From NCBI GenBank assembly GCA_021234155.1, contig JAJEKV010000051.1, forward strand, positions 6,980,761 through 7,044,760: DNA of 64,000 bases, written 5' to 3'. The notes under the pieces were generated by a model. That model was given only the letters and a program-made list of their open reading frames with translations. It had not been told where the DNA came from and ran no database searches. A program made the translations under genes and the position numbers. This document shows positions 1-64,000 of this stretch, one piece after another; positions within the stretch are counted from its first letter, which is position 1, and each line of letters starts with the position of its first letter. The stretch comes from Isoetes taiwanensis (Eukaryota; Streptophyta; Lycopodiopsida; Isoetales; Isoetaceae).

Positions 1-338
1 CGGCATGATTAGAGAGTCGGCAGAAAAGATACAACACAATCAGATCAAAAGGTGAGTGCGCCAACCAACAGAATCAGCGGATTGGCGACCCCAAATTCCC
101 TCATTATCAGAACAGACGGGAGACAATAAAGACCAGAATTACGGGCACTGCGAAAATAGCAATTTGAATAATACAGAGAAGTGGGCAGAATATTAATTAT
201 GGGATTTTCAAAACAGGTACCGTTATGATAACAAATAAAACCCTGGGAAATGAAGCGGCTTTGATACCAGAGTAGAATCCTTAGCTCTATAGCCGCAGCC
301 GGAAGAAAGTCACTGCTACACATCACACCCAAGGCACA

Positions 339-1107
339 ATGACAGACCACACAGCCAACAGCCAACAGAAGAAAGGGGATACGACAAAGACACCAGTGAG
401 CCAGCAAGATTTCAGGGATTTCTTGGCCCAAATGAACAAGCAGCTAGAGACCAGAATCCCAAGCATAGAGGCACTCAATACATTGGCGAAAACAGCCAAC
501 CGCAACAAGATAGCCATATCCAGCATGGATGTCATAATACAAGGGGTCGAGAGGACGAGCGAAAAGATGCAACGGAGGATAGACGAAATCGAGGAAGAAA
601 AAGCCAAGCTCATGCAGAGGTTGGTTGACCTAGAAAAGGTGAATGTTGAGTTAGATGCATGGGAATCTTTTGATAAAATAAAACTGCACATCATGGAATT
701 TGAGGAACAAAATAGGATTAAACATGATGTTAGGCTGATAGGAGTGGCAGAGAAACCTAATGAAGATACATATCGAGTTACTGCAGAGGTACTGGAAATA
801 GTTTTCAAGGAGCATCGAAGCATAATCGCCAAGGCAATACGCTCGGGTCAATGGAGGGGACGAGCAAGACACATAAATCTGACGCTCAGGGATATGGCAG
901 CCAAGGAGCGAATACTGCACATGGGATCCAGATTGAGAAATGGAATCAAGGTGTAGGAAGCACTAACAGTCATGCAGCGGCAGGGGCTGCACAGAGAACT
1001 GGCCAAGGCCATGGAACTGAATCAAGCAGGGATACAAGCAGGAGTCAGGCATGGGAAAGTGTATCTGCACAAGCAGATCAGGGACCAACTAATCCTGGGA
1101 CATAACT
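339..1107 (+). pseudogene. LINE ORF1, L1-type RNA-binding protein
   Basis: Reads from ATG 339 for 205 codons to a TAG at 954-956, then stays open in the same frame to the TAG at about 1107, so one in-frame stop splits it. Residues about 85-130 are a charged heptad stretch (MQRRIDEIEEEKAKLMQRL) typical of the ORF1p coiled coil. After it comes an RRM-like part with the landmarks RLIGVAE, AKAIRSGQWRGRARHINLTL and KERIL, which match the L1 ORF1p (Transposase_22) pattern of an 'I.GVPE' strand followed by a basic 'HR.G...RPR.I...F' strand. The tail after the stop (GKVYLHKQIRD) resembles the C-terminal domain. In the family this protein trimerises, binds the LINE RNA and acts as a nucleic acid chaperone. 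Confidence 0.7.
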
Positions 1108-1379
1108 AGAACGCAGGGAGACTGGAAGCCATAAAACACCCCACCGATGACAACACAGGGGTTGGATGGAGTGGGCCCAGTAGAGATGACTCCGCAAAGG
1201 ACCACAGCCAGTGCAACGTAAGGGAGAAGAGGAAACCGGGGGGGGGAGGAGCATGTACATCGAGACGGGAAAATGGGCCCAGTCTCAACATCAAAAAACA
1301 GGGGACGACCCAGGAGGATAAAATGGGTCAGAACAAATAGATAATCTAAAGGAACAGCCCAGAGGGAAGAGACGCTGAC

Positions 1380-2110
1380 CATTTGGTACTGGAACTGCAT
1401 AGGGTATCCGTGTGATGATGAGGAAAGACTCGAGGAGGCTCATAACTACGACATAATATGCCTGGTGGAAACATGAGAGCACAATGTAAAGAGACTACCG
1501 GAGGAGGAAGGATATAGGTTATTCACGTGCTGGAAAGACAAGGATTTTAAGATAGAAGAGGGAGTGCAGGATTAGCATGCTATGTAAGAGAAAGTATAGC
1601 CAATAGTGTATGTATTTTACATTTGGATATCAATAAAAGATACATGGTACTAGGCATTCAATTGCAAAATAAAAATGGTTAACCCTTATTGTAGCATACT
1701 ACCCACCAAACAGTGACAGACTGGAATCAATGGATCTAGGGGAAAGTATGATGAAATGGAAAGATCAGGGACCTATGATACTGATGGGGGGCCTGAATGC
1801 CAGAACAGGACAGGAACAAGCATAGATCATGAATATGGACGAGAACACAAGCATGGAAAAGAAATACGGAAGACAGGGCAGAAGTCAATGCTAAAGGGGA
1901 ACTATTAATAGAAGTATGTATAGCAACAGGAGTAATTATAGCCAACGGGGCACAGAAGTGGCAAGGATCAGGGGAATTTACGAGCCAGAATGCACACGGG
2001 AAAAGCATAGTCCTATGTATTACTAAATGATCAGGTAGCAGCAGACATCCTAAGTTTTGACATAGCGGAGTGGCCAACTGGAAAGAGGAAGAGTCGCAGA
2101 CCAATACAGC
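1380..2110 (+). pseudogene. LINE ORF2 endonuclease part
   Basis: The N-terminus of an exonuclease-endonuclease-phosphatase domain is readable as WYWNCIGYP and DIICLVET at 1384-1473, directly followed by a TGA (1474-1476) where functional relatives have Trp. A second landmark, MILMGGLNARTG near 1770-1805, corresponds to the GDFNARTG metal-binding motif, with Gly-Leu in place of Asp-Phe. The rest is scattered over frames. In live LINEs this domain nicks target DNA to prime reverse transcription. Here it is inactive because of the stop and the changed motif. Confidence 0.6.
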
Positions 2111-2599
2111 TGACATTGAAGCAGGAAGTACAGACATAGACTGAAAAACATCGTAAAAAGAAGAGCAACGAATTGAAAATACACTTCCAAAATAGACACG
2201 CAGAAACCTTCATACAGAGTGTGGGGAATTGGGCATGGGAGGACCATAAGGCAGATGAGAATGGGGACATGCTCAACGATCTATTGGTGAAAACGGCAAT
2301 AGACATTTTCGGAAGGCGGACAAGGCTCAGAAAGAACCAGGCGTTCAGGGCTTCAGTGTGATATGACGAGGAATGTATGGAACAGAAAAGGAGAGTCAGG
2401 GACCAAAAAGGCACAGATACATATCACCTAGAAAGGGCGACATACCTGAGATTGCTAAAAACAAAAAGAAACAGAAATCTACTGCAACACCAATGGGGGC
2501 TGGCCGAGATGTTAAGAAAACAACCCAGGAGATTTGGGAAAGGACTTAGAAAGAAGGGAGAAGGAAGCAAAAAGTCAGAGAATACATAACAGGGTGCAC

Positions 2600-4095
2600 G
2601 AGGGATCCAATGGGAACAGTACCTTGAGAAACTGTACAAGACAGGGGCAGCACCAATACCAACGCCTATACCCACCCCACATGTGACAAAGGAACCGTGT
2701 TTTAGCATACAGGAGGTGATGATTGCCTTACATAGAATGTCCAACAACAAAGCGCCAGACCTCTATCGACTGACAGTCGAACTACTGAAGTGTGTAGATA
2801 CAGTAATTGAGGAACAGGTAACCGAGATATTTAACAGCGTAATTCATACAGGGTTGCCAGACAGATGGACATACAACAGGGTGATACCTTTACACAAGGG
2901 AGGGAGCAGGAAAGACCCTGGGAACTATAGGACGATAATGGTGAGCTCTATCTTTGCCAAGTGGTTCGGGAAGGTGCTAGACAATAAACTGAAACACTGG
3001 GCAGAAACAGAAAAATTAAGAGCACAAGGGCAAACAGATTTTAGACCACAGCACTCAACTATAGATCATTTGGTAACACTTCAGATCTTAATAGAAGAAT
3101 GCAAAGCTCAGGGAAGGAAGATAATATGCTGCTTTGTAGACTTTAGAAAAGCATTTGATACGGTTCCTCGGGAGAAGTTGTTGCAAAGACTAGTAGATAT
3201 GAGAGCCCTAGATGACATGGTAGGCCCGATAGCGCGATTGTATCAGAGGGTATACGCAAAAATGGAGCAGGACGGACAGACGATAGATTGCAATACATGA
3301 GTTTAACAGGGATGCCCCCTGTCACCGACACTATTTGGTATATACATAGATGCACTGCAGGGGTTCATTACGGAACATCAAGAGGATGCAGATGTTCCAA
3401 CACTAGGGGACACTAAGGTACCCATCGTGCTATATGCAGATGATTTAAGCATGATGGCCACAAAGAGTAAGGGGATGCGCAGGTTACTAGAGCTACTAGA
3501 AGCATTTTGTGAAAAAACAGGGCTAACAGTAAATCTAGCAAAAACCAAAATAGTCACATTTGGCACCAAAAACAGACACGTACCATTCAAATGCATGGGG
3601 ACAGAATTAGAAGAATCAGCAGAATACAGATATTTAGGATATGATGCGCACGGCACAGGCAACTGGGCCAGGGGGGCTGATGCCATATTCCAAGCAGCCA
3701 TTGGGAGCTATTTCAGTATGAAAAATTTCTGTAATAGAAGCAGAATAGTGGACTGGGAGATCAAGTGTTGTCTGTTTAGTACAATAGTTGCAGCAACACA
3801 TCTATATGGATCAAAGACATGGGGGCCCGGACTATCAGACAATAAATGAGACAAGCAAGAAGGGATCTTTAGACAATGGCACAGACAAGAATTTAGAGTA
3901 CGGACAAACACACCTCTAGCAACCATGATATATGAAACAGGTCAGAAACTAATGGAAGTAAGGGCATGGGAGACGACCATCAGATACTTAATGAAAGATA
4001 ATAGGGGCGATCATGCCGAGAAACTGTCAACCATCGCAATAAATGAATCGGCAAAGTCGCATATCATCACAGGCAACGGATGGTTTAGGGCAGTG
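2600..4095 (+). pseudogene. LINE ORF2 reverse transcriptase part
   Basis: A long open piece from about 2683 to a TGA at 3298 contains the non-LTR RT landmarks in order: NNKAPD, NYRTIMVSSIFAKWF, DFRPQHSTIDHL and CCFVDFRKAFDTVPREKL (block with the first catalytic Asp). After a frame break the YADDL catalytic box follows at about 3430, then GLTVNLAKTKIV and YRYLGYD. A last piece around 3925-4095 (MLEVRAWETTIRYL-like) is the C-terminal region past the RT. There is no RNase H. The domain would copy LINE RNA at the nicked target, but it is broken in at least three places. Confidence 0.8.
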
Positions 4096-4100
4096 GCAGT

Positions 4101-4309
4101 TTGGACGAGACAGATGGGGTTAAACCTGTTGCTCTAGGGGCCGAGATAATGGATATTGGTCGCTATGACTTCATTGTGGGCATGGAGTTCTTGGATACTG
4201 CAAAGGCCAACATTGATTGTGAGAAGCGAGAAGTTATCTTCAATGCAGCCAACGGAGCCCGAGTGACCATAGCAGGTAAACCGATTGTTCCCATTATGCA
4301 GTGTATCTC
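4101..4309 (+). mobile_element. Family D chromovirus fragment, protease region
   Basis: A plus-strand fossil fragment of a Ty3/gypsy element. It reads GAEIMDIGRYDFIVGMEFLD and ends at VPIMQCIS, the stretch just C-terminal to the retropepsin active site, with the same landmarks in family B near 13480-13650. The left edge abuts the LINE and the right edge abuts a family A LTR. Its last five bases, ATCTC, reappear in reverse complement at 40257-40261 beside the other family A LTR, where the D reading continues. I therefore take it as the left half of the D copy into which A inserted. Confidence 0.75.
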
Positions 4310-5838
4310 TGTGACGCTCCCTACAAAATATACGGCGCCCCGCCGTACACTCCGTAGGAAATCCCCCATCCGGTCCTTCGACCGCACGGGCCCTCTGTCT
4401 ATCCTGCACTCCAGGGTATCCCTAGTGCGGGAAGGGGACACGAAGGTGTCTTGCGCGACCTTCTCCTATGGGCTCCTATCACAGCGGAAGCATAAATAAC
4501 GTCAGAACTAGCAATAACAATACATCATACTACCTCGAAGGGTAGTGCATCCACATATCCATAGCTACAACAGAGATAAACATATGCCGTAAAACATGAG
4601 AGCTCCTACCCAAGGCTCAGACTCATGGGGAGGTAGACTGACGGCTAGGCCTCAAGATAGAGCAGACCGAGTTATAACAATGGCGGGGGTGGCTATAGAC
4701 AATGGCTAGGGTTGACCACTCCATCCGCCCCTCCTGTGCATACTTTGCAGATGGGCTAGATCAGGCTCTGGCATGACTCTAGCCTTCTGGATATGCAATC
4801 CCATGGTATCACCCATCGGAGCTACTCCAGGTTACATCTCCCTGGTCCATCGAGGCAGGAAGGGTTGCATCTCCCCTTCCCAGGGTCTAGAGGTTCCACG
4901 GGCGGCTAGAGAATCGTGGCGACACACGATTCGTCCTCGACTTATCCCTCAAAACACGAGCCAGGCCAACACCTGCAACTCTTGAGAGGCAGGGCAACAC
5001 CATTGCCCCAGGAGGTGTCGGACCCATGCGCGGCCCACATGAAGTGACCGACCATAAGCCTAGCCTGCTATGGGATCCCCAGTAGCCACGCTCAGCAGGG
5101 ACCCTCCCTCCGTATCTCCTCTAGCCCCGTTGTATAGTGCTGAGTCACATCATAGCCCCCTTAGCCCGGTGGGTTCCTATGCACAGGCCGCAATAATAAT
5201 AGGAACTAAAGGGTCTAACTAGGAGCATTACTAAATACGGCTACTAGGTCTCTACCCCCCTTCCCAATACAAGAGGAGCAAACATGATCAACCATCATCA
5301 TACAATATCGTACCATGATAATCATCAGAATAACATCTAACCTAATCATACATATCTAACTTACAGTTAGGGTTCCTTGATTAGTGTTCAAGATGTTGAA
5401 TAAGGGTTCTAAGATGGCTCTACTCTAGATACGAATTACTGATTCATCTGGAGTGCTAACTTCCAGATGAACTACTATGAACACTACTCCAAATACCTGC
5501 TCCCGAAGCGCTCCCTCCCATTCCTGGCGTCTCCATGGTCTTCGAAGTGGTCGAAGCCGCGCTCACTCCAAGATCGTGCACACACTCTGGGGGCTACTGC
5601 ACTAGGCTATGCCACAGCAAACGATGCTCGAAAAGGGGTTTCGAATGCGAAGAACGTTCCCAGGGTGATAGGGCCAGGAAAAGAGGCCTAGGGTTAGGGT
5701 TTAGGTTAATATAGGTTAGGGTCCACATGGGATGACACGTTGCTCCAATGGGATATGGCCACGTGGCGGCTGCCCAATAGGATAAGGCCATATGGGACAT
5801 GGGTCTTATCCTAAGGTTATCTAAGTTATATACAACAC
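4310..5838 (-). repeat. LTR of family A (3' LTR, minus orientation)
   Basis: A sequence of about 1.53 kb that is the reverse complement of the LTR at 40262-41791. It starts with TGTGACGCTCCC, the complement of the LTR end. The family A chromodomain frame on the minus strand stops just upstream (higher coordinates), so this is the 3' LTR of that element. It contains telomere-like TTTAGGG-type words near 5690-5715. By eye it differs by about 5 percent from the plus-strand copy. The outer start of the LTR is not clearly recognisable. Several incidental open frames inside it carry no domain. Confidence 0.85.
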
Positions 5839-5839
5839 G

Positions 5840-6138
5840 AAGCTAAGCACCTGGCAAGTCGGCGTCGACAAGCTCGGAGATGACTCGCCCATCAAACTCC
5901 CTCATGAAGTCCGGGTATTGCTTCTCTAAATCCTGCTTCAATACCCACGTTGCGTCTTCCACGGGCAAGTGCTTCCACTTGACCAAGTATTGGAGGAACT
6001 GAGACCTCCTGGTCTTCTTGAATGCCTTATCAAGAAGCAATTCATGCACAATTTCAACTTGTTCCTCCGTCATTTCCAACAGGGTTGGAGTTTCCAAAAC
6101 CTCATCAGGATTTGGGTTGTGCCTTTTTAAGAGGCTCA
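5840..6138 (-). mobile_element. Family A chromodomain (end of pol)
   Basis: On the minus strand this reads HVSLLKRHNPNPDEVLE, then KTRRSQFLQYLVKWKHLPVEDATWV, a chromodomain with the aromatic Tyr-Trp positions, followed by an acidic C-terminal tail. Chromodomains at the end of integrase define chromoviruses and are thought to steer integration to marked chromatin. The reading continues upstream at 19027, because element B is inserted between. Fossil. Confidence 0.85.
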
Positions 6139-6143
6139 CATGG
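6139..6143. repeat. Target-site duplication CATGG, left copy
   Basis: CATGG lies directly before the 5' LTR of element B. The same five bases follow the 3' LTR at 19022-19026. Across them the family A minus-strand reading resumes, which proves a simple insertion of B into A. Confidence 0.85.
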
Positions 6144-7728
6144 TGTTCCAGCACAGTATACGGCCCCAGGACGTATACTGTACTGCCTCATCACGCGTAC
6201 ATGCCATCCCGACTGACGTGTACGTCGACGTGTAGCCAAGCAAGTAGCGCCCTAGGGGGCAACTTGCAAGGTGTGTGCATTTATTTATGTGCACATTTAC
6301 CCATGTGCACATTTATCCAAGTGTACACACTTACCCATGTGGACACTTTATGCCACCTAGTTAATAAAGGCAAGTGGGCCAATACCCAATTATCCCACAT
6401 GCTTAAAGGGATAATGGGAAACCCTAGCCCTAACCCCTTGTCTATTTAGGTAAAGGAAACCCTAACTTGCTATTTTCGTCCATAGCATTCTAGGTCTCTG
6501 TTTTGCTTGCTCCAGGAGCCAAACCCGCCTCCCAAACTCTGTCTGAGTGATCTAGCTCATCAGTTTCCCCTTCTAGCTTTCTAGCAGTTCAGCAGGATGG
6601 TCGAGTTCAGAGCAGGAGGAGCGAGCCAAGGATCAGGTATTTTGTCAATTTAATAGCCTAAACCGTCTCCCAGGCATTGAATAAGTAGGTTTAGCCTATT
6701 AAATTGCCCATAGCATCCATCTAGATCCCTAGATATCGAGCCCTAACTAAAGAACCTAACTCTGTGATTTAGATTAGATCTTGTTCCTTAGTTCTTCTGT
6801 GATATGTATGATGATGTATCTCTGTGGACTCATTGTATTGGGAAGGGGGGTAGAGACCTTAAAGCCTGGTAGTTGATGCTCCTAGCTAGCCTCTTTAGCA
6901 CACTGTAAATTCGGCATGTGTACAAGAACCACACCTGGTTGTGGATGAAGGGGCCAGACTGGCTCATAAGGAGGTTCATGTCCTGACTCATGATCACGTC
7001 CCTCTGGTAGTAAGGCCTATCGGGGACTATTGTGCACTAGACCTAATGCACTGCCACTGCGTGAGGGCTTGCATGGGTTCGACACTCTTGAGGTGGTGTA
7101 CACCTTCCATGGAGTTCAAGTCGAGTATGGGCAGTGGCCCTCTAGTCACCTTGAGTCAGCATGTAGATCTCTGGTGGGAGTGATCCCTACCTTGCCCCAT
7201 CGGAACTGGGGAGATGCAACCCAGGAGTAGCCCCTTTGGCTATGCATCCGGAGGGCTACAGTCAGGTCCCAACACTTTTCAACCTACTCTGCAAAGTGTG
7301 CACAGGAGGGGCGGATGGAGTGGACTACCCTAAGCTATGTTCTTATGCCAGCCAAATTCATTGCCATGAATTACGTCTACAAAGACCTCTCGAGACCCAA
7401 GCCGCCTGGTCATCCCCTTCGAAGTCCGAGCCTTGGGTAGGATCTCCACATGTGATGTACCGATCTGTCTATGCAGATATGTGATGAGCCATCCTTCGAG
7501 ATGGTTATGTGATGTTGTTGTTGTATATACCGACATGTATGTTTACGCCCAAGAACTAGATAGGCCCCGAGGGAGACAGGGTAAAATGACCCCTTTATTC
7601 TTCCCATGGAACTCATCAAGGTTGCGTTGATACGGAGGGGCCCCAGATCGAAGATGAAGTCGGTATGGGGATGAACTCTGTTTGTATCACGGTGAGTGCA
7701 CCGCATATATGAGTAGGGGACGTCCACA
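6144..7728 (+). repeat. 5' LTR of element B
   Basis: Pairs with 17430-19021 over its full length. It ends in CACA and is followed by the primer site. It shares short blocks with the family A LTR (the run GGGAAGGGGGGTAGAGACC and the stretch around GCACAGGAGGGGCGGATGG), so A and B are sister families. Most differences from the 3' LTR fall in the last 300 bases. Confidence 0.9.
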
Positions 7729-7928
7729 TTAGTGGTATCGAGCTATGTTCTTGGTGACCAAGAGCGAGCACCGACCACCATCCGCCCAAGATACTAACTT
7801 AGTAGGATTCTTAAACCTCGAAAAAGTGGGAAATTTTTTTCTCATTTTTGTAGTATATGCTAAGCTAGTAACAGTTAGGAGAATTGAAAACTAGGAAAAC
7901 TAAAAAGTTGAATAAATTTTGACCAAAA
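7729..7928 (+). other. Element B primer site and leader
   Basis: TGGTATCGAGC at 7733-7743 is a near match to the initiator-Met tRNA primer site TGGTATCAGAGC, which is perfect in family A at 41793. The following bases (CTCGAAAAAGTGGGAAATTTTTTTC) are alignable with the family A leader at 41905-41935, further showing the kinship. There is no reading frame here. Confidence 0.7.
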
Positions 7929-7993
7929 GTCACGGTATACGCCCAGGCCAAAAACCAACTTTTGGTTTTGTTTCCCAGCGCACACCGTGAGAC
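7929..7993 (+). repeat. Hairpin repeat, copy 1 (cassette 1)
   Basis: First of four related imperfect palindromes. The outer arms GTCTCACGGT and ACCGTGAGAC pair, then GCGC pairs with GCGC. An inner arm AAAACCAA pairs with TTGGTTTT around a short loop. This copy is 65 bases with a slightly shorter left arm; the other three are 67. Confidence 0.85.
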
Positions 7994-8136
7994 ATGGCCA
8001 TAATCACCTTGAAACATGATGAATTTTAATAAACTAACATGCTAAACGAGTTTTAAGATAAGAATTAGTCAGATCTGTATGTTATACCCCTAAGAATATG
8101 CCTAGAAATCATATAATTTAGTCAAAAATGCCAAAT

Positions 8137-8203
8137 GTCTCACGGTATGCGCCCAGACCCAAAACCAACTTTTGGTTTTGTATCCCAGCGCACACCGTGA
8201 GAC
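8137..8203 (+). repeat. Hairpin repeat, copy 2 (cassette 1)
   Basis: Same palindrome as at 7929, starting 208 bases later. It lies 157 bases upstream of the cassette 1 TATA box. Both arms are complete, beginning GTCTCACGGTATGCGCCC and ending GCGCACACCGTGAGAC. Confidence 0.85.
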
Positions 8204-8293
8204 CAATGCATTAAAAAAGTCTGAAGTAAGCATATATAATAGGTTAAGTACATCCAAAAGAGTAACTTAGAATTTGACCTAAAATCGCCCCAC

Positions 8294-8403
8294 TATAAAT
8301 AGACCTAGACCTCCCTCATTTGTAACTTTCCTGTTTAGAAATTTGCTCCCGCTTTCCGAGGCAATTTTTGGGCGCCCGACCTCCAATCGACGAGTCGTAA
8401 AAC
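8294..8403 (+). promoter_or_regulatory. Internal promoter of cassette 1
   Basis: TATAAATA at 8294-8301 is a full plant TATA box. TTTGCTCCCG follows at 8342-8351 and an ATG at 8404. Cassette 2 has the same order and similar spacing: TATAAATA 10092, TTTGCTCCCG 10131, ATG 10212. The conserved order in two places supports a real promoter plus 5' leader, although transcription is not shown. Confidence 0.65.
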
Positions 8404-8649
8404 ATGGCGAGAACCAAACAGACTGCTCGAGTTCCTCGAGGAGACGGAACGGCTAGCGTCCAACTTCACCAGATGCTTCTGGAGCGTCTTCTCACGAGAG
8501 AAGACCAGCCTTCATCGAGTGAGGGAACAGTTTCAGAGGAGCACCAAGGGGAAGGATCCCAGCAGGGAGCACAAGACCAAGAGATGGATCAGCCGATAGA
8601 CGAGACGACAGAAGTACTCGAGGAAATAGAGGGCTTAATTACCATTTAA
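8404..8649 (+). CDS. Accessory frame with histone H3 N-terminal tail
   Basis: An 81-residue frame with an ATG placed 110 bases after the TATA box. It begins MARTKQTAR, identical to the start of histone H3 in all eukaryotes, so it carries the equivalents of R2, T3, K4, T6 and R8. The residue at the K9 place is Val. Similarity to H3 then stops: the rest (VPRGDGTASVQLHQMLLERL and on) is a short helical stretch, a Ser/Glu/Gln-rich linker and an acidic C-terminus, with no histone fold. If the initiator Met is removed, as in H3, the exposed end would be ARTKQTAR. I infer a possible decoy or docking peptide for readers or enzymes of the H3 tail. The following frame begins one base after its stop region. 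It is part of a fossil element. Confidence 0.6.
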   Translation: MARTKQTARVPRGDGTASVQLHQMLLERLLTREDQPSSSEGTVSEEHQGEGSQQGAQDQEMDQPIDETTEVLEEIEGLITI

Positions 8650-8650
8650 A

Positions 8651-9145
8651 ATGCGTAAAGTACTCGAGCAGATAGAGAAGGAGAAGCAAGATAAGGCCGA
8701 GCGAGAGCAGGAGGCAAAGGCGGACGAAGAGCAGAGGGAGCCGACTCCCGAGCTGACTCCCGAGCCGACCCCCGAGCCAACCCTGGAGGAAGAACTCGCG
8801 GCCTGGATTCGAAAGCATGAGGTGAAGGAGAGGCGCCGAGAGAAGAAAAGGGCCGAGAAGAAGAGAAAGAGGGAGGAAAAGGAGGCCAAGGAGGCGAAGA
8901 GAAGAAGAAGAAAAAAGGCAAAGCCATGGAGCAGCCCAAGAGAAGAATTAAGAAGACTTCGAAGACGAAGATCGTCATCGAAGAGCGCCCGGCCGACAAA
9001 CCAGCCTCGTTGGATGACTCGGATGATGAAGACTTCAACCCTAACTTTGAAGGTGGGAGTTCTTCCAAGCCCCCAGGTGATGAGCAAGGAGATCAGGAGC
9101 AGCCCTAGCAGGTGCAGATGCCCCCCCCTACCCGACTTGGGATAG
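8651..9145 (+). CDS. Accessory frame, highly charged, NLS-like
   Basis: About 164 residues, almost entirely Lys, Arg, Glu and Ala in the first two thirds. It starts with a charged coiled coil (EQIEKEKQDKAEREQEAKAD), then a TPEL-TPEP-TPEP repeat, a further helix, and long basic runs (KKRAEKKRKREEKEAKEAKRRRRKKAK split over several heptads) that look like a nuclear localisation signal. An overlapping frame at 8926-9108 is acidic (DDSDDEDFNPNFEGG). No known domain. The composition fits a nuclear, nucleic-acid or histone-binding protein, but low-complexity charge alone cannot define function. Confidence 0.45.
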   Translation: MRKVLEQIEKEKQDKAEREQEAKADEEQREPTPELTPEPTPEPTLEEELAAWIRKHEVKERRREKKRAEKKRKREEKEAKEAKRRRRKKAKPWSSPREELRRLRRRRSSSKSARPTNQPRWMTRMMKTSTLTLKVGVLPSPQVMSKEIRSSPSRCRCPPLPDLG

Positions 9146-9629
9146 GAAGAAACTGCCACGGCCTGCCCGGGAATCTTATGTGATAGACCCTATCAGGGTC
9201 TACCAGAAGAAGCTGAAGGAGTACAATGCATGAAGAAGTGGGAGGCTTACAACTCCTACTATCAGGAGAACAAGGTAACTTTTGTAACAGGTGGACGGCC
9301 ATCGAAGAAGCAGACGCTCAAGCCGCCGCCAGAGAAGCCTGCTGATGGCACTACAGGAAGCAACCGAGCAGAAGCTGGTGCAGCACTTTGAAGACTCAAC
9401 AGCCTGCACTGTACATGCAAAGAGGGTAACTTTAATGAAGAAGGACATGCAACTCGCTAGTTACATTAAGGGAGAACCCCAGTAATCTTGTAAATGACAA
9501 AATTTTGACTAATACAAACTGTTTTGTTGTAAGTTATATGTGCACAAGTGATGTTAATTAGGTTGAATTAGCAACAATTGCACTTTGTTTTAGTAAATTT
9601 GGACATTTGTAGGCCAAGTTGTGCCCAAT
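9146..9629 (+). other. End of cassette 1 and spacer
   Basis: Holds short frames (for example a Lys/Pro-rich stretch near 9290-9340) that look like the decayed end of the cassette 1 coding region, then an AT-rich stretch from about 9485 with TTTTGTTGTAAG and TAATTAGG words that could hold a plant poly-A region. No clear AATAAA is seen. Confidence 0.4.
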
Positions 9630-9696
9630 GTCTCACGGTATGTGTCCAGACCAAAAACCAACTTTTGGTTTTGCCTCCTGGCGCACACCGTGAGAC
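9630..9696 (+). repeat. Hairpin repeat, copy 3 (cassette 2)
   Basis: Same 67-base palindrome, beginning GTCTCACGGTATGTGTCC and ending GCGCACACCGTGAGAC. It opens the second cassette. Confidence 0.85.
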
Positions 9697-9832
9697 CTTC
9701 ATGCCCAAACTAGTCCAAAACGTCTCCAAATCGGCCAAGTAAGGGGTCAATCTTGAATATCTCGATGGGATTATCATGTTTTGACCCTTAGTTCACCTTG
9801 ATTGGATAAGTCTAGATCAATTTAGGGCCAAT

Positions 9833-9899
9833 GTCTCACGGTATGCGCCCAGACCAAAAACCAAACTTTGGTTTTGCTTCCTAGCGCACACCATGAGAC
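9833..9899 (+). repeat. Hairpin repeat, copy 4 (cassette 2)
   Basis: Same palindrome 203 bases after copy 3, nearly the same spacing as between copies 1 and 2 (208). The right arm has one change (ACCATGAGAC). It ends about 190 bases before the cassette 2 TATA box. Confidence 0.85.
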
Positions 9900-10091
9900 C
9901 TTCTAGCAATTTCTCCAACATGCCATACCCAATTGACCTCTAGTTTGTTGCAATAGGTTCATTAGATTGTCCTAGTCATGGTCAAACCCTCAAATTAGCC
10001 TTCCAATCCCCATTTGGACCTCAAGATAGGTCAGATTTGCCCAACCCCAAGAGTTTTCCAAGTCACCCAAAATTAGGGTTTTTCTCTTGTC

Positions 10092-10211
10092 TATAAATAG
10101 GACCCCATTTCTCACTTAGCATCCTAGAAGTTTGCTCCCGACCTTCTAGGCGATCTTCCACTCCCCGAGGCGCTTTTGCATCTGTTTGTTAGTCCAATCT
10201 CCTCTAGATCC
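10092..10211 (+). promoter_or_regulatory. Internal promoter of cassette 2
   Basis: TATAAATA at 10092-10099 inside CTATAAATAGG, then GAAGTTTGCTCCCG at 10127-10140 and a second shared motif YTTCYNAGGC just after it, as in cassette 1 (8352-8362). The ATG follows 120 bases after the TATA box. The downstream AATAAA at 11869 completes what looks like a self-contained transcription unit. Confidence 0.65.
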
Positions 10212-10454
10212 ATGGCAACTGCTGACTTTAGGCGATGGTACAGCGCCAGTGCCCATGCAGCTGAGACCGATGTCAATGCCATTTTCCAAGTTTTCCGGAA
10301 ACAGATAGATGTCCAAGCCACTCTGCAAGCAACCCCGGCCTACATGGAAGTCATGACCGAGTTCCAAGCTAGGGTAGGACCGTCCTTAGTACAGCTCCCC
10401 CCTTGTACATGCTATTTTGTTCCCAGGTCATCCCTCCAGGCAGCCTTTGGGTGA
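10212..10454 (+). CDS. Accessory frame at the head of cassette 2
   Basis: About 80 residues from the first ATG after the promoter with a Kozak-like ATCCATGGC context. It begins MATADFRRWYSASAHAAETD and is helical and mildly charged (VFRKQIDVQATL, AYMEVMTEFQ). No domain recognised. It overlaps the start of the larger frame that follows, so the two may belong to one ancestral gene, but no joining is attempted here. Confidence 0.4.
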   Translation: MATADFRRWYSASAHAAETDVNAIFQVFRKQIDVQATLQATPAYMEVMTEFQARVGPSLVQLPPCTCYFVPRSSLQAAFG

Positions 10455-10497
10455 TGTTCCCTATCTGACCAACAAGGCTCAGAGGTTGCCAGACTAC

Positions 10498-11730
10498 ATG
10501 GTCTTGACCGTTGATAGAACCAAGTATTTCTCCTACACCGCCGCCCTAGCAATCTTTCTTTCCCACCGTGCCCAGAACCCCATTGGGGAGACCTCTATTC
10601 CTCCCATGGATGTAGACCCCTTAGCCTCCTCAGCAGAAGGTCAGCTCTTTTTGCAGTACCAACAGGAGCAAGAAGGAAGAGCCGAAGGCGAGGAATCGGA
10701 TGACGAGGACTACGTCGAGCTCGACCCAGAAGAAGAGCGGCAGCTAGTAGAGCAGGAGTTACGGGACTTTGAACGAGACCGGCAGACCCTCAGGATCGCT
10801 CCCCCGCTTGGGCTAGGTATCACAAGCCTAGCCCCCATCATCATCGACGGCCAGGAGTACCTGCTCCTCAGTGACATCCAGAACCTCCCCGAATGCAGGG
10901 AAAGGGAGTACCGACTTGACGAGTTGCTGCATCTTCTGCGGCAACAACCAGATCTGGATGATTTCATCGTCCGGGAAGCTTCCGACTTCCCGATTCAGGT
11001 AAGGGAAGCCGACACCTACACCGGAGAGTCGACTTCAGACATCCAAGCCTACAACAGCATCCGGCAGATGATGGAAGCTCGGGACCTGCCAGCTGAAGAA
11101 GAGTTCTACGCCATCCAAGAACGGATAGGGATCCGTGGCAAGACCACAGACATTTTGATGCCGAGTTCGTCGACACCAGATTCCCCAGAGAGAAGAGGCG
11201 AGATCGACCTCAGGCGAATCACTTCAACAATAAGAGACTATGGGGAGATGACAGAGATTGACGTCGACGAATACGCAGGAAGACATAGAGCTGGTGGCCG
11301 ACCTGACGACGAATCAACAGCAGCAGGCAGGGACAGATCACTGAGGTACTACCTTCCACTACCGATGGACGGAAGAATAGCGGTCATACACCGCAAGTTC
11401 AGCCCAAGGGGCGAAGAAGGAGTGTTCATGCTCATCGCACTCTCCGGCTTTGGTAGGCATGCTCGACTGCTCCCAACGGTCGACCACGTCATCCTAGTCA
11501 AGAGAACGATGGCACTTGACCTCTTCGACTTCGCCATACCCTACCGACGACAGGGAAGACTAGCAGTGACCGCGGCCTACACTTCCGACCGCAGGGTAGA
11601 AGACTTGGTGCAAGCCTTGCAGGGCGGGACATCAACCAACATCCTCATGAACTTGGGACGCTCAGTAGGAACGGCCCAAGTTAAGAAGTTTCTTCAGGAT
11701 AACCCATCCTACCGGCGATTTCAAGAATAG
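10498..11730 (+). CDS. Accessory acidic protein of about 410 residues, unknown
   Basis: The longest unbroken frame of the element. I place the start at ATG 10498 (MVLTVDRTKYFSYTAALAIF); the frame is open further upstream to 10417 but without an ATG. Features in order: a folded-looking N-terminus, a very acidic segment (EGEESDDEDYVELDPEEE), a Glu/Arg-rich helix (LVEQELRDFERDRQTL), a hydrophobic beta-rich block (IIIDGQEYLLLSDIQNLPE), a helix-rich part, a Ser/Pro linker, and a C-terminal block (GVFMLIALSGFGRHARLLPTV) ending FLQDNPSYRRFQE. No membrane span, zinc finger, protease or RT motif. I do not recognise the family. That 410 codons stay open in an otherwise broken element suggests recent constraint or recent capture. 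Confidence 0.55.
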   Translation: MVLTVDRTKYFSYTAALAIFLSHRAQNPIGETSIPPMDVDPLASSAEGQLFLQYQQEQEGRAEGEESDDEDYVELDPEEERQLVEQELRDFERDRQTLRIAPPLGLGITSLAPIIIDGQEYLLLSDIQNLPECREREYRLDELLHLLRQQPDLDDFIVREASDFPIQVREADTYTGESTSDIQAYNSIRQMMEARDLPAEEEFYAIQERIGIRGKTTDILMPSSSTPDSPERRGEIDLRRITSTIRDYGEMTEIDVDEYAGRHRAGGRPDDESTAAGRDRSLRYYLPLPMDGRIAVIHRKFSPRGEEGVFMLIALSGFGRHARLLPTVDHVILVKRTMALDLFDFAIPYRRQGRLAVTAAYTSDRRVEDLVQALQGGTSTNILMNLGRSVGTAQVKKFLQDNPSYRRFQE

Positions 11731-11900
11731 TTAGACTCTTGATCCCGGAGGCATTGTATTTAAGATATTATACATATATAAATATAATTTCTTTTGCACT
11801 GTAAATGTTTTTGTTGATGTATCTTGTTCCACAACTATACCAACAAACACATATAATGCAATAGAACAAATAAAGCTAATCATAAGGCCATGATCTACTT
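11731..11900 (+). terminator. Probable poly-A region of cassette 2
   Basis: After the stop at 11728-11730 the sequence turns AT-rich with TATATAAATATAA and TTTTTGTTGATGTATCTTG (far-upstream-like) words, then AATAAA at 11869-11874. This order fits a plant polyadenylation region. Confidence 0.45.
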
Positions 11901-13130
11901 GTATATGCAGCTAGAGGTCCAGGCACAGCTGAACAAGAACGGCGAGCCCGTAGGGATGAACAGACTCCGCCCAGGCCGCACCCAGTAAGGAACTTATACG
12001 AGGAATTCGGCCCCATGACCCCTGAAGAAGAGATATCACAGATGAGAACAGACCTCGATCAGATAAAGGCCTTCTTGGCAATACAAGCAGGTGTTGGTCC
12101 AGATGGCAACGCCCAGTTGCCGCAAGCACCAGCCCGAAAGGCGGGAAAGAATAAGAGGAAGAGCAAGAGAATGAGGTCCCCCAGCACGGAATCCTCCGAC
12201 TCAAGCTCGGATTCAGACTATGATTCTGAGGAAGAGGCGTAAGTGTGCAGGACCGTAGGGATAGCAGACCCAAAGACACGAGGGCCCCTGATCATCGTAA
12301 GAAGGTAGATTCAAATACCTGGTAATGTATGGAAGGCCGAAAAGCTTGAGCAATTCTCAGCGACATGCCAGATTAGGCATGGAAGCAGAGGCTTGGCTAG
12401 ATGAGATTAGTGAGTATGGCAACGCTTATAGCATGAAGGACAAGGACAAAGGCAGACAACAGCTAACCTCAAGGGAGCAGCACGCATTTGGTGGAAGGGC
12501 TATGCCAAGGCCCATGGGTTGAACAGGGACAGTTGCAAGTTTAAGAAGTTTGCTAAGGCTTTCAAGCGCCATTATGTACCCACGGGAACATAAGTGTCAC
12601 ATGATGCAAAGTTTCAATCGATTGCAAAGAGGGCAACATGTCCAGACAAGAAGTACAAAATGGCTCAGGTTGTATGTGCCAAAATTGAGCGAATGCCACG
12701 CAGTAGAAGGGTACATCGAGGACTGAATGAGGAGATAAGGAAGCTGGTAAGGGCAATCAACCCTGACAAAGGTCGAGGCGTAATCCAAGGCAAATAAGCT
12801 TGCAAGGGGACGGGGGCCTCAAGAGAAAGTGGGCGAAACAGCAACACTTGTCATGATAAGGGCAAGGCAACAGAAGCTATAGCCCTAGAGCAAGCTAGCC
12901 CTGTGTCCAAAATAAGGCTCCATATAGCGGAAATTATGGGAAGCATCAAGAGAAGAAGCAGGTGTCCTTCAAGGACAAGCAAGAGGCGTCAAACTACTCC
13001 AAAGCAGAGGCGGTCCTTTTGCAAGCAATGCCCAAGGAGAAGAGGCAGGAGTGCATAGAGAAACAGCTTTGTTTCGGGTGCTTCCACCGGGCCACGTAAC
13101 ATCAAACCGCCCCCTTCATGAGTTCAAAGA
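11900..13130 (+). mobile_element. Element B gag region
   Basis: Pieces of a gag polyprotein. There is an N-terminal part with a helical segment (EEEISQMRTDLDQIKAFLAIQ), a basic run (KAGKNKRKSKRMR) and a Ser/Asp/Glu tail. Next is a retrotransposon gag core with EAEAWLDEI, then GLNEEIRKLVRAINP, and finally a zinc-knuckle-like LCFGCFHR near 13070. The same landmarks are seen in family A (GLNNNIKRLVRAINP, LCFRCFQPGHRTHNCP). Gag would form the virus-like particle. Broken. Confidence 0.65.
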
Positions 13131-13189
13131 TTAGCGGAGTTGGGTGGATGGGACACTGCCCCGACAACGACGGCCGGCGAGCCAAAGAC

Positions 13190-13700
13190 GCGACTTCATT
13201 CAGGGTGAGCGTCACATTTTTGCTGCCATAGATACAGAACAAGCAGAGAATCAGTATCAAGTAATCTCCACAATAGAGAAGGCCAAGGCCAAGTCATTCA
13301 TAATCCTGATAGACTCGGGAAGTAGCCACAACTTTGCATCCCCAAGAATGGTTGAGATGTTGAAGCTGAAACCGTTGAAGTCAAAGCCGAGACCCGTGGT
13401 GCTAGCAAACGGGGGAGTAAGGCACACGGCCGGCAAAAGGATAAAGTTCGACATTGATTTGCTGGGAATCAACATCCAGATGGGGGCAGAAGTAATGAAT
13501 ATTGGGAAGTATTATTTAATCATCGGAATGGAGTACCTTGATCCAGCAGGAGCCCTCATTGATTGTGGAAAGCAGAAGGTGACCCTCACAGCACCCAACG
13601 GCAAGATCATAGAGATCACAGGTAAAGAAGTTGTCCCAATCATGCAGTGTATGTCTAATAAGCGGCTGCTCAAGTGCATAAAGAGCGAGCAGGTAGCATA
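13190..13700 (+). mobile_element. Element B protease
   Basis: A retropepsin with the active-site box IDSGSSHNFASP near 13310-13345, followed by KSKPRPVVLANGG, FDIDLLGINIQMGAEVMNIGKYYLIIGMEYL and VPIMQCMS. This acts as an aspartic protease that cleaves the Gag-Pol polyprotein. The Asp-Ser-Gly triad is present. Confidence 0.8.
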
Positions 13701-13759
13701 TATCTTCAAGCTTGAGATCGAAGAGTCCGAGTCAGAAGAAAGCAAGGAAGATAAAGTGC

Positions 13760-15120
13760 TCAGCAAGTTGCCCAAGCAAATAGCTAAGTTGATCAAGGAG
13801 TTCCACGATCTCTTCCCAGATGAGATCGAGCATCTTCCTCCTTACAGGGGAGTCGAGTGTGAGATAGCACTCGAACCAGGTACGAAGCCGACAAGCAAGG
13901 CTCCATATGGAATGACGACGCAGGAAGGAGTTGCTCGACCTAGGCTTCATTAGACCTAGCGTCTCACCATTTGGGGCACCCATTCTTTTTGTGAAGAAGA
14001 AGGATGGCAGCTTGAGGATGTGCATAGATTACAGGCAGTTGAACAAGCACACCATCAAAAATAAGTATGCGCTCCCCAGATCGGATGACTTGATGGATCA
14101 GCTCCAAGGGGCAAAAGTCTTCTCCAAAATTGACCTAAGATCGGGCTATCATCAGATAAGGATCAAGGAAGAAGACATCCACAAAACCGCCTTCAGAACG
14201 CGGTATGGGCACTATGAGTTCACGGTAATGCCTTTCGGCTTATCGAACGCCCCAGCAACGTTCATGAGGCTCATGAACGACATCTTCAGGGAGTTCTTAG
14301 ATACTTTTGTGATAGTATTCTTTGACGATATTCTGGTGTATAGCAGATCCTTGGAAGAACACGTACAACACCTAAGGAGAGTGCTCGAGAAGTTAAGGAG
14401 GCACCAGTTGTACGCCAATTTGTCGAAGTGCCACTTCGCAACGGAGAAGGTGGAATACCTATGTCATATGATCTCAGCAGAAGGAATTTCGACGGATCCC
14501 GCCAAGATTAAAGCAGTCATACAGTGGCCGGCACCAAAGAATGTCCATGAGGTCAAAAGCTTTCTTGGCCTAGCAGGGTATTACAGGAAGTTTGTGAAGA
14601 ACTTTGCAACGATAGCGGCCCCGCTAACGGACTTGATGAGGGCGGAAAAAGTGAAAGATTGGACAGATCATTGGCACAAGAAAGCCCAAGCAGGGTTTGA
14701 ATTGTTGAAGGAAGCTTTGACAACCACCCCCGTCCTGACCCTGCCAGACCCAGAGAAGGACAAGCTTGTGGCGACAGACGCAAGTAAGATTGCCACAGGT
14801 GCAGTGCTCATGCAGGAAGAGCGGGTGGTAACTTACGATTCTAGGAAGATGAACGACGCCGAAACACGCTACCCGACGCACGATCAAGAATTGCTTGCAG
14901 TTTGTCAGGGCGCTAAGAATTTGGAGGCACTACCTGTTGGGGAGGAAGTTCCAGTTAGACACGGATCATCAAAGTCTCCAATATGTGTTCACGCAACCAC
15001 ATCTCAACCTGAGGCAGCGAAGGTGGATGGAGTTCCTCGAAGAATATGACTTTGATATAGTCTATAAGCCGGGGGAGCTGAATGTGGTAGCAGATGCGCT
15101 TTCAAGGCATCCTTTGACAA
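13760..15120 (+). mobile_element. Element B reverse transcriptase and RNase H
   Basis: The RT starts in the linker PPYRGVECEIALEPG, continues with the fingers motif [25 protein letters not shown], then [25 protein letters not shown] and the catalytic FFDDILVYS near 14310. The connection has [12 protein letters not shown]. RNase H follows with [14 protein letters not shown] and [11 protein letters not shown], then HPLTTR after the [10 protein letters not shown] box. All are standard Ty3/gypsy landmarks with about the expected spacing. Confidence 0.85.
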
Positions 15121-15299
15121 CAAGAGTACACTGCAATGCAATTTCGACGCTCACCAGCGACTTTGGTAAGAAGATCGAAGAAACCTTGCCGACAGATGCA
15201 GACTTCAAGGAAGTGTGGGCGAGCTTGTGCAAGGAGGCAAGAACTAAAAAGGAGAGGGAGACCTTCAAGAATTTTAAGAAGGAAGATAACCTTTTGTAT

Positions 15300-16300
15300 C
15301 ATAAGAACAAGTTGTGTGTGCCGGAATCATCAGGGGTGAGGAAGTTGATTCTACACGACACCCACAACAGTCCAATAGCTGGCCACGCAGGATTTATGAA
15401 GACATATTTCAAAGTGCGCAACAGCTATTATTGGCCAGGAATGAAGAAGCAGGTGGCTCGCTACATCAAAGAGTGTCAGCTGTGTCAGCAGACGAAGGCA
15501 GAGCAGCTTTGAATTCTAGGAGCATTGGAACCTTTAGCGGTGCCGAACGCTAAGTGGGAGGTCATCAGCATGGACTTCATAACAGGGCTCCCGAGGACAG
15601 TAAGAGGGAAAGATGCCTTGATGGTTGTGGTCGACAAGTTGTCGAAGATGGCACACTTTATGCCTTATAGGACCACCGACACAGCTATGGATACAACGAA
15701 GCTCTTCACCAAGGAAATCTTCAGGCTCCATGGCATGCCAAGGGAGATCATCTCCGACAACCCGAAGTTCATGAGTGCCTTTTGGCAAGACCTCTTTGCG
15801 ACGATTCAGACGAAGCTGTCCATGAGCACGGCCTATCATCCCCAGACGGATGTGCAAACAGAGCAGACCAACAGGATTTTGGAGGATATGCTACGAAACT
15901 ATGTTTGGAACAAGCAGAGTATGTGGGAAGAGTATATTCACTTGGTGGAGTTTGCGTATAATAGCACCAAGCAGGAATCATCCCAAATGTCGCCGTTTAT
16001 GATCAACTACGGCTACCAATGTCTAACTCCAGACACTTGGCACAATCCTGTGTCAAAAGTAGAGGTTTCGCAGCAAATGTTGGCCGACATGCAGCAGCTG
16101 GTAGAAGAGGTCCGAGGATATCTTCTTGCAGCAAGGAGTCGACAAAAGAGCGTCGCTGACAAGCATCGGACGATCAGAGAGTTCCAAGTTGGCGACAACG
16201 TTTGGCTCAAGATCAAAGTGAAGCAGGCAAAGCTCCGCATCGGAAATTGTAAGAAGCTTGCTCCAAGGGAGGTAACCAATCCTACAAGTTAGAGTTGCCA
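15300..16300 (+). mobile_element. Element B integrase
   Basis: The HHCC zinc domain reads [18 protein letters not shown] and CQLCQQTKA near 15355-15500. The catalytic core has [48 protein letters not shown] and an EQTNRILEDMLR block with the Glu of the DDE triad. After it comes the C-terminal beta domain VGDNVWLKIKV. Inserts the cDNA into the genome in live elements. Here it is part of a broken pol. Confidence 0.85.
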
Positions 16301-16309
16301 GCACACCTA

Positions 16310-16525
16310 AAGATTCATAAAGTCTTCCACGTGAGTTTACTGAAGAAGCATACTCCCAAGCCAGACGAAGTCTTGGACACTCCAACGCTGTTGGAAATGA
16401 CAGAAGAGCAGCTGGAGATAGTTCCAGAATTGATTCTTGATAAAGCCTTTAAGAAAACAAGGAGATCAGAGTTTCTCCAATATTTGGTCAAGTGGAAACA
16501 CTTGCCGGTGGAAGACGCGACATAG
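16310..16525 (+). mobile_element. Element B chromodomain
   Basis: Follows the integrase: KVFHVSLLKKHTPKPDEVLD, then KTRRSEFLQYLVKWKHLPVEDAT with the aromatic cage positions Tyr and Trp. It aligns with the family A chromodomain at 5843-6138. Combined with the H3-tail frame at 8404, the same element holds both a candidate histone-tail reader and a candidate histone-tail mimic. Confidence 0.8.
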
Positions 16526-17429
16526 GTACTTAAGAAGGATCTAAATTTAGATTAATTCATGTGTAGTTAAGATTAATCTACGCATGCAACCTATGCTAGA
16601 TATGGGTTGCATGCATTGTTACCGATGATGGGACCACTACGGTGATCTCTAGGATGTGGTGTAATGTCATTGTAGGCATGACCGCAGTTTTGCTTGGATA
16701 GTAGATTAAAGTCTACTTCCGTCCCACGGAAGTAGATGACCTCGAGATATAAGAGGCCATTCAGGCATGCATTGATAGGAAAGCACCTCTAGTCAATGCC
16801 TACGGGGAGGACCCTATCCTTCACGCCCCAAATACGGGAAGGACCCTATCCTCCACGCTTGGGCAACTAAAGGTGTAGGCATGAGCGTCATACAGGTATT
16901 ATAGGGCGCTGTCTCCACGGCCACGATGGAAGAAGCATCCTCTTCCTACGCCGGGAGATTAATCATGCATCCATGTAGATAGATGGGGTGGTCCCCTTAT
17001 AACCATAATTTTATTAATAATTAAAATGGTACTAATGTAGTGTCGACCTGCAGGCCAATAGAGCGCTCCGGAGGGCAAGGAGGTCGAGCTACAAAGACTT
17101 GCAACACAAATTTTGTTGGAATGTGTTGCAAGGAATGAAGAGTACCTCGAAGCATAATTGTATATGAAACTGTTAAATTTTGATAAATTAAAATGTGTGA
17201 TAAGTGAAACTAATAAGTACCTTGTTTTAATGAAGTTACGAATTGATAAGTTATTTGATAATGTAATGACGTAATAATGTTTTAAAAATATTACTTTAAG
17301 GTAATCCTAATAATTGTGTAAGTATAATAGTAATATATATGCATGCATCAAGTTGATTGCAGGTTAGGAAATTCCCAAGGTGGGGAGACCCACGATGCTG
17401 CGGACAGCATCATTTCAAGGTGGGGAGAA
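16526..17429 (+). other. Element B 3' non-coding tail and polypurine tract
   Basis: No frame of note. It contains two strong hairpins: GCATGCAACC / GGTTGCATGC (16582-16591 with 16605-16614), and TCTACTTCCGT / ACGGAAGTAGA (16712-16722 with 16726-16736, loop CCC). A direct repeat of GGACCCTATCCT with a CACG follow-up occurs at about 16810 and 16850. The stretch 16550-17040 has no homology in family A and may be a small insertion. AT-rich sequence follows, and AAGGTGGGGAGA occurs twice near 17379 and 17418; the second directly precedes the LTR as the polypurine tract. Confidence 0.6.
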
Positions 17430-19021
17430 TGTGACGTTCCAGCACAGTATACGGTCCCAGGACGTATACTGTACTGCCTCGTCACGCGTACACGCCATCC
17501 CGACTGACGTGTATGCCGATGTGTAGCCAAGCAAGTAGCGCCCTAGGGGGCAACTTGCAAGGTGTGTGCATTTATTTATGTGCACATTTACCCATGTGCA
17601 CATTTATCCAAGTGTACACACTTACCCATGTGGACACTTTATGCCACCTAGTTAATAAAGGCAAGTGGGCCATACCCAATTATCCCACATGCTTAAAGGG
17701 ATAATGGGAAACCCTAGCCCTAACCCCTTGTCTATTTAGGTAAAGGAAACCCTAACTTGCTATTTTCGTCCATAGCATTCGAGGTCTCTGTTTTGCTTGC
17801 TCCAGGAGCCAAACCCGCCTCCCAAACTCTGTCTGAGTGATCTAGCTCATCAGTTTTCCCTTCTAGCTTCATCTTCTAGCAGTTCAGCAGGATGGTCGAG
17901 TTCAGAGCAGGAGGAGCGAGCCAAGGATCAGGTATTTTGTCTATTTAATAGCCTAAACCGTCTCCCAGGCATTGAATAAGTAGGTTTAGCCTATTAAATT
18001 GCCCATAGCAGCCATCTAGATCCCTAGATATCGAGCCCTAACTAAAGAACCTAACTCTGTGATTTAGATTAGATCTTGTTCCTTAGTTCTTCTGTGATGT
18101 GTATGACGATGTATCTCTGTGGACTCATTGTATTGGGAAGGGGGGTAGAGACCTTAAAGCCTGGTAGTTGATGCTCCTAGCTAGCCTCTTTAGCACACTG
18201 TAAATTCGGCCTGTGTACAAGAACCACACCTGGTTGTGGGTGAAGGGGCCAGATTGGCTCATAAGGAGGTTCATGTCCTGACTCATGATCACGTCCCTCT
18301 GGTAGTAAGGCCTATCGGGGACTATTTTGCACTAGACCTAATGCACTGCCACTGCGTGAGGGCTTTGCATGGGTTCGATACTCTTGGGGCGGTGTACACC
18401 TTCCATGGAGTTCAAATCGAGTATGGACAGTGGCCCTCTAGTCACATTGAGTCAGCATGTAGATCTCTGGTGGGAGTGATCCCTACCTGCCCCATCGGAA
18501 CTGGGGAGATGCAACCCAGGAGTAGCCCCTTTGGCTATGCATCCGGAGGGCTACAGTCAGGTCCCAACACTTTTCAACCTACTCTGCAAAGTGTGCACAG
18601 GAGGGGCGGATGGAGTGGACTACCCTAAGCTATGTTCTTATGCCAGCCAAATTCATTGCCATGAATTCTGTCTGCAAAGACCTCTGGAGACCCAAGCCGT
18701 CGGTCATCCCCTTCGAGTCTGAGCCTTGGGTAGGATCTCCACATGTGATGTATTGATCTCTTTCTATGCAGATATGTGATGAGCCATCCTTCGAAATGGT
18801 TATGTGATGTTGTTATTGTATACTGACATGTATGTTTACGCTTCCGCAGCTAGGTAGGCCCTGAGGGAGACAGGGTAAAATGACCATTTCATTCTTCCCA
18901 CTGGAACTCATCAAGGTTGCAGTGATACGTGGAGGGCCCTGTATCAGTATGGAGCTGGTATGGGGGATGAACTCCTGTTTGTATACGGTGAGTGCACCGT
19001 ATATGAGTAGGGGACGTCACA
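17430..19021 (+). repeat. 3' LTR of element B
   Basis: Starts TGTGACGTTCCAGC and ends GGGGACGTCACA, so it has TG...CA ends with an extended 7-base inverted end (TGTGACG / CGTCACA). Matches 6144-7728 throughout. Followed by the CATGG duplication at 19022-19026. Confidence 0.9.
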
Positions 19022-19026
19022 CATGG
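19022..19026. repeat. Target-site duplication CATGG, right copy
   Basis: Second copy of the five bases at 6139-6143. The family A reading resumes immediately after it. Confidence 0.85.
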
Positions 19027-21144
19027 AAGACCTTATAGACTTTGAGGTGCGCCGGAAGATCTAGCTTGTAGGCCTGGGTGCCCACTCACTCCAAAATCTT
19101 AAAAGGACCTGCCCACCTGGGAGCAAGCTTTTTGCAATTCCCTATTCGAAGCTTGGCTTGCTTCACCTTAATCTTCAACCACACACTGTTGCCTACCTTG
19201 AACTCCCTTATGGTCCTGTGCCTGTCGGCCTTACTCTTTTGCCGACTTCTTGCTGCTAATAAATATCCCCTTACCTCTTCAACCAGCTGCTGCATATCTG
19301 ATAGCATTTGCTGGAAGACTTCTACCTTTGACACTGGGTTGTGCCATGTATCAAAGGTCAGGCACTGGTATCTATAATTAATCGTGAAAGGAGACATCTG
19401 GGATGACTCCTGCTTCGTATTGTTGTAGGCGAACTCTACTAAGTGGATTAAATCATTCCACTTAGACTGTTTGTTCCAAACATAACTTCTTAGCATATCT
19501 TCAATAATTCGATTCGTTCGCTCCGTCTGACCGTCTGTCTGCGGGTGATATGCTGTGCTCATGGAGAGCTTTGTCTGGATGGTGCTAAACAGATCCTGCC
19601 AGAATGCACTCATAAACTTATAATCTCTATCCGAGATAATCTCATGAGGCATGCCATGGAGTCTAAAAATCTCCCTTGCAAATAGGACGGCAGTGTCTAG
19701 TGTCGTGTCTATGGTTCTACACGGCACAAAGTGTGCCACCTTGGACAACTTGTCCACAACCACCATCAAAGCATCCTTGCCTCTTACAGTTCTTGGGAGT
19801 CCTGTGATGAAGTCCATACTTATGACTTCCCATTTTGCATTCGGCACGACTAATGGCTGTAAGGCTCCTGGGATTCAGAGTTGCTCCGCTTTGGTCTGCT
19901 GACATAGCTGACACTCCCAAATGTATTGGGCTATCTGTTTCTTCATGCCTGGCTAGAAGTAGCTACTTCTTATCTTGAAATATGTCTTCATGAACCCTGC
20001 ATGGCCGGTTATGGGACTGTTGTGTGTATCGTGAAGTATTAGCTTCCTTACTCCCGATGATCCAGGTACACACAACTTGTTCTTATGGTATAGGAGACTA
20101 CCTTCCTTTTTATAATGCTTGAAGGTCTCCCTTTCCTTATCTGTTCTTGCCTCTTTAGAGAGGCTAGCCCACACTTCCTTAAAGTCGCCATCTGATGGCA
20201 ACGTTTCTTCAATCCTCTTGCCATACTTACTTGAGAGGGTCAATATGGCATTGTAATGTGTTCTGGTCTCGAATGGTCTCCTGGAGAGTGCATCTGCAAC
20301 TACATTCAACTTACCAGGCTTATAGACTATTTCGAAGTCGTACTCCTCGAGAAACTCCATCCACCTCCTTTGTCGTAGATTGAGGAGTGGTTGCGTAAAG
20401 ATATACTGGAGACTTTGGTGAGCTGTATCTAATTGAAATTTTCTTCCCAATAAATAGTGTCTCCAGATTCTTAGGGCCCTCACAATAGCCAGAAGCTCTT
20501 GGTCGTGAGTCGGGTAGCATTGCTCCGTGTCGTTCATCTTCTTGGAGTCGTATGCGACTACCCTTCCTTCTTGCATGAGGACTGCTCCCGTTGCTAGCTT
20601 GCTAGCATCTGTCGCCACTAGCTTATCCTTGTTTGGATCCGGTAGGATGAGGACCGGTGCTGTGGTTAGTGCCTCTTTGAGCTTCTCAAAGGAAGCTTGG
20701 ACATTCTCAAGCCAATGCTTTGTCCAATCCTTCACCTTCTTATCCTTGGTGAGGTCCGACAAAGGGGACGCCCACTTAACGAAGTCCTTCACGAACTTTC
20801 GATAATATCCTGCCAAGCCGAGGAAGCTTCTTACTTCGCCCACATTCCTTGGTGCCGACTAATCCACTATGGCTTCTATCTTTGCTGGATCAGTGGAGAT
20901 CCCTTCAAATGACACCACATGACCCAAATACTCCACTCGACCTGTTGCGAAGTGGCACTTGGAAAGCTTGCCATACAATCGATGCCGCCTTAGCTTCTCC
21001 AAAACTCTTCTCAAGTGCTGACAATGTTCTTCCATGGTCTTGCTGTAGACTAGGATGTCGTCGAAGAATACGATGACAAATTCATCTAAGAATTCGCGGA
21101 AGATATCATTCATTAGGTGCATGAAGGTTGCCGGGGCGTTGGAT
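19027..21144 (-). mobile_element. Family A pol: integrase, RNase H, part of RT
   Basis: Minus-strand continuation of the A element cut by B. Reading from high to low coordinates: RT landmarks [13 protein letters not shown] and [15 protein letters not shown], connection [12 protein letters not shown], RNase [15 protein letters not shown] and [10 protein letters not shown], zinc domain [15 protein letters not shown], and integrase core [28 protein letters not shown], then KLAPRWAGPFKILE. At about 21145 the RT is cut by a family C piece. Only a few interruptions are seen in this stretch, fewer than in B. Confidence 0.85.
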
Positions 21145-22350
21145 TATCCGCCAGATTCAAGCACAGCTTTCCTTTTGCATCCTGTTTTGCATCCTGAAAG
21201 GGCTTTCTTCCAGTATTTCGGTCTTTAGCTCGTATACATTCTAATTGACATTCTTTCAAGAGAGCCAGCCGCACTGTGGCTAGCCCCCACCCATCTGCCC
21301 CAGATATACCGGCTGCAGAGCAATCTTCAAGTACACTATCTGTGAAGAAATTTTCGAAGTCTCAGGTCGGCTTTTTTCAGTTATTTGGTCTTGATTATCT
21401 GCACACAAACAAAATCTTTGCATCAGTCAAGGCTAGAAGATTCAATTCAAACATCTTTGTTGAGCAGAGTCAGATTTTTTTGTTTATCCAACAAATGCTC
21501 AAGAAGCGAGATTTTTGTTCAAGAAGCGAGTTTCGGTTCATGCATCTTGACGCACGGGGAAAAACCGGCCCTAATCTATAGCAGAAGAATCGGCTTTGCC
21601 CTCTGTATCTCCGTTGCATTGATTTTTTACTTAGCAAGATGCGATGACCGCTCGGGCAAACAAATGGCTCTGTTCCAAAGACATCCGGCCAGCTCCTATC
21701 CATAGCAGACTCACATTTCGCATCATTTCCGCCCTACCAGATTAAGTAATTTCCATCTTGCAGACGTGTTAAGCAAGGCGCAAAGCTATTTAAGCCCTCA
21801 AATTCGGTTGCCTGCACAATAGAAGGTCGACAGTACAGAGCATCTTCGGCTAGGATTGCAGCTCAGGCTAGGGTTTTTTCCAACGGCTATGATTTGGCCG
21901 CCTAAGATCTATGGCTCAGATACAATATTGTTTTTATGGCTCACGCTAGGGTTTTATGCTTTCACGCTAGGTCACGGCGCCGGCGCTTTGATGGCTTCCC
22001 CTGCAATTTTTCCACGCCCACGCCCTTTGCTCACGGGTCCACGCTTGCTTGTACCCACGGGGGTCACGCTCCACGCCAATATTTGCTGGCTGATAACCGC
22101 CCACGGCCATGCTAATTAAAAAGCCACGCTCCGTATTTTCTGCCCCGGATTGACCACGGTGGCCCCCGCCACGCCACGCCGCCCACGGCCACGGCCCCCT
22201 TCTTTCTATCATGGGTCACGGGTCACGCAACTATGGCCATGCTCCACTTTTTGTGGCCACGTTCATTCTTTTTGTGCCCACGTTTACCATTTTGCCACGG
22301 AACATCCACGCTATCCTTATACTCCTTTGTGGCTGATAACGGGGTCCGCT
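21145..22350 (+). mobile_element. Family C fragment, copy 1
   Basis: An internal piece of the non-autonomous family C; its LTR is missing on the left. It joins the family A RT on the left at GTTGGATTATCCGCC, and family A again on the right at about 22349 (GTCCGCTTGGACATTC). The right join is base-for-base the same as in copies 2 and 3. Incidental open frames of 60-110 codons inside are not conserved between copies and carry no domain. Confidence 0.8.
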
Positions 22351-24465
22351 TGGACATTCTCAAGCCAATGCTTTGTCCAATCCTTCACCTTCTTATCCTT
22401 GGTGAGGTCCGACAAAGGGGACGCCCACTTAAGGAAGTCCTTCAATTTAACTTTCGATAATATCCCCGCCAAGCCGAGGAAGCTTCTTCTTGCCCGCCCA
22501 CATTCCTTGGTGCCGACCAATCCACTATGGCTTCTATCTTTGCTGGATCAGTGGAGATCCCTTCAAATGACACCACATGACCCAAATACTCCACTCGACC
22601 TGTTGCGAAGTGGCACTTGGAAAGCTTGCCATACAATCGATGCCGCCTTAGCTTCTCCAAAACTCTTCTCAAGTGCTGACAATGTTCTTCCATGGTCTTG
22701 CTGTAGACTAGGATGTCGTCGAAGAATACGATGACAAATTCATCTAAGAATTCGCGGAAGATATCATTCATTAGGTGCATGAAGGTTGCCGGGGCGTTGG
22801 ATAAGCCGAAGGGCATTACTGTAAACTCATAGTGCCCATATCGCGTTCTGAAGGCGGTTTTATGGATATCTTCTTCCTTGATTCTTATTTGATGGGAGCC
22901 TGACCTTAGGTCAATCTTGGAGAAGACTTTTGCTCCCTGGAGTTGGTCCATCAAGTCGTCCGCCCTTGGCAGAGCATATTTATTCTTTATCGTTTGCTTA
23001 TTAAGCTGACGACAATCAATGCACATCCTTAGACTTCCGTCTTTTTTCTTGACGAAAAGGATGGGTGCCCCCAAAAGGAGACACGCTTGCTCTTATGAAT
23101 CTGAGCTCAAGCAGTTCTTGCAACTACTTCTTGAGCTCTACCAGCTCTGAAGTGCTCATTCTATAGGGTGCCTTGCTGGTAGGCTTAGCATTTGGAGCTA
23201 GTGTGATTTCACACTCTACACCCCTATAAGGTGGTAGCTGACGGATTTCATCCGTGAATACATCCTGAAACTCCTTAATGAGCCTTGCTATCGGCCTAGG
23301 CAACTGATTTCCACTTGGCTCACTTCCCTTTGCTCTACTTGGGTCATTTGCCTCAAGTCTCAAGATGTAATCCACCCTATTTCTTATTATACTTTTCCTC
23401 AACTGCTTCATAGAGATACATTGCATAACTGAAATTACTTTCTTACCTTTTACTACGTATCGATTGCCGTCCAGTGCCGTCATAGAGATTTCGTTGCGGT
23501 CGCAATCTATCATAGCTTTTGCTGGCCTTAAAAACTCCATTTCTACTATGAGGTCATATTTCCCAATGTCCATCACTTCGGCGCCCATCGGCCACTTGCT
23601 TCACTAAGATCTATGTCAAAACTGATCCTCCTCCCCTTAGTGTGGTGAATGGCACCGCTTGCCATGCTAACTGGCCTTGGCTTGGACTTCAAGATCTTAT
23701 TCTTCATGAGAGCAGCAAGCCTCTGAGAGGCAAAGTTGTGGGAACTACCTGCGTCTATCAAGACTTATATGGTTTGCTATCTATAATTCCTTCCGCCGAG
23801 ATTACTGTAGACTGATTCTTAACATCCCCTGACTCAATAGCTGCACAAATTTTACATTCACCTTCTATGAAGTCTTGGGGTTCCTGCTGGTCGCCTTCTT
23901 CTTCATCTCCCTCGGCTGGTGATTCCCAATCGGCAAGTTCGGCTAGAGCCTTTGCATGACAAATGGACAATTGTGTGTTACGTCAGGCCCCGGCTGGAAG
24001 CACTTAGGAAACACAATTTCTTTTCTATGCATTCCTGTCTTTTCTCCTTTGGGATGCTGTCTAGGAGAAATTTAATTGACTTGCCTCCCGATCCTTCCTG
24101 TGGCTTACGGTCTCCAAAGGACTTCCCTTGAGCTTTTCCTTGGTACTGGCCTCCTGCTGGTGTAAAGGCCGCCTGTCTGGTTTGGTACTGCCCTGTTGTC
24201 TTCCCTTTGAATGGTAGCTGTTTCTGCTCTAGAGTTACTAGTGCCTCCTCTAAACTCAAGGCCTTATCCTCAGCCTCCCCGACTGTCCTTGGGTTGATTG
24301 CCCGAACCAACCTCTTAATGTTGTTGTTCAGACCTTCAATGTATCCATCCACTGCTTGCCTTTACGTGATTCTAGGTACATTGAGTCTCAGCCTCATGAA
24401 CTCTTCGGTGTACTTGGCTACGGATAAGTTGCCCTAGTCCAGCCCGTAAAACTGTTGTATCTGTC
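22349..24465 (-). mobile_element. Family A fragment (RT to gag), unit 1
   Basis: Minus strand. It reads from gag (GLNNNIKRLVRAINP, zinc knuckle region) through protease (IDAGSSHNFAS, retropepsin box with Asp-Ala-Gly) to RT ([33 protein letters not shown]). Several interruptions. It ends at a join to family D at about 24466, and the same join recurs in every unit. Confidence 0.8.
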
Positions 24466-25332
24466 TACTCGTGGACCTTTTCATGCTTGGTTATGTCCGT
24501 CAAGGGCGCGGCGAGCTTGACAAAGTCTTTGACAAACTTGCAGTAATAACCGGCCAAGCCTAGAAAGCTGCGAATCTTAGACATATTGGTTGGAGTTGGC
24601 CAATTTTTTTACTGCTTCAATCTTAGCTGGGTCTGTGGCTATCGCTTCCACAGACACAATATATCCCAAGTAATCAACCTTGGTGGTTGCGAACCGACAC
24701 TTAGAGAACTTGGCATACAGTTGGTGGCGTCTGTGTTTCTGCAAGGCTAACCGAAGATGTCGCTCATGATTCTCTAAGGTCTTACTGTATATGAGGATAT
24801 CATCAAAGAATATGATGACAAAATCATCAAGATATTCACGGAAGACATCATTCATCAGCCTCATGAAGGTTGTTGGGGCATTTCCCGAACGAAGGTCAAT
24901 CTTTGTAAAATATTTTAGCCCCTTGCAACTGATCCATTAGATCGTCGGCACGCGGTAAAGCATATCGATTCTTAATAGTGTGCTTATTCAGTTGGCGATA
25001 ATCTATGCACATTTTTAAGGTGCCATCCTTCTTCTTCACAAAGAGTATCGGGGCCCCAAAAGGTGACACACTAGGTCGAATGAAGCCCAATCTGAAGAGC
25101 TCTTGTAACTGCTTCTTAAGTTCTATTAACTCCGGAGTACTCATTGGATATGGAGCCTTGTTGGTAGGCTTGATGCCTGGTTCCAAGGTAATTTTGCACT
25201 TCACACCTCTAAAGGGTGGCAACCGATGAATTTCTTCCGGGAATAAGGGTGGCAACCGATGAATTTCTTCCGGGAAAAGGTCATGGTATTCCCGAAGAAC
25301 AACTGCTATTGCTGGAGGTAAGCTATCAAGAA
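24466..25332 (-). mobile_element. Family D fragment (RT), unit 1
   Basis: Minus strand, related to but clearly distinct from A and B. It has [54 protein letters not shown] and [18 protein letters not shown]. It contains a 33-base in-frame tandem repeat ([11 protein letters not shown] twice), shared by the D copies in all units and so useful as a lineage mark. It ends at AAGAA, the target site of family C. Confidence 0.8.
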
Positions 25333-27155
25333 TGTTAACCACCTAGTGGTTAACATTGTGCATGCACATGTTAGGTGTCAGTGGTGGCAGACTGACACTT
25401 GGCATGCTTAGGTTAACTTAAGTGTATGGCTTAGATTAGTTAGATGTACGGCTCAGATTTGCGGTCTACACTATATTAGACTGGAGCCTCTTCAGATGTA
25501 CTCAGGTTTATCTCAAATTTGGAGAGCCTCACTTGGCCACGTTCCCTTCATTCTTTGTACATATTTCTTTGTCTTGTTCTTGTTTTGTGATCATGAGCAT
25601 GGCAGCTTTGTGGCATCCGGCAGTCATGGACTGCTGCTGCAGGGTGTATGCCAAGAACTCAAACTAACACTGGCGCCGTTATGCCGGGTTCGCTCGTGAT
25701 CACTTTCTTCACCCTTGCTGTTTGCTGTTGTCTTGCTGCTCCTATTCTTCCCCGTTTTGAAGACTTCTTGTATACTATTCTTCCCCTACTAGGTTTGTCC
25801 CTATCTGCATATCAAAGCAAGAGGCAAAAGGTCTTTTTTCAACACAGCATAATCCGTTTTGTACTGTTACCTCATTTCTACCTGCAAAGAGTCCATTCGA
25901 TTACACAGATATTCCAGGTTCTTCAAGCTCTCTCAAGTTATCCGCCAGATTCAAGCACAGCTTTCCTTTTGCATCCTGTTTTGCATCCTGAAAGGGCTTT
26001 CTTCCAGTATTTCGGTCTTTAGCTCGTATACATTCTAATTGACATTCTTTCAAGAGAGCCAGCCGCACTGTGGCTAGCCCCCACCCATCTGCCCCAGATA
26101 TACCGGCTGCAGAGCAATCTTCAAGTACGCTATCTGTGAAGAAATTTTCGAAGTCTCAGGTCGGCTTTTTTCAGTTATTTGGTCTTGATTATCTGCACAC
26201 AAACAAAATCTTTGCATCAGTCAAGGCTAGAAGATTCAATTCAAACATCTTTGTTGAGCAGAGTCAGATTTTTTTGTTTATCCAACAAATGCTCAGCAAG
26301 CGAGATTTTGTTCAGCAAGCAGAGTTTCCTGTCTGCATCTTCGGCACAGGAAAAACCGGCCCTAATCTATAGCAGAAGAATCGGCTTTGCCCTCTGTATC
26401 TCCTTGCATTGATTTTTTACTTAGCAAGATGCAGTACCGCTTCAGGCAAACAAATGGCTCTGTTCCAGCACATCCGGCCAGCTCCTATCCATAGCAGCTC
26501 ACATTTCGGCATCATTTCCGCCCTACCAGATTAAGTAATTTCCAGCTTGCACCGTGTTAAGCAAGACGACTATTTAAGCCCTCAAATTCGGTTTGCACGC
26601 ACAATAGAAGGTCGACAAAGATGAGCATCTTCGGCTAGGATTGCGGCTTCGAGGCTAGGGTTTTTCCAACGGCTATGATTTGGCGCCCTAAGATCTATGG
26701 CTCGGATACAATATTGTTTTTTATGGCTCACGCTAGGGTTTTATGCTTCACGCTAGGTCACGACGTCGACGCTTTGATGGCTTCCCCTGCAATTTTCATG
26801 CCCACGCCCTTTGCTCACGGGTCCACGCTTGCTTGTACCCACGGGGGTCACGCTCCACGCCAATATTTGCTGGCTGATAACCGCCCACGGCCACGCTAAT
26901 TAAAAAGCCACGCTCGTATTTTTACGCCCCGCGATTGACCGCGGTGGCCCCCCGCCACGCCCTTGACCACGGCCACGGCCACGCCTTGCTGTGCTTCACG
27001 CCCCTTCTTTCTATCATGGGTCACGGGTCACGCAACTATGGCCATGCTCCACTTTTTGTGGCCACGTTCATTCTTTTTGTGCCCATGTTTACCATTTTTG
27101 CACGGAACATCCACGCTATCCTTATACTCCTTTGTGGCTGATAACGGGGTCCGCT
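25333..27155 (+). mobile_element. Family C fragment, copy 2 (with 5' LTR)
   Basis: 5' LTR 25333-25669 (337 bases, TGTTAACC...CTAACA), then the primer site TGGCGCCGTTATGCCGGG at 25671, then the non-coding interior ending at the shared join GTCCGCTT. The 3' LTR is lacking. Preceded by AAGAA (25328-25332). Confidence 0.85.
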
Positions 27156-29265
27156 TGGACATTCTCAAGCCAATGCTTTGTCCAATCCTTCACCTTCTTA
27201 TCCTTGGTGAGGTCCGACAAAGGGGACGCCCACTTAACGAAGTCCTTCACGAACTTTCGATAATATCCTGCCAAGCCGAGGAAGCTTCTTACTTCGCCCA
27301 AATTCCTTGGTGCCGACCAATCCACTATGGCTTCTATCTTTGCTGGATCAGTGGAGATCCCTTCAAATGACACCACATGACCCAAATACTCCACTCGACC
27401 TGTTGCGAAGTGGCACTTGGAAAGCTTGCCATACAATCGATGCCGCCTTAGCTTCTCCAAAACTCTTCTCAAGTGCTGACAATGTTCTTCCATGGTCTTG
27501 CTGTAGACTAGGATGTCGTCGAAGAATACGATGACAAATTCATCTAAGAATTCGCGGAAGATATCATTCATTAGGTGCATGAAGGTTGCCGGGGCGTTGG
27601 ATAAGCCGAAGGGCATTACTGTAAACTCATAGTGCCCATATCACGTTCTGAAGGCGGTTTTATGGATATCTTCTTCCTTGATTCTTATTTGATGGGAGCC
27701 TGACCTTAGGTCAATCTTGGAGAAGACTTTTGCTCCCTGGAGTTGGTCCATCAAGTCGTCCGCCCTTGGCAGAGCATATTTATTCTTTATCGTTTGCTTA
27801 TTAAGCTGACGACAATCAATGCACATCCTTAGACTTCCGTCTTTCTTCTTGACGAAAAGGATGGGTGCCCCCAAAAGGAGACACGCTTGCTCTTATGAAT
27901 CTGAGCTCAAGCAGTTCTTGCAACTACTTCTTGAGCTCTACCAGCTCTGAAGTGCTCATTCTATAGGGTGCCTTGCTGGTAGGCTTAGCATTTGGAGCTA
28001 GTGTGATTTCACACTCTACACCCCTATAAGGTGGTAGCTGACGGATTTCATCCGTGAATACATCCTGAAACTCCTTAATGAGCCTTGCTATCGGCCTAGG
28101 CAACTGATTTCCACTTGGCTCACTTCCCTTTGCTCTACTTGGGTCAACTGCCTCAAGCCTCAAGATGTAATCCACCCTATTTCTTATTATGCTTTTCCTC
28201 AACTGCTTCATAGAGATACATTGCATAGCTGAAATTACTTTCTTACCTTTTACTACGTATCGATTGCCGTCCAGTGCCATCATAGAGATTTCGTTGCGGT
28301 CGCAATCTATCATAGCTTTTGCTGGCCTTAAAAACTCCATTTCTACTATGAGGTCATATTTCCCAATGTCCGTCACTTCGGCGCCCATCGGCCACTTGCT
28401 TCACTAAGATCTATGTCAAAACTGATCCTCCTCCCCTTAGTGTGGTGAATGGCACCGCTTGCCATGCTAACTGGCCTTGGCTTGGACTTCAAGATCTTAT
28501 TCTTCATGAGAGCAGCAAGCCTCTGAGAGGCAAAGTTGTGGGAACTACCTGCGTCTATCAAGACTTATATGGTTTGCTATCTATAATTCCTTCCGCCGAG
28601 ATTACTGTAGACTGATTCTTAACATCCCCTGACTCAATAGCTGCACAAATTTTACATTCACCTTCTATGAAGTCTTGGGGTTCCTGCTGGTCGCCTTCTT
28701 CTTCATCTCCCTCGGCTGGTGATTCCCAATCGGCAAGTTCGGCTAGAGCCGCCTGCATGACAAATGGACAATTGTGTGTTCTGTGCCCTGGCTGGAAGCA
28801 CCGGAAACACAATTTCTTTTCTATGCATTCCTGTCTTTTCTCCTTTGGGATGCTGTCTAGGAGAAATTTAATTGACTTGCCTCCCGATCCTTCCTGTGGC
28901 TTACGGTCTCCAAAGGACTTCCCTTGAGCTTTTCCTTGGTACTGGCCTCCTGCTGGTGTAAAGGCCGCCTGTCTGGTTTGGTACTGCCCTGTTGTCTTCC
29001 CTTTGAATGGTAGTTGTTTCTGCCCTAGAGTTACTAGTGCCTCCTCTAAACTCAAGGCCTTATCCTCAGCCTCCCCGACTGTCCTTGGGTTGATTGCCCG
29101 AACCAACCTCTTAATGTTGTTGTTCAGACCTTCAATGTATCCATCCACTGCTTGCCTTTACGCGATTCTAGGTACATTGAGTCTCAGCCTCATGAACTCT
29201 TCGGTGTACTTGGCTACGGATAAGTTGCCCTAGTCCAGCCCGTAAAACTGCTGTATCTGTCTACT
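27153..29265 (-). mobile_element. Family A fragment (RT to gag), unit 2
   Basis: Nearly identical to 22349-24465, with the same gag, protease and RT landmarks. The zinc knuckle LCFRCFQPGHRTHNCPF near 28770-28820 is readable here. Broken in several places. Confidence 0.8.
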
Positions 29266-30126
29266 CGTGGACCTTTTCATGCTTGGTTATGTCCGTCAAG
29301 GGCGCGGCGAGCTTGACAAAGTCTTTGACAAACTTGCAGTAATAACCGGCCAAGCCTAGAAAGCTGCGAATCTCAGACATATTGGTTGGAGTTGGCCAAT
29401 TTTTTACTGCTTCAATCTTAGCTGGGTCTGTGGCTATCGCTTCCACAGACACAATATATCCCAAGTAATCAACCTTGGTGGTTGCGAACCGACACTTAGA
29501 GAACTTGGCATACAGTTGGTGGCGTCTGTGTTTCTGCAAGGCCAACCGAAGATGTCGCTCATGATTCTCTAAGGTCTTACTGTATATGAGGATATCATCA
29601 AAGAATATGATGACAAAATCATCAAGATATTCACGGAAGACATCATTCATCAGCCTCATGAAGGTTGTTGGGGCATTTCCCGAACGAAGGTCAATCTTCG
29701 TAAAATATTTAGCCCCTTGCAACTGATCCATTAGATCGTCGGCACGCGGTAAAGCATATCGATTCTTAATAGTGTGCTTATTCAGTTGGCGATAATCTAT
29801 GCACATTTTTAAGGTGCCATCCTTCTTCTTCACAAAGAGTATCGGGGCCCCAAAAGGTGACACACTAGGTCAAATGAAGCCCAATCTGAAGAGCTCTTGT
29901 AACTGCTTCTTAAGTTCTGTTAACTCCGGAGTACTCATTGGATATGGAGCCTTGTTGGTAGGCTTGATGCCTGGTTCCAAGGTAATTTTGCACTTCACAC
30001 CTCTAAAGGGTGGCAACCGATGAATTTCTTCCGGGAATAAGGGTGGCAACCGATGAATTTCTTCCGGGAAAAGGTCATGGTATTCCCGAAGAACAACTGC
30101 TATTGCTGGAGGTAAGCTATCAAGAA
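29266..30126 (-). mobile_element. Family D fragment (RT), unit 2
   Basis: Nearly identical to the D piece of unit 1, with the same internal 33-base tandem repeat and the same edges. Ends at AAGAA (30122-30126) before family C copy 3. Confidence 0.8.
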
Positions 30127-32526
30127 TGTTAACCACCTAGTGGTTAACATTGTGCATGCACATGTTAGGTGTCAGTGGTGGCAGACTGACACTTGGCATG
30201 CTTAGGTTAACTTAAGTGTATGGCTTAGATTAGTTAGATGTACGGCTCAGATTTGCAGTCTACACTATATTAGACCGGAGCCTCTTCAGATGTACTCAGG
30301 TTTATCTCAAATTTGGAGAGCCTCACTTGGCCACGTTCCCTTCATTCTTTGTACATATTTCTTTGTCTTGTTCGTGTTTTGTGATCATGAGCATGGCAGC
30401 TTTGTGGCATCCGGCAGTCATGGACTGCTGCTGCAGGGTGTATGCCAAGAACTCAAACTAACACTGGCGCCGTTATGCCGGGTTCGCTCGTGATCACTTT
30501 CTTCACCCTTGCTGTTTGCTGTTGTCTTGCTGCTCCTATTCTTCCCCGTTTTGAAGACTTCTTGTATACTATTCTTCCCCTACTAGGTTACCTTAGTTTG
30601 CCCAACCAAGTCGATTTATGTATCCTTGGAGGCCTTTGTTTTTCCAACCAGCTGATGATCCTGCCAGCTGATCAAATTTAATTTCGTAAATCTGTTTTCC
30701 AGACACTGTTTTTCAAGTGCAGCAAGCACAGTTTGCAGTTCCAGGATTTATGGAGTGGTGACAGCACTCCTCTCTGCAAGATCTTCAGAAAAATCAAGAG
30801 TTTGATCCTCTTTTCTCTTTTATTTGCTGAAAACTTGTCAAAATCTCATGATCTTTTTCATTATCCTCTGTTTTTCTCTCAGTTATCCTCAGTTTTCTCT
30901 CAGTTTTTTTTCAGAAATCGTGCTTCTGCACACCCAAAAAATAAAAAAATAAAAAAATTCTATCACATGCCACAAGGCTGTTTACATCATCTGCAAGCCT
31001 CAAGTTCAGGAAGATTTCTTCTTCAGCTTATTTTTCGAGGGCCAGCACTAGGCTAGCCCCCTTTGAGCCCATACATGATTATGGCTTGCTTCTGCAATCC
31101 CACAGAGTTCTAACGCTTGGAAGGAATTTTGAATCTCGCCTGTTTATTCTTTTCTGCACAAGATTTGTCCCTATCTGCATATCAAAGCAAGAGGCAAAAG
31201 GTCCTTTTTCAACACAGCATAATCCGTTTTGGACAGTTACCTCATTTCTACCTGCAAAGAGTCCATTCGATTACACAGATATTCCAGGTTCTTCAAGCTC
31301 TCTCAAGTTATCCGCCAGATTCAAGCACAGCTTTCCTTTTGCATCCTGTTTTGCATCCTGAAAGGGCTTTCTTCCAGTATTTCGGTCTTTAGCTCGTATA
31401 CATTCTAATTGACATTCTTTCAAGAGAGCCAGCCGCACTGTGGCTAGCCCCCACCCATCTGCCCCAGATATACCTATTTGCAGAGCAATCTTCGGCACGC
31501 TTATATCGTGAAGAAATTTTCGAAGTCTCAGGTCGGCTTTTTTCAGTTATTTGGTCTTGATTATCTGCACACAAACAAAATCTTTGCATCGAGTCAAGGC
31601 TAGAAGATTCAATTCAAACATCTTTGTTGAGCAGAGTCAGATTTTTTGTTTATCCAACAAATGCTCAGCAAGCGAGATTTTGTTCAGCAAGCAGAGTTTC
31701 CTGTCTGCATCTTCGGCACAGGAAAAACCGGCCCTAATCTATAGCAGAAGAATCGGCTTTGCCCTCTGTATCTCCTTGCATTGATTTTTTACTTAGCAAG
31801 ATGCAGTACCGCTTCAGGCAAACAAATGGCTCTGTTCCAGCACATCCGGCCAGCTCCTATCCATAGCAGCTCACATTTCGGCATCATTTCCGCCCTACCA
31901 GATTCGTAATTTCCAGCTTGCATCTGTGTTAAGCAAGACGCAGCTATTTCGCCCTCAAATTCGGTTGCCTGCACAATAGAAGGTCGACAGTACAGAGCAT
32001 CTTCGGCTAGGATTGCAGCTCAGGCTAGGGTTTTTTCCAACGGCTATGATTTGGCCGCCTAAGATCTATGGCTCAGATACAATATTGTTTTTATGGCTCA
32101 CGCTAGGGTTTTATGCTTCACGCTAGGTCACGACGTCGACGCTTTGATGGCTTCCCCTGCAATTTTTCCACGCCCACGCCCTTTGCTCACGGGTCCACGC
32201 TTGCTTGTACCCACGGGGGTCACGCTCCACGCCAATATTTGCTGGCTGATAACCGCCCACGGCCACGCTAATTAAAAAGCCACGCTCCGTATTTTCTGCC
32301 CCGCATTGACCACGGTGGCCCCACGCTCACGCCCTGCCCACGGCCACGGCCACGCCTTGCTGTGCTTCACGCCCCTTCTTTCTATCATGGGTCACGGGTC
32401 ACGCAACTATGGCCATGCTCCACTTTTTGTGGCCACGTTCATTCTTTTTGTGCCCACGTTTACCATTTTTGCACGGAACATCCACGCTATCCTTATACTC
32501 CTTTGTGGCTGATAACGAGGTCCGCT
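30127..32526 (+). mobile_element. Family C fragment, copy 3 (long form)
   Basis: 5' LTR 30127-30463 (337 bases), primer site TGGCGCCG at 30465, then an interior about 570 bases longer than in copies 2 and 4: the stretch about 30594-31167 is present only here. It holds T-rich runs and no frame with a domain. Ends at the shared join to family A. It may show the fuller interior of the family. Confidence 0.8.
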
Positions 32527-34617
32527 TGGACATTCTCAAGCCAATGCTTTGTCCAATCCTTCACCTTCTTATCCTTGGTGAGGTCCGACAAAGGGGACGC
32601 CCACTTAAGGAAGTCCTTCACGAACTTTCGATAATATCCTACCAAGCCGAGGAAGCTTCTTACTTCGCCCACATTCCTTGGTGCCGACCAATCCACTATG
32701 GCTTCTATCTTTGCTGGATCAGTGGAGATCCCTTCAAATGACACCACATGACCCAAATACTCCACTCGACCTGTTGCGAAGTGGCACTTGGAAAGCTTGC
32801 CATACAATCGATGCCGCCTTAGCTTCTCCAAAACTCTTCTCAAGTGCTGACAATGTTCTTCCATGGTCTTGCTGTAGACTAGGATGTCGTCGAAGAATAC
32901 GATGACAAATTCATCTAAGAATTCGCGGAAGATATCATTCATTAGGTGCATGAAGGTTGCCGGGGCGTTGGATAAGCCGAAGGGCATTACTGTAAACTCA
33001 TAGTGCCCATATCGCGTTCTGAAGGCGGTTTTATGGATATCTTCTTCCTTGATTCTTATTTGATGGGAGCCTGACCTTAGGTCAATCTTGGAGAAGACTT
33101 GCTCCCTGGAGTTGGTCCATCAAGTCGTCCGCCCTTGGCAGAGCATATTTATTCTTTATCGTTTGCTTATTAAGCTGACGACAATCAATGCACATCCTTA
33201 GACTTCCGTCTTTCTTCTTGACGAAAAGGATGGGTGCCCCCAAAAGGAGACACGCTTGCTCTTATGAATCTGAGCTCAAGCAGTTCTTGCAACTACTTCT
33301 TGAGCTCTACCAGCTCTGAAGTGCTCATTCTATAGGGTGCCTTGCTGGTAGGCTTAGCATTTGGAGCTAGTGTGATTTCACACTCTACACCCCTATAAGG
33401 TGGTAGCTGACGGATTTCATCCGTGAATACATCCTGAAACTCCTTAATGAGCCTTGCTATCGGCCTAGGCAACTGATTTCCACTTGGCTCACTTCCCTTT
33501 GCTCTACTTGGGTCAACTGCCTCAAGCCTCAAGATGTAATCCACCCTATTTCTTATTATACTTTTCCTCAACTGCTTCATAGAGATACATTGCATAGCTG
33601 AAATTACTTTCTTACCTTTTACTACGATCGATTTGCCCAAAGTGCCGTCATAGAGATTTCGTTGCGGTCGCAATCTATCATAGCTTTTGCTGGCCTTAAA
33701 AACTCCATTTCTACTATGAGGTCATATTTCCCAATGTCCATCACTTCGGCGCCCATCGGCCACTTGCTTCACTAAGATCTATGTCAAAACTGATCCTCCT
33801 CCCCTTAGTGTGGTGAATGGCACCGCTTGCCATGCTAACTGGCCTTGGCTTGGACTTCAAGATCTTATTCTTCATGAGAGCAGCAAGCCTCTGAGAGGCA
33901 AAGTTGTGGGAACTACCTGCGTCTATCAAGACTTATATGGTTTGCTATCTATAATTCCTTCCACCGAGATTACTGTAGACTGATTCTTAACATCCCCTGA
34001 CTCAATAGCTGCACAAATTTTACATTCACCGGTTCCTGCTGGTCGCCTTCTTCTTCATCTCCCTCGGCTGGTGATTCCCAATCGACAAGTTCGGCTAGAG
34101 CCGCATGCATGACAAATGGACAATTGTGTGTTCTGTGCCCTGGCTGGAAGCACCGGAAACACAATTTCTTTTCTATGCATTCCTGTCTTTTCTCCTTTGG
34201 GATGCTGTCTAGGAGAAATTTAATTGACTTGCCTCCCGATCCTTCCTGTGGCTTACGGTCTCCAAAGGACTTCCCTTGAGCTTTTCCTTGGTACTGGCCT
34301 CCTGCTGGTGTAAAGGCCGCCTGTCTAGTTTGGTACTGCCCTGTTGTCTTCCCTTTGAATGGTAGTTGTTTCTGCCCTAGAGTTACTAGTGCCTCCTCTA
34401 AACTCAAGGCCTTATCCTCAGCCTCCCCGACTGTCCTTGGGTTGATTGCCCGAACCAACCTCTTAATGTTGTTGTTCAGACCTTCAATGTATCCATCCAC
34501 TGCTTGCCTTTACGTGATTCTAGGTACATTGAGTCTCAGCCTCATGAACTCTTCGATGTACTTGGCTACGGATAAGTTGCCCTAGTCCAGCCCGTAAAAC
34601 TGCTGTATCTGTCTACT
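32523..34617 (-). mobile_element. Family A fragment (RT to gag), unit 3
   Basis: Third copy of the RT-to-gag stretch of family A on the minus strand, close to units 1 and 2, with the zinc knuckle and protease box readable. Somewhat more decayed than unit 2. Confidence 0.8.
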
Positions 34618-35482
34618 CGTGGACCTTTTCATGCTTGGTTATGTCCGTCAAGGGCGCGGCGAGCTTGACAAAGTCTTTGACAAACTTGCAGTAATAACCG
34701 GCCAAGCCTAGAAAGCTGCGAATCTCAGACATATTGGTTGGAGTTGGCCAATTTTTTACTGCTTCAATCTTAGCTGGGTCTGTGGCTATCCCTTCCACAG
34801 ACACAATATATCCCAAGTAATCAACCTTGGTGGTTGCGAACCGACACTTAGAGAACTTGGAATACAGTTGGTGGCGTCTGTGTTTCTGCAAGGCCAACCG
34901 AAGATGTCGCTCATGATTCTCTAAGGTCTTACTGTATATAAGGATATCATCAAAGAATATGATGACAAAATCATCAAGATATTCACGGAAGACATCATTC
35001 ATCAGCCTCATGAAGGTTGTTGGGGCATTTCCCGAACGAAGGTCAATCTTCGTAAAATATTTAGCCCCTTGCAACTGATCCATTAGATCGTCGGCACGCG
35101 GTAAAGCATATCGATTCTTAATAGTGTGCTTATTCAGTTGGCGATAATCTATGCACATTTTTAAGGTGCCATCCTTCTTCTTCACAAAGAGTATCGGGGC
35201 CCCAAAAGGTGACACACTAGGTCGAATGAAGCCCAATCTGAAGAGCTCTTGTAACTGCTTCTTAAGTTCTGTTAACTCCGGAGTACTCATTGGATATGGA
35301 GCCTTGTTGGTAGGCTTGATGCCTGGTTCCAAGGTAATTTTGCACTTCACACCTCTAAAGGGTGGAAACCGATGAATTTCTTCCGGGAATAAGGGTGGCA
35401 ACCGATGAATTTCTTCCGGGAAAAGGTCATGGTATTCCCGAAGAACAACTGCTATTGCTGGAGGTAAGCTATCAAGAATGCC
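34618..35482 (-). mobile_element. Family D fragment (RT), unit 3
   Basis: Third copy of the D piece, with the longest readable RT stretch of the D copies ([17 protein letters not shown] to [12 protein letters not shown]). It ends at the same AAGAA place, but the neighbour there is not family C. Confidence 0.8.
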
Positions 35483-37266
35483 ACGATTCTATTGCGATAG
35501 CAATAGAACCGACATTCCTTGGATGGGGACATCCCTTTGTCACTCCTCCTATTTATTCAGCCTCTCTTCATTGTTCTATCATCGGCGTTCTCTTGAGCTA
35601 GATTTCTCCTTCTTCTCTATCCTATCAGTTTCTTACTCTCCTATGATTCTCTATTTTGATTTCTTCTAGGCTGAGGATAGGGCTTCTATCTATCCCCTTT
35701 TCTCTTCCGTTTGCAAAGCATTTTTTCCCCTCTTCCTTGAAGGCGGTGTGGTTTAGTTCCGTTGCAGATCATGAAAGCAGTTTTTTCAATTTCGGTGCAG
35801 GATTAACAGTGGGTTCTTTTTCTTTTTGCATGTTCGTACCTTTGATGCGGGCTGAAGGACGGCGCCAGGATGTCTCTAGAGCCATTTGGTCAGATGGATC
35901 GCGACTTGTCCGATGAAGCTGTGGACCTGCCATACAAAGGAGGTTTTTCTTCTTTATCGATTTGAACTTTTGGCCTCTGTTTTCTTCATAGCTTTGGTGA
36001 ACAGGTCAGTTTTCTGCCAGGTTGATTTTCGTCACAGCTTTTTCTATTTCTGTTTTCGTTTTTGTGTCGGTGGCCCCTTAAGCTCTTGATTAGCCATATC
36101 CAAGTTCCCTTTTTATTCCAAATCGCTTGGGCTTTTGCCTGTCGGTCGAGATTCAGAGGACGATCTGGGCGATTGCACAAACCACATTCACTCTATTGCA
36201 CAATCTGGTATTGGATCCGGTTCAGATCCCAGTAGGCAATCGGGCTTTTCTCCTTGATCTGACTATGCTGGGCTGGTGACTTATATTCCGTCCTAGCTAT
36301 CTGTCTTGGCGACTTGCCACTACGAATCAACTAGTCTTGCAGCCTGCCTTCTTTCCGTCTTGGTTTACCCTGTTCGACTTCCTTGCCTTGTCCAATTGTC
36401 TGTCGCATAGCTTTTTGGATTTCAAGGAGTCGGTGATTGCCCCTCTTGGATTTGTCTCGGCTGATTGGATCCGTGGGAGGTGGTTGTCTTTTCTTCTCAG
36501 TTGTTTTTTCCTTGATAGCTAATCCCTGGGGTTTCAGCAGTCGATCTGCCAAAAGTTGGCTTTATGCTCCACCGTTTCCAGGCCGGAGCATCCACCGCCT
36601 GTCACTGGCGCAGGTTCAACAGCCGGGAATACCGGGCGCCGGTTTCCCCTCCTCCTTCTAACAGTGGGTTACCGGGTGTCCCCTCTTGTCAATTTCTTTG
36701 TGAAGTTCTTAGTTTCTCTTGCTCATCTTCCACCTTTTCCCTAGACCTTACTACACCTCGTTTCATAAGAGTGGTGGCTTTATCTGTTCTCAAATTGATT
36801 CATATTGACCATAACTAGTATGGCATCGGTTGACATTCGTGGTTGTTCTGGCTTTGGGTTGCAGTATGTTGATTGCTCATATATTTAATAGATGGGGTTC
36901 ACATTAAAAAAGATACAAAAAGCCCCAAAATTTGAGGAAATGCAAGAAACGTACAATTGTTCATTGTCTATTGATCGGTCTTTGAGAACTTTGCTCAACT
37001 TCTTCTGGTTGTAGAGTCTGCGTTTTATAGTTCTTTTCAGTTTGAAATTTTTTGATGTTTTACGCCTACAGTTGATGCATTCTTTTTGCATTCTTTTCAC
37101 ATATGTGGGACCTTGCATCCAATTTAGCATTTTTTCCCTTATATACCTTAGCCCCTTGCTTTCTGTTGTAAACTGAGTTCTTTTTTGGGATGTTTCAAGT
37201 TTGGGGTTACATGTTTGGATCGAGATGTGGTGATTTGTAAACGCAGAGGTGCCGTGGGGAGAATTT
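35483..37266. other. Unassigned 1.8 kb insert in the D target site
   Basis: Occupies the place where family C sits in the other units. It begins TGCCACGATTC with a small hairpin (CTATTGC / GCAATAG, 35488-35506) and is T-rich on the plus strand. It has no frame longer than about 90 codons and no recognisable domain. Near the right end GGTGCCGTGGGGAGAA resembles the polypurine tract of element B. It may be a piece of another LTR element or a filler; I cannot name it. Confidence 0.4.
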
Positions 37267-37664
37267 CTTAGATCGTCGGCACGCGGTAAAGCATATCGAT
37301 TCTTAATAGTGTGCTTATTCAGTTGGCGATAATCTATGCACATTTTTAAGGTGCCATCCTTCTTCTTCACAAAGAGTATCGGGGCCCCAAAAGGTGACAC
37401 TCTAGGTCGAATGAAGCCCAATCTGAAGAGCTCTTGTAACTGCTTCTTAAGTTCTGTTAACTCCGGAGTACTCATTGGATATGGAGCCTTGTTGGTAGGC
37501 TTGATGCCTGGTTCCAAGGTAATTTTGCACTTCACACCTCTAAAGGGTGGCAACCGATGAATTTCTTAGGGAATAAGGGTGGCAACCGGATGAATTTCTT
37601 AGGGAAAAGGTCATGGTATTCCGAAGAACAACCGCTATATTCTTTGGAGGTAAGCTATCAAGAA
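37267..37664 (-). mobile_element. Family D fragment, right of the insert
   Basis: Minus-strand D sequence (RLPP to DYRQLN and RADDL) ending at AAGAA 37660-37664. The reading resumes at 40165 after family C copy 4, which is a simple insertion. Confidence 0.8.
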
Positions 37665-38002
37665 TGTTAACCACCTAGTGGTTAACATTGTGCATACACA
37701 TGTTAGGTGTCAGTGGTGGCAGACTGACACTTGGCATGCTTAGGTTAACTTAAGTGTATGGCTTAGATTAGTTAGATGTACGGCTCAGATTTGCAGTCTA
37801 CACTATATTAGACCGGAGCCTCTTCAGATGTACTCAGGTTTATCTCAAATTTGGAGAGCCTCACTTGGCCACGTTCCCTTCATTCTTTGTACATATTTCT
37901 TTGTCTTGTTCTTGTTTTGTGATCATGAGCATGGCAGCTTTGTGGCATCCGGCAGTCATGGACTGCTGCTGCAGGGTGTATGCCAAGAACTCAAACTAAC
38001 AC

Positions 38003-38020
38003 TGGCGCCGTTATGCCGGG
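38003..38020 (+). other. Family C primer-binding site
   Basis: TGGCGCCGTTATGCCGGG starts one base after the LTR end. It resembles the TGGCGCCGTTGCCGGGG sites known from several plant gypsy lineages. The same site follows the LTRs at 25671 and 30465. Confidence 0.65.
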
Positions 38021-39049
38021 TTCGCTCGTGATCACTTTCTTCACCCTTGCTGTTTGCTGTTGTCTTGCTGCTCCTATTCTTCCCCGTTTTGAAGACTTCT
38101 TGTATACTATTCTTCCCCTACTAGGTTTGTCCCTATCTGCATATCAAAGCAAGAGGCAAAAGGTCTTTTTTCAATACAGCATAATCCGTTTTGGACAGTT
38201 ACCTCATTTCTACCTGCAAACAGTCCATTCGATTACACAGATATTCCAGGTTCTTCAAGCTCTCTCAAGTTATCCGCCAGATTCAAGCACAGCTTTCCTT
38301 TTGCATCCTGTTTTGCATCCTGAAAGGGCTTTCTTCCAGTATTTCGGTCTCCAGCTCGTATACATTACTAATTGACATTCTTTCAAGAGAGCCGGCCAAG
38401 ACTGTGGCTAGCCCCCCCACCCATCGCCCCTGAGATATACCGGGCAGAGAGCAATCTTCAAGTACGCTATCTGTGAAGAAATTTTCGAAGTCTCAGGTCG
38501 GCTTTTTTCAGTTATTTGGTCTTGATTATCTGCACACAAACAAAATCTTTGCATCAGTCAAGGCTAGAAGATTCAATTCAAACATCTTTGTTGAGCAGAG
38601 TCAGATTTTTTTGTTTATCCAACAAATGCTCAGCAAGCGAGATTTTGTTCAGCAAGCAGAGTTTCCTGTCTGCATCTTCGGCACAGGAAAAACCGGCCCT
38701 AATCTATAGCAGAAGAATCGGCTTTGCCCTCTGTATCTCCGTTGCATTGATTTTTTACTTAGCAAGATGAAGTACCGCTTCAGGCAAACAAATGGCTCTG
38801 TTCCAGCACATCCGGCCAGCTCCTATCCATAGCAGCTCACATTTCGGCATCATTTCCGCCCTACCAGATTCGTAATTTCCAGCTTGCATCTGTGTTAAGC
38901 AAGACGCAGCTATTTCGCCCTCAAATTCGGTTGCCTGCACAATAGAAGGTCGACAGTACAGAGCATCTTCGGCTAGGATTGCAGCTCAGGCTAGGGTTTT
39001 TTCCAACGGCTATGATTTGGCCGCCTAAGATCTATGGCTCAGATACAAT

Positions 39050-39490
39050 ATTGTTTTTATGGCTCACGCTAGGGTTTTATGCTTCACGCTAGGTCACGAC
39101 GTCGACGCTTTGATGGCTTCCCCTGCAATTTTTCCACGCCCACGCCCTTTGCTCACGGGTCCACGCTTGCTTGTACCCACGGGGGTCACGCTCCACGCCA
39201 ATATTTGCTGGCTGATAACCGCCCACGGCCACGCTAATTAAAAAGCCACGCTCCGTATTTTCTGCCCCGCATTGACCACGGTGGCCTCACGCTCACGCCC
39301 TGCCCACGGCCACGGCCACGCCTTGCTGTGCTTCACGCCCCTTCTTTCTATCATGGGTCACGGGTCACGCAACTATGGCCATGCTCCACTTTTTGTGGCC
39401 ACGTTCATTCTTTTTGTGCCCACGTTTACCATTTTTGCACGGAACATCCACGCTATCCTTATACTCCTTTGTGGCTGATAACGGGGTCCG
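39050..39490 (+). repeat. CACG-dense array in family C
   Basis: The words CACG, CCACG or GCCACG occur every 10-20 bases over about 430 bases, for example CCACGCCCACGCC, CCCACGGCCACGGCCACGCC and GGGTCACGGGTCACGC. Present in all four C copies (about 21950-22320, 26745-27120, 32095-32490). Spacing is irregular, so it is not a satellite or CRISPR. It could be a cluster of bHLH/bZIP-type binding cores or a methylation-rich block. Confidence 0.6.
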
Positions 39491-40159
39491 CTTTTATGGT
39501 GTTTACACTTTTAAAGACCCTATAATTGTTTTTAAGCAACAGTTTGGGCCCTATTTGTTAAATGGCCTTACCCATAATATAAGGGGATGGTCTTTATGTT
39601 TTTTTAGCCCAAAGTTCCTATGATCCATGTTTTGCATCGACATTCCTTCGGATCCTCTTCATCATCAATGCCTTCATGAAGATCTTTCGGCGACAAAACC
39701 AACCATTACTAGCACCATCATTTTCGCCCCTAACATTTTTTGGCACCATATTGTAATTGTCGGACTTATCTTATAAAAGTCTGTACATGTTTTTGTGCTA
39801 AAAAACTTTTAGGGGGAGGCAGTGTTAACCACCTAGTGGTTAACATTGTGCATGCACATGTTAGGTGTCAGTGGTGGCAGACTGACACTTGGCATGCTTA
39901 GGTTAACTTAAGTGTATGGCTTAGATTAGTTAGATGTACGGCTCAGATTTGCGGTCTACACTATATTAGACCGGAGCCTCTTCAGATGTACTCAGGTTTA
40001 TCTCAAATTTGGAGAGCCTCACTTGGCCACGTTCCCTTCATTCTTTGTACATATTTCTTTGTCTTGTTCTTGTTTTGTGATCATGAGCATGGCAGCTTTG
40101 TGGCATCCGGCAGTCATGGACTGCTGCTGCAGGGTGTATGCCAAGAACTCAAACTAACA

Positions 40160-40261
40160 AAGAACTTCATCTTGTTTAGACTTGACTTCTACCGAAGCAA
40201 GTCGAATCATGCCAATAACCTGAGATTTCTTAATAGCTCTATGCAATTGGCGTAATGAGAT
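40160..40261 (-). mobile_element. Family D fragment between C and the A LTR
   Basis: Minus strand reads ISLRQLHRAIKKSQVIG, MIRLASVEVKSKQDEVLDSLPP, which runs into the D piece at 37664 once C is set aside. Its outer edge GAGAT (reverse complement ATCTC) abuts the A LTR, and the reading continues from VPIMQC at 4309 on the other strand. Confidence 0.75.
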
Positions 40262-41791
40262 TGTGACGTTCCAGGGAAATATGCGCTGGGTGCATATCTA
40301 AGTGATGTATATAACTTAGATAACCTTAGGATAAGACCCATCTCCCACATGGCCTTATCCTATTGGGCAGCCACCACGTGGCCATATCCCATTGGAGTCA
40401 CGTGTCATCCCATGTGGACCCTAACCTATATTAACCTAAACCCTAATCCTAGGCCTCTTTTCCTGGCCCTATCACCCTGGGAACCTTCTTCCCACTCGAA
40501 ACCCCGTTTCAAGCATCGTTTGCTGTGGCATAGCCTAGTGCAGCAGCCCCCAGAGTGTGTGCATGATCTTGGAGTGAGCGTGGCTTCGACCACTTTGAAG
40601 ACCATAGAGACGCCAGGAATGGGAGGGAGCGCTTCGGGAGCAGGTATTTGGAGTAGTGTTCATAGTAGTTCATCTGGAAGTTAGCACTCCAGATGAATCA
40701 GTAATTCGTATCTAGAGTAGAGCCATCCTAGAACCCTTATTCAACATCTTGAACCCTAATCAAGGAACCCTAACTATATGTATGATTAGGTTAGATGTTA
40801 TTCTGATGATGATCATGGTATGATATTGTATGATGATGGTTGATCATGTTTGCTCCTCTTGTATTGGGAAGGGGGGTAGAGACCTAGTAGCCTTACTTAG
40901 TAATGCTCCTAGTTAGACCCTTTAGTTCCTATTATTATTGCAGCCTGTGCATAGGAACTCACCGGGCTAAGGGGGCTATGATGTGACTCAGCACTACACA
41001 ACGGGGCTAGAGGAGATACGGAGGGAGGGTCCCTGCTGTGCGTGGCTACTGGGGACCCCATAGCGGGCTAGGCTTATGGTTGGTCACTTCGTGTAGGTCG
41101 GGCATGGGTCCGATACCTCCTGGGGCAATGGTGTTGCCCTGCCTCTCAAGAGTTGCAGGTGTTGGCCTGGCTCTTGTTTTCGGGGGTAAGTCGGGGACGA
41201 ATTGTGTGTCGCCACGATTCTCTAGCCGCCCGTGGAACCTCTAGACCCTGGAAAGGGGAGATGCAACCCTTCCTGCCTCGACGGACCAGGGAGATGCAAT
41301 ATGGAGTAGTCCCGATGGGTGATACCATGGGATTGCATATCCGGAAGGTTAGAGTCATGCCAGAGCCCGATCTAGCCCATCTGCAAAGTATGCACAGGAG
41401 GGGCGGATGGAATAGCCAGCCCCGCCATTGTTATGACTCGGTCTGCTCTATCTCGAGGCCTAGCCGTTAGTCTACCTGCCCATGAGTCTGAGCCTTGGGT
41501 AGGAGCTTTCATGTTTTACGACATATGTTTATCTCTGTTATAGCTATGGATATGTTGATGCACTACCCTTCGAGGTAGTATGATATATTGTTATTGCTAG
41601 TTCTGACGTTGTTTATGCTTCCGCTGTGATAGGAGCCCATAGGGGAAGGGCGCGCAAGACACCTTCGTGTCCCCTTTTTGCACTAGGAATACCCTGGAGT
41701 AGATGGAGGGCCCGTGCGGTCGAAGGACCGGATGGGGGATTTCCTACGGAGTATACGGCGGGGCGCCGTATATTTTGTAGGGAGCGTCACA
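40262..41791 (+). repeat. LTR of family A, complete copy
   Basis: TGTGACGTTCCAGG...GAGCGTCACA, 1530 bases, with the same 7-base inverted ends as element B. Directly followed by A and then a perfect TGGTATCAGAGC primer site, so this is a 5' LTR in plus orientation. A TATA-like region and TATTGGGAAGGGGGGTAGAGACC near 40862 are shared with LTR B. The frames inside it are repeated in every LTR copy and have no domain. Confidence 0.9.
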
Positions 41792-42250
41792 ATGGTATCA
41801 GAGCGATGTTCTTGGTTGACCAGGAACTAGCACTGACCATGTCCCTAGTAAGTAGCCTCATAGGCCTAATAGGATGTGAAATGAAAATTTCTACCATGGA
41901 ACCTCGAAAATAGGGGAAAAATTTTTCTCCTAGGTAGTAAGAATAGGCTAAGTTGTTAGATAGGAGAAAAAGAAGGAGCTGAATTAACATTCTAGTAAAA
42001 TTGGAGTGAAAATTATGCATCAACATCAGATTTCACCCAAAATGGGTCGAAGAATCATCCCAATCCGAGACCCGGGCAAAAAATGGTGCAAATTCATAAT
42101 TAACACTTCAAACCATTAGAAAAATTCGAATTTCATAGTATAATACAACATTAACCATATACTAATAAATGGGTATACTGGGATAATTAATAAGGGGGGC
42201 TAATTAATAGGGCTATTAATGGTAGGAGAATATTCCCTAGAGCATCTTCC
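41792..42250 (+). other. Family A primer site and leader, copy 1
   Basis: TGGTATCAGAGC at 41793-41804 matches initiator-Met tRNA. The leader is AT-rich and alignable in part with the leader of element B. gag does not follow; instead the sequence passes into a LINE piece at about 42250. Confidence 0.75.
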
Positions 42251-42556
42251 ATTCTAAATATCTTCTTGCCACCCCATTTCCTCCCTAACCTTGCCTAAAT
42301 CTCCTCCCTTGTTAATCAACTTAACATAACCATCATTTGAGTTACTTGCACTCATCAAACCAACAGTTAAGCGGGAAGGTCGTGGCTCCCGTAGTCCGTC
42401 GAGGGCAGCTTCTCCTAAAGCACCTTTCTGCCCAAGGACGTCAATTAGCATGTCCGCCTGTTGCTCTAGCATAGAGGACTGCAAAATATATCTCAAGTCA
42501 TCTGTGAGCAGCTGGGCGTAAGCCTTTGCATGTTCATAATCCATTCACAGTTGAGG
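42250..42556 (-). mobile_element. LINE-2 fragment, duplicated copy
   Basis: Minus strand: LDYEHAKAYAQLLTDDL, EQQADMLIDVLG and KLINKGGDLGKVREEMGW, the stretch between endonuclease and RT of the LINE at 48250-50900. It ends at CACAGTTGAGG, then family A starts. It is a duplicate of 48250-48578, because only there does the LINE continue. Confidence 0.75.
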
Positions 42557-45500
42557 CATGCCATGGAGTCTAAAAATCTCCCTTGCAAATAGGACGGCAG
42601 TGTCTAGTGCCGTGTCTATGGTTCTACAAGGCACAAAGTGTGCCATCTTGGACAACTTGTCCACAACCACCATCAAAGCATCCTTGCCTCTTACAGTTCT
42701 TGGGAGTCCTGTGATGAAGTCCATACTTATGACTTCCCATTTTGCATTTGGCACGACTAATGGCTGTAAGGCTCCTGGGATTCGGAGTTGCTCCGCTTTG
42801 GTCTGCTGGCATAGCTGACACTCCCAAATGTATTGGGCTATCTGTTTCTTCATGCCTGGCCAGAAGTAGCTACTTCTTATCTTGAAATATGTCTTCATGA
42901 ACCCTGCATGGCCGGCTATGGGACTGTTGTGTGTATCGTGAAGTATTAGCTTCCTTACTCCCGATGATCCAGGTACACACAACTTGTTCTTATGGTATAA
43001 GAGACTACCTTCCTTTTTATAATGCTTGAAGGTCTCCCTTTCCTTATCTGTTCTTGCCTCTTTAGAGAGGCTAGCCCACACTTCCTTAAAGTCGCCATCT
43101 GATGGCAACGTTTCTTCAATCCTCTTGCCATACTCACTTGAGAGGGTCGATATGGCATTGTAATGTGTTCTGGTCTCGAATGGTCTCTTGGAGAGTGCAT
43201 CTGCAACTACATTCAACTTACCAGACTTATAGACTATTTCGAAGTCGTACTCCTCGAGAAACTCCATCCACCTCCTTTGTCGTAGATTGAGGAGTGGTTG
43301 CGTAAAGATATACTGGAGACTTTGGTGATCTGTATCTAATTGAAGTTTTCTTCCCAATAAATAGTGTCTCCAGATTCTTAAGCCCCTCACAATAGCCAGA
43401 AGCTCTTGGTCGTGAGTCGGGTAGCATTGCTCCGTGTCGTTCATCTTCTTGGAGTCGTATGCGACTACCCTTCCTTCTTGCATGAGGACTGCTCCTGTTG
43501 CTAGCTTGCTAGCATCTGTCACCACTAGCTTATCCTTGCTTGGATCTGGTAGGATGAGGACCGGTGCTGTGGTTAGTGCCTCTTTGAGCTTCTCAAAGGA
43601 AGCTTGGACATTCTCAAGCCAATGCTTTGTCCAATCCTTCACCTTCTTATCCTTGGTGAGGTCCGACAAAGGGGACGCCCACTTAACGAAGTCCTTCACG
43701 AACTTTCGATAATATCCTGCCAAGCTGAGGAAGCTTCTTACTTCGCCCACATTCCTTGGTGCCGACCAATCCACTATGGCTTCTATCTTTGCTGGATCAG
43801 TGGAGATCCTTCAGATGACACCACATGACCCAAATACTCCACTCGACCTGTTGCGAAGTGGCACTTGGAAAGCTTGCCATACAATCGATGCCGCCTTAGC
43901 TTCTCCAAAACTCTTCTCAAGTGCTGACAATGTTCTTCCATGGTCTTGCTGTAGACTAGGATGTCGTCGAAGAATACGATGATAAATTCATCTAAGAATT
44001 CGCGGAAGATATCATTCATTAGACGCATGAAGGTTGCCGGGGCGTTGGATAAGCCGAAGGGCATTATGTAAACTCATAGTGCCCATATCACGTTCTGAAG
44101 GCAGTTTTATGGATATCTTCTTCCTTGATTCTTATTTGATGGTAGCCTGACCTTAGGTCAATCTTGGAGAAGACTTTTGCTCCCTGGAGTTGGTCCATCA
44201 AGTCGTCCGCCCTTGGCAGAGCATATTTATTCTTTATCGTTTGCTTATTAAGCTAACGACAATCAATGCACATCCTTAGACTTCCGTCTTTCTTCTTGAC
44301 GAAAAGGATGGGTGCCCCCAAAAGGAGACACGCTTGCTCTTATGAATCCGAGCTCAAGCAGTTCTTGCAACTGCTTCTTGAGCTCTACCAGCTCTGGAGT
44401 GCTCATTCTATAGGGTGCCTTGCTGGTAGGCTTAGCATTTGGAGCTAGTGTGATTTCACACTCTACACCCCTATAAGGTGGTAGCTGACGGATTTCATCC
44501 ATGAATACATCCTGAAACTCCTTAATGAGCCTTGCTATCGGCCTAGGCAACTGATTTCCACTTGGCTCACTTCCCTTTGCTCTACTTGGGTCAACTGCCT
44601 CTAGCCTCAAGATGTAATCCACCCTATTTCTTATTATGCTTTTCCTCAACTGCTTCATAGAGATACATTGCATAGCTGAAATTACTTTCTTACCTTTTAC
44701 TACGTATCGATTGTCGTCCAGTGCCGTCATAGAGATTTCGTTGCGGTCGCAATCTATCATAGCTTTTGCTGGCCTTAAAAACTCCATTTCTACTATGAGG
44801 TCATATTTCCCAATGTCCATCACTTCGGCGCCCATCGGCCACTTGCTTCACTAAGATCTATGTCAAAACTGATCCTCCTCCCCTTAGTGTGGCGAATGGC
44901 GCCGCTTGCCATGCTAACTGGCCTTGGCTTGGACTTCAAGATCTTATTCTTCATGCGAGCAGCAAGCCTTGGAGAGGCAAAGTTGTGGGAACTACCCGCA
45001 TCTATCAAGACTTATATGGTTTGCTATCTATAATTCCTTCCGCCGAGATTAATGTAGACTGATTCTTAACATCCCCTGACTCAATAGCTGCACAAATTTT
45101 ACATTCACCTTCTATGAAGTCTTGGGGTTCCTGCTGGTCGCCTTCTTCTTCATCTCCCTCGGCTGGTGATTCCCAATCGGCAAGTTCGGCTAGAGCCGCC
45201 TGCATGACAAATGGACAATTGTGTGTTCTGTGCCCTGGCTGGAAGCATCGGAAACACAATTTCTTTTCTATGCATTCCTGTCTTTTCTCCTTTGGGATGC
45301 TGTCTAGGAGAAATTTAATTGACTTGCCTCCCGATCCTTCCTGTGGCTTACGGTCTCCAAAGGACTTCCCTTGAGATTTTCCTTCGTACTGGCCTCCTGC
45401 TGGTGTAGAGGCCGCCTGTCTGGTTTGGTACTGCCCTGTTGTCTTCCCTTTGAATGGTAGTTGTTTCTGCCCTGGAGTTACTAGTGCCTCCTCTAAACTC

Positions 45501-45705
45501 AAGGCCTTATCCCCAGCCTCCCCAACTGTCCTTGGGTTGATTGCCCGAACCAACCTCTTAATGTTGTTGTTCAGTCCTTCAATGTATCCATCCACTGCTT
45601 GCCTTTTCCGTGATTCTAGGTACATTGAGTCTCAGCCTCATGAACTCTTCGGTGTACTTGGCTATGGATATGTTGCCCTAGTCCAGCCCGTAAAACTGCT
45701 GTATC
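42553..45705 (-). mobile_element. Family A fragment (integrase to gag)
   Basis: The longest A stretch in one piece: integrase N-terminus ([34 protein letters not shown]), RNase H ([24 protein letters not shown]), RT ([15 protein letters not shown]), protease (IDAGSSHNFASP) and gag with zinc knuckle (LCFRCFQPGHRTHNCPF). It starts abruptly inside the integrase core at its low end. A handful of interruptions. Confidence 0.85.
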
Positions 45706-45933
45706 TGTCTACTCGTGGACCTTTTCATGCTTGGTTAGGTCCGTCAAGGGCGCGGCGAGCTTGACAAAGTCTTTGACAAACTTGCAGTAATAACCGGCCA
45801 AGCCTAGAAAGCTGCGAATCTTAGACACATTGGTTGGAGTTGGCCAATTTTTTACTGCTTCAATCTTAGCTGGGTCTGTGGCTATCCCTTCTGCAGACAC
45901 AATATATCCCAAGTAATCAACCTTGGTGGTTGC
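45706..45933 (-). mobile_element. Family D fragment, last unit
   Basis: Reads [26 protein letters not shown] and [15 protein letters not shown]. The A-D join is the same as in units 1-3. The low-copy end runs into the scrambled junction at 45901-46006. Confidence 0.75.
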
Positions 45934-46006
45934 GAACCCTAACCTATATTAACCTATATTAACCCTAACCTATAATATATCCCAAGTAATCAACCTTGGT
46001 GGTTGC
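45901..46006. repeat. Scrambled junction with 33-base direct repeat
   Basis: The 33 bases from AATATATCCCAAGTAATC to GGTGGTTGC occur at 45901-45933 and again at 45974-46006. Between them are 40 bases of shuffled AACCCTAACCTATATT words, which also occur once in the adjoining LTR (46027-46045). This looks like template switching during break repair. Confidence 0.7.
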
Positions 46007-47820
46007 CACGTGTCATCCCATGTGGACCCTAACCTATATTAACCTAAACCCTAATCCTAGACCTCTTTTCCTGGCCCTATCACCCTGGGAACCTTCTTGG
46101 CACTCGAAACCCCATTTCGAGCATCGTTTGCTGTGGCATAGCCTAGTGCAGCAGCCCCCAGAGTGTGTGCATGATCTTGGAGTGAGCGCGGCTTCGACCA
46201 CTTCGAAGACCATAGAGACGCCAGGAATGGGAGGGAGCGCTTCGGGAGCAGGTATTTGGAGTAATGTTCATAGTAGTTCATCTGGAAGTTAGCACTCCAG
46301 ATGAATCAGTAATTCGTATCTAGAGTAGAGCCATCCTAGAACCCTTATTCAACATCTTGAACCCTAATCAAGGAACCCTAACTATAAATTAGATATGTAT
46401 GATTAGGTTAGATATTATTCTGATGATTATCATGGTATGATATTGTATGATGATGGTTGATCATGTTTGCTCCTCTTGTATTGGGAAGGGGGGTAGAGAC
46501 CTAGTAGCCTTACTTAGTAATGCTCCTAGTTAGACCCTTTAGTTCCTATTATTATTGCAGCCTGTGCATAGGAACTCACCGGGCTAAGGGGGCTATGATG
46601 TGACTCAGCACTACACAACGGGGCTAGAGGAGATACGGAGGGAGGGTCCCTGCTGTGCGTGGCTACTGGGGACCCCATAGCGGGCTAGGCTTATGGTTGG
46701 TCACTTCGTGTAGGTCGGGCATGGGTCCGATACCTCCTGGGGCAATGGTGTTGCCCTGCCTCTCAAGAGTTGCAGGTGTTGGCCTGGCTCTTGTTTTCGG
46801 GGGTAAGTCGGGGACGAATTGTGTGTCGCCACGATTCTCTAGCCGCCCGTGGAACCTCTAGACCCTGGAAAGGGGAGATGCAACCCTTCCTGCCTCGACG
46901 GACCAGGGAGATGCAATATGGAGTAGTCCCGATGGGTGATACCATGGGATTGCATATCCGGAAGGTTAGAGTCATGCCAGAGCCCGATCTAGCCCATCTG
47001 CAAAGTATGCACAGGAGGGGCAGATGGAATAGTCAGCCCCGCCATTGTTATTGTTAAATGGTGTCATGTTATTTGGGAGACCTATGAGAAGCAGTGGCAG
47101 TAGGTCAAAGTCAAAGTCAAAAGTGGCGGGCACCCCCTACCCGGGTGTTGCTGGGCTCGCTAGAAACACACAGACACCCCCTGCCCGCCACTTAGGGTTT
47201 GCGTTGACCAGTCAAAGTCAAAGTCAACTAGGGCCGAATTTTAAGGAAGGCAAGTCTATCTACTCCTGATTTTTAGGCAAGTTGGAGAACTTTCTATATG
47301 AAGGGGATGAACAATTTGACAAGTGGATGCACCCGGATTGGAAGGTAAATATGGAGATAAATACTGGAGTAAGGCATAGACAGGTGAGCTTGCAGATCGA
47401 GATATGAAGCAGGAGATTGTTTGAGCGCCTGATGGATCTTGTTGTCAGTGTATTGAGTATCAGTTTGCTCTATCTCGAGGCCTAGCCGTTAGTCTACCTG
47501 CCCATGAGTCTGAGCCTTGGGTAGGAGCTTTCATATTTTACGGCATATGTTTATCTCTGTTGTAGCTATGGATATGTGGATGCACTACCCTTCGAGGTAG
47601 TATGATGTATTGTTATTGCTAGTTCTGACGATGTTTATGCTTCCGCTGTGATAGGAGCCCATAGGGGAAGGGCGCGCAAGACACCTTCGTGTCGCCTTTT
47701 TGCACTAGGAATACCCTGGAGTGCGGGATAGATGGAGGGCCCGTGCGGTCGAAGGACCGAATGGGGGATTTCCTACGGAGTGTACGGCGGGGCGCCGTAT
47801 ATTTTGTAGGGAGCGTCACA
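46005..47820 (+). repeat. LTR of family A, second plus-strand copy with insert
   Basis: Matches 40400-41791 from CACGTGTCATCCC to the end GAGCGTCACA, apart from an insert of about 413 bases at 47052-47464. Primer site TGGTATCAGAGC follows at 47822. Lower-coordinate part of the LTR is absent at the junction. Confidence 0.85.
47052..47464. mobile_element. 413-base insert inside the A LTR
   Basis: Absent from the other LTR copies. It holds an inverted repeat AAGTGGCGGGCA / TGCCCGCCACTT (47121-47132 with 47182-47193). This is framed by direct runs of GTCAAAGTCAAAGTCAA at 47104-47120 and 47211-47227. No clear target duplication. The second half reads LENFLYEGDEQFDKWMHPDW on the plus strand, which I do not recognise. 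Confidence 0.5.
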
Positions 47821-48250
47821 ATGGTATCAGAGCGATGTTCTTGGTTGATCAGGAACTAGCACTGACCATGTCCCTAGTAAGTAGCCTCACAGGCCTAATA
47901 GGATGTGAAATGAAAATTTCCACCATGGAACCTCGAAAATAGGGGAAAATTTTTTCTCCTAGGTAGTGGGTCCGTAAGAATAGGCTAAGTTGTTAGATAG
48001 GAGAAAAAGAAGAAGTTGAATTAACATTCTAGTAAAATTGGAGTGAAAATTATGCATCAACATCAGATTTCACCCAAAATGAGTCGAAGAATCATCCCAA
48101 TCCGAGACCCGGGCAAAAAATGGTGCAACCACTTCAAACCATTAGGAAAATTCGAATTTCATAGTATAATACAACATTAACCATATACTAATAAATGGGT
48201 ATACTGGGATAATTAATAAGGGGGGCTAATTAATAGGGCTATTAATGGTA
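47821..48250 (+). other. Family A primer site and leader, copy 2
   Basis: Same as 41792-42250 with small differences. Passes into the LINE-2 sequence at about 48250, at the same place as in copy 1. Confidence 0.75.
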
Positions 48251-48589
48251 GAAGAATATTCCCTAGAGCATCTTCCCTTCTAAATATCTTCTTGCCACCC
48301 CATTTCCTCCCTAACCTTGCCTAAATCTCCTCCCTTGTTAATCAGCTTAACATAACCATACTTGCACTCATCAAACCAACAGTTAAGCGGGAAGGTCGTG
48401 GCTCCCGTAGTCCGTCGAGGGTAGCTTCTCCTAAAGCACCTTTCTGCAGCAGCCCCAAGGACGTCAATTAGCATGTCCGCCTGTTGCTCTAGCGTAGAGG
48501 ACTGCAAAATATCTGTCAAGTCATCTGTGAGCAGTTGGGCGTAAGCCTTTGCATGTTCATAATCCAGTCACAGTTGAGGTATATCAGAA

Positions 48590-49400
48590 AGTGCCCCACA
48601 GAAGGTTGAGACAACTTGCCAAGTCAGTTGCAAGTAGAGTGGTAGGTGGTCTGAGTCCGCTTTCTCATCCATACTATTTGTTCCTACTCGAAAGTGCTTG
48701 ACGACATGTATATTCTAGATTCTACCATCAACACATAGTCCACCACCCTAGATATGCCCCCTGGTTCTCCTGCCCGCAAGTGTGCTTGTGAGAGGACAAC
48801 CACTGCGCCAGTCCATTGCAAATTACCAGGTCAAAGATACTACATGACAATAACAACTGCCTATCGTAGCGCATGACCTGATTGTCTTCTGATACCCCTG
48901 GCCAAGCTCCTTCTGAGGGGCGCAGTTGCAATAATACAAATCTCATGGGCTATTCCACGGGTTGCATGCATTGAAGTCCCCGACGAGCATGACACTACCC
49001 AACTACTTGTGCTGCTGTATGTCATTGTATAGATTCACATAGGAGTCCAGCCTATCCACATCCAAGTGGTTGAAGTAGCAGGCCGCCACAAAGAGAAGGC
49101 TGCCCCCCGTTGTGCTGCACGCGCATTCATAGGTACCGGTTATGCTTGTCTGTCTTGCACATGGAGACTGATTGTGCCAAGGCTATCCGATAGTAGGAGG
49201 CAACCCCCCATGTCTCTTGTTTCTAGTGCACTCATTGAAGATAGACTAGCACTGATATCCTGGCAAGTCGAATAACCTATGTTCTGCATGATCCCACGTT
49301 TCCATAAGGAAGATAAGGTCCGTATTGGCAGCAACTGATTTGAGGCCATCTCTCTCTTGTCATGGGCAGCCCCGACAATTCGAGGAGACCATGCGGAGGC
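48590..49400 (-). pseudogene. LINE-2 endonuclease
   Basis: Minus-strand landmarks in order: NCRGCP (49395), TDLIFLMETWDHAEH near 49320-49280, RHGGLLP near 49210, VMLVGDFNACNPWNSP near 49000-48955 (metal-binding GDFNA box intact), LCSIFDLVICNGLAQW, CTTVDYVL-like region near 48730, and KADSDHLPLYL near 48660 (the SDH box). The pieces are in different frames; a TGA follows the NCRGCP block and another stop follows WNSP. The order and spacing are right for a LINE EEP endonuclease. Confidence 0.75.
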
Positions 49401-49407
49401 ACAATCC

Positions 49408-50820
49408 CTATTTGCTGCTAGAAGCTACAGCTGCAGATTTAGTGGAGGTGGCACAAGGAAAGGCAGTAGAGGTAGAGGCAACATGCGGTGTGCAGGCAGC
49501 AACTGGTGAAGCAACTAGAGCAAAGTGTGCGCTTGTAGTAGGTGCAGTAGGGGCAGGGACTGGGGTGGTTGGGGCCTCAGCAGGAGGCCCCCAAGTGTTC
49601 AGAGCACTCGCAACAACGCTTGATGTCCTAGAGATCTGCATCTTGCCCTGGATCAGTCTTATAACTCCTTCGCGTCCGCAGATGCTCTTGACTTTATCTG
49701 ACTCGTGCCTACGGTCTTCTTGTTGTGCAGGAGATAGATCTTGATCAATATACGGGGTCGTTCCCTCTAGCTGCCTGCCTTGATGCAAGATGGCCACTCG
49801 CTCTTACATGTCCCTGACCATGAATATAGCTACCAGGGGGCGGTCACGATGCTGGACTCCATGGCGGCTTGCCTTAACAATGTGTATGGGCGTATAGAAT
49901 GTCATCTGGGCAAGGATCTGCATCTGGAGTGGGTGGATGAGGTTCTTCTCTTCCTCTTGTGGCTCCTGCGTCTCCACTTCAAGATCTCTCTGATGGTCGT
50001 GTCGATGCTGGCTAGGTGCTGGTTGTGGCTGGCAGGGCATGGGTTATGTCCTGCGCTTGGACCTGCACTCGGGCGGTGCTAGTATGGGGCAATTTGGTGG
50101 TGCAACAGTGTGTGGACTTGGGTGACGTCTTGCAAGCTGTTGGGTGTATGGGACTGTTGTGGCATGTGTGGTGGCCTCGCCTTTCTGAAGCTGGGAGCTC
50201 AGCTCCTGCTGGAATTGTTGCTGCCTTACTAGTTCATGCATGCACCGCTGCAGCTTCTCATGAGCCTCTGCATGGAGGCCCTCGCCTTGCTGGGTGATGG
50301 CTGCCCGCACCTCTTGCGTCTCCCGATCTCGAGTAGCGAAGCTGTAGCGGATGTGTAGGGTTCAACTCCAGTGAGGACATTTCCTATGTTTCGACCCTAC
50401 TCCGAAGGGCTCTAAGTTGTGATTGGCTTTCCTGCAAGGCAATCTAGATGCTTCCATCATGGTAGTGACGTCCTCAGCCTCTGATCGAAGGGGGGAGATG
50501 GTTGCCAGCATCTCCTGCTCGGCATGCTGCCTGTCCTGTGTCATGGCTTCTATGGTGGTGGACAGAGAGTCCACATGAGCTCACAGGTCGGCGAGAGTCT
50601 GCTTGTCTTGCTGTCTCTCGAAGTGCGCCAAGCGGATACTATCTTCCATCTGTTGTGTGCAAGTTTCCATCTCCCCAATCCATTGTTTCTTCATTGCCAA
50701 CTGTATTTTGAGCATTTCGGATACCAAGGACTGCATCTCTTCTGTCAGGCTTGTAATTCGGGCACCGTTACTCTATATTCTCGCCTCCAATTGTTTGGGG
50801 GCCTTCGTTGACACCTAGTT
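49408..50820 (-). pseudogene. LINE-2 ORF1
   Basis: Minus strand. The N-terminal half is a long coiled coil in several frames (SLTEEMQSLVSEMLKIQLAMKKQW, LSTTIEAMTQDRQHAEQEML, KLQRCMHELVRQQQFQQEL), followed by a His/Pro-rich linker. Then comes an RNA-binding part with ILAQMTFYTPIHIVKASRHG and the L1-type C-terminal signature LEGTTPYIDQDLSPAQQEDRR, LIQGKMQI. The end (49560-49408) is a Pro/Ala/Thr-rich tail. At least three frame changes or stops split it. Confidence 0.65.
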
Positions 50821-50899
50821 TATTATCGGACCTGAGCAGCAGTTAGCCATCTGCCGGGCTGACCTTGTTGATTGGGCCTTGGCCCATGCCTCCTGCCTC

Positions 50900-52090
50900 A
50901 TTGAAGAGGCTTTTCCCTTTTCTTTTCCATTTGGTCTGGGCTATTTTTATGGTGGCCCAACCATTTGGTCCTACCAGGAGAGCTTGCCATGTGAGCGGTG
51001 GTCAGATGGCGGGTGTTCGTGGGTGATGCTGAGTCAAGAGGGGGTGGGCATCCATATCAGTATTAGGGACATGGGGGCGGGCTAAGGGAAGCTGGGCATG
51101 CAGATTGGGATCAGGAGAAGGGGTTCCATAAGTAGGGATGGTGCGGGAGACGAGGTCCGGGCAAAGAGAAAGCATTGATAAAAACACTCGACCTTCACCA
51201 CTAATACTGCAACATGCAGCAATGTATTTGATACAGAAGAGAATCAACTTCACACAATCGAAATATCAACAGAGAATGAGGTTCGAGCAAGACAGAGACA
51301 AAGGAATGAAGAAACCGAGGTCAAATAAGAAAACATTAGTAAATAAGAAGCTTAAATAGACGAAAACACTAGTTCTATATACTAACCAAGTGTTTATGTA
51401 CACATAAGAAGTAGAATGATGCAATGGATCGATGTCTTCTTCTATGTTATCAACTGCAATGAACAAAATCATTCGTGATTTTCCATACAATTCATACATT
51501 CCATCCTATATGCCAAAATAGAAAGCTTACCTTAAGTTCCTCTACATGTACATTTCAATTCAGGTACAACTAGACTGCCAGAAGGTTGGTCTCTCCGATC
51601 CTACAGTTTGATTCCATGCCCCTCCCATCCCCGTACAGGAATCATGACAAAACTAGTAGTTTTTTCCTTATATATACATATGTAGAAGCTCTAAGATGAA
51701 CCTCTCCACTTTCTTGCACGTGGCTTCTGGAGGGGGCTTAAAGGTGATCCTCTTCAGTTTGATGAATAAAAGTTAGAATTTTTGGATAAGAAGGTGTACA
51801 AAAACATCAATAAGATTGCCAAAGTTTGGAAGAAAAAGCAACCAACTATGCATCTAATAGTACGCATATAGATGCATTTCTTGGGCATGATGAATTAAAG
51901 AAATATACAACAAATCAATAATAAAATTATGCCTACTTCGTATACGAAGTTATCTACTTACGTAAAAGCAGGGTGCCGTAGATTCTGCTCGAACAACCAA
52001 TCACACCTTGCCACGTGGCAGCAATTCTTTTTAAGAATGTCGCCCTCTATTTTCGCCCGCGATTCTGCACGACATTCTCATTTTCACTTG
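50900..52090. other. Intergenic, no gene seen
   Basis: Contains possible LINE-2 leader sequence up to about 51150 and then AT-rich DNA. A 16-base perfect palindrome ACTTCGTATACGAAGT lies at 51935-51950. A G-box core CCACGTGG is at 52013-52020. Open frames here are short and without domains. Confidence 0.5.
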
Positions 52091-52330
52091 ACATTCTTTA
52101 CTTTATGGACCGGATGCGACCGTGGCGCCGAATCTACGGCCACCCCTTTTCGCGTTGCGGGGCGCCCCTGCCGCCGGATTTGAGGCGGGCCCGGTGGCCT
52201 CGCCCGGCGGCGTCGGTAACCTTCCTCGCCGAATCGAAGGCGAGGGCTGCCTAGATACTTAAATTGTGTTGGGGGGTGTCCTCCTTTTTTCCGGCCGCCT
52301 GTGTGCATCGAAATCCGGCGAAAAAGCGAA
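52091..52330. promoter_or_regulatory. GC-rich island, possible host promoter
   Basis: A sharp GC-rich, CpG-rich block in AT-rich surroundings (GGGGCGCCCCTGCCGCCGGA and CCCGGTGGCCTCGCCCGGCG). Just upstream are the G-box CCACGTGG at 52013 and a CCAAT word at 51995. This looks like the 5' end of a host gene on the plus strand. No TATA box placed with confidence. Confidence 0.35.
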
Positions 52331-52589
52331 ATTTTGGAATCCGAAAATGAAAAATCCGGCAAGAAAAATAAAGTCCTGAAATTATGCACGTTTTTTTCCA
52401 ATCTCTATTTCCACTAAATTCAATTCTCACACACCCATTTACGTTTCCTTCCTGCAATTATCATTATCACGATTCCATTTCGTGCCAGCTAATTCAGCGG
52501 GAAGCAGACGAGGCGAAATTTGATGCAGGCGTTCCTCCACAGCCGAGATGCCTCCTCCTTTAATTATTTTTCCATTCCTTTCCTTTCAA

Positions 52590-52860
52590 ATGGCAGCAAT
52601 CATCCAGCGAATGCCCAGATCTTTTTGCATCCAGAAAAGTGTCGCCAGATTGTTGGCGCCCAGCAGGCTGTAGCACCGGATTTGACATTTAGGTAGGATT
52701 TTTGTTGCATTTAGGGTTTGATTCTTGCAGTAGATGAGTGCTTTGCCTTCCCTTAACCTGTGTGCTCTTTTTTCATGCAGGAAACAGAGGATACACTTAC
52801 AGCAAACCAAGAAACAGAGGAGACACTTGCAGCATACGTCAGCATACCTCTAAGGATCAG
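52590..52860 (+). other. Possible host 5' exons, unidentified
   Basis: ATG 52590 opens MAAIIQRMPRSFCIQKSVARLLAPSRL, ending at a TAG (52671). The Arg-rich, acid-free helix resembles a mitochondrial presequence. Further on TTTTTTCATGCAG at 52768-52780 is a good 3' splice site, followed by an open stretch with a 30-base imperfect tandem repeat (GAAACAGAGGATACACTTAC at 52781 and GAAACAGAGGAGACACTTGC at 52811) that reads ETEDTLTANQETEETLAAYV. A donor before it is not clear. Possibly a decayed gene; I cannot name it. Confidence 0.25.
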
Positions 52861-53488
52861 TCAGGTTACAGGTATCTCGCTACCCAAAAAGCTCCCCATT
52901 TGAGTTAAATGGAATGTTTCAAACTATTCAAGCAAAGTTCCTGAAACATTCATTTGTAACTTCCAAAATCCGGCGGATGGATGATTTTCGTGGACTGTAA
53001 ATGTTATTTTCAAATTTTAAAGCAACTATTCTGCCTATAGTTAGATTAGGGTTTCAGCCGTTTCAGAAATTATTTTGGACGACGCTGTAATGCTCGGGCC
53101 TAGATCAACTACTGATTACCAAAATGGAAATGCGGCTGGGGAGCTGAGAGTCGATTGCACTCCGGAGGAATTGTTCTGCTGAAACATCTCGGTAAGCAGG
53201 GTTTGAAGTTTCTTTGCTCTCAAAATTCTTCTCATCCGTCTTCCATGTCTCTTTTAGAGCTTGAAAATGACGAGTCTTGAGGCAACGGCATCACCAACAA
53301 ATTAGAAAATCTTTGTTGATGCTGGTGGGATTGTTCCGGCGTCACCCAAAAACAACTCTCTTTCAGCAAGAGAGACTTTTGTCATTGCTGCAAGATCCGT
53401 TGATGCAGAACAAATACTAGGTAGAAACACTTCTGCATCCCATTTTTGTCTGGTTTTTTCTTAACATAGCTCCTTATTTTTCCCTTGC
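52861..53488 (+). other. Possible exon remnants, unidentified
   Basis: Short coding-like stretches: TDYQNGNAAGELRVDCTPEE near 53110-53170, followed by GTAAGC-type donor at 53191 (CTCGGTAAGCAGG), and KIFVDAGGIVPASPKNNS with ARETFVIAARSVDAEQIL near 53310-53420, ending at CTAGGTAGAAAC. The composition differs from the AT-rich flanks. No family recognised, and stops lie between the pieces. Confidence 0.25.
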
Positions 53489-53612
53489 ATAAACGGGATG
53501 CTTTGTGTCTTTCATTCTGATTCTATCATTTTAAAGACACAGCCATTGCAATAAACGGGATGCTTTGTGTCTTTCATTCTGATTCTATTATTTTAAAGAC
53601 ACAGCCATTGCA
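53489..53612. repeat. 62-base tandem duplication
   Basis: Two copies of 62 bases beginning ATAAACGGGATGCTTTGTG, 53489-53550 and 53551-53612, with one mismatch. Non-coding. Confidence 0.9.
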
Positions 53613-55119
53613 ATGCAATGATCAACATTTGGTTGCTTCAGAATGGCGTTTTTGAGTCAAGGGAGTCTTGCAAATTTCATGATAGGCATTATAAGTAGAC
53701 TGGTACTTGATTCTTTCATGCAATCCAAGATTCAGGCACTCAGTACATGTGTTTTTCTTGCTATTTTGATTTCTACAAACTAGGAGGGAAGCATCGATTT
53801 CTATTCTATTTGATTAGCTTATCTTCACAGTTGATTGTGGAATTTCCTTATACATATACGTTTGTCCATTATGCTTGGAGTTTTGAATCATATAACAGTA
53901 GCAAGGCTTAGTGCAATGCAGGTATCTCCTTCTTTCTATGTTTGCTATATCTAAATGGGGATTGTTCATTATGAAAAGCATCGGATAAAAGAAATAGGTG
54001 CAGGGTAGAGAATATGTGTTATAAGAAATCATGCATTTTCTTAGCTTTGTGAGCTATTTTTTGCATTAAAAAATTTAGAAACAATGCTACTGATCCTGAA
54101 ATATTATTTGATTTTTTACTTTCTGATCATATTATTGTATATCATATTAAAGGTAAGAGAACAATTTGTTTGGCCCAGTTTTGCCAATTACAGATTTCTT
54201 GATGGAGGAATGATCTATTCTCTGCTTTGTGAATTACATCAATCCACATGAAATATAGGGGAGTCTTTATGAAGTATACAAAAATTCTCGACTGAGAGCA
54301 CATCTTATGCTCCTTGGAATGGAGTTTTGTGATTAAGTTGAGGTCGTATTTTTTGTGACTGTAACAAGTAAAAATCCTTTGGACCTGTGCTGCATTTGAT
54401 GTACTTTGGATAATATGTCCTTGATCGAGATGTACTCTGATGAGATGTACTCTCATATACAGGTTCTAAGTTAGAGTCTATTTCATGTATTTGATAGTTT
54501 TGCTTATTAGAAATATGTTGTTTCCTTTTATGAAGTTTAACATCTTCGGAATAAAGATGGTAAAACATCTATTCCTTTTATGGGCCTGTAATCAATAACT
54601 GCGGGTTAAATATACTTTGCTATTTGGATAAAGATGGTGTTGCCTCTATATCATTTGCCAGTACCTCTCTTTGCTAAGTTTTCACCCTTTTAGGTTTGAC
54701 CCGAGTTTAGATGAACCATTAGTGTAGGATCTCTACATCTTTATAGGGACAAGCACAACATCGCATATCAACATGTCTTCAGTACCGACATGTTTATTGC
54801 CTTTGTCTTGAATATAGACGACTGTCCTACATTAAGGTTAAAAGGCATTCCAATATTGACACATACCCTTGCTTATGCTGCATCTATAGGATGTCATTTG
54901 CTAACATTGTCAATGTCTTGAAGGCATGAAGGTGCTATGCCCTACATATCATGGCATTGGCTAAGATTGTCTAGCATGGACACATGGCCTTATGAATTTT
55001 GGCTCATGAATTTTGAAAACCCATACACGCCCCTATGTAGGTCAACATCATCGGGCATCATTTCCAAGAAATAGGCATCATTTCCAAGAAATACCAAATA
55101 TGATTTAAAATTGTCTATA
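53613..55119. other. Intergenic, AT-rich, no gene seen
   Basis: No coding pattern on either strand beyond short chance frames. A 20-base direct repeat (GGCATCATTTCCAAGAAATA) sits in tandem at 55054-55093. Runs of related words (CATGTCTT, ACCGACATG, TTGACACAT) near 54740-54960 may be an old transposon remnant. Confidence 0.5.
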
Positions 55120-55128
55120 TTGAAGGGG
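55120..55128. repeat. 9-base target duplication of the MITE, left
   Basis: TTGAAGGGG. Repeated exactly at 55585-55593 on the other side of the element. Confidence 0.85.
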
Positions 55129-55584
55129 GGCTCAGGATACTCTTACCCTGGATTGAGGGATCCCGGAGGTGTGATCCCGGAGGACGGCATCCCGGGAGGA
55201 CGTGTGATCCCGGAGGACGGGATCCCCCTTACTGCGCAGTAACTGCGCAAAAAACTGAACCCTTATAGGGAAAATCAGGGAAGTTTTTGTGTGGCTTTTT
55301 CTTGCTCGATTCTCCTCCAAATCGGGTAGTGTCTGTGCTAGGGTGGTCGGAATCAGTGGGAGGATAGGATCAGGTATCAGCAGAGGAGGAAGGAGGGCGA
55401 GCGCCGAGCGATGGCGCTGCCCCCAATCTTGCCAAAAATGGCCTACTGGCTAGCAGTAGCCCTTTAAGCGCGGTAAGTTATTGGCGGGATCCGATCCTCG
55501 GGATCACACGCCCTCCCGGGATGCCGAATCCTCCGGGATCACACCTCCGGGATCCCTCAATCCAGGGTAAGAGTATCCTGAACC
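55129..55584. mobile_element. Mutator-type MITE, 456 bases
   Basis: Terminal inverted repeats of about 100 bases: left GGCTCAGGATACTCTTACCC..., right end reverse complement GGTTCAGGATACTCTTACCC..., matching through the blocks GGATTGAGGGATCCCGGAGG and GGCATCCCGGGAGG. Flanked by a perfect 9-base duplication, the hallmark of Mutator-like elements. The interior of about 260 bases has no transposase. TIRs contain several GATCCCGGAGGA repeats. The two TIRs differ at only a few places, so it is fairly young and may fold into a long hairpin RNA. Confidence 0.85.
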
Positions 55585-55593
55585 TTGAAGGGG

Positions 55594-56303
55594 AGGGGGG
55601 GGGGGGGTTGGAATTCTTGGTTGCCATGCACCACTTAGTCACAATATATTGACCTACTGTATAACACTTGGTTGCACACGTACATTTTCTTTTGCATGAG
55701 ATTGGGTTATAGGAGCATTTGAGATAGGATAAAGTAGTTATAGAGAGGCCAATCTCAGTGACTAGCTTGGCATTCCTTGCAGTGGTACCACGTTAAGGAT
55801 TTCAACTGTTCACCATTGAGGCGCTTTTTCAAAACTAGCATCCATATACGAGCCTATCTTTGGATGAATTGTCTCACGTGCTTGATAGTCGTGAGACGTT
55901 GTGGGCAATTCGAATCAATGACTCACCCCTGCATTTCACTTTTACCCTGATTAAGATATTAGATGTCGGAGAAATAAAAATATCACGGGAGCATCCAAAA
56001 AAGTATAGAATTAGGTCTTGGTGATGTACATCATGTGAGATGCATATTTAGAGTTCTATCAGGAATTACACCAATGAGCTAGGACAAAATTTTGTGTCTT
56101 GCATTTCTGTACCTATTTTTTGTTGATGTACTTAAGTACGTCTAAGGGTGACATTATGTGCATAAGTTTTGAATCTGTCTTTCCAAATTTTCGTCTTTAA
56201 AGATAGATTTATTTGGGACTCTCCCCTCCACCACCCCACCCCACCCCACCCCACCCCCCCCCATTCCTTATAAGGCCGAGCAAAAACACATGCCAGGACA
56301 TTA
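55594..56303. other. Intergenic with homopolymer runs
   Basis: A G run at 55588-55607, a CACCCC-rich tract at 56221-56263 (ACCCC repeated), no reading frame of note. The second half may belong to the Helitron that ends at 56333. Confidence 0.5.
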
Positions 56304-56333
56304 GCCCGGCAACGCCGGGCACACGTTTACTAG
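56304..56333 (+). mobile_element. Helitron 3' terminus
   Basis: Hairpin GCCCGGC-AAC-GCCGGGC (56304-56320), then ten bases to CTAG at 56330-56333, with A before and T after (TTTACTAGT). A GC hairpin about ten bases before CTRR with insertion before a T is the standard Helitron 3' end. The element body must lie upstream; its TC start could not be fixed. No helicase frame is seen, so it is non-autonomous or a remnant. Confidence 0.6.
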
Positions 56334-57412
56334 TTTGGTTTAAAGCCTGATTTGCAACAAGTTTCACCCCTATTGTTAGGCCAATTTTGGCGTAGTCAGA
56401 ATTAATATACTTAAAGCGCCTACAACAATATTGATTCCCAAGTTTATGTCGGCTATTTAAAATTGGTCAAAAAGCCTAAGTTTATAATGAATTTGTAGGA
56501 TCTAAGTTATCTTAATGTCAATTGTAGAACAAGGATGTTGTACTAATAAGCATGGCGACTCAAATTGTACATAAAGTTGCTTTCAAAATGTTGCAACTGC
56601 AATGTGATTTTGCATGAAATGATGGCACCAACGGACTTATTTTATGGGACCCAAAAAAGTAGAGGAGGAGATGAAACTTTATAACATATAATGTGTGTAT
56701 ATGAGACGCACACAACACCCCAAGATTGGTCTACCTTCTCCATCACTTTACACTTTACATCGCATCATCGTAGAAAAAATAAAACCCTTCCTAGAGTTGA
56801 GAAATAGGTGATTGGTCCTTCACACTCTACTTGGATAGTTGGGTACATATTTTACTACATTGGAGCATCTACAAGACTTATATGTTACTTTATGGTTGAC
56901 CAATATATTAATCACATAATACTCTTATATAATGCAGTTTCATTTTCTGTCCCCAATATTTTGTTTGCTACATTTTCTTTGAAATTGGCTATCCCCATGT
57001 GTTGTGTTTCACCTTTCATTTGGACTTCTCACTTTTTATTTGCACTTCATCGACTGGGCTTGCTCTGCAAGCCGACCGACATGCTCTATATTTAGGAAAA
57101 GGAAGCGGATTGGAGCTTTTGTCACCGGATTTGCCTATGAACTCTAGATCTCTTCTTTGGACAATGTGTGCAGAAGCTGTATGCTAGAGCTCCACTGAGG
57201 ACAGACAAAAAGAAAAGACAACCCAAAACCCATACGCTTTGGCTCTTTAGAGCTATGGAAGCCCCACCCATTCTTGCCAGGCGCAGGCGTGTCTAGAAAG
57301 CAAGCATTTGCCCAAACTTAAAATCCTCTGAAGCTCTACAAGAAGCAGCTAAAACGTCGTTGTTGGGCTTGAAATGAGGTGGCCGAGCTCGGATAGATGC
57401 AAAATCTGTTGA
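56334..57412. other. Upstream region of the DUF1191 pseudogene
   Basis: AT-rich, no domain-bearing frame. A stretch around 57000-57190 has mixed composition but only short frames. No signal-peptide exon for the downstream gene was found. Confidence 0.5.
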
Positions 57413-58185
57413 ATCCTTAGTGGAAGCTATGCATTCAAGGCACTGGCCCATGTTCCAAAAACTGGTAGAATCTATAATGTCTCTATTCCAGGACTAGATG
57501 GCATAAAAGTGCAAGCGGTTCGACTAAGAACAGGAAGCTTGAAACAACATGGAGATGAAATCAGCGAGTTTTCCATACTGACATTTGTTATAGTAGACAC
57601 GACTAAGAAATATCTGGTTCTGGTTTACAGGGAATTCAACAACTACACCACATATACACCGGAAGGTTACACACTTATAGCACCAGTTTTGGGCATCAAA
57701 GCTTATGAAGGCAACGACTTAAATACAATGCAAGAGCTACCAGAGATTAGTGTTAATGCAGGGGGAGATCTGATAAGTGCCCGCATCCCATTTTCAATGG
57801 GTAACTTGCAAGAAAGCACGTTATACTGTGCAACCTTTGATTCAGACGCAAAGCTTACTCTGTTCAACGTAAGCTCTTCCCCAAATGTTTGTTTTCTGAA
57901 TAAGCTTGTGATTGTAGTCCGGTGGTTTCTTCAATGGCACCTGCGTCTTCTCCATCTCTAGCACAACAAGGTTCTAAAATGCCATCTCCTGTGCCTGCCA
58001 ACGGCCCTATTTCGATATCTAATGGGAATGCTCACAAGAAAAAGAGTTCAAGGATATGGAAGCTTGTTGTTGGCTGGAAAATACGATGCCTTGCTGTCTT
58101 AGTGCTTATAATTTTAGCTGCCTTAGTGCTCAAGGCAGTGGTTCACAGAGCTAGAATTGCTCAAATGGACATCGGCATAATTTGA
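57413..58185 (+). pseudogene. DUF1191-family transmembrane protein, broken copy
   Basis: Plant-specific DUF1191 proteins are single-pass membrane proteins of unknown role. This copy shows the family landmarks in order: YAFKALAHVPKTGRIYNVSI, GIKVQAVRLRTGSLKQHG, EFSILTFVIV, LVLVYREFNNYT, GYTLIAPVLGIKAYEG, LPEISVNAGGDLISARIPF, SSPNVCF, a Pro/Ser-rich stalk (SSMAPASSPSLAQQG), then KKKSSRIWKLVVGWKIRCLAVLVLIILAALVL as membrane span with RARIAQMD after it. Frameshifts lie near 57427 (before YAFKAL, where the frame switches from AKSVESLVEA) and near 57915 (between SSPNVCF and the stalk). It stops at 58183, far short of the usual cytosolic tail, and no signal peptide is seen. So a pseudogene, or less likely a badly sequenced gene. 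Confidence 0.75.
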
Positions 58186-58532
58186 GTTAACAGACAGAGA
58201 TTCAAAGTTCATTTGAAATCGGCAGTATTTAGCTTCTATATGAGGGTCACAAGTTTATTGAGGGTTTTCAGTCACGATTTACAATGTCATCTTTATGTAA
58301 ATAGGACATAACTTTGGTAATCTGTAGCATAATATCTATTAATGTATAAGAGCAATCAGGGGATCGAAGGGTGCTTCATAAGCATGAAGACTGTGCAGGT
58401 CGGTCTCCATGACCTTCATGATCAGGTATAAATTGCCTTCCTTCATCTGGCCATATGTTTGTTACGATATCTGGCTAACCTTTATATAACCACTAGTTTT
58501 TTTCCATGACTTATATCCCCTTCCCATGAATT
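58186..58532 (+). other. Spacer between the two host pseudogenes
   Basis: AT-rich, with a possible splice pattern: GATCAGGTATAAATTGCC at 58420 (donor-like) and TTGCTTAG at 58531-58538 (acceptor-like) just before the SPT6 homology. No coding match upstream of it. Confidence 0.4.
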
Positions 58533-59211
58533 GCTTAGATGGTAATGCAGATGAGCATTCAACCTTCAGTGAGAGATCACATCAGAAGTGTCTATATAGA
58601 AAATGCAGAAGTCTCTACCTCACCAACAAAGTTAAAAAAGTTATTGATGCATCCCATCAATATGCAGGAGTGAAGTGGTTGCATCAGAAGCCCATTGAAA
58701 AAATTAATGATGGACAGTGGTTGCTAATACAAAAGGCTGAACAGCAAGACTCCATTCTACAAGTACATGTTGGTCTATCACAAGATTACGTGCAAAATAA
58801 ACTACAGCGAGATCTGATATCTATGTATACAAGTGATAGTTTGAGCACCACGACTAAGCTTTGGAATGAAGAACGCAAACAAATACTGAAAGAATTATTA
58901 GAGAGGTTTCTTATTTCTCACATGAAAATAGAAATGCAAAGGCTAATTACCCAAGTAAAAGAGTGGATTGCTAAAATGTGGCAAGAACAGTCCTGGGAAT
59001 TGGTCTGCACTGCCCCATACTAAGGAGGAGAATTTTGATGGCATAGCACGAGTACTAGCTTGTTGTTGGGGACCTGGAAAACCAGCTACCACGTTTGTTA
59101 TATTGGATACTGTAGGCGGGGGTTACTGGCACACTTTATTGTGGTTAATTAACTATTTTAGCTAAAAGTCCTGAGCAGCAGCAAAGGATGGCTACTGACA
59201 GTAAAAGGATG
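58533..59211 (+). pseudogene. SPT6: SPT6-like transcription elongation factor, broken fragment
   Basis: SPT6 is a nuclear histone chaperone that travels with RNA polymerase II. The fragment matches its middle, the part leading into the YqgF-like domain: VRDHIRSVYIENAEVSTSPT, HQYAGVKWLHQKPIEK, DGQWLLIQKAEQQDSILQV, LWNEERKQILKELLERFLISHM, VLACCWGPGKPATTFVILD and SPEQQQRMATDSKRM. In intact plant SPT6 the corresponding blocks include FHQYAGVKWLREKP and RVMACCWGPGKPATTFVMLD. The blocks lie in three frames, with shifts near 58630, 59000 and 59110. The homology ends at about 59211, so perhaps one seventh of a full protein is left. A donor/acceptor-like pattern upstream hints at a genomic, not retroposed, copy. 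Confidence 0.8.
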
Positions 59212-60560
59212 TACCGGTCCTGTATTATTATAGCTTTATATTATAGTTTTGGTTTCGGCAATTGTAATTTTGCTGCAAAATAATAGCAGGGCAAGATGGA
59301 TCATTTGCTACAGGGAACTTTGAGTTTATCCACAAGTGTTGTTAGTGTAAATAATTACTTGAAAACACATTCCAAGATGTCTTATATAAGCTGTTGGAAA
59401 CACATCTCAAGATGTATTATACAAGCACTCTTCTAGTCAAATCCTTAAATATATAATAGTTAAACGTAAATTCTAATGCTATCCTTATGTCTCTAGTTGC
59501 CATTTTCTCACCATTCTACCATTCTGTTTGCGTACAACAATAACTTTTTCAAACTTTAGACATTTGAAAAATCTAAAAAACTTCGTTTTCAGCATAACAT
59601 GGCAGTAAATGTATTACATAGAAGTTTATATGAAATGGTGTTCAGAATGTTCTAAAGTTCATGCAGTTTGAGAATAGAATAGAATAGAATAGGTAAAGAT
59701 GAATACAAGTATCATCATTCGGATCATGATATATCAAATCTTGAAATGTAGAACCTAGAAGTTGTCATTTACTGGCAAGATCAGGAGATGTGCTGGGAAG
59801 GGGATATAATATTGAATAATTTATGCATGTTGTTACTCAAGTTTCTTAACCCTCGTCCACATTGCTTTGTTGATGGTAACATTTGAGGAGAAGAAAAGCA
59901 TCGAGCTCTAGTGAGAAACGGCTTCGCAATAAGGGAAGAATGCAAAAAGATTTGTGGAGATTTTGCCAAAGGGTTCGACAAACTTATGGCTGTATAAGTG
60001 AGATTGAATTGAAACCAATTTCCAAGAGGAGAATTACACAGTAGGTAAAATTCTAGCCAAGGCGGTTTGGGAAAGAGAAATGTTCGCGGCGGCCTTGGCC
60101 ACCGCGATAAATTTCTTGTATAGATAATTTATGTCCTTTGTTTTCAAACAATAAATGAAGAATCTATAGAATCTAACTTCGTTGATTGCTGAGCCAAAGA
60201 AATGTAGAATCTCTAAGGGTTGTCAAATGAGAGTTCTAGAATATGGAACACCATAAATTTCAGATTTCTTCAGTATTTGTTGTTATCAGAGAAAAGTATG
60301 CCACTTTATTTGCCTCAATCCCATCTCTATATGAGGTTTTACAGATATCTCAAGTGGGTGCTCTTGCATCTTACTACTACGATTCCTCCCCCCACCCCTT
60401 TTTTTAAGACGACATTAAATCATAAGGATAAATACATAAGTTTGAGATACATGTTAAAATACAAGTTTGAAATATAAGTTTGAAATACATGAGAGCCTCA
60501 TATTACCTATGTGCAAAATAAACCTCATAATTTGAATCGACAATATGAACTACTGGAGCT
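59212..60560. other. Intergenic, AT-rich
   Basis: No host exon recognised. A GAATA microsatellite lies at 59671-59692. The stretch 59860-60000 has a charged plus-strand reading (HLRRRKASSSSEKRLRNKG) too short to assign. A 20-base run of C and T precedes poly-T at 60385-60405. Confidence 0.5.
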
Positions 60561-60581
60561 CACTTTTGCCAAGCTGCCTTT

Positions 60582-61240
60582 TTAAGTGAGACATGCAACC
60601 AAACCATCATTATGACTCTTAAGTTGCCCAATGCAACAGACATGCCCAACTACATTGAAGGCAAAGGGAACCATTGTAGAAGAAGCTAGTGGAGCTTCGA
60701 TCTGCGTAAAATGAGTCTCCACCACAGCATGTGATGCCGCAAATACCATACTAGGTGCTACAATGTCTTGCATACAAGATGTGATCTCAGATGTAGTAAA
60801 TGGGACGATATCACATGACATTGGCATTGAAGACACCTTAGATAAGGACGACACAACAGGAAATACCAACATTGGGGGAGAACTCACTAAAGGATAGACA
60901 AAAGAAGATGTAAATATAGGAGAGGTGGTGATAAATATAGGAGAGGTGGTGATTTAAGTTGAAATTATAGAAGAAGTAGTAACAGAGTTTGTGTCTGAAG
61001 ATGAAGAGACAAGTGAAGGGGTAATAGTGGAAGATGCAATAGATGGAGACTTTAGAGACTGAATAGTAGAAGTTGGAGACACAGAAGATCTAGTATTGGA
61101 TGGAAGACTAGTAGATGAAAATGTACGACTATTTGAGAACATAAACGCGATCTAGTATTGGATGGAAGACTAGTAGATGAAAATGTACGACTATTTGAGA
61201 ACATAAACGCAAGTTCTGCACCCATTAACAAAGTCAAAGT
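60582..61240 (-). other. Ser/Thr-rich minus-strand frames, hypothetical
   Basis: Two minus-strand frames (60582-60887, about 101 codons; 60954-61142, about 62 codons) rich in Ser, Thr, Val and Pro, without a domain. Direct duplications of 21 bases (60911-60952, TAAATATAGGAGAGGTGGTGA twice) and 62 bases (61087-61210) fall inside, so expansion of a low-complexity stretch may have created the open frames. Could be a relic of a disordered protein or chance. Confidence 0.25.
61087..61210. repeat. Perfect 62-base tandem duplication
   Basis: GATCTAGTATTGGATGGAAG... at 61087-61148 and again at 61149-61210 with no difference seen. Very recent, or an assembly slip. Confidence 0.9.
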
Positions 61241-61849
61241 TAACTTCTTATAGTAATTGCTACTTTTGACTACCAGACTGTCGAGTGGTCAATTGGAATA
61301 GAGATACATATGTGAAGCCCATTAACAATAGAGTGGGAAATATGCATGCCCAACCCATTTGTAATAGAGATTAAAAGCTTATGGACCAACATATCTACTG
61401 GTAAATTAGCAATAGATAACTAACAAGGCATTTTAAGAGCTGAAACCATACCATGAGAAAACACAAAAGGATAGTATTGATAAAGGAGATTTATGATCCT
61501 TGTATCAAAGTGCTGAAGTCAGTTATAAGTCAAGCAACGAACAGTTGCTGCTCGTGATAACAATCAGCCCAAAATAAAACAAGTGTCATATGAATAACAA
61601 AACAAGTGCAGAGAATTGCATACAAGTTGATTTTCATACATATCGAAGCATGGGCATCTAAAAACCACTGGATCGAGGGATACCAAAATGATTCACAAGA
61701 CATATCTTCCTTTTCTAGATTTCCATTTTGCTAAAGTCAGATGCCTTCTTTCTCCTGATATCATTCAAAAATAAGGAAAAAGAAAAAATGATCACATTAC
61801 TTAAAAGAAACAATTCTGTTTACTAGAACATCCCTTCATATTCTATTTT
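61241..61849. other. Intergenic, no gene seen
   Basis: AT-rich, only short chance frames on both strands. Confidence 0.5.
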
Positions 61850-61975
61850 CCACAAAAAACGTATTTTTTCCGTGAAGACCACTAAGCTTCCTACTAGAGT
61901 AAGTTTCATTATCCACAAAAAACCTATTCTTTTCGTGAAGGCCACAAAGCTTCATACCAGAGTAAGTTTCATTAT
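61850..61975. repeat. 63-base tandem duplication, diverged
   Basis: CCACAAAAAACGTATTTTTT... (61850-61912) and CCACAAAAAACCTATTCTTT... (61913-61975), differing at roughly eight places. Both end AGAGTAAGTTTCATTAT. Confidence 0.85.
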
Positions 61976-62030
61976 CCAACCCATTTGCTTTTAGTAGATG
62001 AGTAAGATGGGTCTTATCCTAGTGCTTTTC

Positions 62031-62069
62031 CATTTTGGTGAGAGACTCGTCTGGAGGGGGAAAACCGGC
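62031..62069. repeat. 39-base direct repeat, copy 1
   Basis: CATTTTGGTGAGAGACTCGT...AAAACCGGC. The second copy, at 63028-63066, has one difference and lies 997 bases away. A GATA microsatellite follows at about 62072-62090. The pair may mark the ends of an inserted or duplicated piece. Confidence 0.8.
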
Positions 62070-62277
62070 CAATAGATAGATAGATAGACATATCTTTCAT
62101 CACAGCAGTGTATAACATTTTGAAAAAATATCTAAGGTGGAGGGTAGTCCACCAATTGGGTCTGACTACCCACTAATAATAAAGGGGACCTGCCATAGGA
62201 ACAACCCAGGCCCCTTTAAGATGGCATAAAATAAGAAGGGCAAATAGGAGGCAACGTGCGAAAGTTTATCACTGGGA

Positions 62278-62491
62278 TGAAAAACCCTGCCCTTTCGGGT
62301 TTTCGAGGAACACCCTAATGATAAATCTTCGCCCGACGGCTCCAAAGGAAAAGCCCGGGCCATCAAAGTGGAGATCATTGATGAAGAAGTCGAGGAAGCA
62401 CAAGATGGAGGTCGCAAATCAGACGATGCATCTCAAACTCCAGGGGAGAGCCGAACAAAAGAAAGAAATAGTGATGATCACCTGAAAACTT
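62278..62491 (+). other. Possible terminal exon, acidic C-terminus, unidentified
   Basis: A 70-codon open stretch reading PFRVFEEHPNDKSSPDGSKG, KARAIKVEIIDEEVEEAQDG, then a Ser/Asp/Lys-rich tail ending NSDDHLKT and TAG at 62489-62491. No ATG; a TGA lies just upstream, so it would need an upstream exon. Composition is protein-like, with balanced charges and little low complexity. I do not recognise the family and no splice site is certain. Confidence 0.3.
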
Positions 62492-62687
62492 AGGAGAAAA
62501 GAAAATAAACAGAATGCATTAGACATTAGAAAAGTAACGCACCAAAGTCACCATAGAATGAGATGACCTGAAAAGAAACAACACAAAAAGAAGCAATTAA
62601 CTCAAAAAAATAGAAGCCATCACGCCAGCTCGGCAAAGCCTCCAAGGGGGCTGGTCCATGACAAATCATAATCCTCCAATAAGAGAA

Positions 62688-62852
62688 GGGTCTGGTCACG
62701 CGAGCCACGCGACATAAGAGCATATCTTCAAACAACATAACCTCTCAAATACAGAGGGGCTGGTCACGCGAGCCATGCGACATAACATCATATCTTAAAA
62801 CAACATAACCTCTCAAATATAGAGGGGCTGGTCACGCGAGCCACACGAAATG
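62688..62852. repeat. 68-base tandem repeat, about 2.4 copies
   Basis: CTGGTCACGCGAGCCACGCG begins copies at 62692, 62760 and 62828 (third partial). Few mismatches between copies. CG-containing and non-coding. Confidence 0.9.
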
Positions 62853-62970
62853 GAATCACAAATCAAAATGAAAAACATGAATGCAAACAACGTAGGGTGG
62901 GGAGGGAGGGAACTAAGACCCAAAAAAACTACTGTGAGAAGATGCCAATAATGGAGAAAGAGCCCAAAGA

Positions 62971-62981
62971 CGTATATATAG
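62971..62981 (-). promoter_or_regulatory. TATA-like box on the minus strand
   Basis: CTATATATACG on the minus strand, preceded upstream (higher coordinates) by a moderately GC-rich stretch (63000-63025) and the 39-base direct repeat. It may be the promoter of an unknown minus-strand transcript, but no convincing frame follows. Confidence 0.25.
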
Positions 62982-63027
62982 CCTCGTCTCTCCCCAAAAT
63001 GGCGATCCGACGGTGTCGCATCGCATG

Positions 63028-63066
63028 CATTTTGGTGAGAGACTTGTCTGGAGGGGGAAAACCGGC
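63028..63066. repeat. 39-base direct repeat, copy 2
   Basis: Matches 62031-62069 with one difference (CTTGTC versus CTCGTC). Confidence 0.8.
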
Positions 63067-63326
63067 TGATCAAAAGAGAACTTCTATAGGATGATGAGCA
63101 AGGTGTGATTGCTACTGTAAAGTTGACATATATTGAATGAGCATCAGGAAAAAAGCAATACCATGTCTAACAAATCAAAACTCCCAAATGTAATTGCCAA
63201 GACATGAAGATTGCTAAATGTATCAAAGTGGTTACGAAGGAAACCTGGGGTAAACTAAAAACTACTAAGCAGTCATTTGTAAGGAAGACAGTGGAATAAG
63301 AAATCACTTTTAAGGGGTACGGTTAA

Positions 63327-63391
63327 TTGGGAGACTCAAACCTTCACCACCAACATACAAGTCAAAGCCTATAACCATTAGGCTAAACCAA
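63327..63391 (-). mobile_element. tRNA-derived SINE head or tRNA relic
   Basis: On the minus strand TGGTTTAGCCTAATGGTTA (A-box-like TAGCCTAATGG) is followed 30 bases later by GGTTTGAGTCTCCC (B-box-like GGTTYGANTCC). This is the spacing of an internal RNA polymerase III promoter. No cloverleaf with a good acceptor stem was found, so a SINE head or relic is likelier than a tRNA gene. Confidence 0.45.
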
Positions 63392-63725
63392 GTATAACTT
63401 TTAAAACACAAATCGAGATTTCATAAAACCGTCATATGCTGTGAATAGGTAACCGAACAAAAGGCGGCAGAGAAAAAAGACAACTCCGGAATACTAAAAA
63501 CGAAGAAGAAAAGAACGGGTAGAATACATCCGATCACAAAATCAAACCAGAGGGATGAAGAGCGATGCTTGATGATCAGAATTAGACTAGTAAGAGCGAT
63601 TCACAAAAGGAAGCAACCGATTTTTCCAAATAGACAGGTATGGGAGCAAAAAGGGGAAAAATATTAAACAACCACATATCAGTTCAAGGAAATCGCCGGT
63701 TAATCATAGAATACTGAAAGCGCTC
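63392..63725. other. Intergenic, no gene seen
   Basis: Purine-rich on the plus strand, no frame of note. Confidence 0.5.
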
Positions 63726-64000
63726 AATCACATGAGAATTCGAGGCAGTACCTTCCAAGATCCCTGCATGCAAGCCAAAATTCGAGAGCCAAAGCAAGCA
63801 AGAATCATTCAAATTGATAGATCCACAAAAGTATGCATGTAAGAGAAGCAAAGGAACGAAAATATGAACGAATCACGTGAGAATTTGATGCAGTACCGTC
63901 AAGATCCATGCATGCAAGCAAAAATTTCATAGCACAAGCGAGCAAGAATCATTCAAAAACGCATAGATCCACAAATTCGTGCATGCAAGAGACATAAAGG
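63726..64000. repeat. 145-base tandem repeat running off the window
   Basis: AATCACATGAGAATTCGAGGCAGTACC at 63726 recurs as AATCACGTGAGAATTTGATG at 63871, and the parallel continues through GATCC.TGCATGCAAG, CAAGCAAGAATCATTCAAA and TAGATCCACAAA to the window end. It holds repeated CATGCATGCAAG words (RY-type) and, in copy 2, a G-box core CACGTG. Copy number beyond the window is unknown. Confidence 0.8.

Follow-up and report, generated by a model that had tools for sequence, protein, structure and literature searches.

A broken histone H3-type gene with an exact A1-R8 tail in a Ty3/gypsy chromovirus of Isoetes taiwanensis

We analysed a stretch of 64,000 nucleotides from Isoetes taiwanensis (hereafter the window) and found that a short frame opening with the first residues of histone H3 is the front part of a broken H3-type gene, carried by a Ty3/gypsy chromovirus and complete in some of its relatives elsewhere in the genome. 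Judging from the sequences compared here, the retrotransposon probably encodes an H3 variant of which this is the tail; the variant would be made apart from Gag-Pol, be nucleosomal and help to keep the element expressible instead of silenced.

The H3-type gene and its carrier element

Reading from position 8404 on the plus strand, the codons ATG GCG AGA ACC AAA CAG ACT GCT CGA GTT give MARTKQTAR and then V. Translation hence confirmed the ATG, the nine H3 residues and the Val in the place of K9 that the preliminary description had reported. The frame opened by this ATG encodes 81 aa and ends with the stop codon at 8647-8649. The window copy keeps A1-R8 only, the whole H3 tail to residue ∼40 (with K9, K14, K18, K23, K27 and K36) being absent. 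A TATA box (TATAAATAG), likewise described beforehand, is indeed present at 8294-8302, 110 bases upstream of the ATG. When the window was searched with a degenerate tail pattern at ≤3 mismatches, 8404 was the sole place found, against a mean of 0.02 expected from shuffles.

The earlier claim that no histone fold follows turned out to be wrong, as a different frame of this broken gene encodes H3 alpha2-alpha3 at 9342-9476. Stop-to-stop segments beyond 8649 run on in other frames to 9482. The segment 9342-9476 matched the Pfam Histone family with 47.5 bits (cut-off 26.4; E 2.7e-12) and H3 chains in the PDB (best E 1.8e-14), and tblastn with H3 placed residues 89-133 there at 62% identity (E 6e-15). 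Because of these three matches we regard the tail and the fold end as the two ends of one gene that is broken here. The tblastn match begins at H3 residue 89, and alphaN-alpha1 was not recognised in the window copy. We rejected a stand-alone 81-aa gene: the 246-base frame is a truncated piece of a ∼1.1-kb gene (8404-9485 in the window copy). With its frameshifts and damaged fold, the window copy is dead.

In relatives, the whole gene consists of the tail, a linker of ∼330 residues and a gapless H3 fold. Locus L006 has a single open frame of 428 aa from the tail through the end of the fold, and L018 has a complete H3 fold that aligns with H3.3 across 87 residues without gaps (E 1.8e-22). For both the window segment and L018 the best PDB sequence matches are H3, to which the fold is thus closest. 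The alignments show R49, R69, R83, H113, R116, T118, D123, L126 and I130 of H3 to be kept, residues that we take to serve DNA contact and H3-H3' contact. R63 and R128/R129 are altered in the fold of the window lineage, so the nucleosome may be less stable. ARKS or ARKT strings were absent from the 13 window-lineage frames of >200 aa that we examined, most of which end before the fold.

The carrier is a complete Ty3/gypsy chromovirus (6144-19023), with the H3 gene between primer site and gag. Its features in the window are as follows:

6139-6143 and 19024-19028 (no strand): target-site duplication CATGG, from sequence
6144-7728 (+): 5' LTR (TGTTCC...CGTCCACA), 95.0% identical to 17436-19024 over 1,599 columns
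7733-7743 (+): primer binding site TGGTATCGAGC, from sequence
7896-8207 (+): two ∼100-base repeats with palindromic ends (7896-7997 and 8106-8207), upstream of the H3 gene
8294-8302 (+): TATA box TATAAATAG of the H3 gene, a motif also upstream in other copies
8404-8649 (+): reported frame, H3 tail MARTKQTAR and start of the linker, stop-terminated in the window copy
8404-8430 (+): codons of the H3 tail (Met and A1-R8), by pattern match and constraint analysis
8639-9388 (+): remainder of the linker in three alternating frames, broken in the window copy (open segments 8639-9142, 8821-9105, 9084-9230 and 9146-9388)
9342-9476 (+): H3 histone-fold segment alpha2-alpha3 (Pfam, PDB, tblastn), with the frame stop at 9483-9485
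9599-9700 and 9802-9903: the same ∼100-base repeats, before ORF-B
10092-10100 (+): second TATA box (TATAAATAG), upstream of ORF-B
10212-11730 (+): ORF-B in the pieces 10212-10454 and 10390-11730, with a relative in the sister lineage
11886-13131 (+): gag remnants, including a Retrotrans_gag-like piece at 12432-12590 (20.5 bits, under the cut-off of 24.1)
13135-13950 (+): aspartic protease (RVP_2, 1.3e-8)
13916-15046 (+): reverse transcriptase and RNase H, by frames and family matches
14853-16289 (+): end of RNase H and integrase (Pfam covers 15027-15509 only)
16253-16522 (+): integrase C-terminus with chromodomain (Chromo, 25.7 bits, cut-off 25.1)
17430-19023 (+): 3' LTR (TGTGACGT...ACGTCACA), with a polypurine stretch directly before it

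The Pfam matches follow the order protease, reverse transcriptase, RNase H and integrase in interrupted frames, and the chromodomain belongs to the same element as the H3 tail, as previously stated. The primer binding site resembles the initiator-Met primer site. Between primer site and gag there are two gene-like units, each behind a pair of ∼100-base repeats and a TATAAATAG box. All four repeats end palindromically (TCTCACGGT ... ACCGTGAGA) and precede the two TATA units (7896-8207 and 9599-9903); direct repeats occupy like places in L066, and a regulatory function of the repeats is possible. For the longer piece of ORF-B there was no match in Pfam or the PDB, and Rfam at gathering scores gave nothing in the window. 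The minus strand of 19000-48600 holds another gypsy element in nested and tandem arrays, whose long units are mostly 96-98% alike and in which tblastn with H3 found no fold. Judged by eye, 339-3849 is a decayed LINE-like element with reverse-transcriptase-like frames.

Copies and amino-acid constraint across the genome

Throughout the 1.66-Gb genome the tail pattern gave 904 + 984 = 1,888 exact matches and its reversal none; since the pattern admits Ser for either Arg besides every coding of MARTKQTAR, 1,888 is an upper count of exact tails. The 81-aa query returned 942 first-look candidates, a loose number and not a count of proven genes, and all 150 that were scored reached E 3.4e-9 or better. 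An exact MARTKQTAR start was seen in 22 of 30 loci chosen for N-terminal likeness. The H3 gene, ORF-B, gag and protease follow each other in that order in all four ten-kb loci inspected (L065-L068, containing L015, L005, L006 and L018), one of which, L068, has a small inverted piece at gag. We also took eight loci with different tail codings from the first 100 listed places, chosen by tail coding alone. All eight have the MARTKQTAR start and seven have remains of the H3 fold downstream (best E per locus 1e-46 to 8e-6); the eighth, L094, gave no fold match and, by eye, reads on into gag- and protease-like sequence.

Residue 9 is K in seven of these eight tails, followed by P in five, F in one and a stop in one, but never by S; the remaining tail (L089) has I. 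In the sample drawn without regard to the tail (see below), Lys 9 is kept in 2 of 12 tails. We therefore rejected K9 loss as a general feature. As seven of the eight other-coding tails have K, Val at this position marks some subfamilies, that of the window included.

For this tail-blind sample we took every fifth of the first 100 fold matches and fetched 401 bases at the expected distance (20 loci). The tail was found in 12 of the 20, the other eight being without one inside the 401-base stretch. Eight of the 12 tails are exact, three have one substitution (L072, L074 and L079) and one is disrupted (L075); two of the loci overlap the first set (L083 = L003, L087 = L014). With L075 left out, pN/pS, here a simple pairwise count over related copies without significance test and, in the tail, over few sites, was 0.11 for codons 2-9 (pS 0.563, pN 0.061) and 0.76 for codons 10-14 (pS 0.396, pN 0.301). 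In the N-terminally selected set (28 of the 30 loci, without L015 and L018), the corresponding ratios were 0.10 and 0.46, with 0.48 for codons 15-36. The eight exact tail-blind copies use eight different codings, that is, the tail is conserved as protein. The N-terminus is thus kept while its codons drift, so that the refuting outcome named in the preliminary description was not seen, and neutral drift of the tail is rejected by pN/pS in both sets. For the fold of the window lineage the ratio was 0.19 in 14 copies, and 0.13 in the 9 of 30 copies with an unbroken fold. Overall, there appears to be amino-acid constraint on A1-R8 and on the fold, and little just after R8.

The TATA box lies 109-115 bases before the ATG in all 11 of 11 tail-blind copies. 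The motif was also found 88-122 bases before the ATG in 28 of the 30 N-terminally selected copies, compared with only 2 of 30 in the next 1,300 bases upstream.

A sister lineage and the affinity of the folds

Using canonical H3 as query, we scored 150 of 9,022 first-look candidates (a similarly loose number): 15 near-canonical H3 rows have 96-98% identity, and the other 135 have 71-86%. This search led to a sister lineage (L046-L064) without the H3 tail. In the corresponding place, its members have a frame of ∼410 aa, in which the first 310 residues (MAITKS...) precede an H3 fold; four copies were compared, and their folds share 87-90% identity with host H3. None of 8,000 scored candidate proteins matched this N-terminus at E ≤ 1. 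Homology of the N-terminal domain to ORF-B was rejected (hhalign gave a probability of 0.4% with the window's ORF-B and of 0.2% with the lineage's own). The sister ORF-B itself is related to that of the window (hhalign 95%, E 3.8e-8), and it is followed by gag and protease in three of four ten-kb loci (L061, L063 and L064), with none seen in L062. In the same three loci an additional frame, to which no family was assigned, separates ORF-B from gag and lies ∼0.7-1.2 kb before the latter (AEETLWEYEERITDM... in L061 and L063).

Upstream of the sister genes, we saw no TATA box within 300 bases of the start in eight of nine distinct copies (or 11 of 12 rows, as three copies appear in two rows each). 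Frames of at least 400 aa are open in 51 of the 135 sister rows listed, two of them with a stop inside the match, and ARKS-like strings occur in some members (L063). The pN/pS of the sister fold, 0.03 in 15 copies, is biased because the copies were chosen for H3 likeness; host H3 rows gave 0.04.

The fold trees place the sister lineage within canonical H3 (95/91 and 99/97). The window lineage stands beside plant CENH3 with 84/87 and 92/85, values below the starred level and with both branches fast; the 92/85 tree was built after dropping P0058, P0118, P0039, P0012 and human CENP-A. The CENH3 references were Arabidopsis and rice sequences and P0102, which came from the protein search. A grouping of the window lineage with canonical H3 was not rejected (p-AU 0.268), nor was a clade uniting both lineages (p-AU 0.058 and, in the reduced tree, 0.135). 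CENH3 has a longer loop 1, with a Trp in plants. The window-lineage fold aligns gaplessly with H3, and its alpha1-alpha2 loop has the H3 length and is without Trp.

Possible roles and known parallels

Retrotransposon silencing works partly by histone-tail modification. We propose that an ancestral Ty3/gypsy chromovirus of this genome took up an H3-type gene, comprising the tail and a fold whose grouping with plant CENH3 is weak. Placed after the primer site and before gag, the captured gene would have come to adjoin ORF-B and, in the window lineage, to stand behind its own TATA box. A long charged linker (∼330 residues) would have replaced the rest of the H3 tail. Made apart from Gag-Pol, the element histone would lose its Met, pair with H4 and enter nucleosomes, perhaps on element-rich chromatin. 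Its ARTKQTAR end could there be bound or K4-methylated like that of H3 and would be open to K4-side readers and writers, whereas K9 and K27 would lack their ARKS surroundings; together this would tilt the element towards expression rather than silencing. As none of the 13 frames contained ARKS or ARKT, this lineage apparently lacks the customary surroundings of K9 and K27, which makes a gain in expressibility plausible.

The K9-keeping subfamilies and the ARKS-like strings in some sister copies speak against a simple K9 story: since seven of eight other-coding tails keep Lys 9, escape from silencing through its loss cannot be general. Weighing against the proposal as well are the dead window copy, the altered R63 and R128/R129, and the sister lineage, which is without an H3 tail and mostly without a TATA box in the 300 bases upstream. 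Of the bias towards K4-side partners suggested in the preliminary description, one half stands, in that constraint falls right after R8 and fits partners that read A1-R8; the other half, which relied on the loss of K9, does not hold generally.

A broader reading seems possible to us rather than probable, namely that a large class of this genome's retrotransposons supplies nucleosomal histones of its own. These would mark the chromatin of the elements as "self", readable through ARTKQTAR and, in the window lineage, without the ARKS silencing sites, and would steer new copies there. The window lineage would then use its own promoter to make a CENH3-like H3 that has the A1-R8 tail, and in the sister lineage a foreign N-terminal domain would precede a near-canonical H3.

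The main rival to a histone that favours expression is a targeting device, which we consider rather unlikely. Here, a CENH3-like element histone would mark or find places of integration; it might, for instance, become part of nucleosomes at centromeres or in element-rich regions, which the integrase chromodomain or Gag-bound cDNA would then meet. The position of the window lineage beside plant CENH3 (84/87, 92/85), the presence of the integrase chromodomain and the nested and tandem gypsy elements at 19-48 kb of the window are in line with such a device. However, the CENH3 grouping is below the starred level with two fast branches and competes with a canonical-H3 grouping at p-AU 0.268. The best 60 PDB sequence matches listed for the L018 fold are moreover all named H3 and none CENP-A, the alpha1-alpha2 loop has the length of H3 and not the longer CENH3 form, and the listed copies are scattered over many contigs.

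That the histone gene is a passenger, caught from the host by chance and copied along without use to the element, is disfavoured and in our view quite improbable. The window copy and many others are broken, and a fungal hAT element contains H3-like genes without known use, both of which would suit a passenger. Yet tail and fold are constrained at the amino-acid level at the same time as synonymous sites diverge, the H3 module keeps its place beside ORF-B in two diverged lineages, 51 of the 135 listed sister rows have open frames of at least 400 aa (two with a stop inside the match), and the TATA box is conserved.

Very unlikely, finally, is the interpretation originally offered, a free mimic of the H3 tail: a small peptide acting as decoy or docking site for proteins that read or write H3K4, with no histone function. 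The drop in constraint directly after R8 and the stop after 81 residues in the window would be expected of such a peptide, but the fold is encoded downstream in the window copy, is complete elsewhere and leaves remains in seven of the eight loci chosen solely by tail coding; relatives have the tail as the start of an H3-type histone. A chance match of nine residues, considered very unlikely from the outset, is refuted by the 0.02 occurrences expected in the window at ≤3 mismatches, the 1,888 genomic matches against 0 in the control and the fact that the same gene encodes an H3 fold.

Influenza NS1 and other short histone mimics have an H3-tail-like sequence without a histone fold. The element protein resembles them in a sequence able to engage binders of the H3 tail, and differs in that its tail is at the true N-terminus of an H3-type histone. 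CENH3 combines an ARTK-type start with a long non-H3 linker. With plant CENH3 the window lineage shares these two traits, a LIPxAPF-like alpha1 and a neighbouring position in the fold trees (84/87, 92/85); it is unlike plant CENH3 in being element-borne and in its exact ARTKQTAR, without the loop insertion or the Trp in the loop. We know of no LTR element that carries a histone gene, and a literature search found no description of one, although it covered open-licence papers only and is weak evidence.

Among precedents, a fungal hAT element comes closest. In Pyrenophora tritici-repentis, H3-like (H3L) genes are reported inside a hAT DNA transposon, with 26 very similar copies in the reference genome, insertions in the tail, a fold that fully matches neither H3 nor CenH3, and transcripts (PMC3538342). 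Both cases concern a mobile element with an H3-like gene in many copies; in contrast to the hAT element (PMC3538342), a DNA transposon with terminal inverted repeats, the carrier here is an LTR retrotransposon, with at least two diverged lineages, 1,888 tail-pattern matches, an exact A1-R8 and constraint over a large synonymous divergence. Viral histones offer a second parallel. A bracovirus H4 is reported to join host nucleosomes and to alter expression through its tail (PMC5423620), and giant viruses encode histones (PMC9145170). As here, the core histone and the N-terminal tail peculiar to it come from a selfish genome, but the carriers are DNA viruses (PMC5423620, PMC9145170). The main text of the giant-virus histone review contains neither 'retrotranspos' nor 'retrovir' (PMC9145170).

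Additional genes are known from plant LTR retrotransposons, which are described as having additional antisense ORFs in the 3' region, the extra gene of Grande having its own promoter (PMC7264820). An orchid Ty3/gypsy lineage with its own AlkB demethylase is named in another paper (PMC12786077). Like the chromovirus, Grande and the AlkB elements are Ty3/gypsy elements with an extra gene potentially acting on host regulation; unlike it, their extras are antisense ORFs or a demethylase and no histone (PMC7264820, PMC12786077). The word 'histone' is absent from the main texts of PMC7264820 and PMC5408684.

If the retrotransposon does encode a nucleosomal H3 variant, an LTR retrotransposon that brings its own constrained H3-type histone, in very many copies, would represent a direct counter-move to silencing at the level of the nucleosome. 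It would also amount to a natural experiment on the H3 tail, in which A1-R8 would be indispensable and the remainder dispensable. This raises the questions of how the host's own chromatin is kept ordered when its genome contains so many H3-type reading frames and whether the element histone contributes to centromeres. Under the broader reading, these would be retroelements that carry their own epigenome.

Beyond this genome, the 81-aa frame had no candidate relative among proteins of ∼45-142 aa. The X-joined pieces of the gene matched 190 proteins at E ≤ 1, and all 120 of those listed carry Pfam PF00125; in six of these 120 the match starts ahead of query residue 300, three of them having the H3 tail and three extending into the fold. 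Among viral contigs and genome contigs (the latter searched with the sister-lineage query only), just two loci were found. The first, L097 on an IMG/VR contig, has histone-like domains in neighbouring frames and looks like a viral histone fusion, presumably resembling the fused histones of giant viruses. The second, L098 (JAIYDP010000008.1), is an H3 gene, seemingly interrupted by an intron, from a bin labelled Verrucomicrobiaceae; it is probably eukaryotic contamination.
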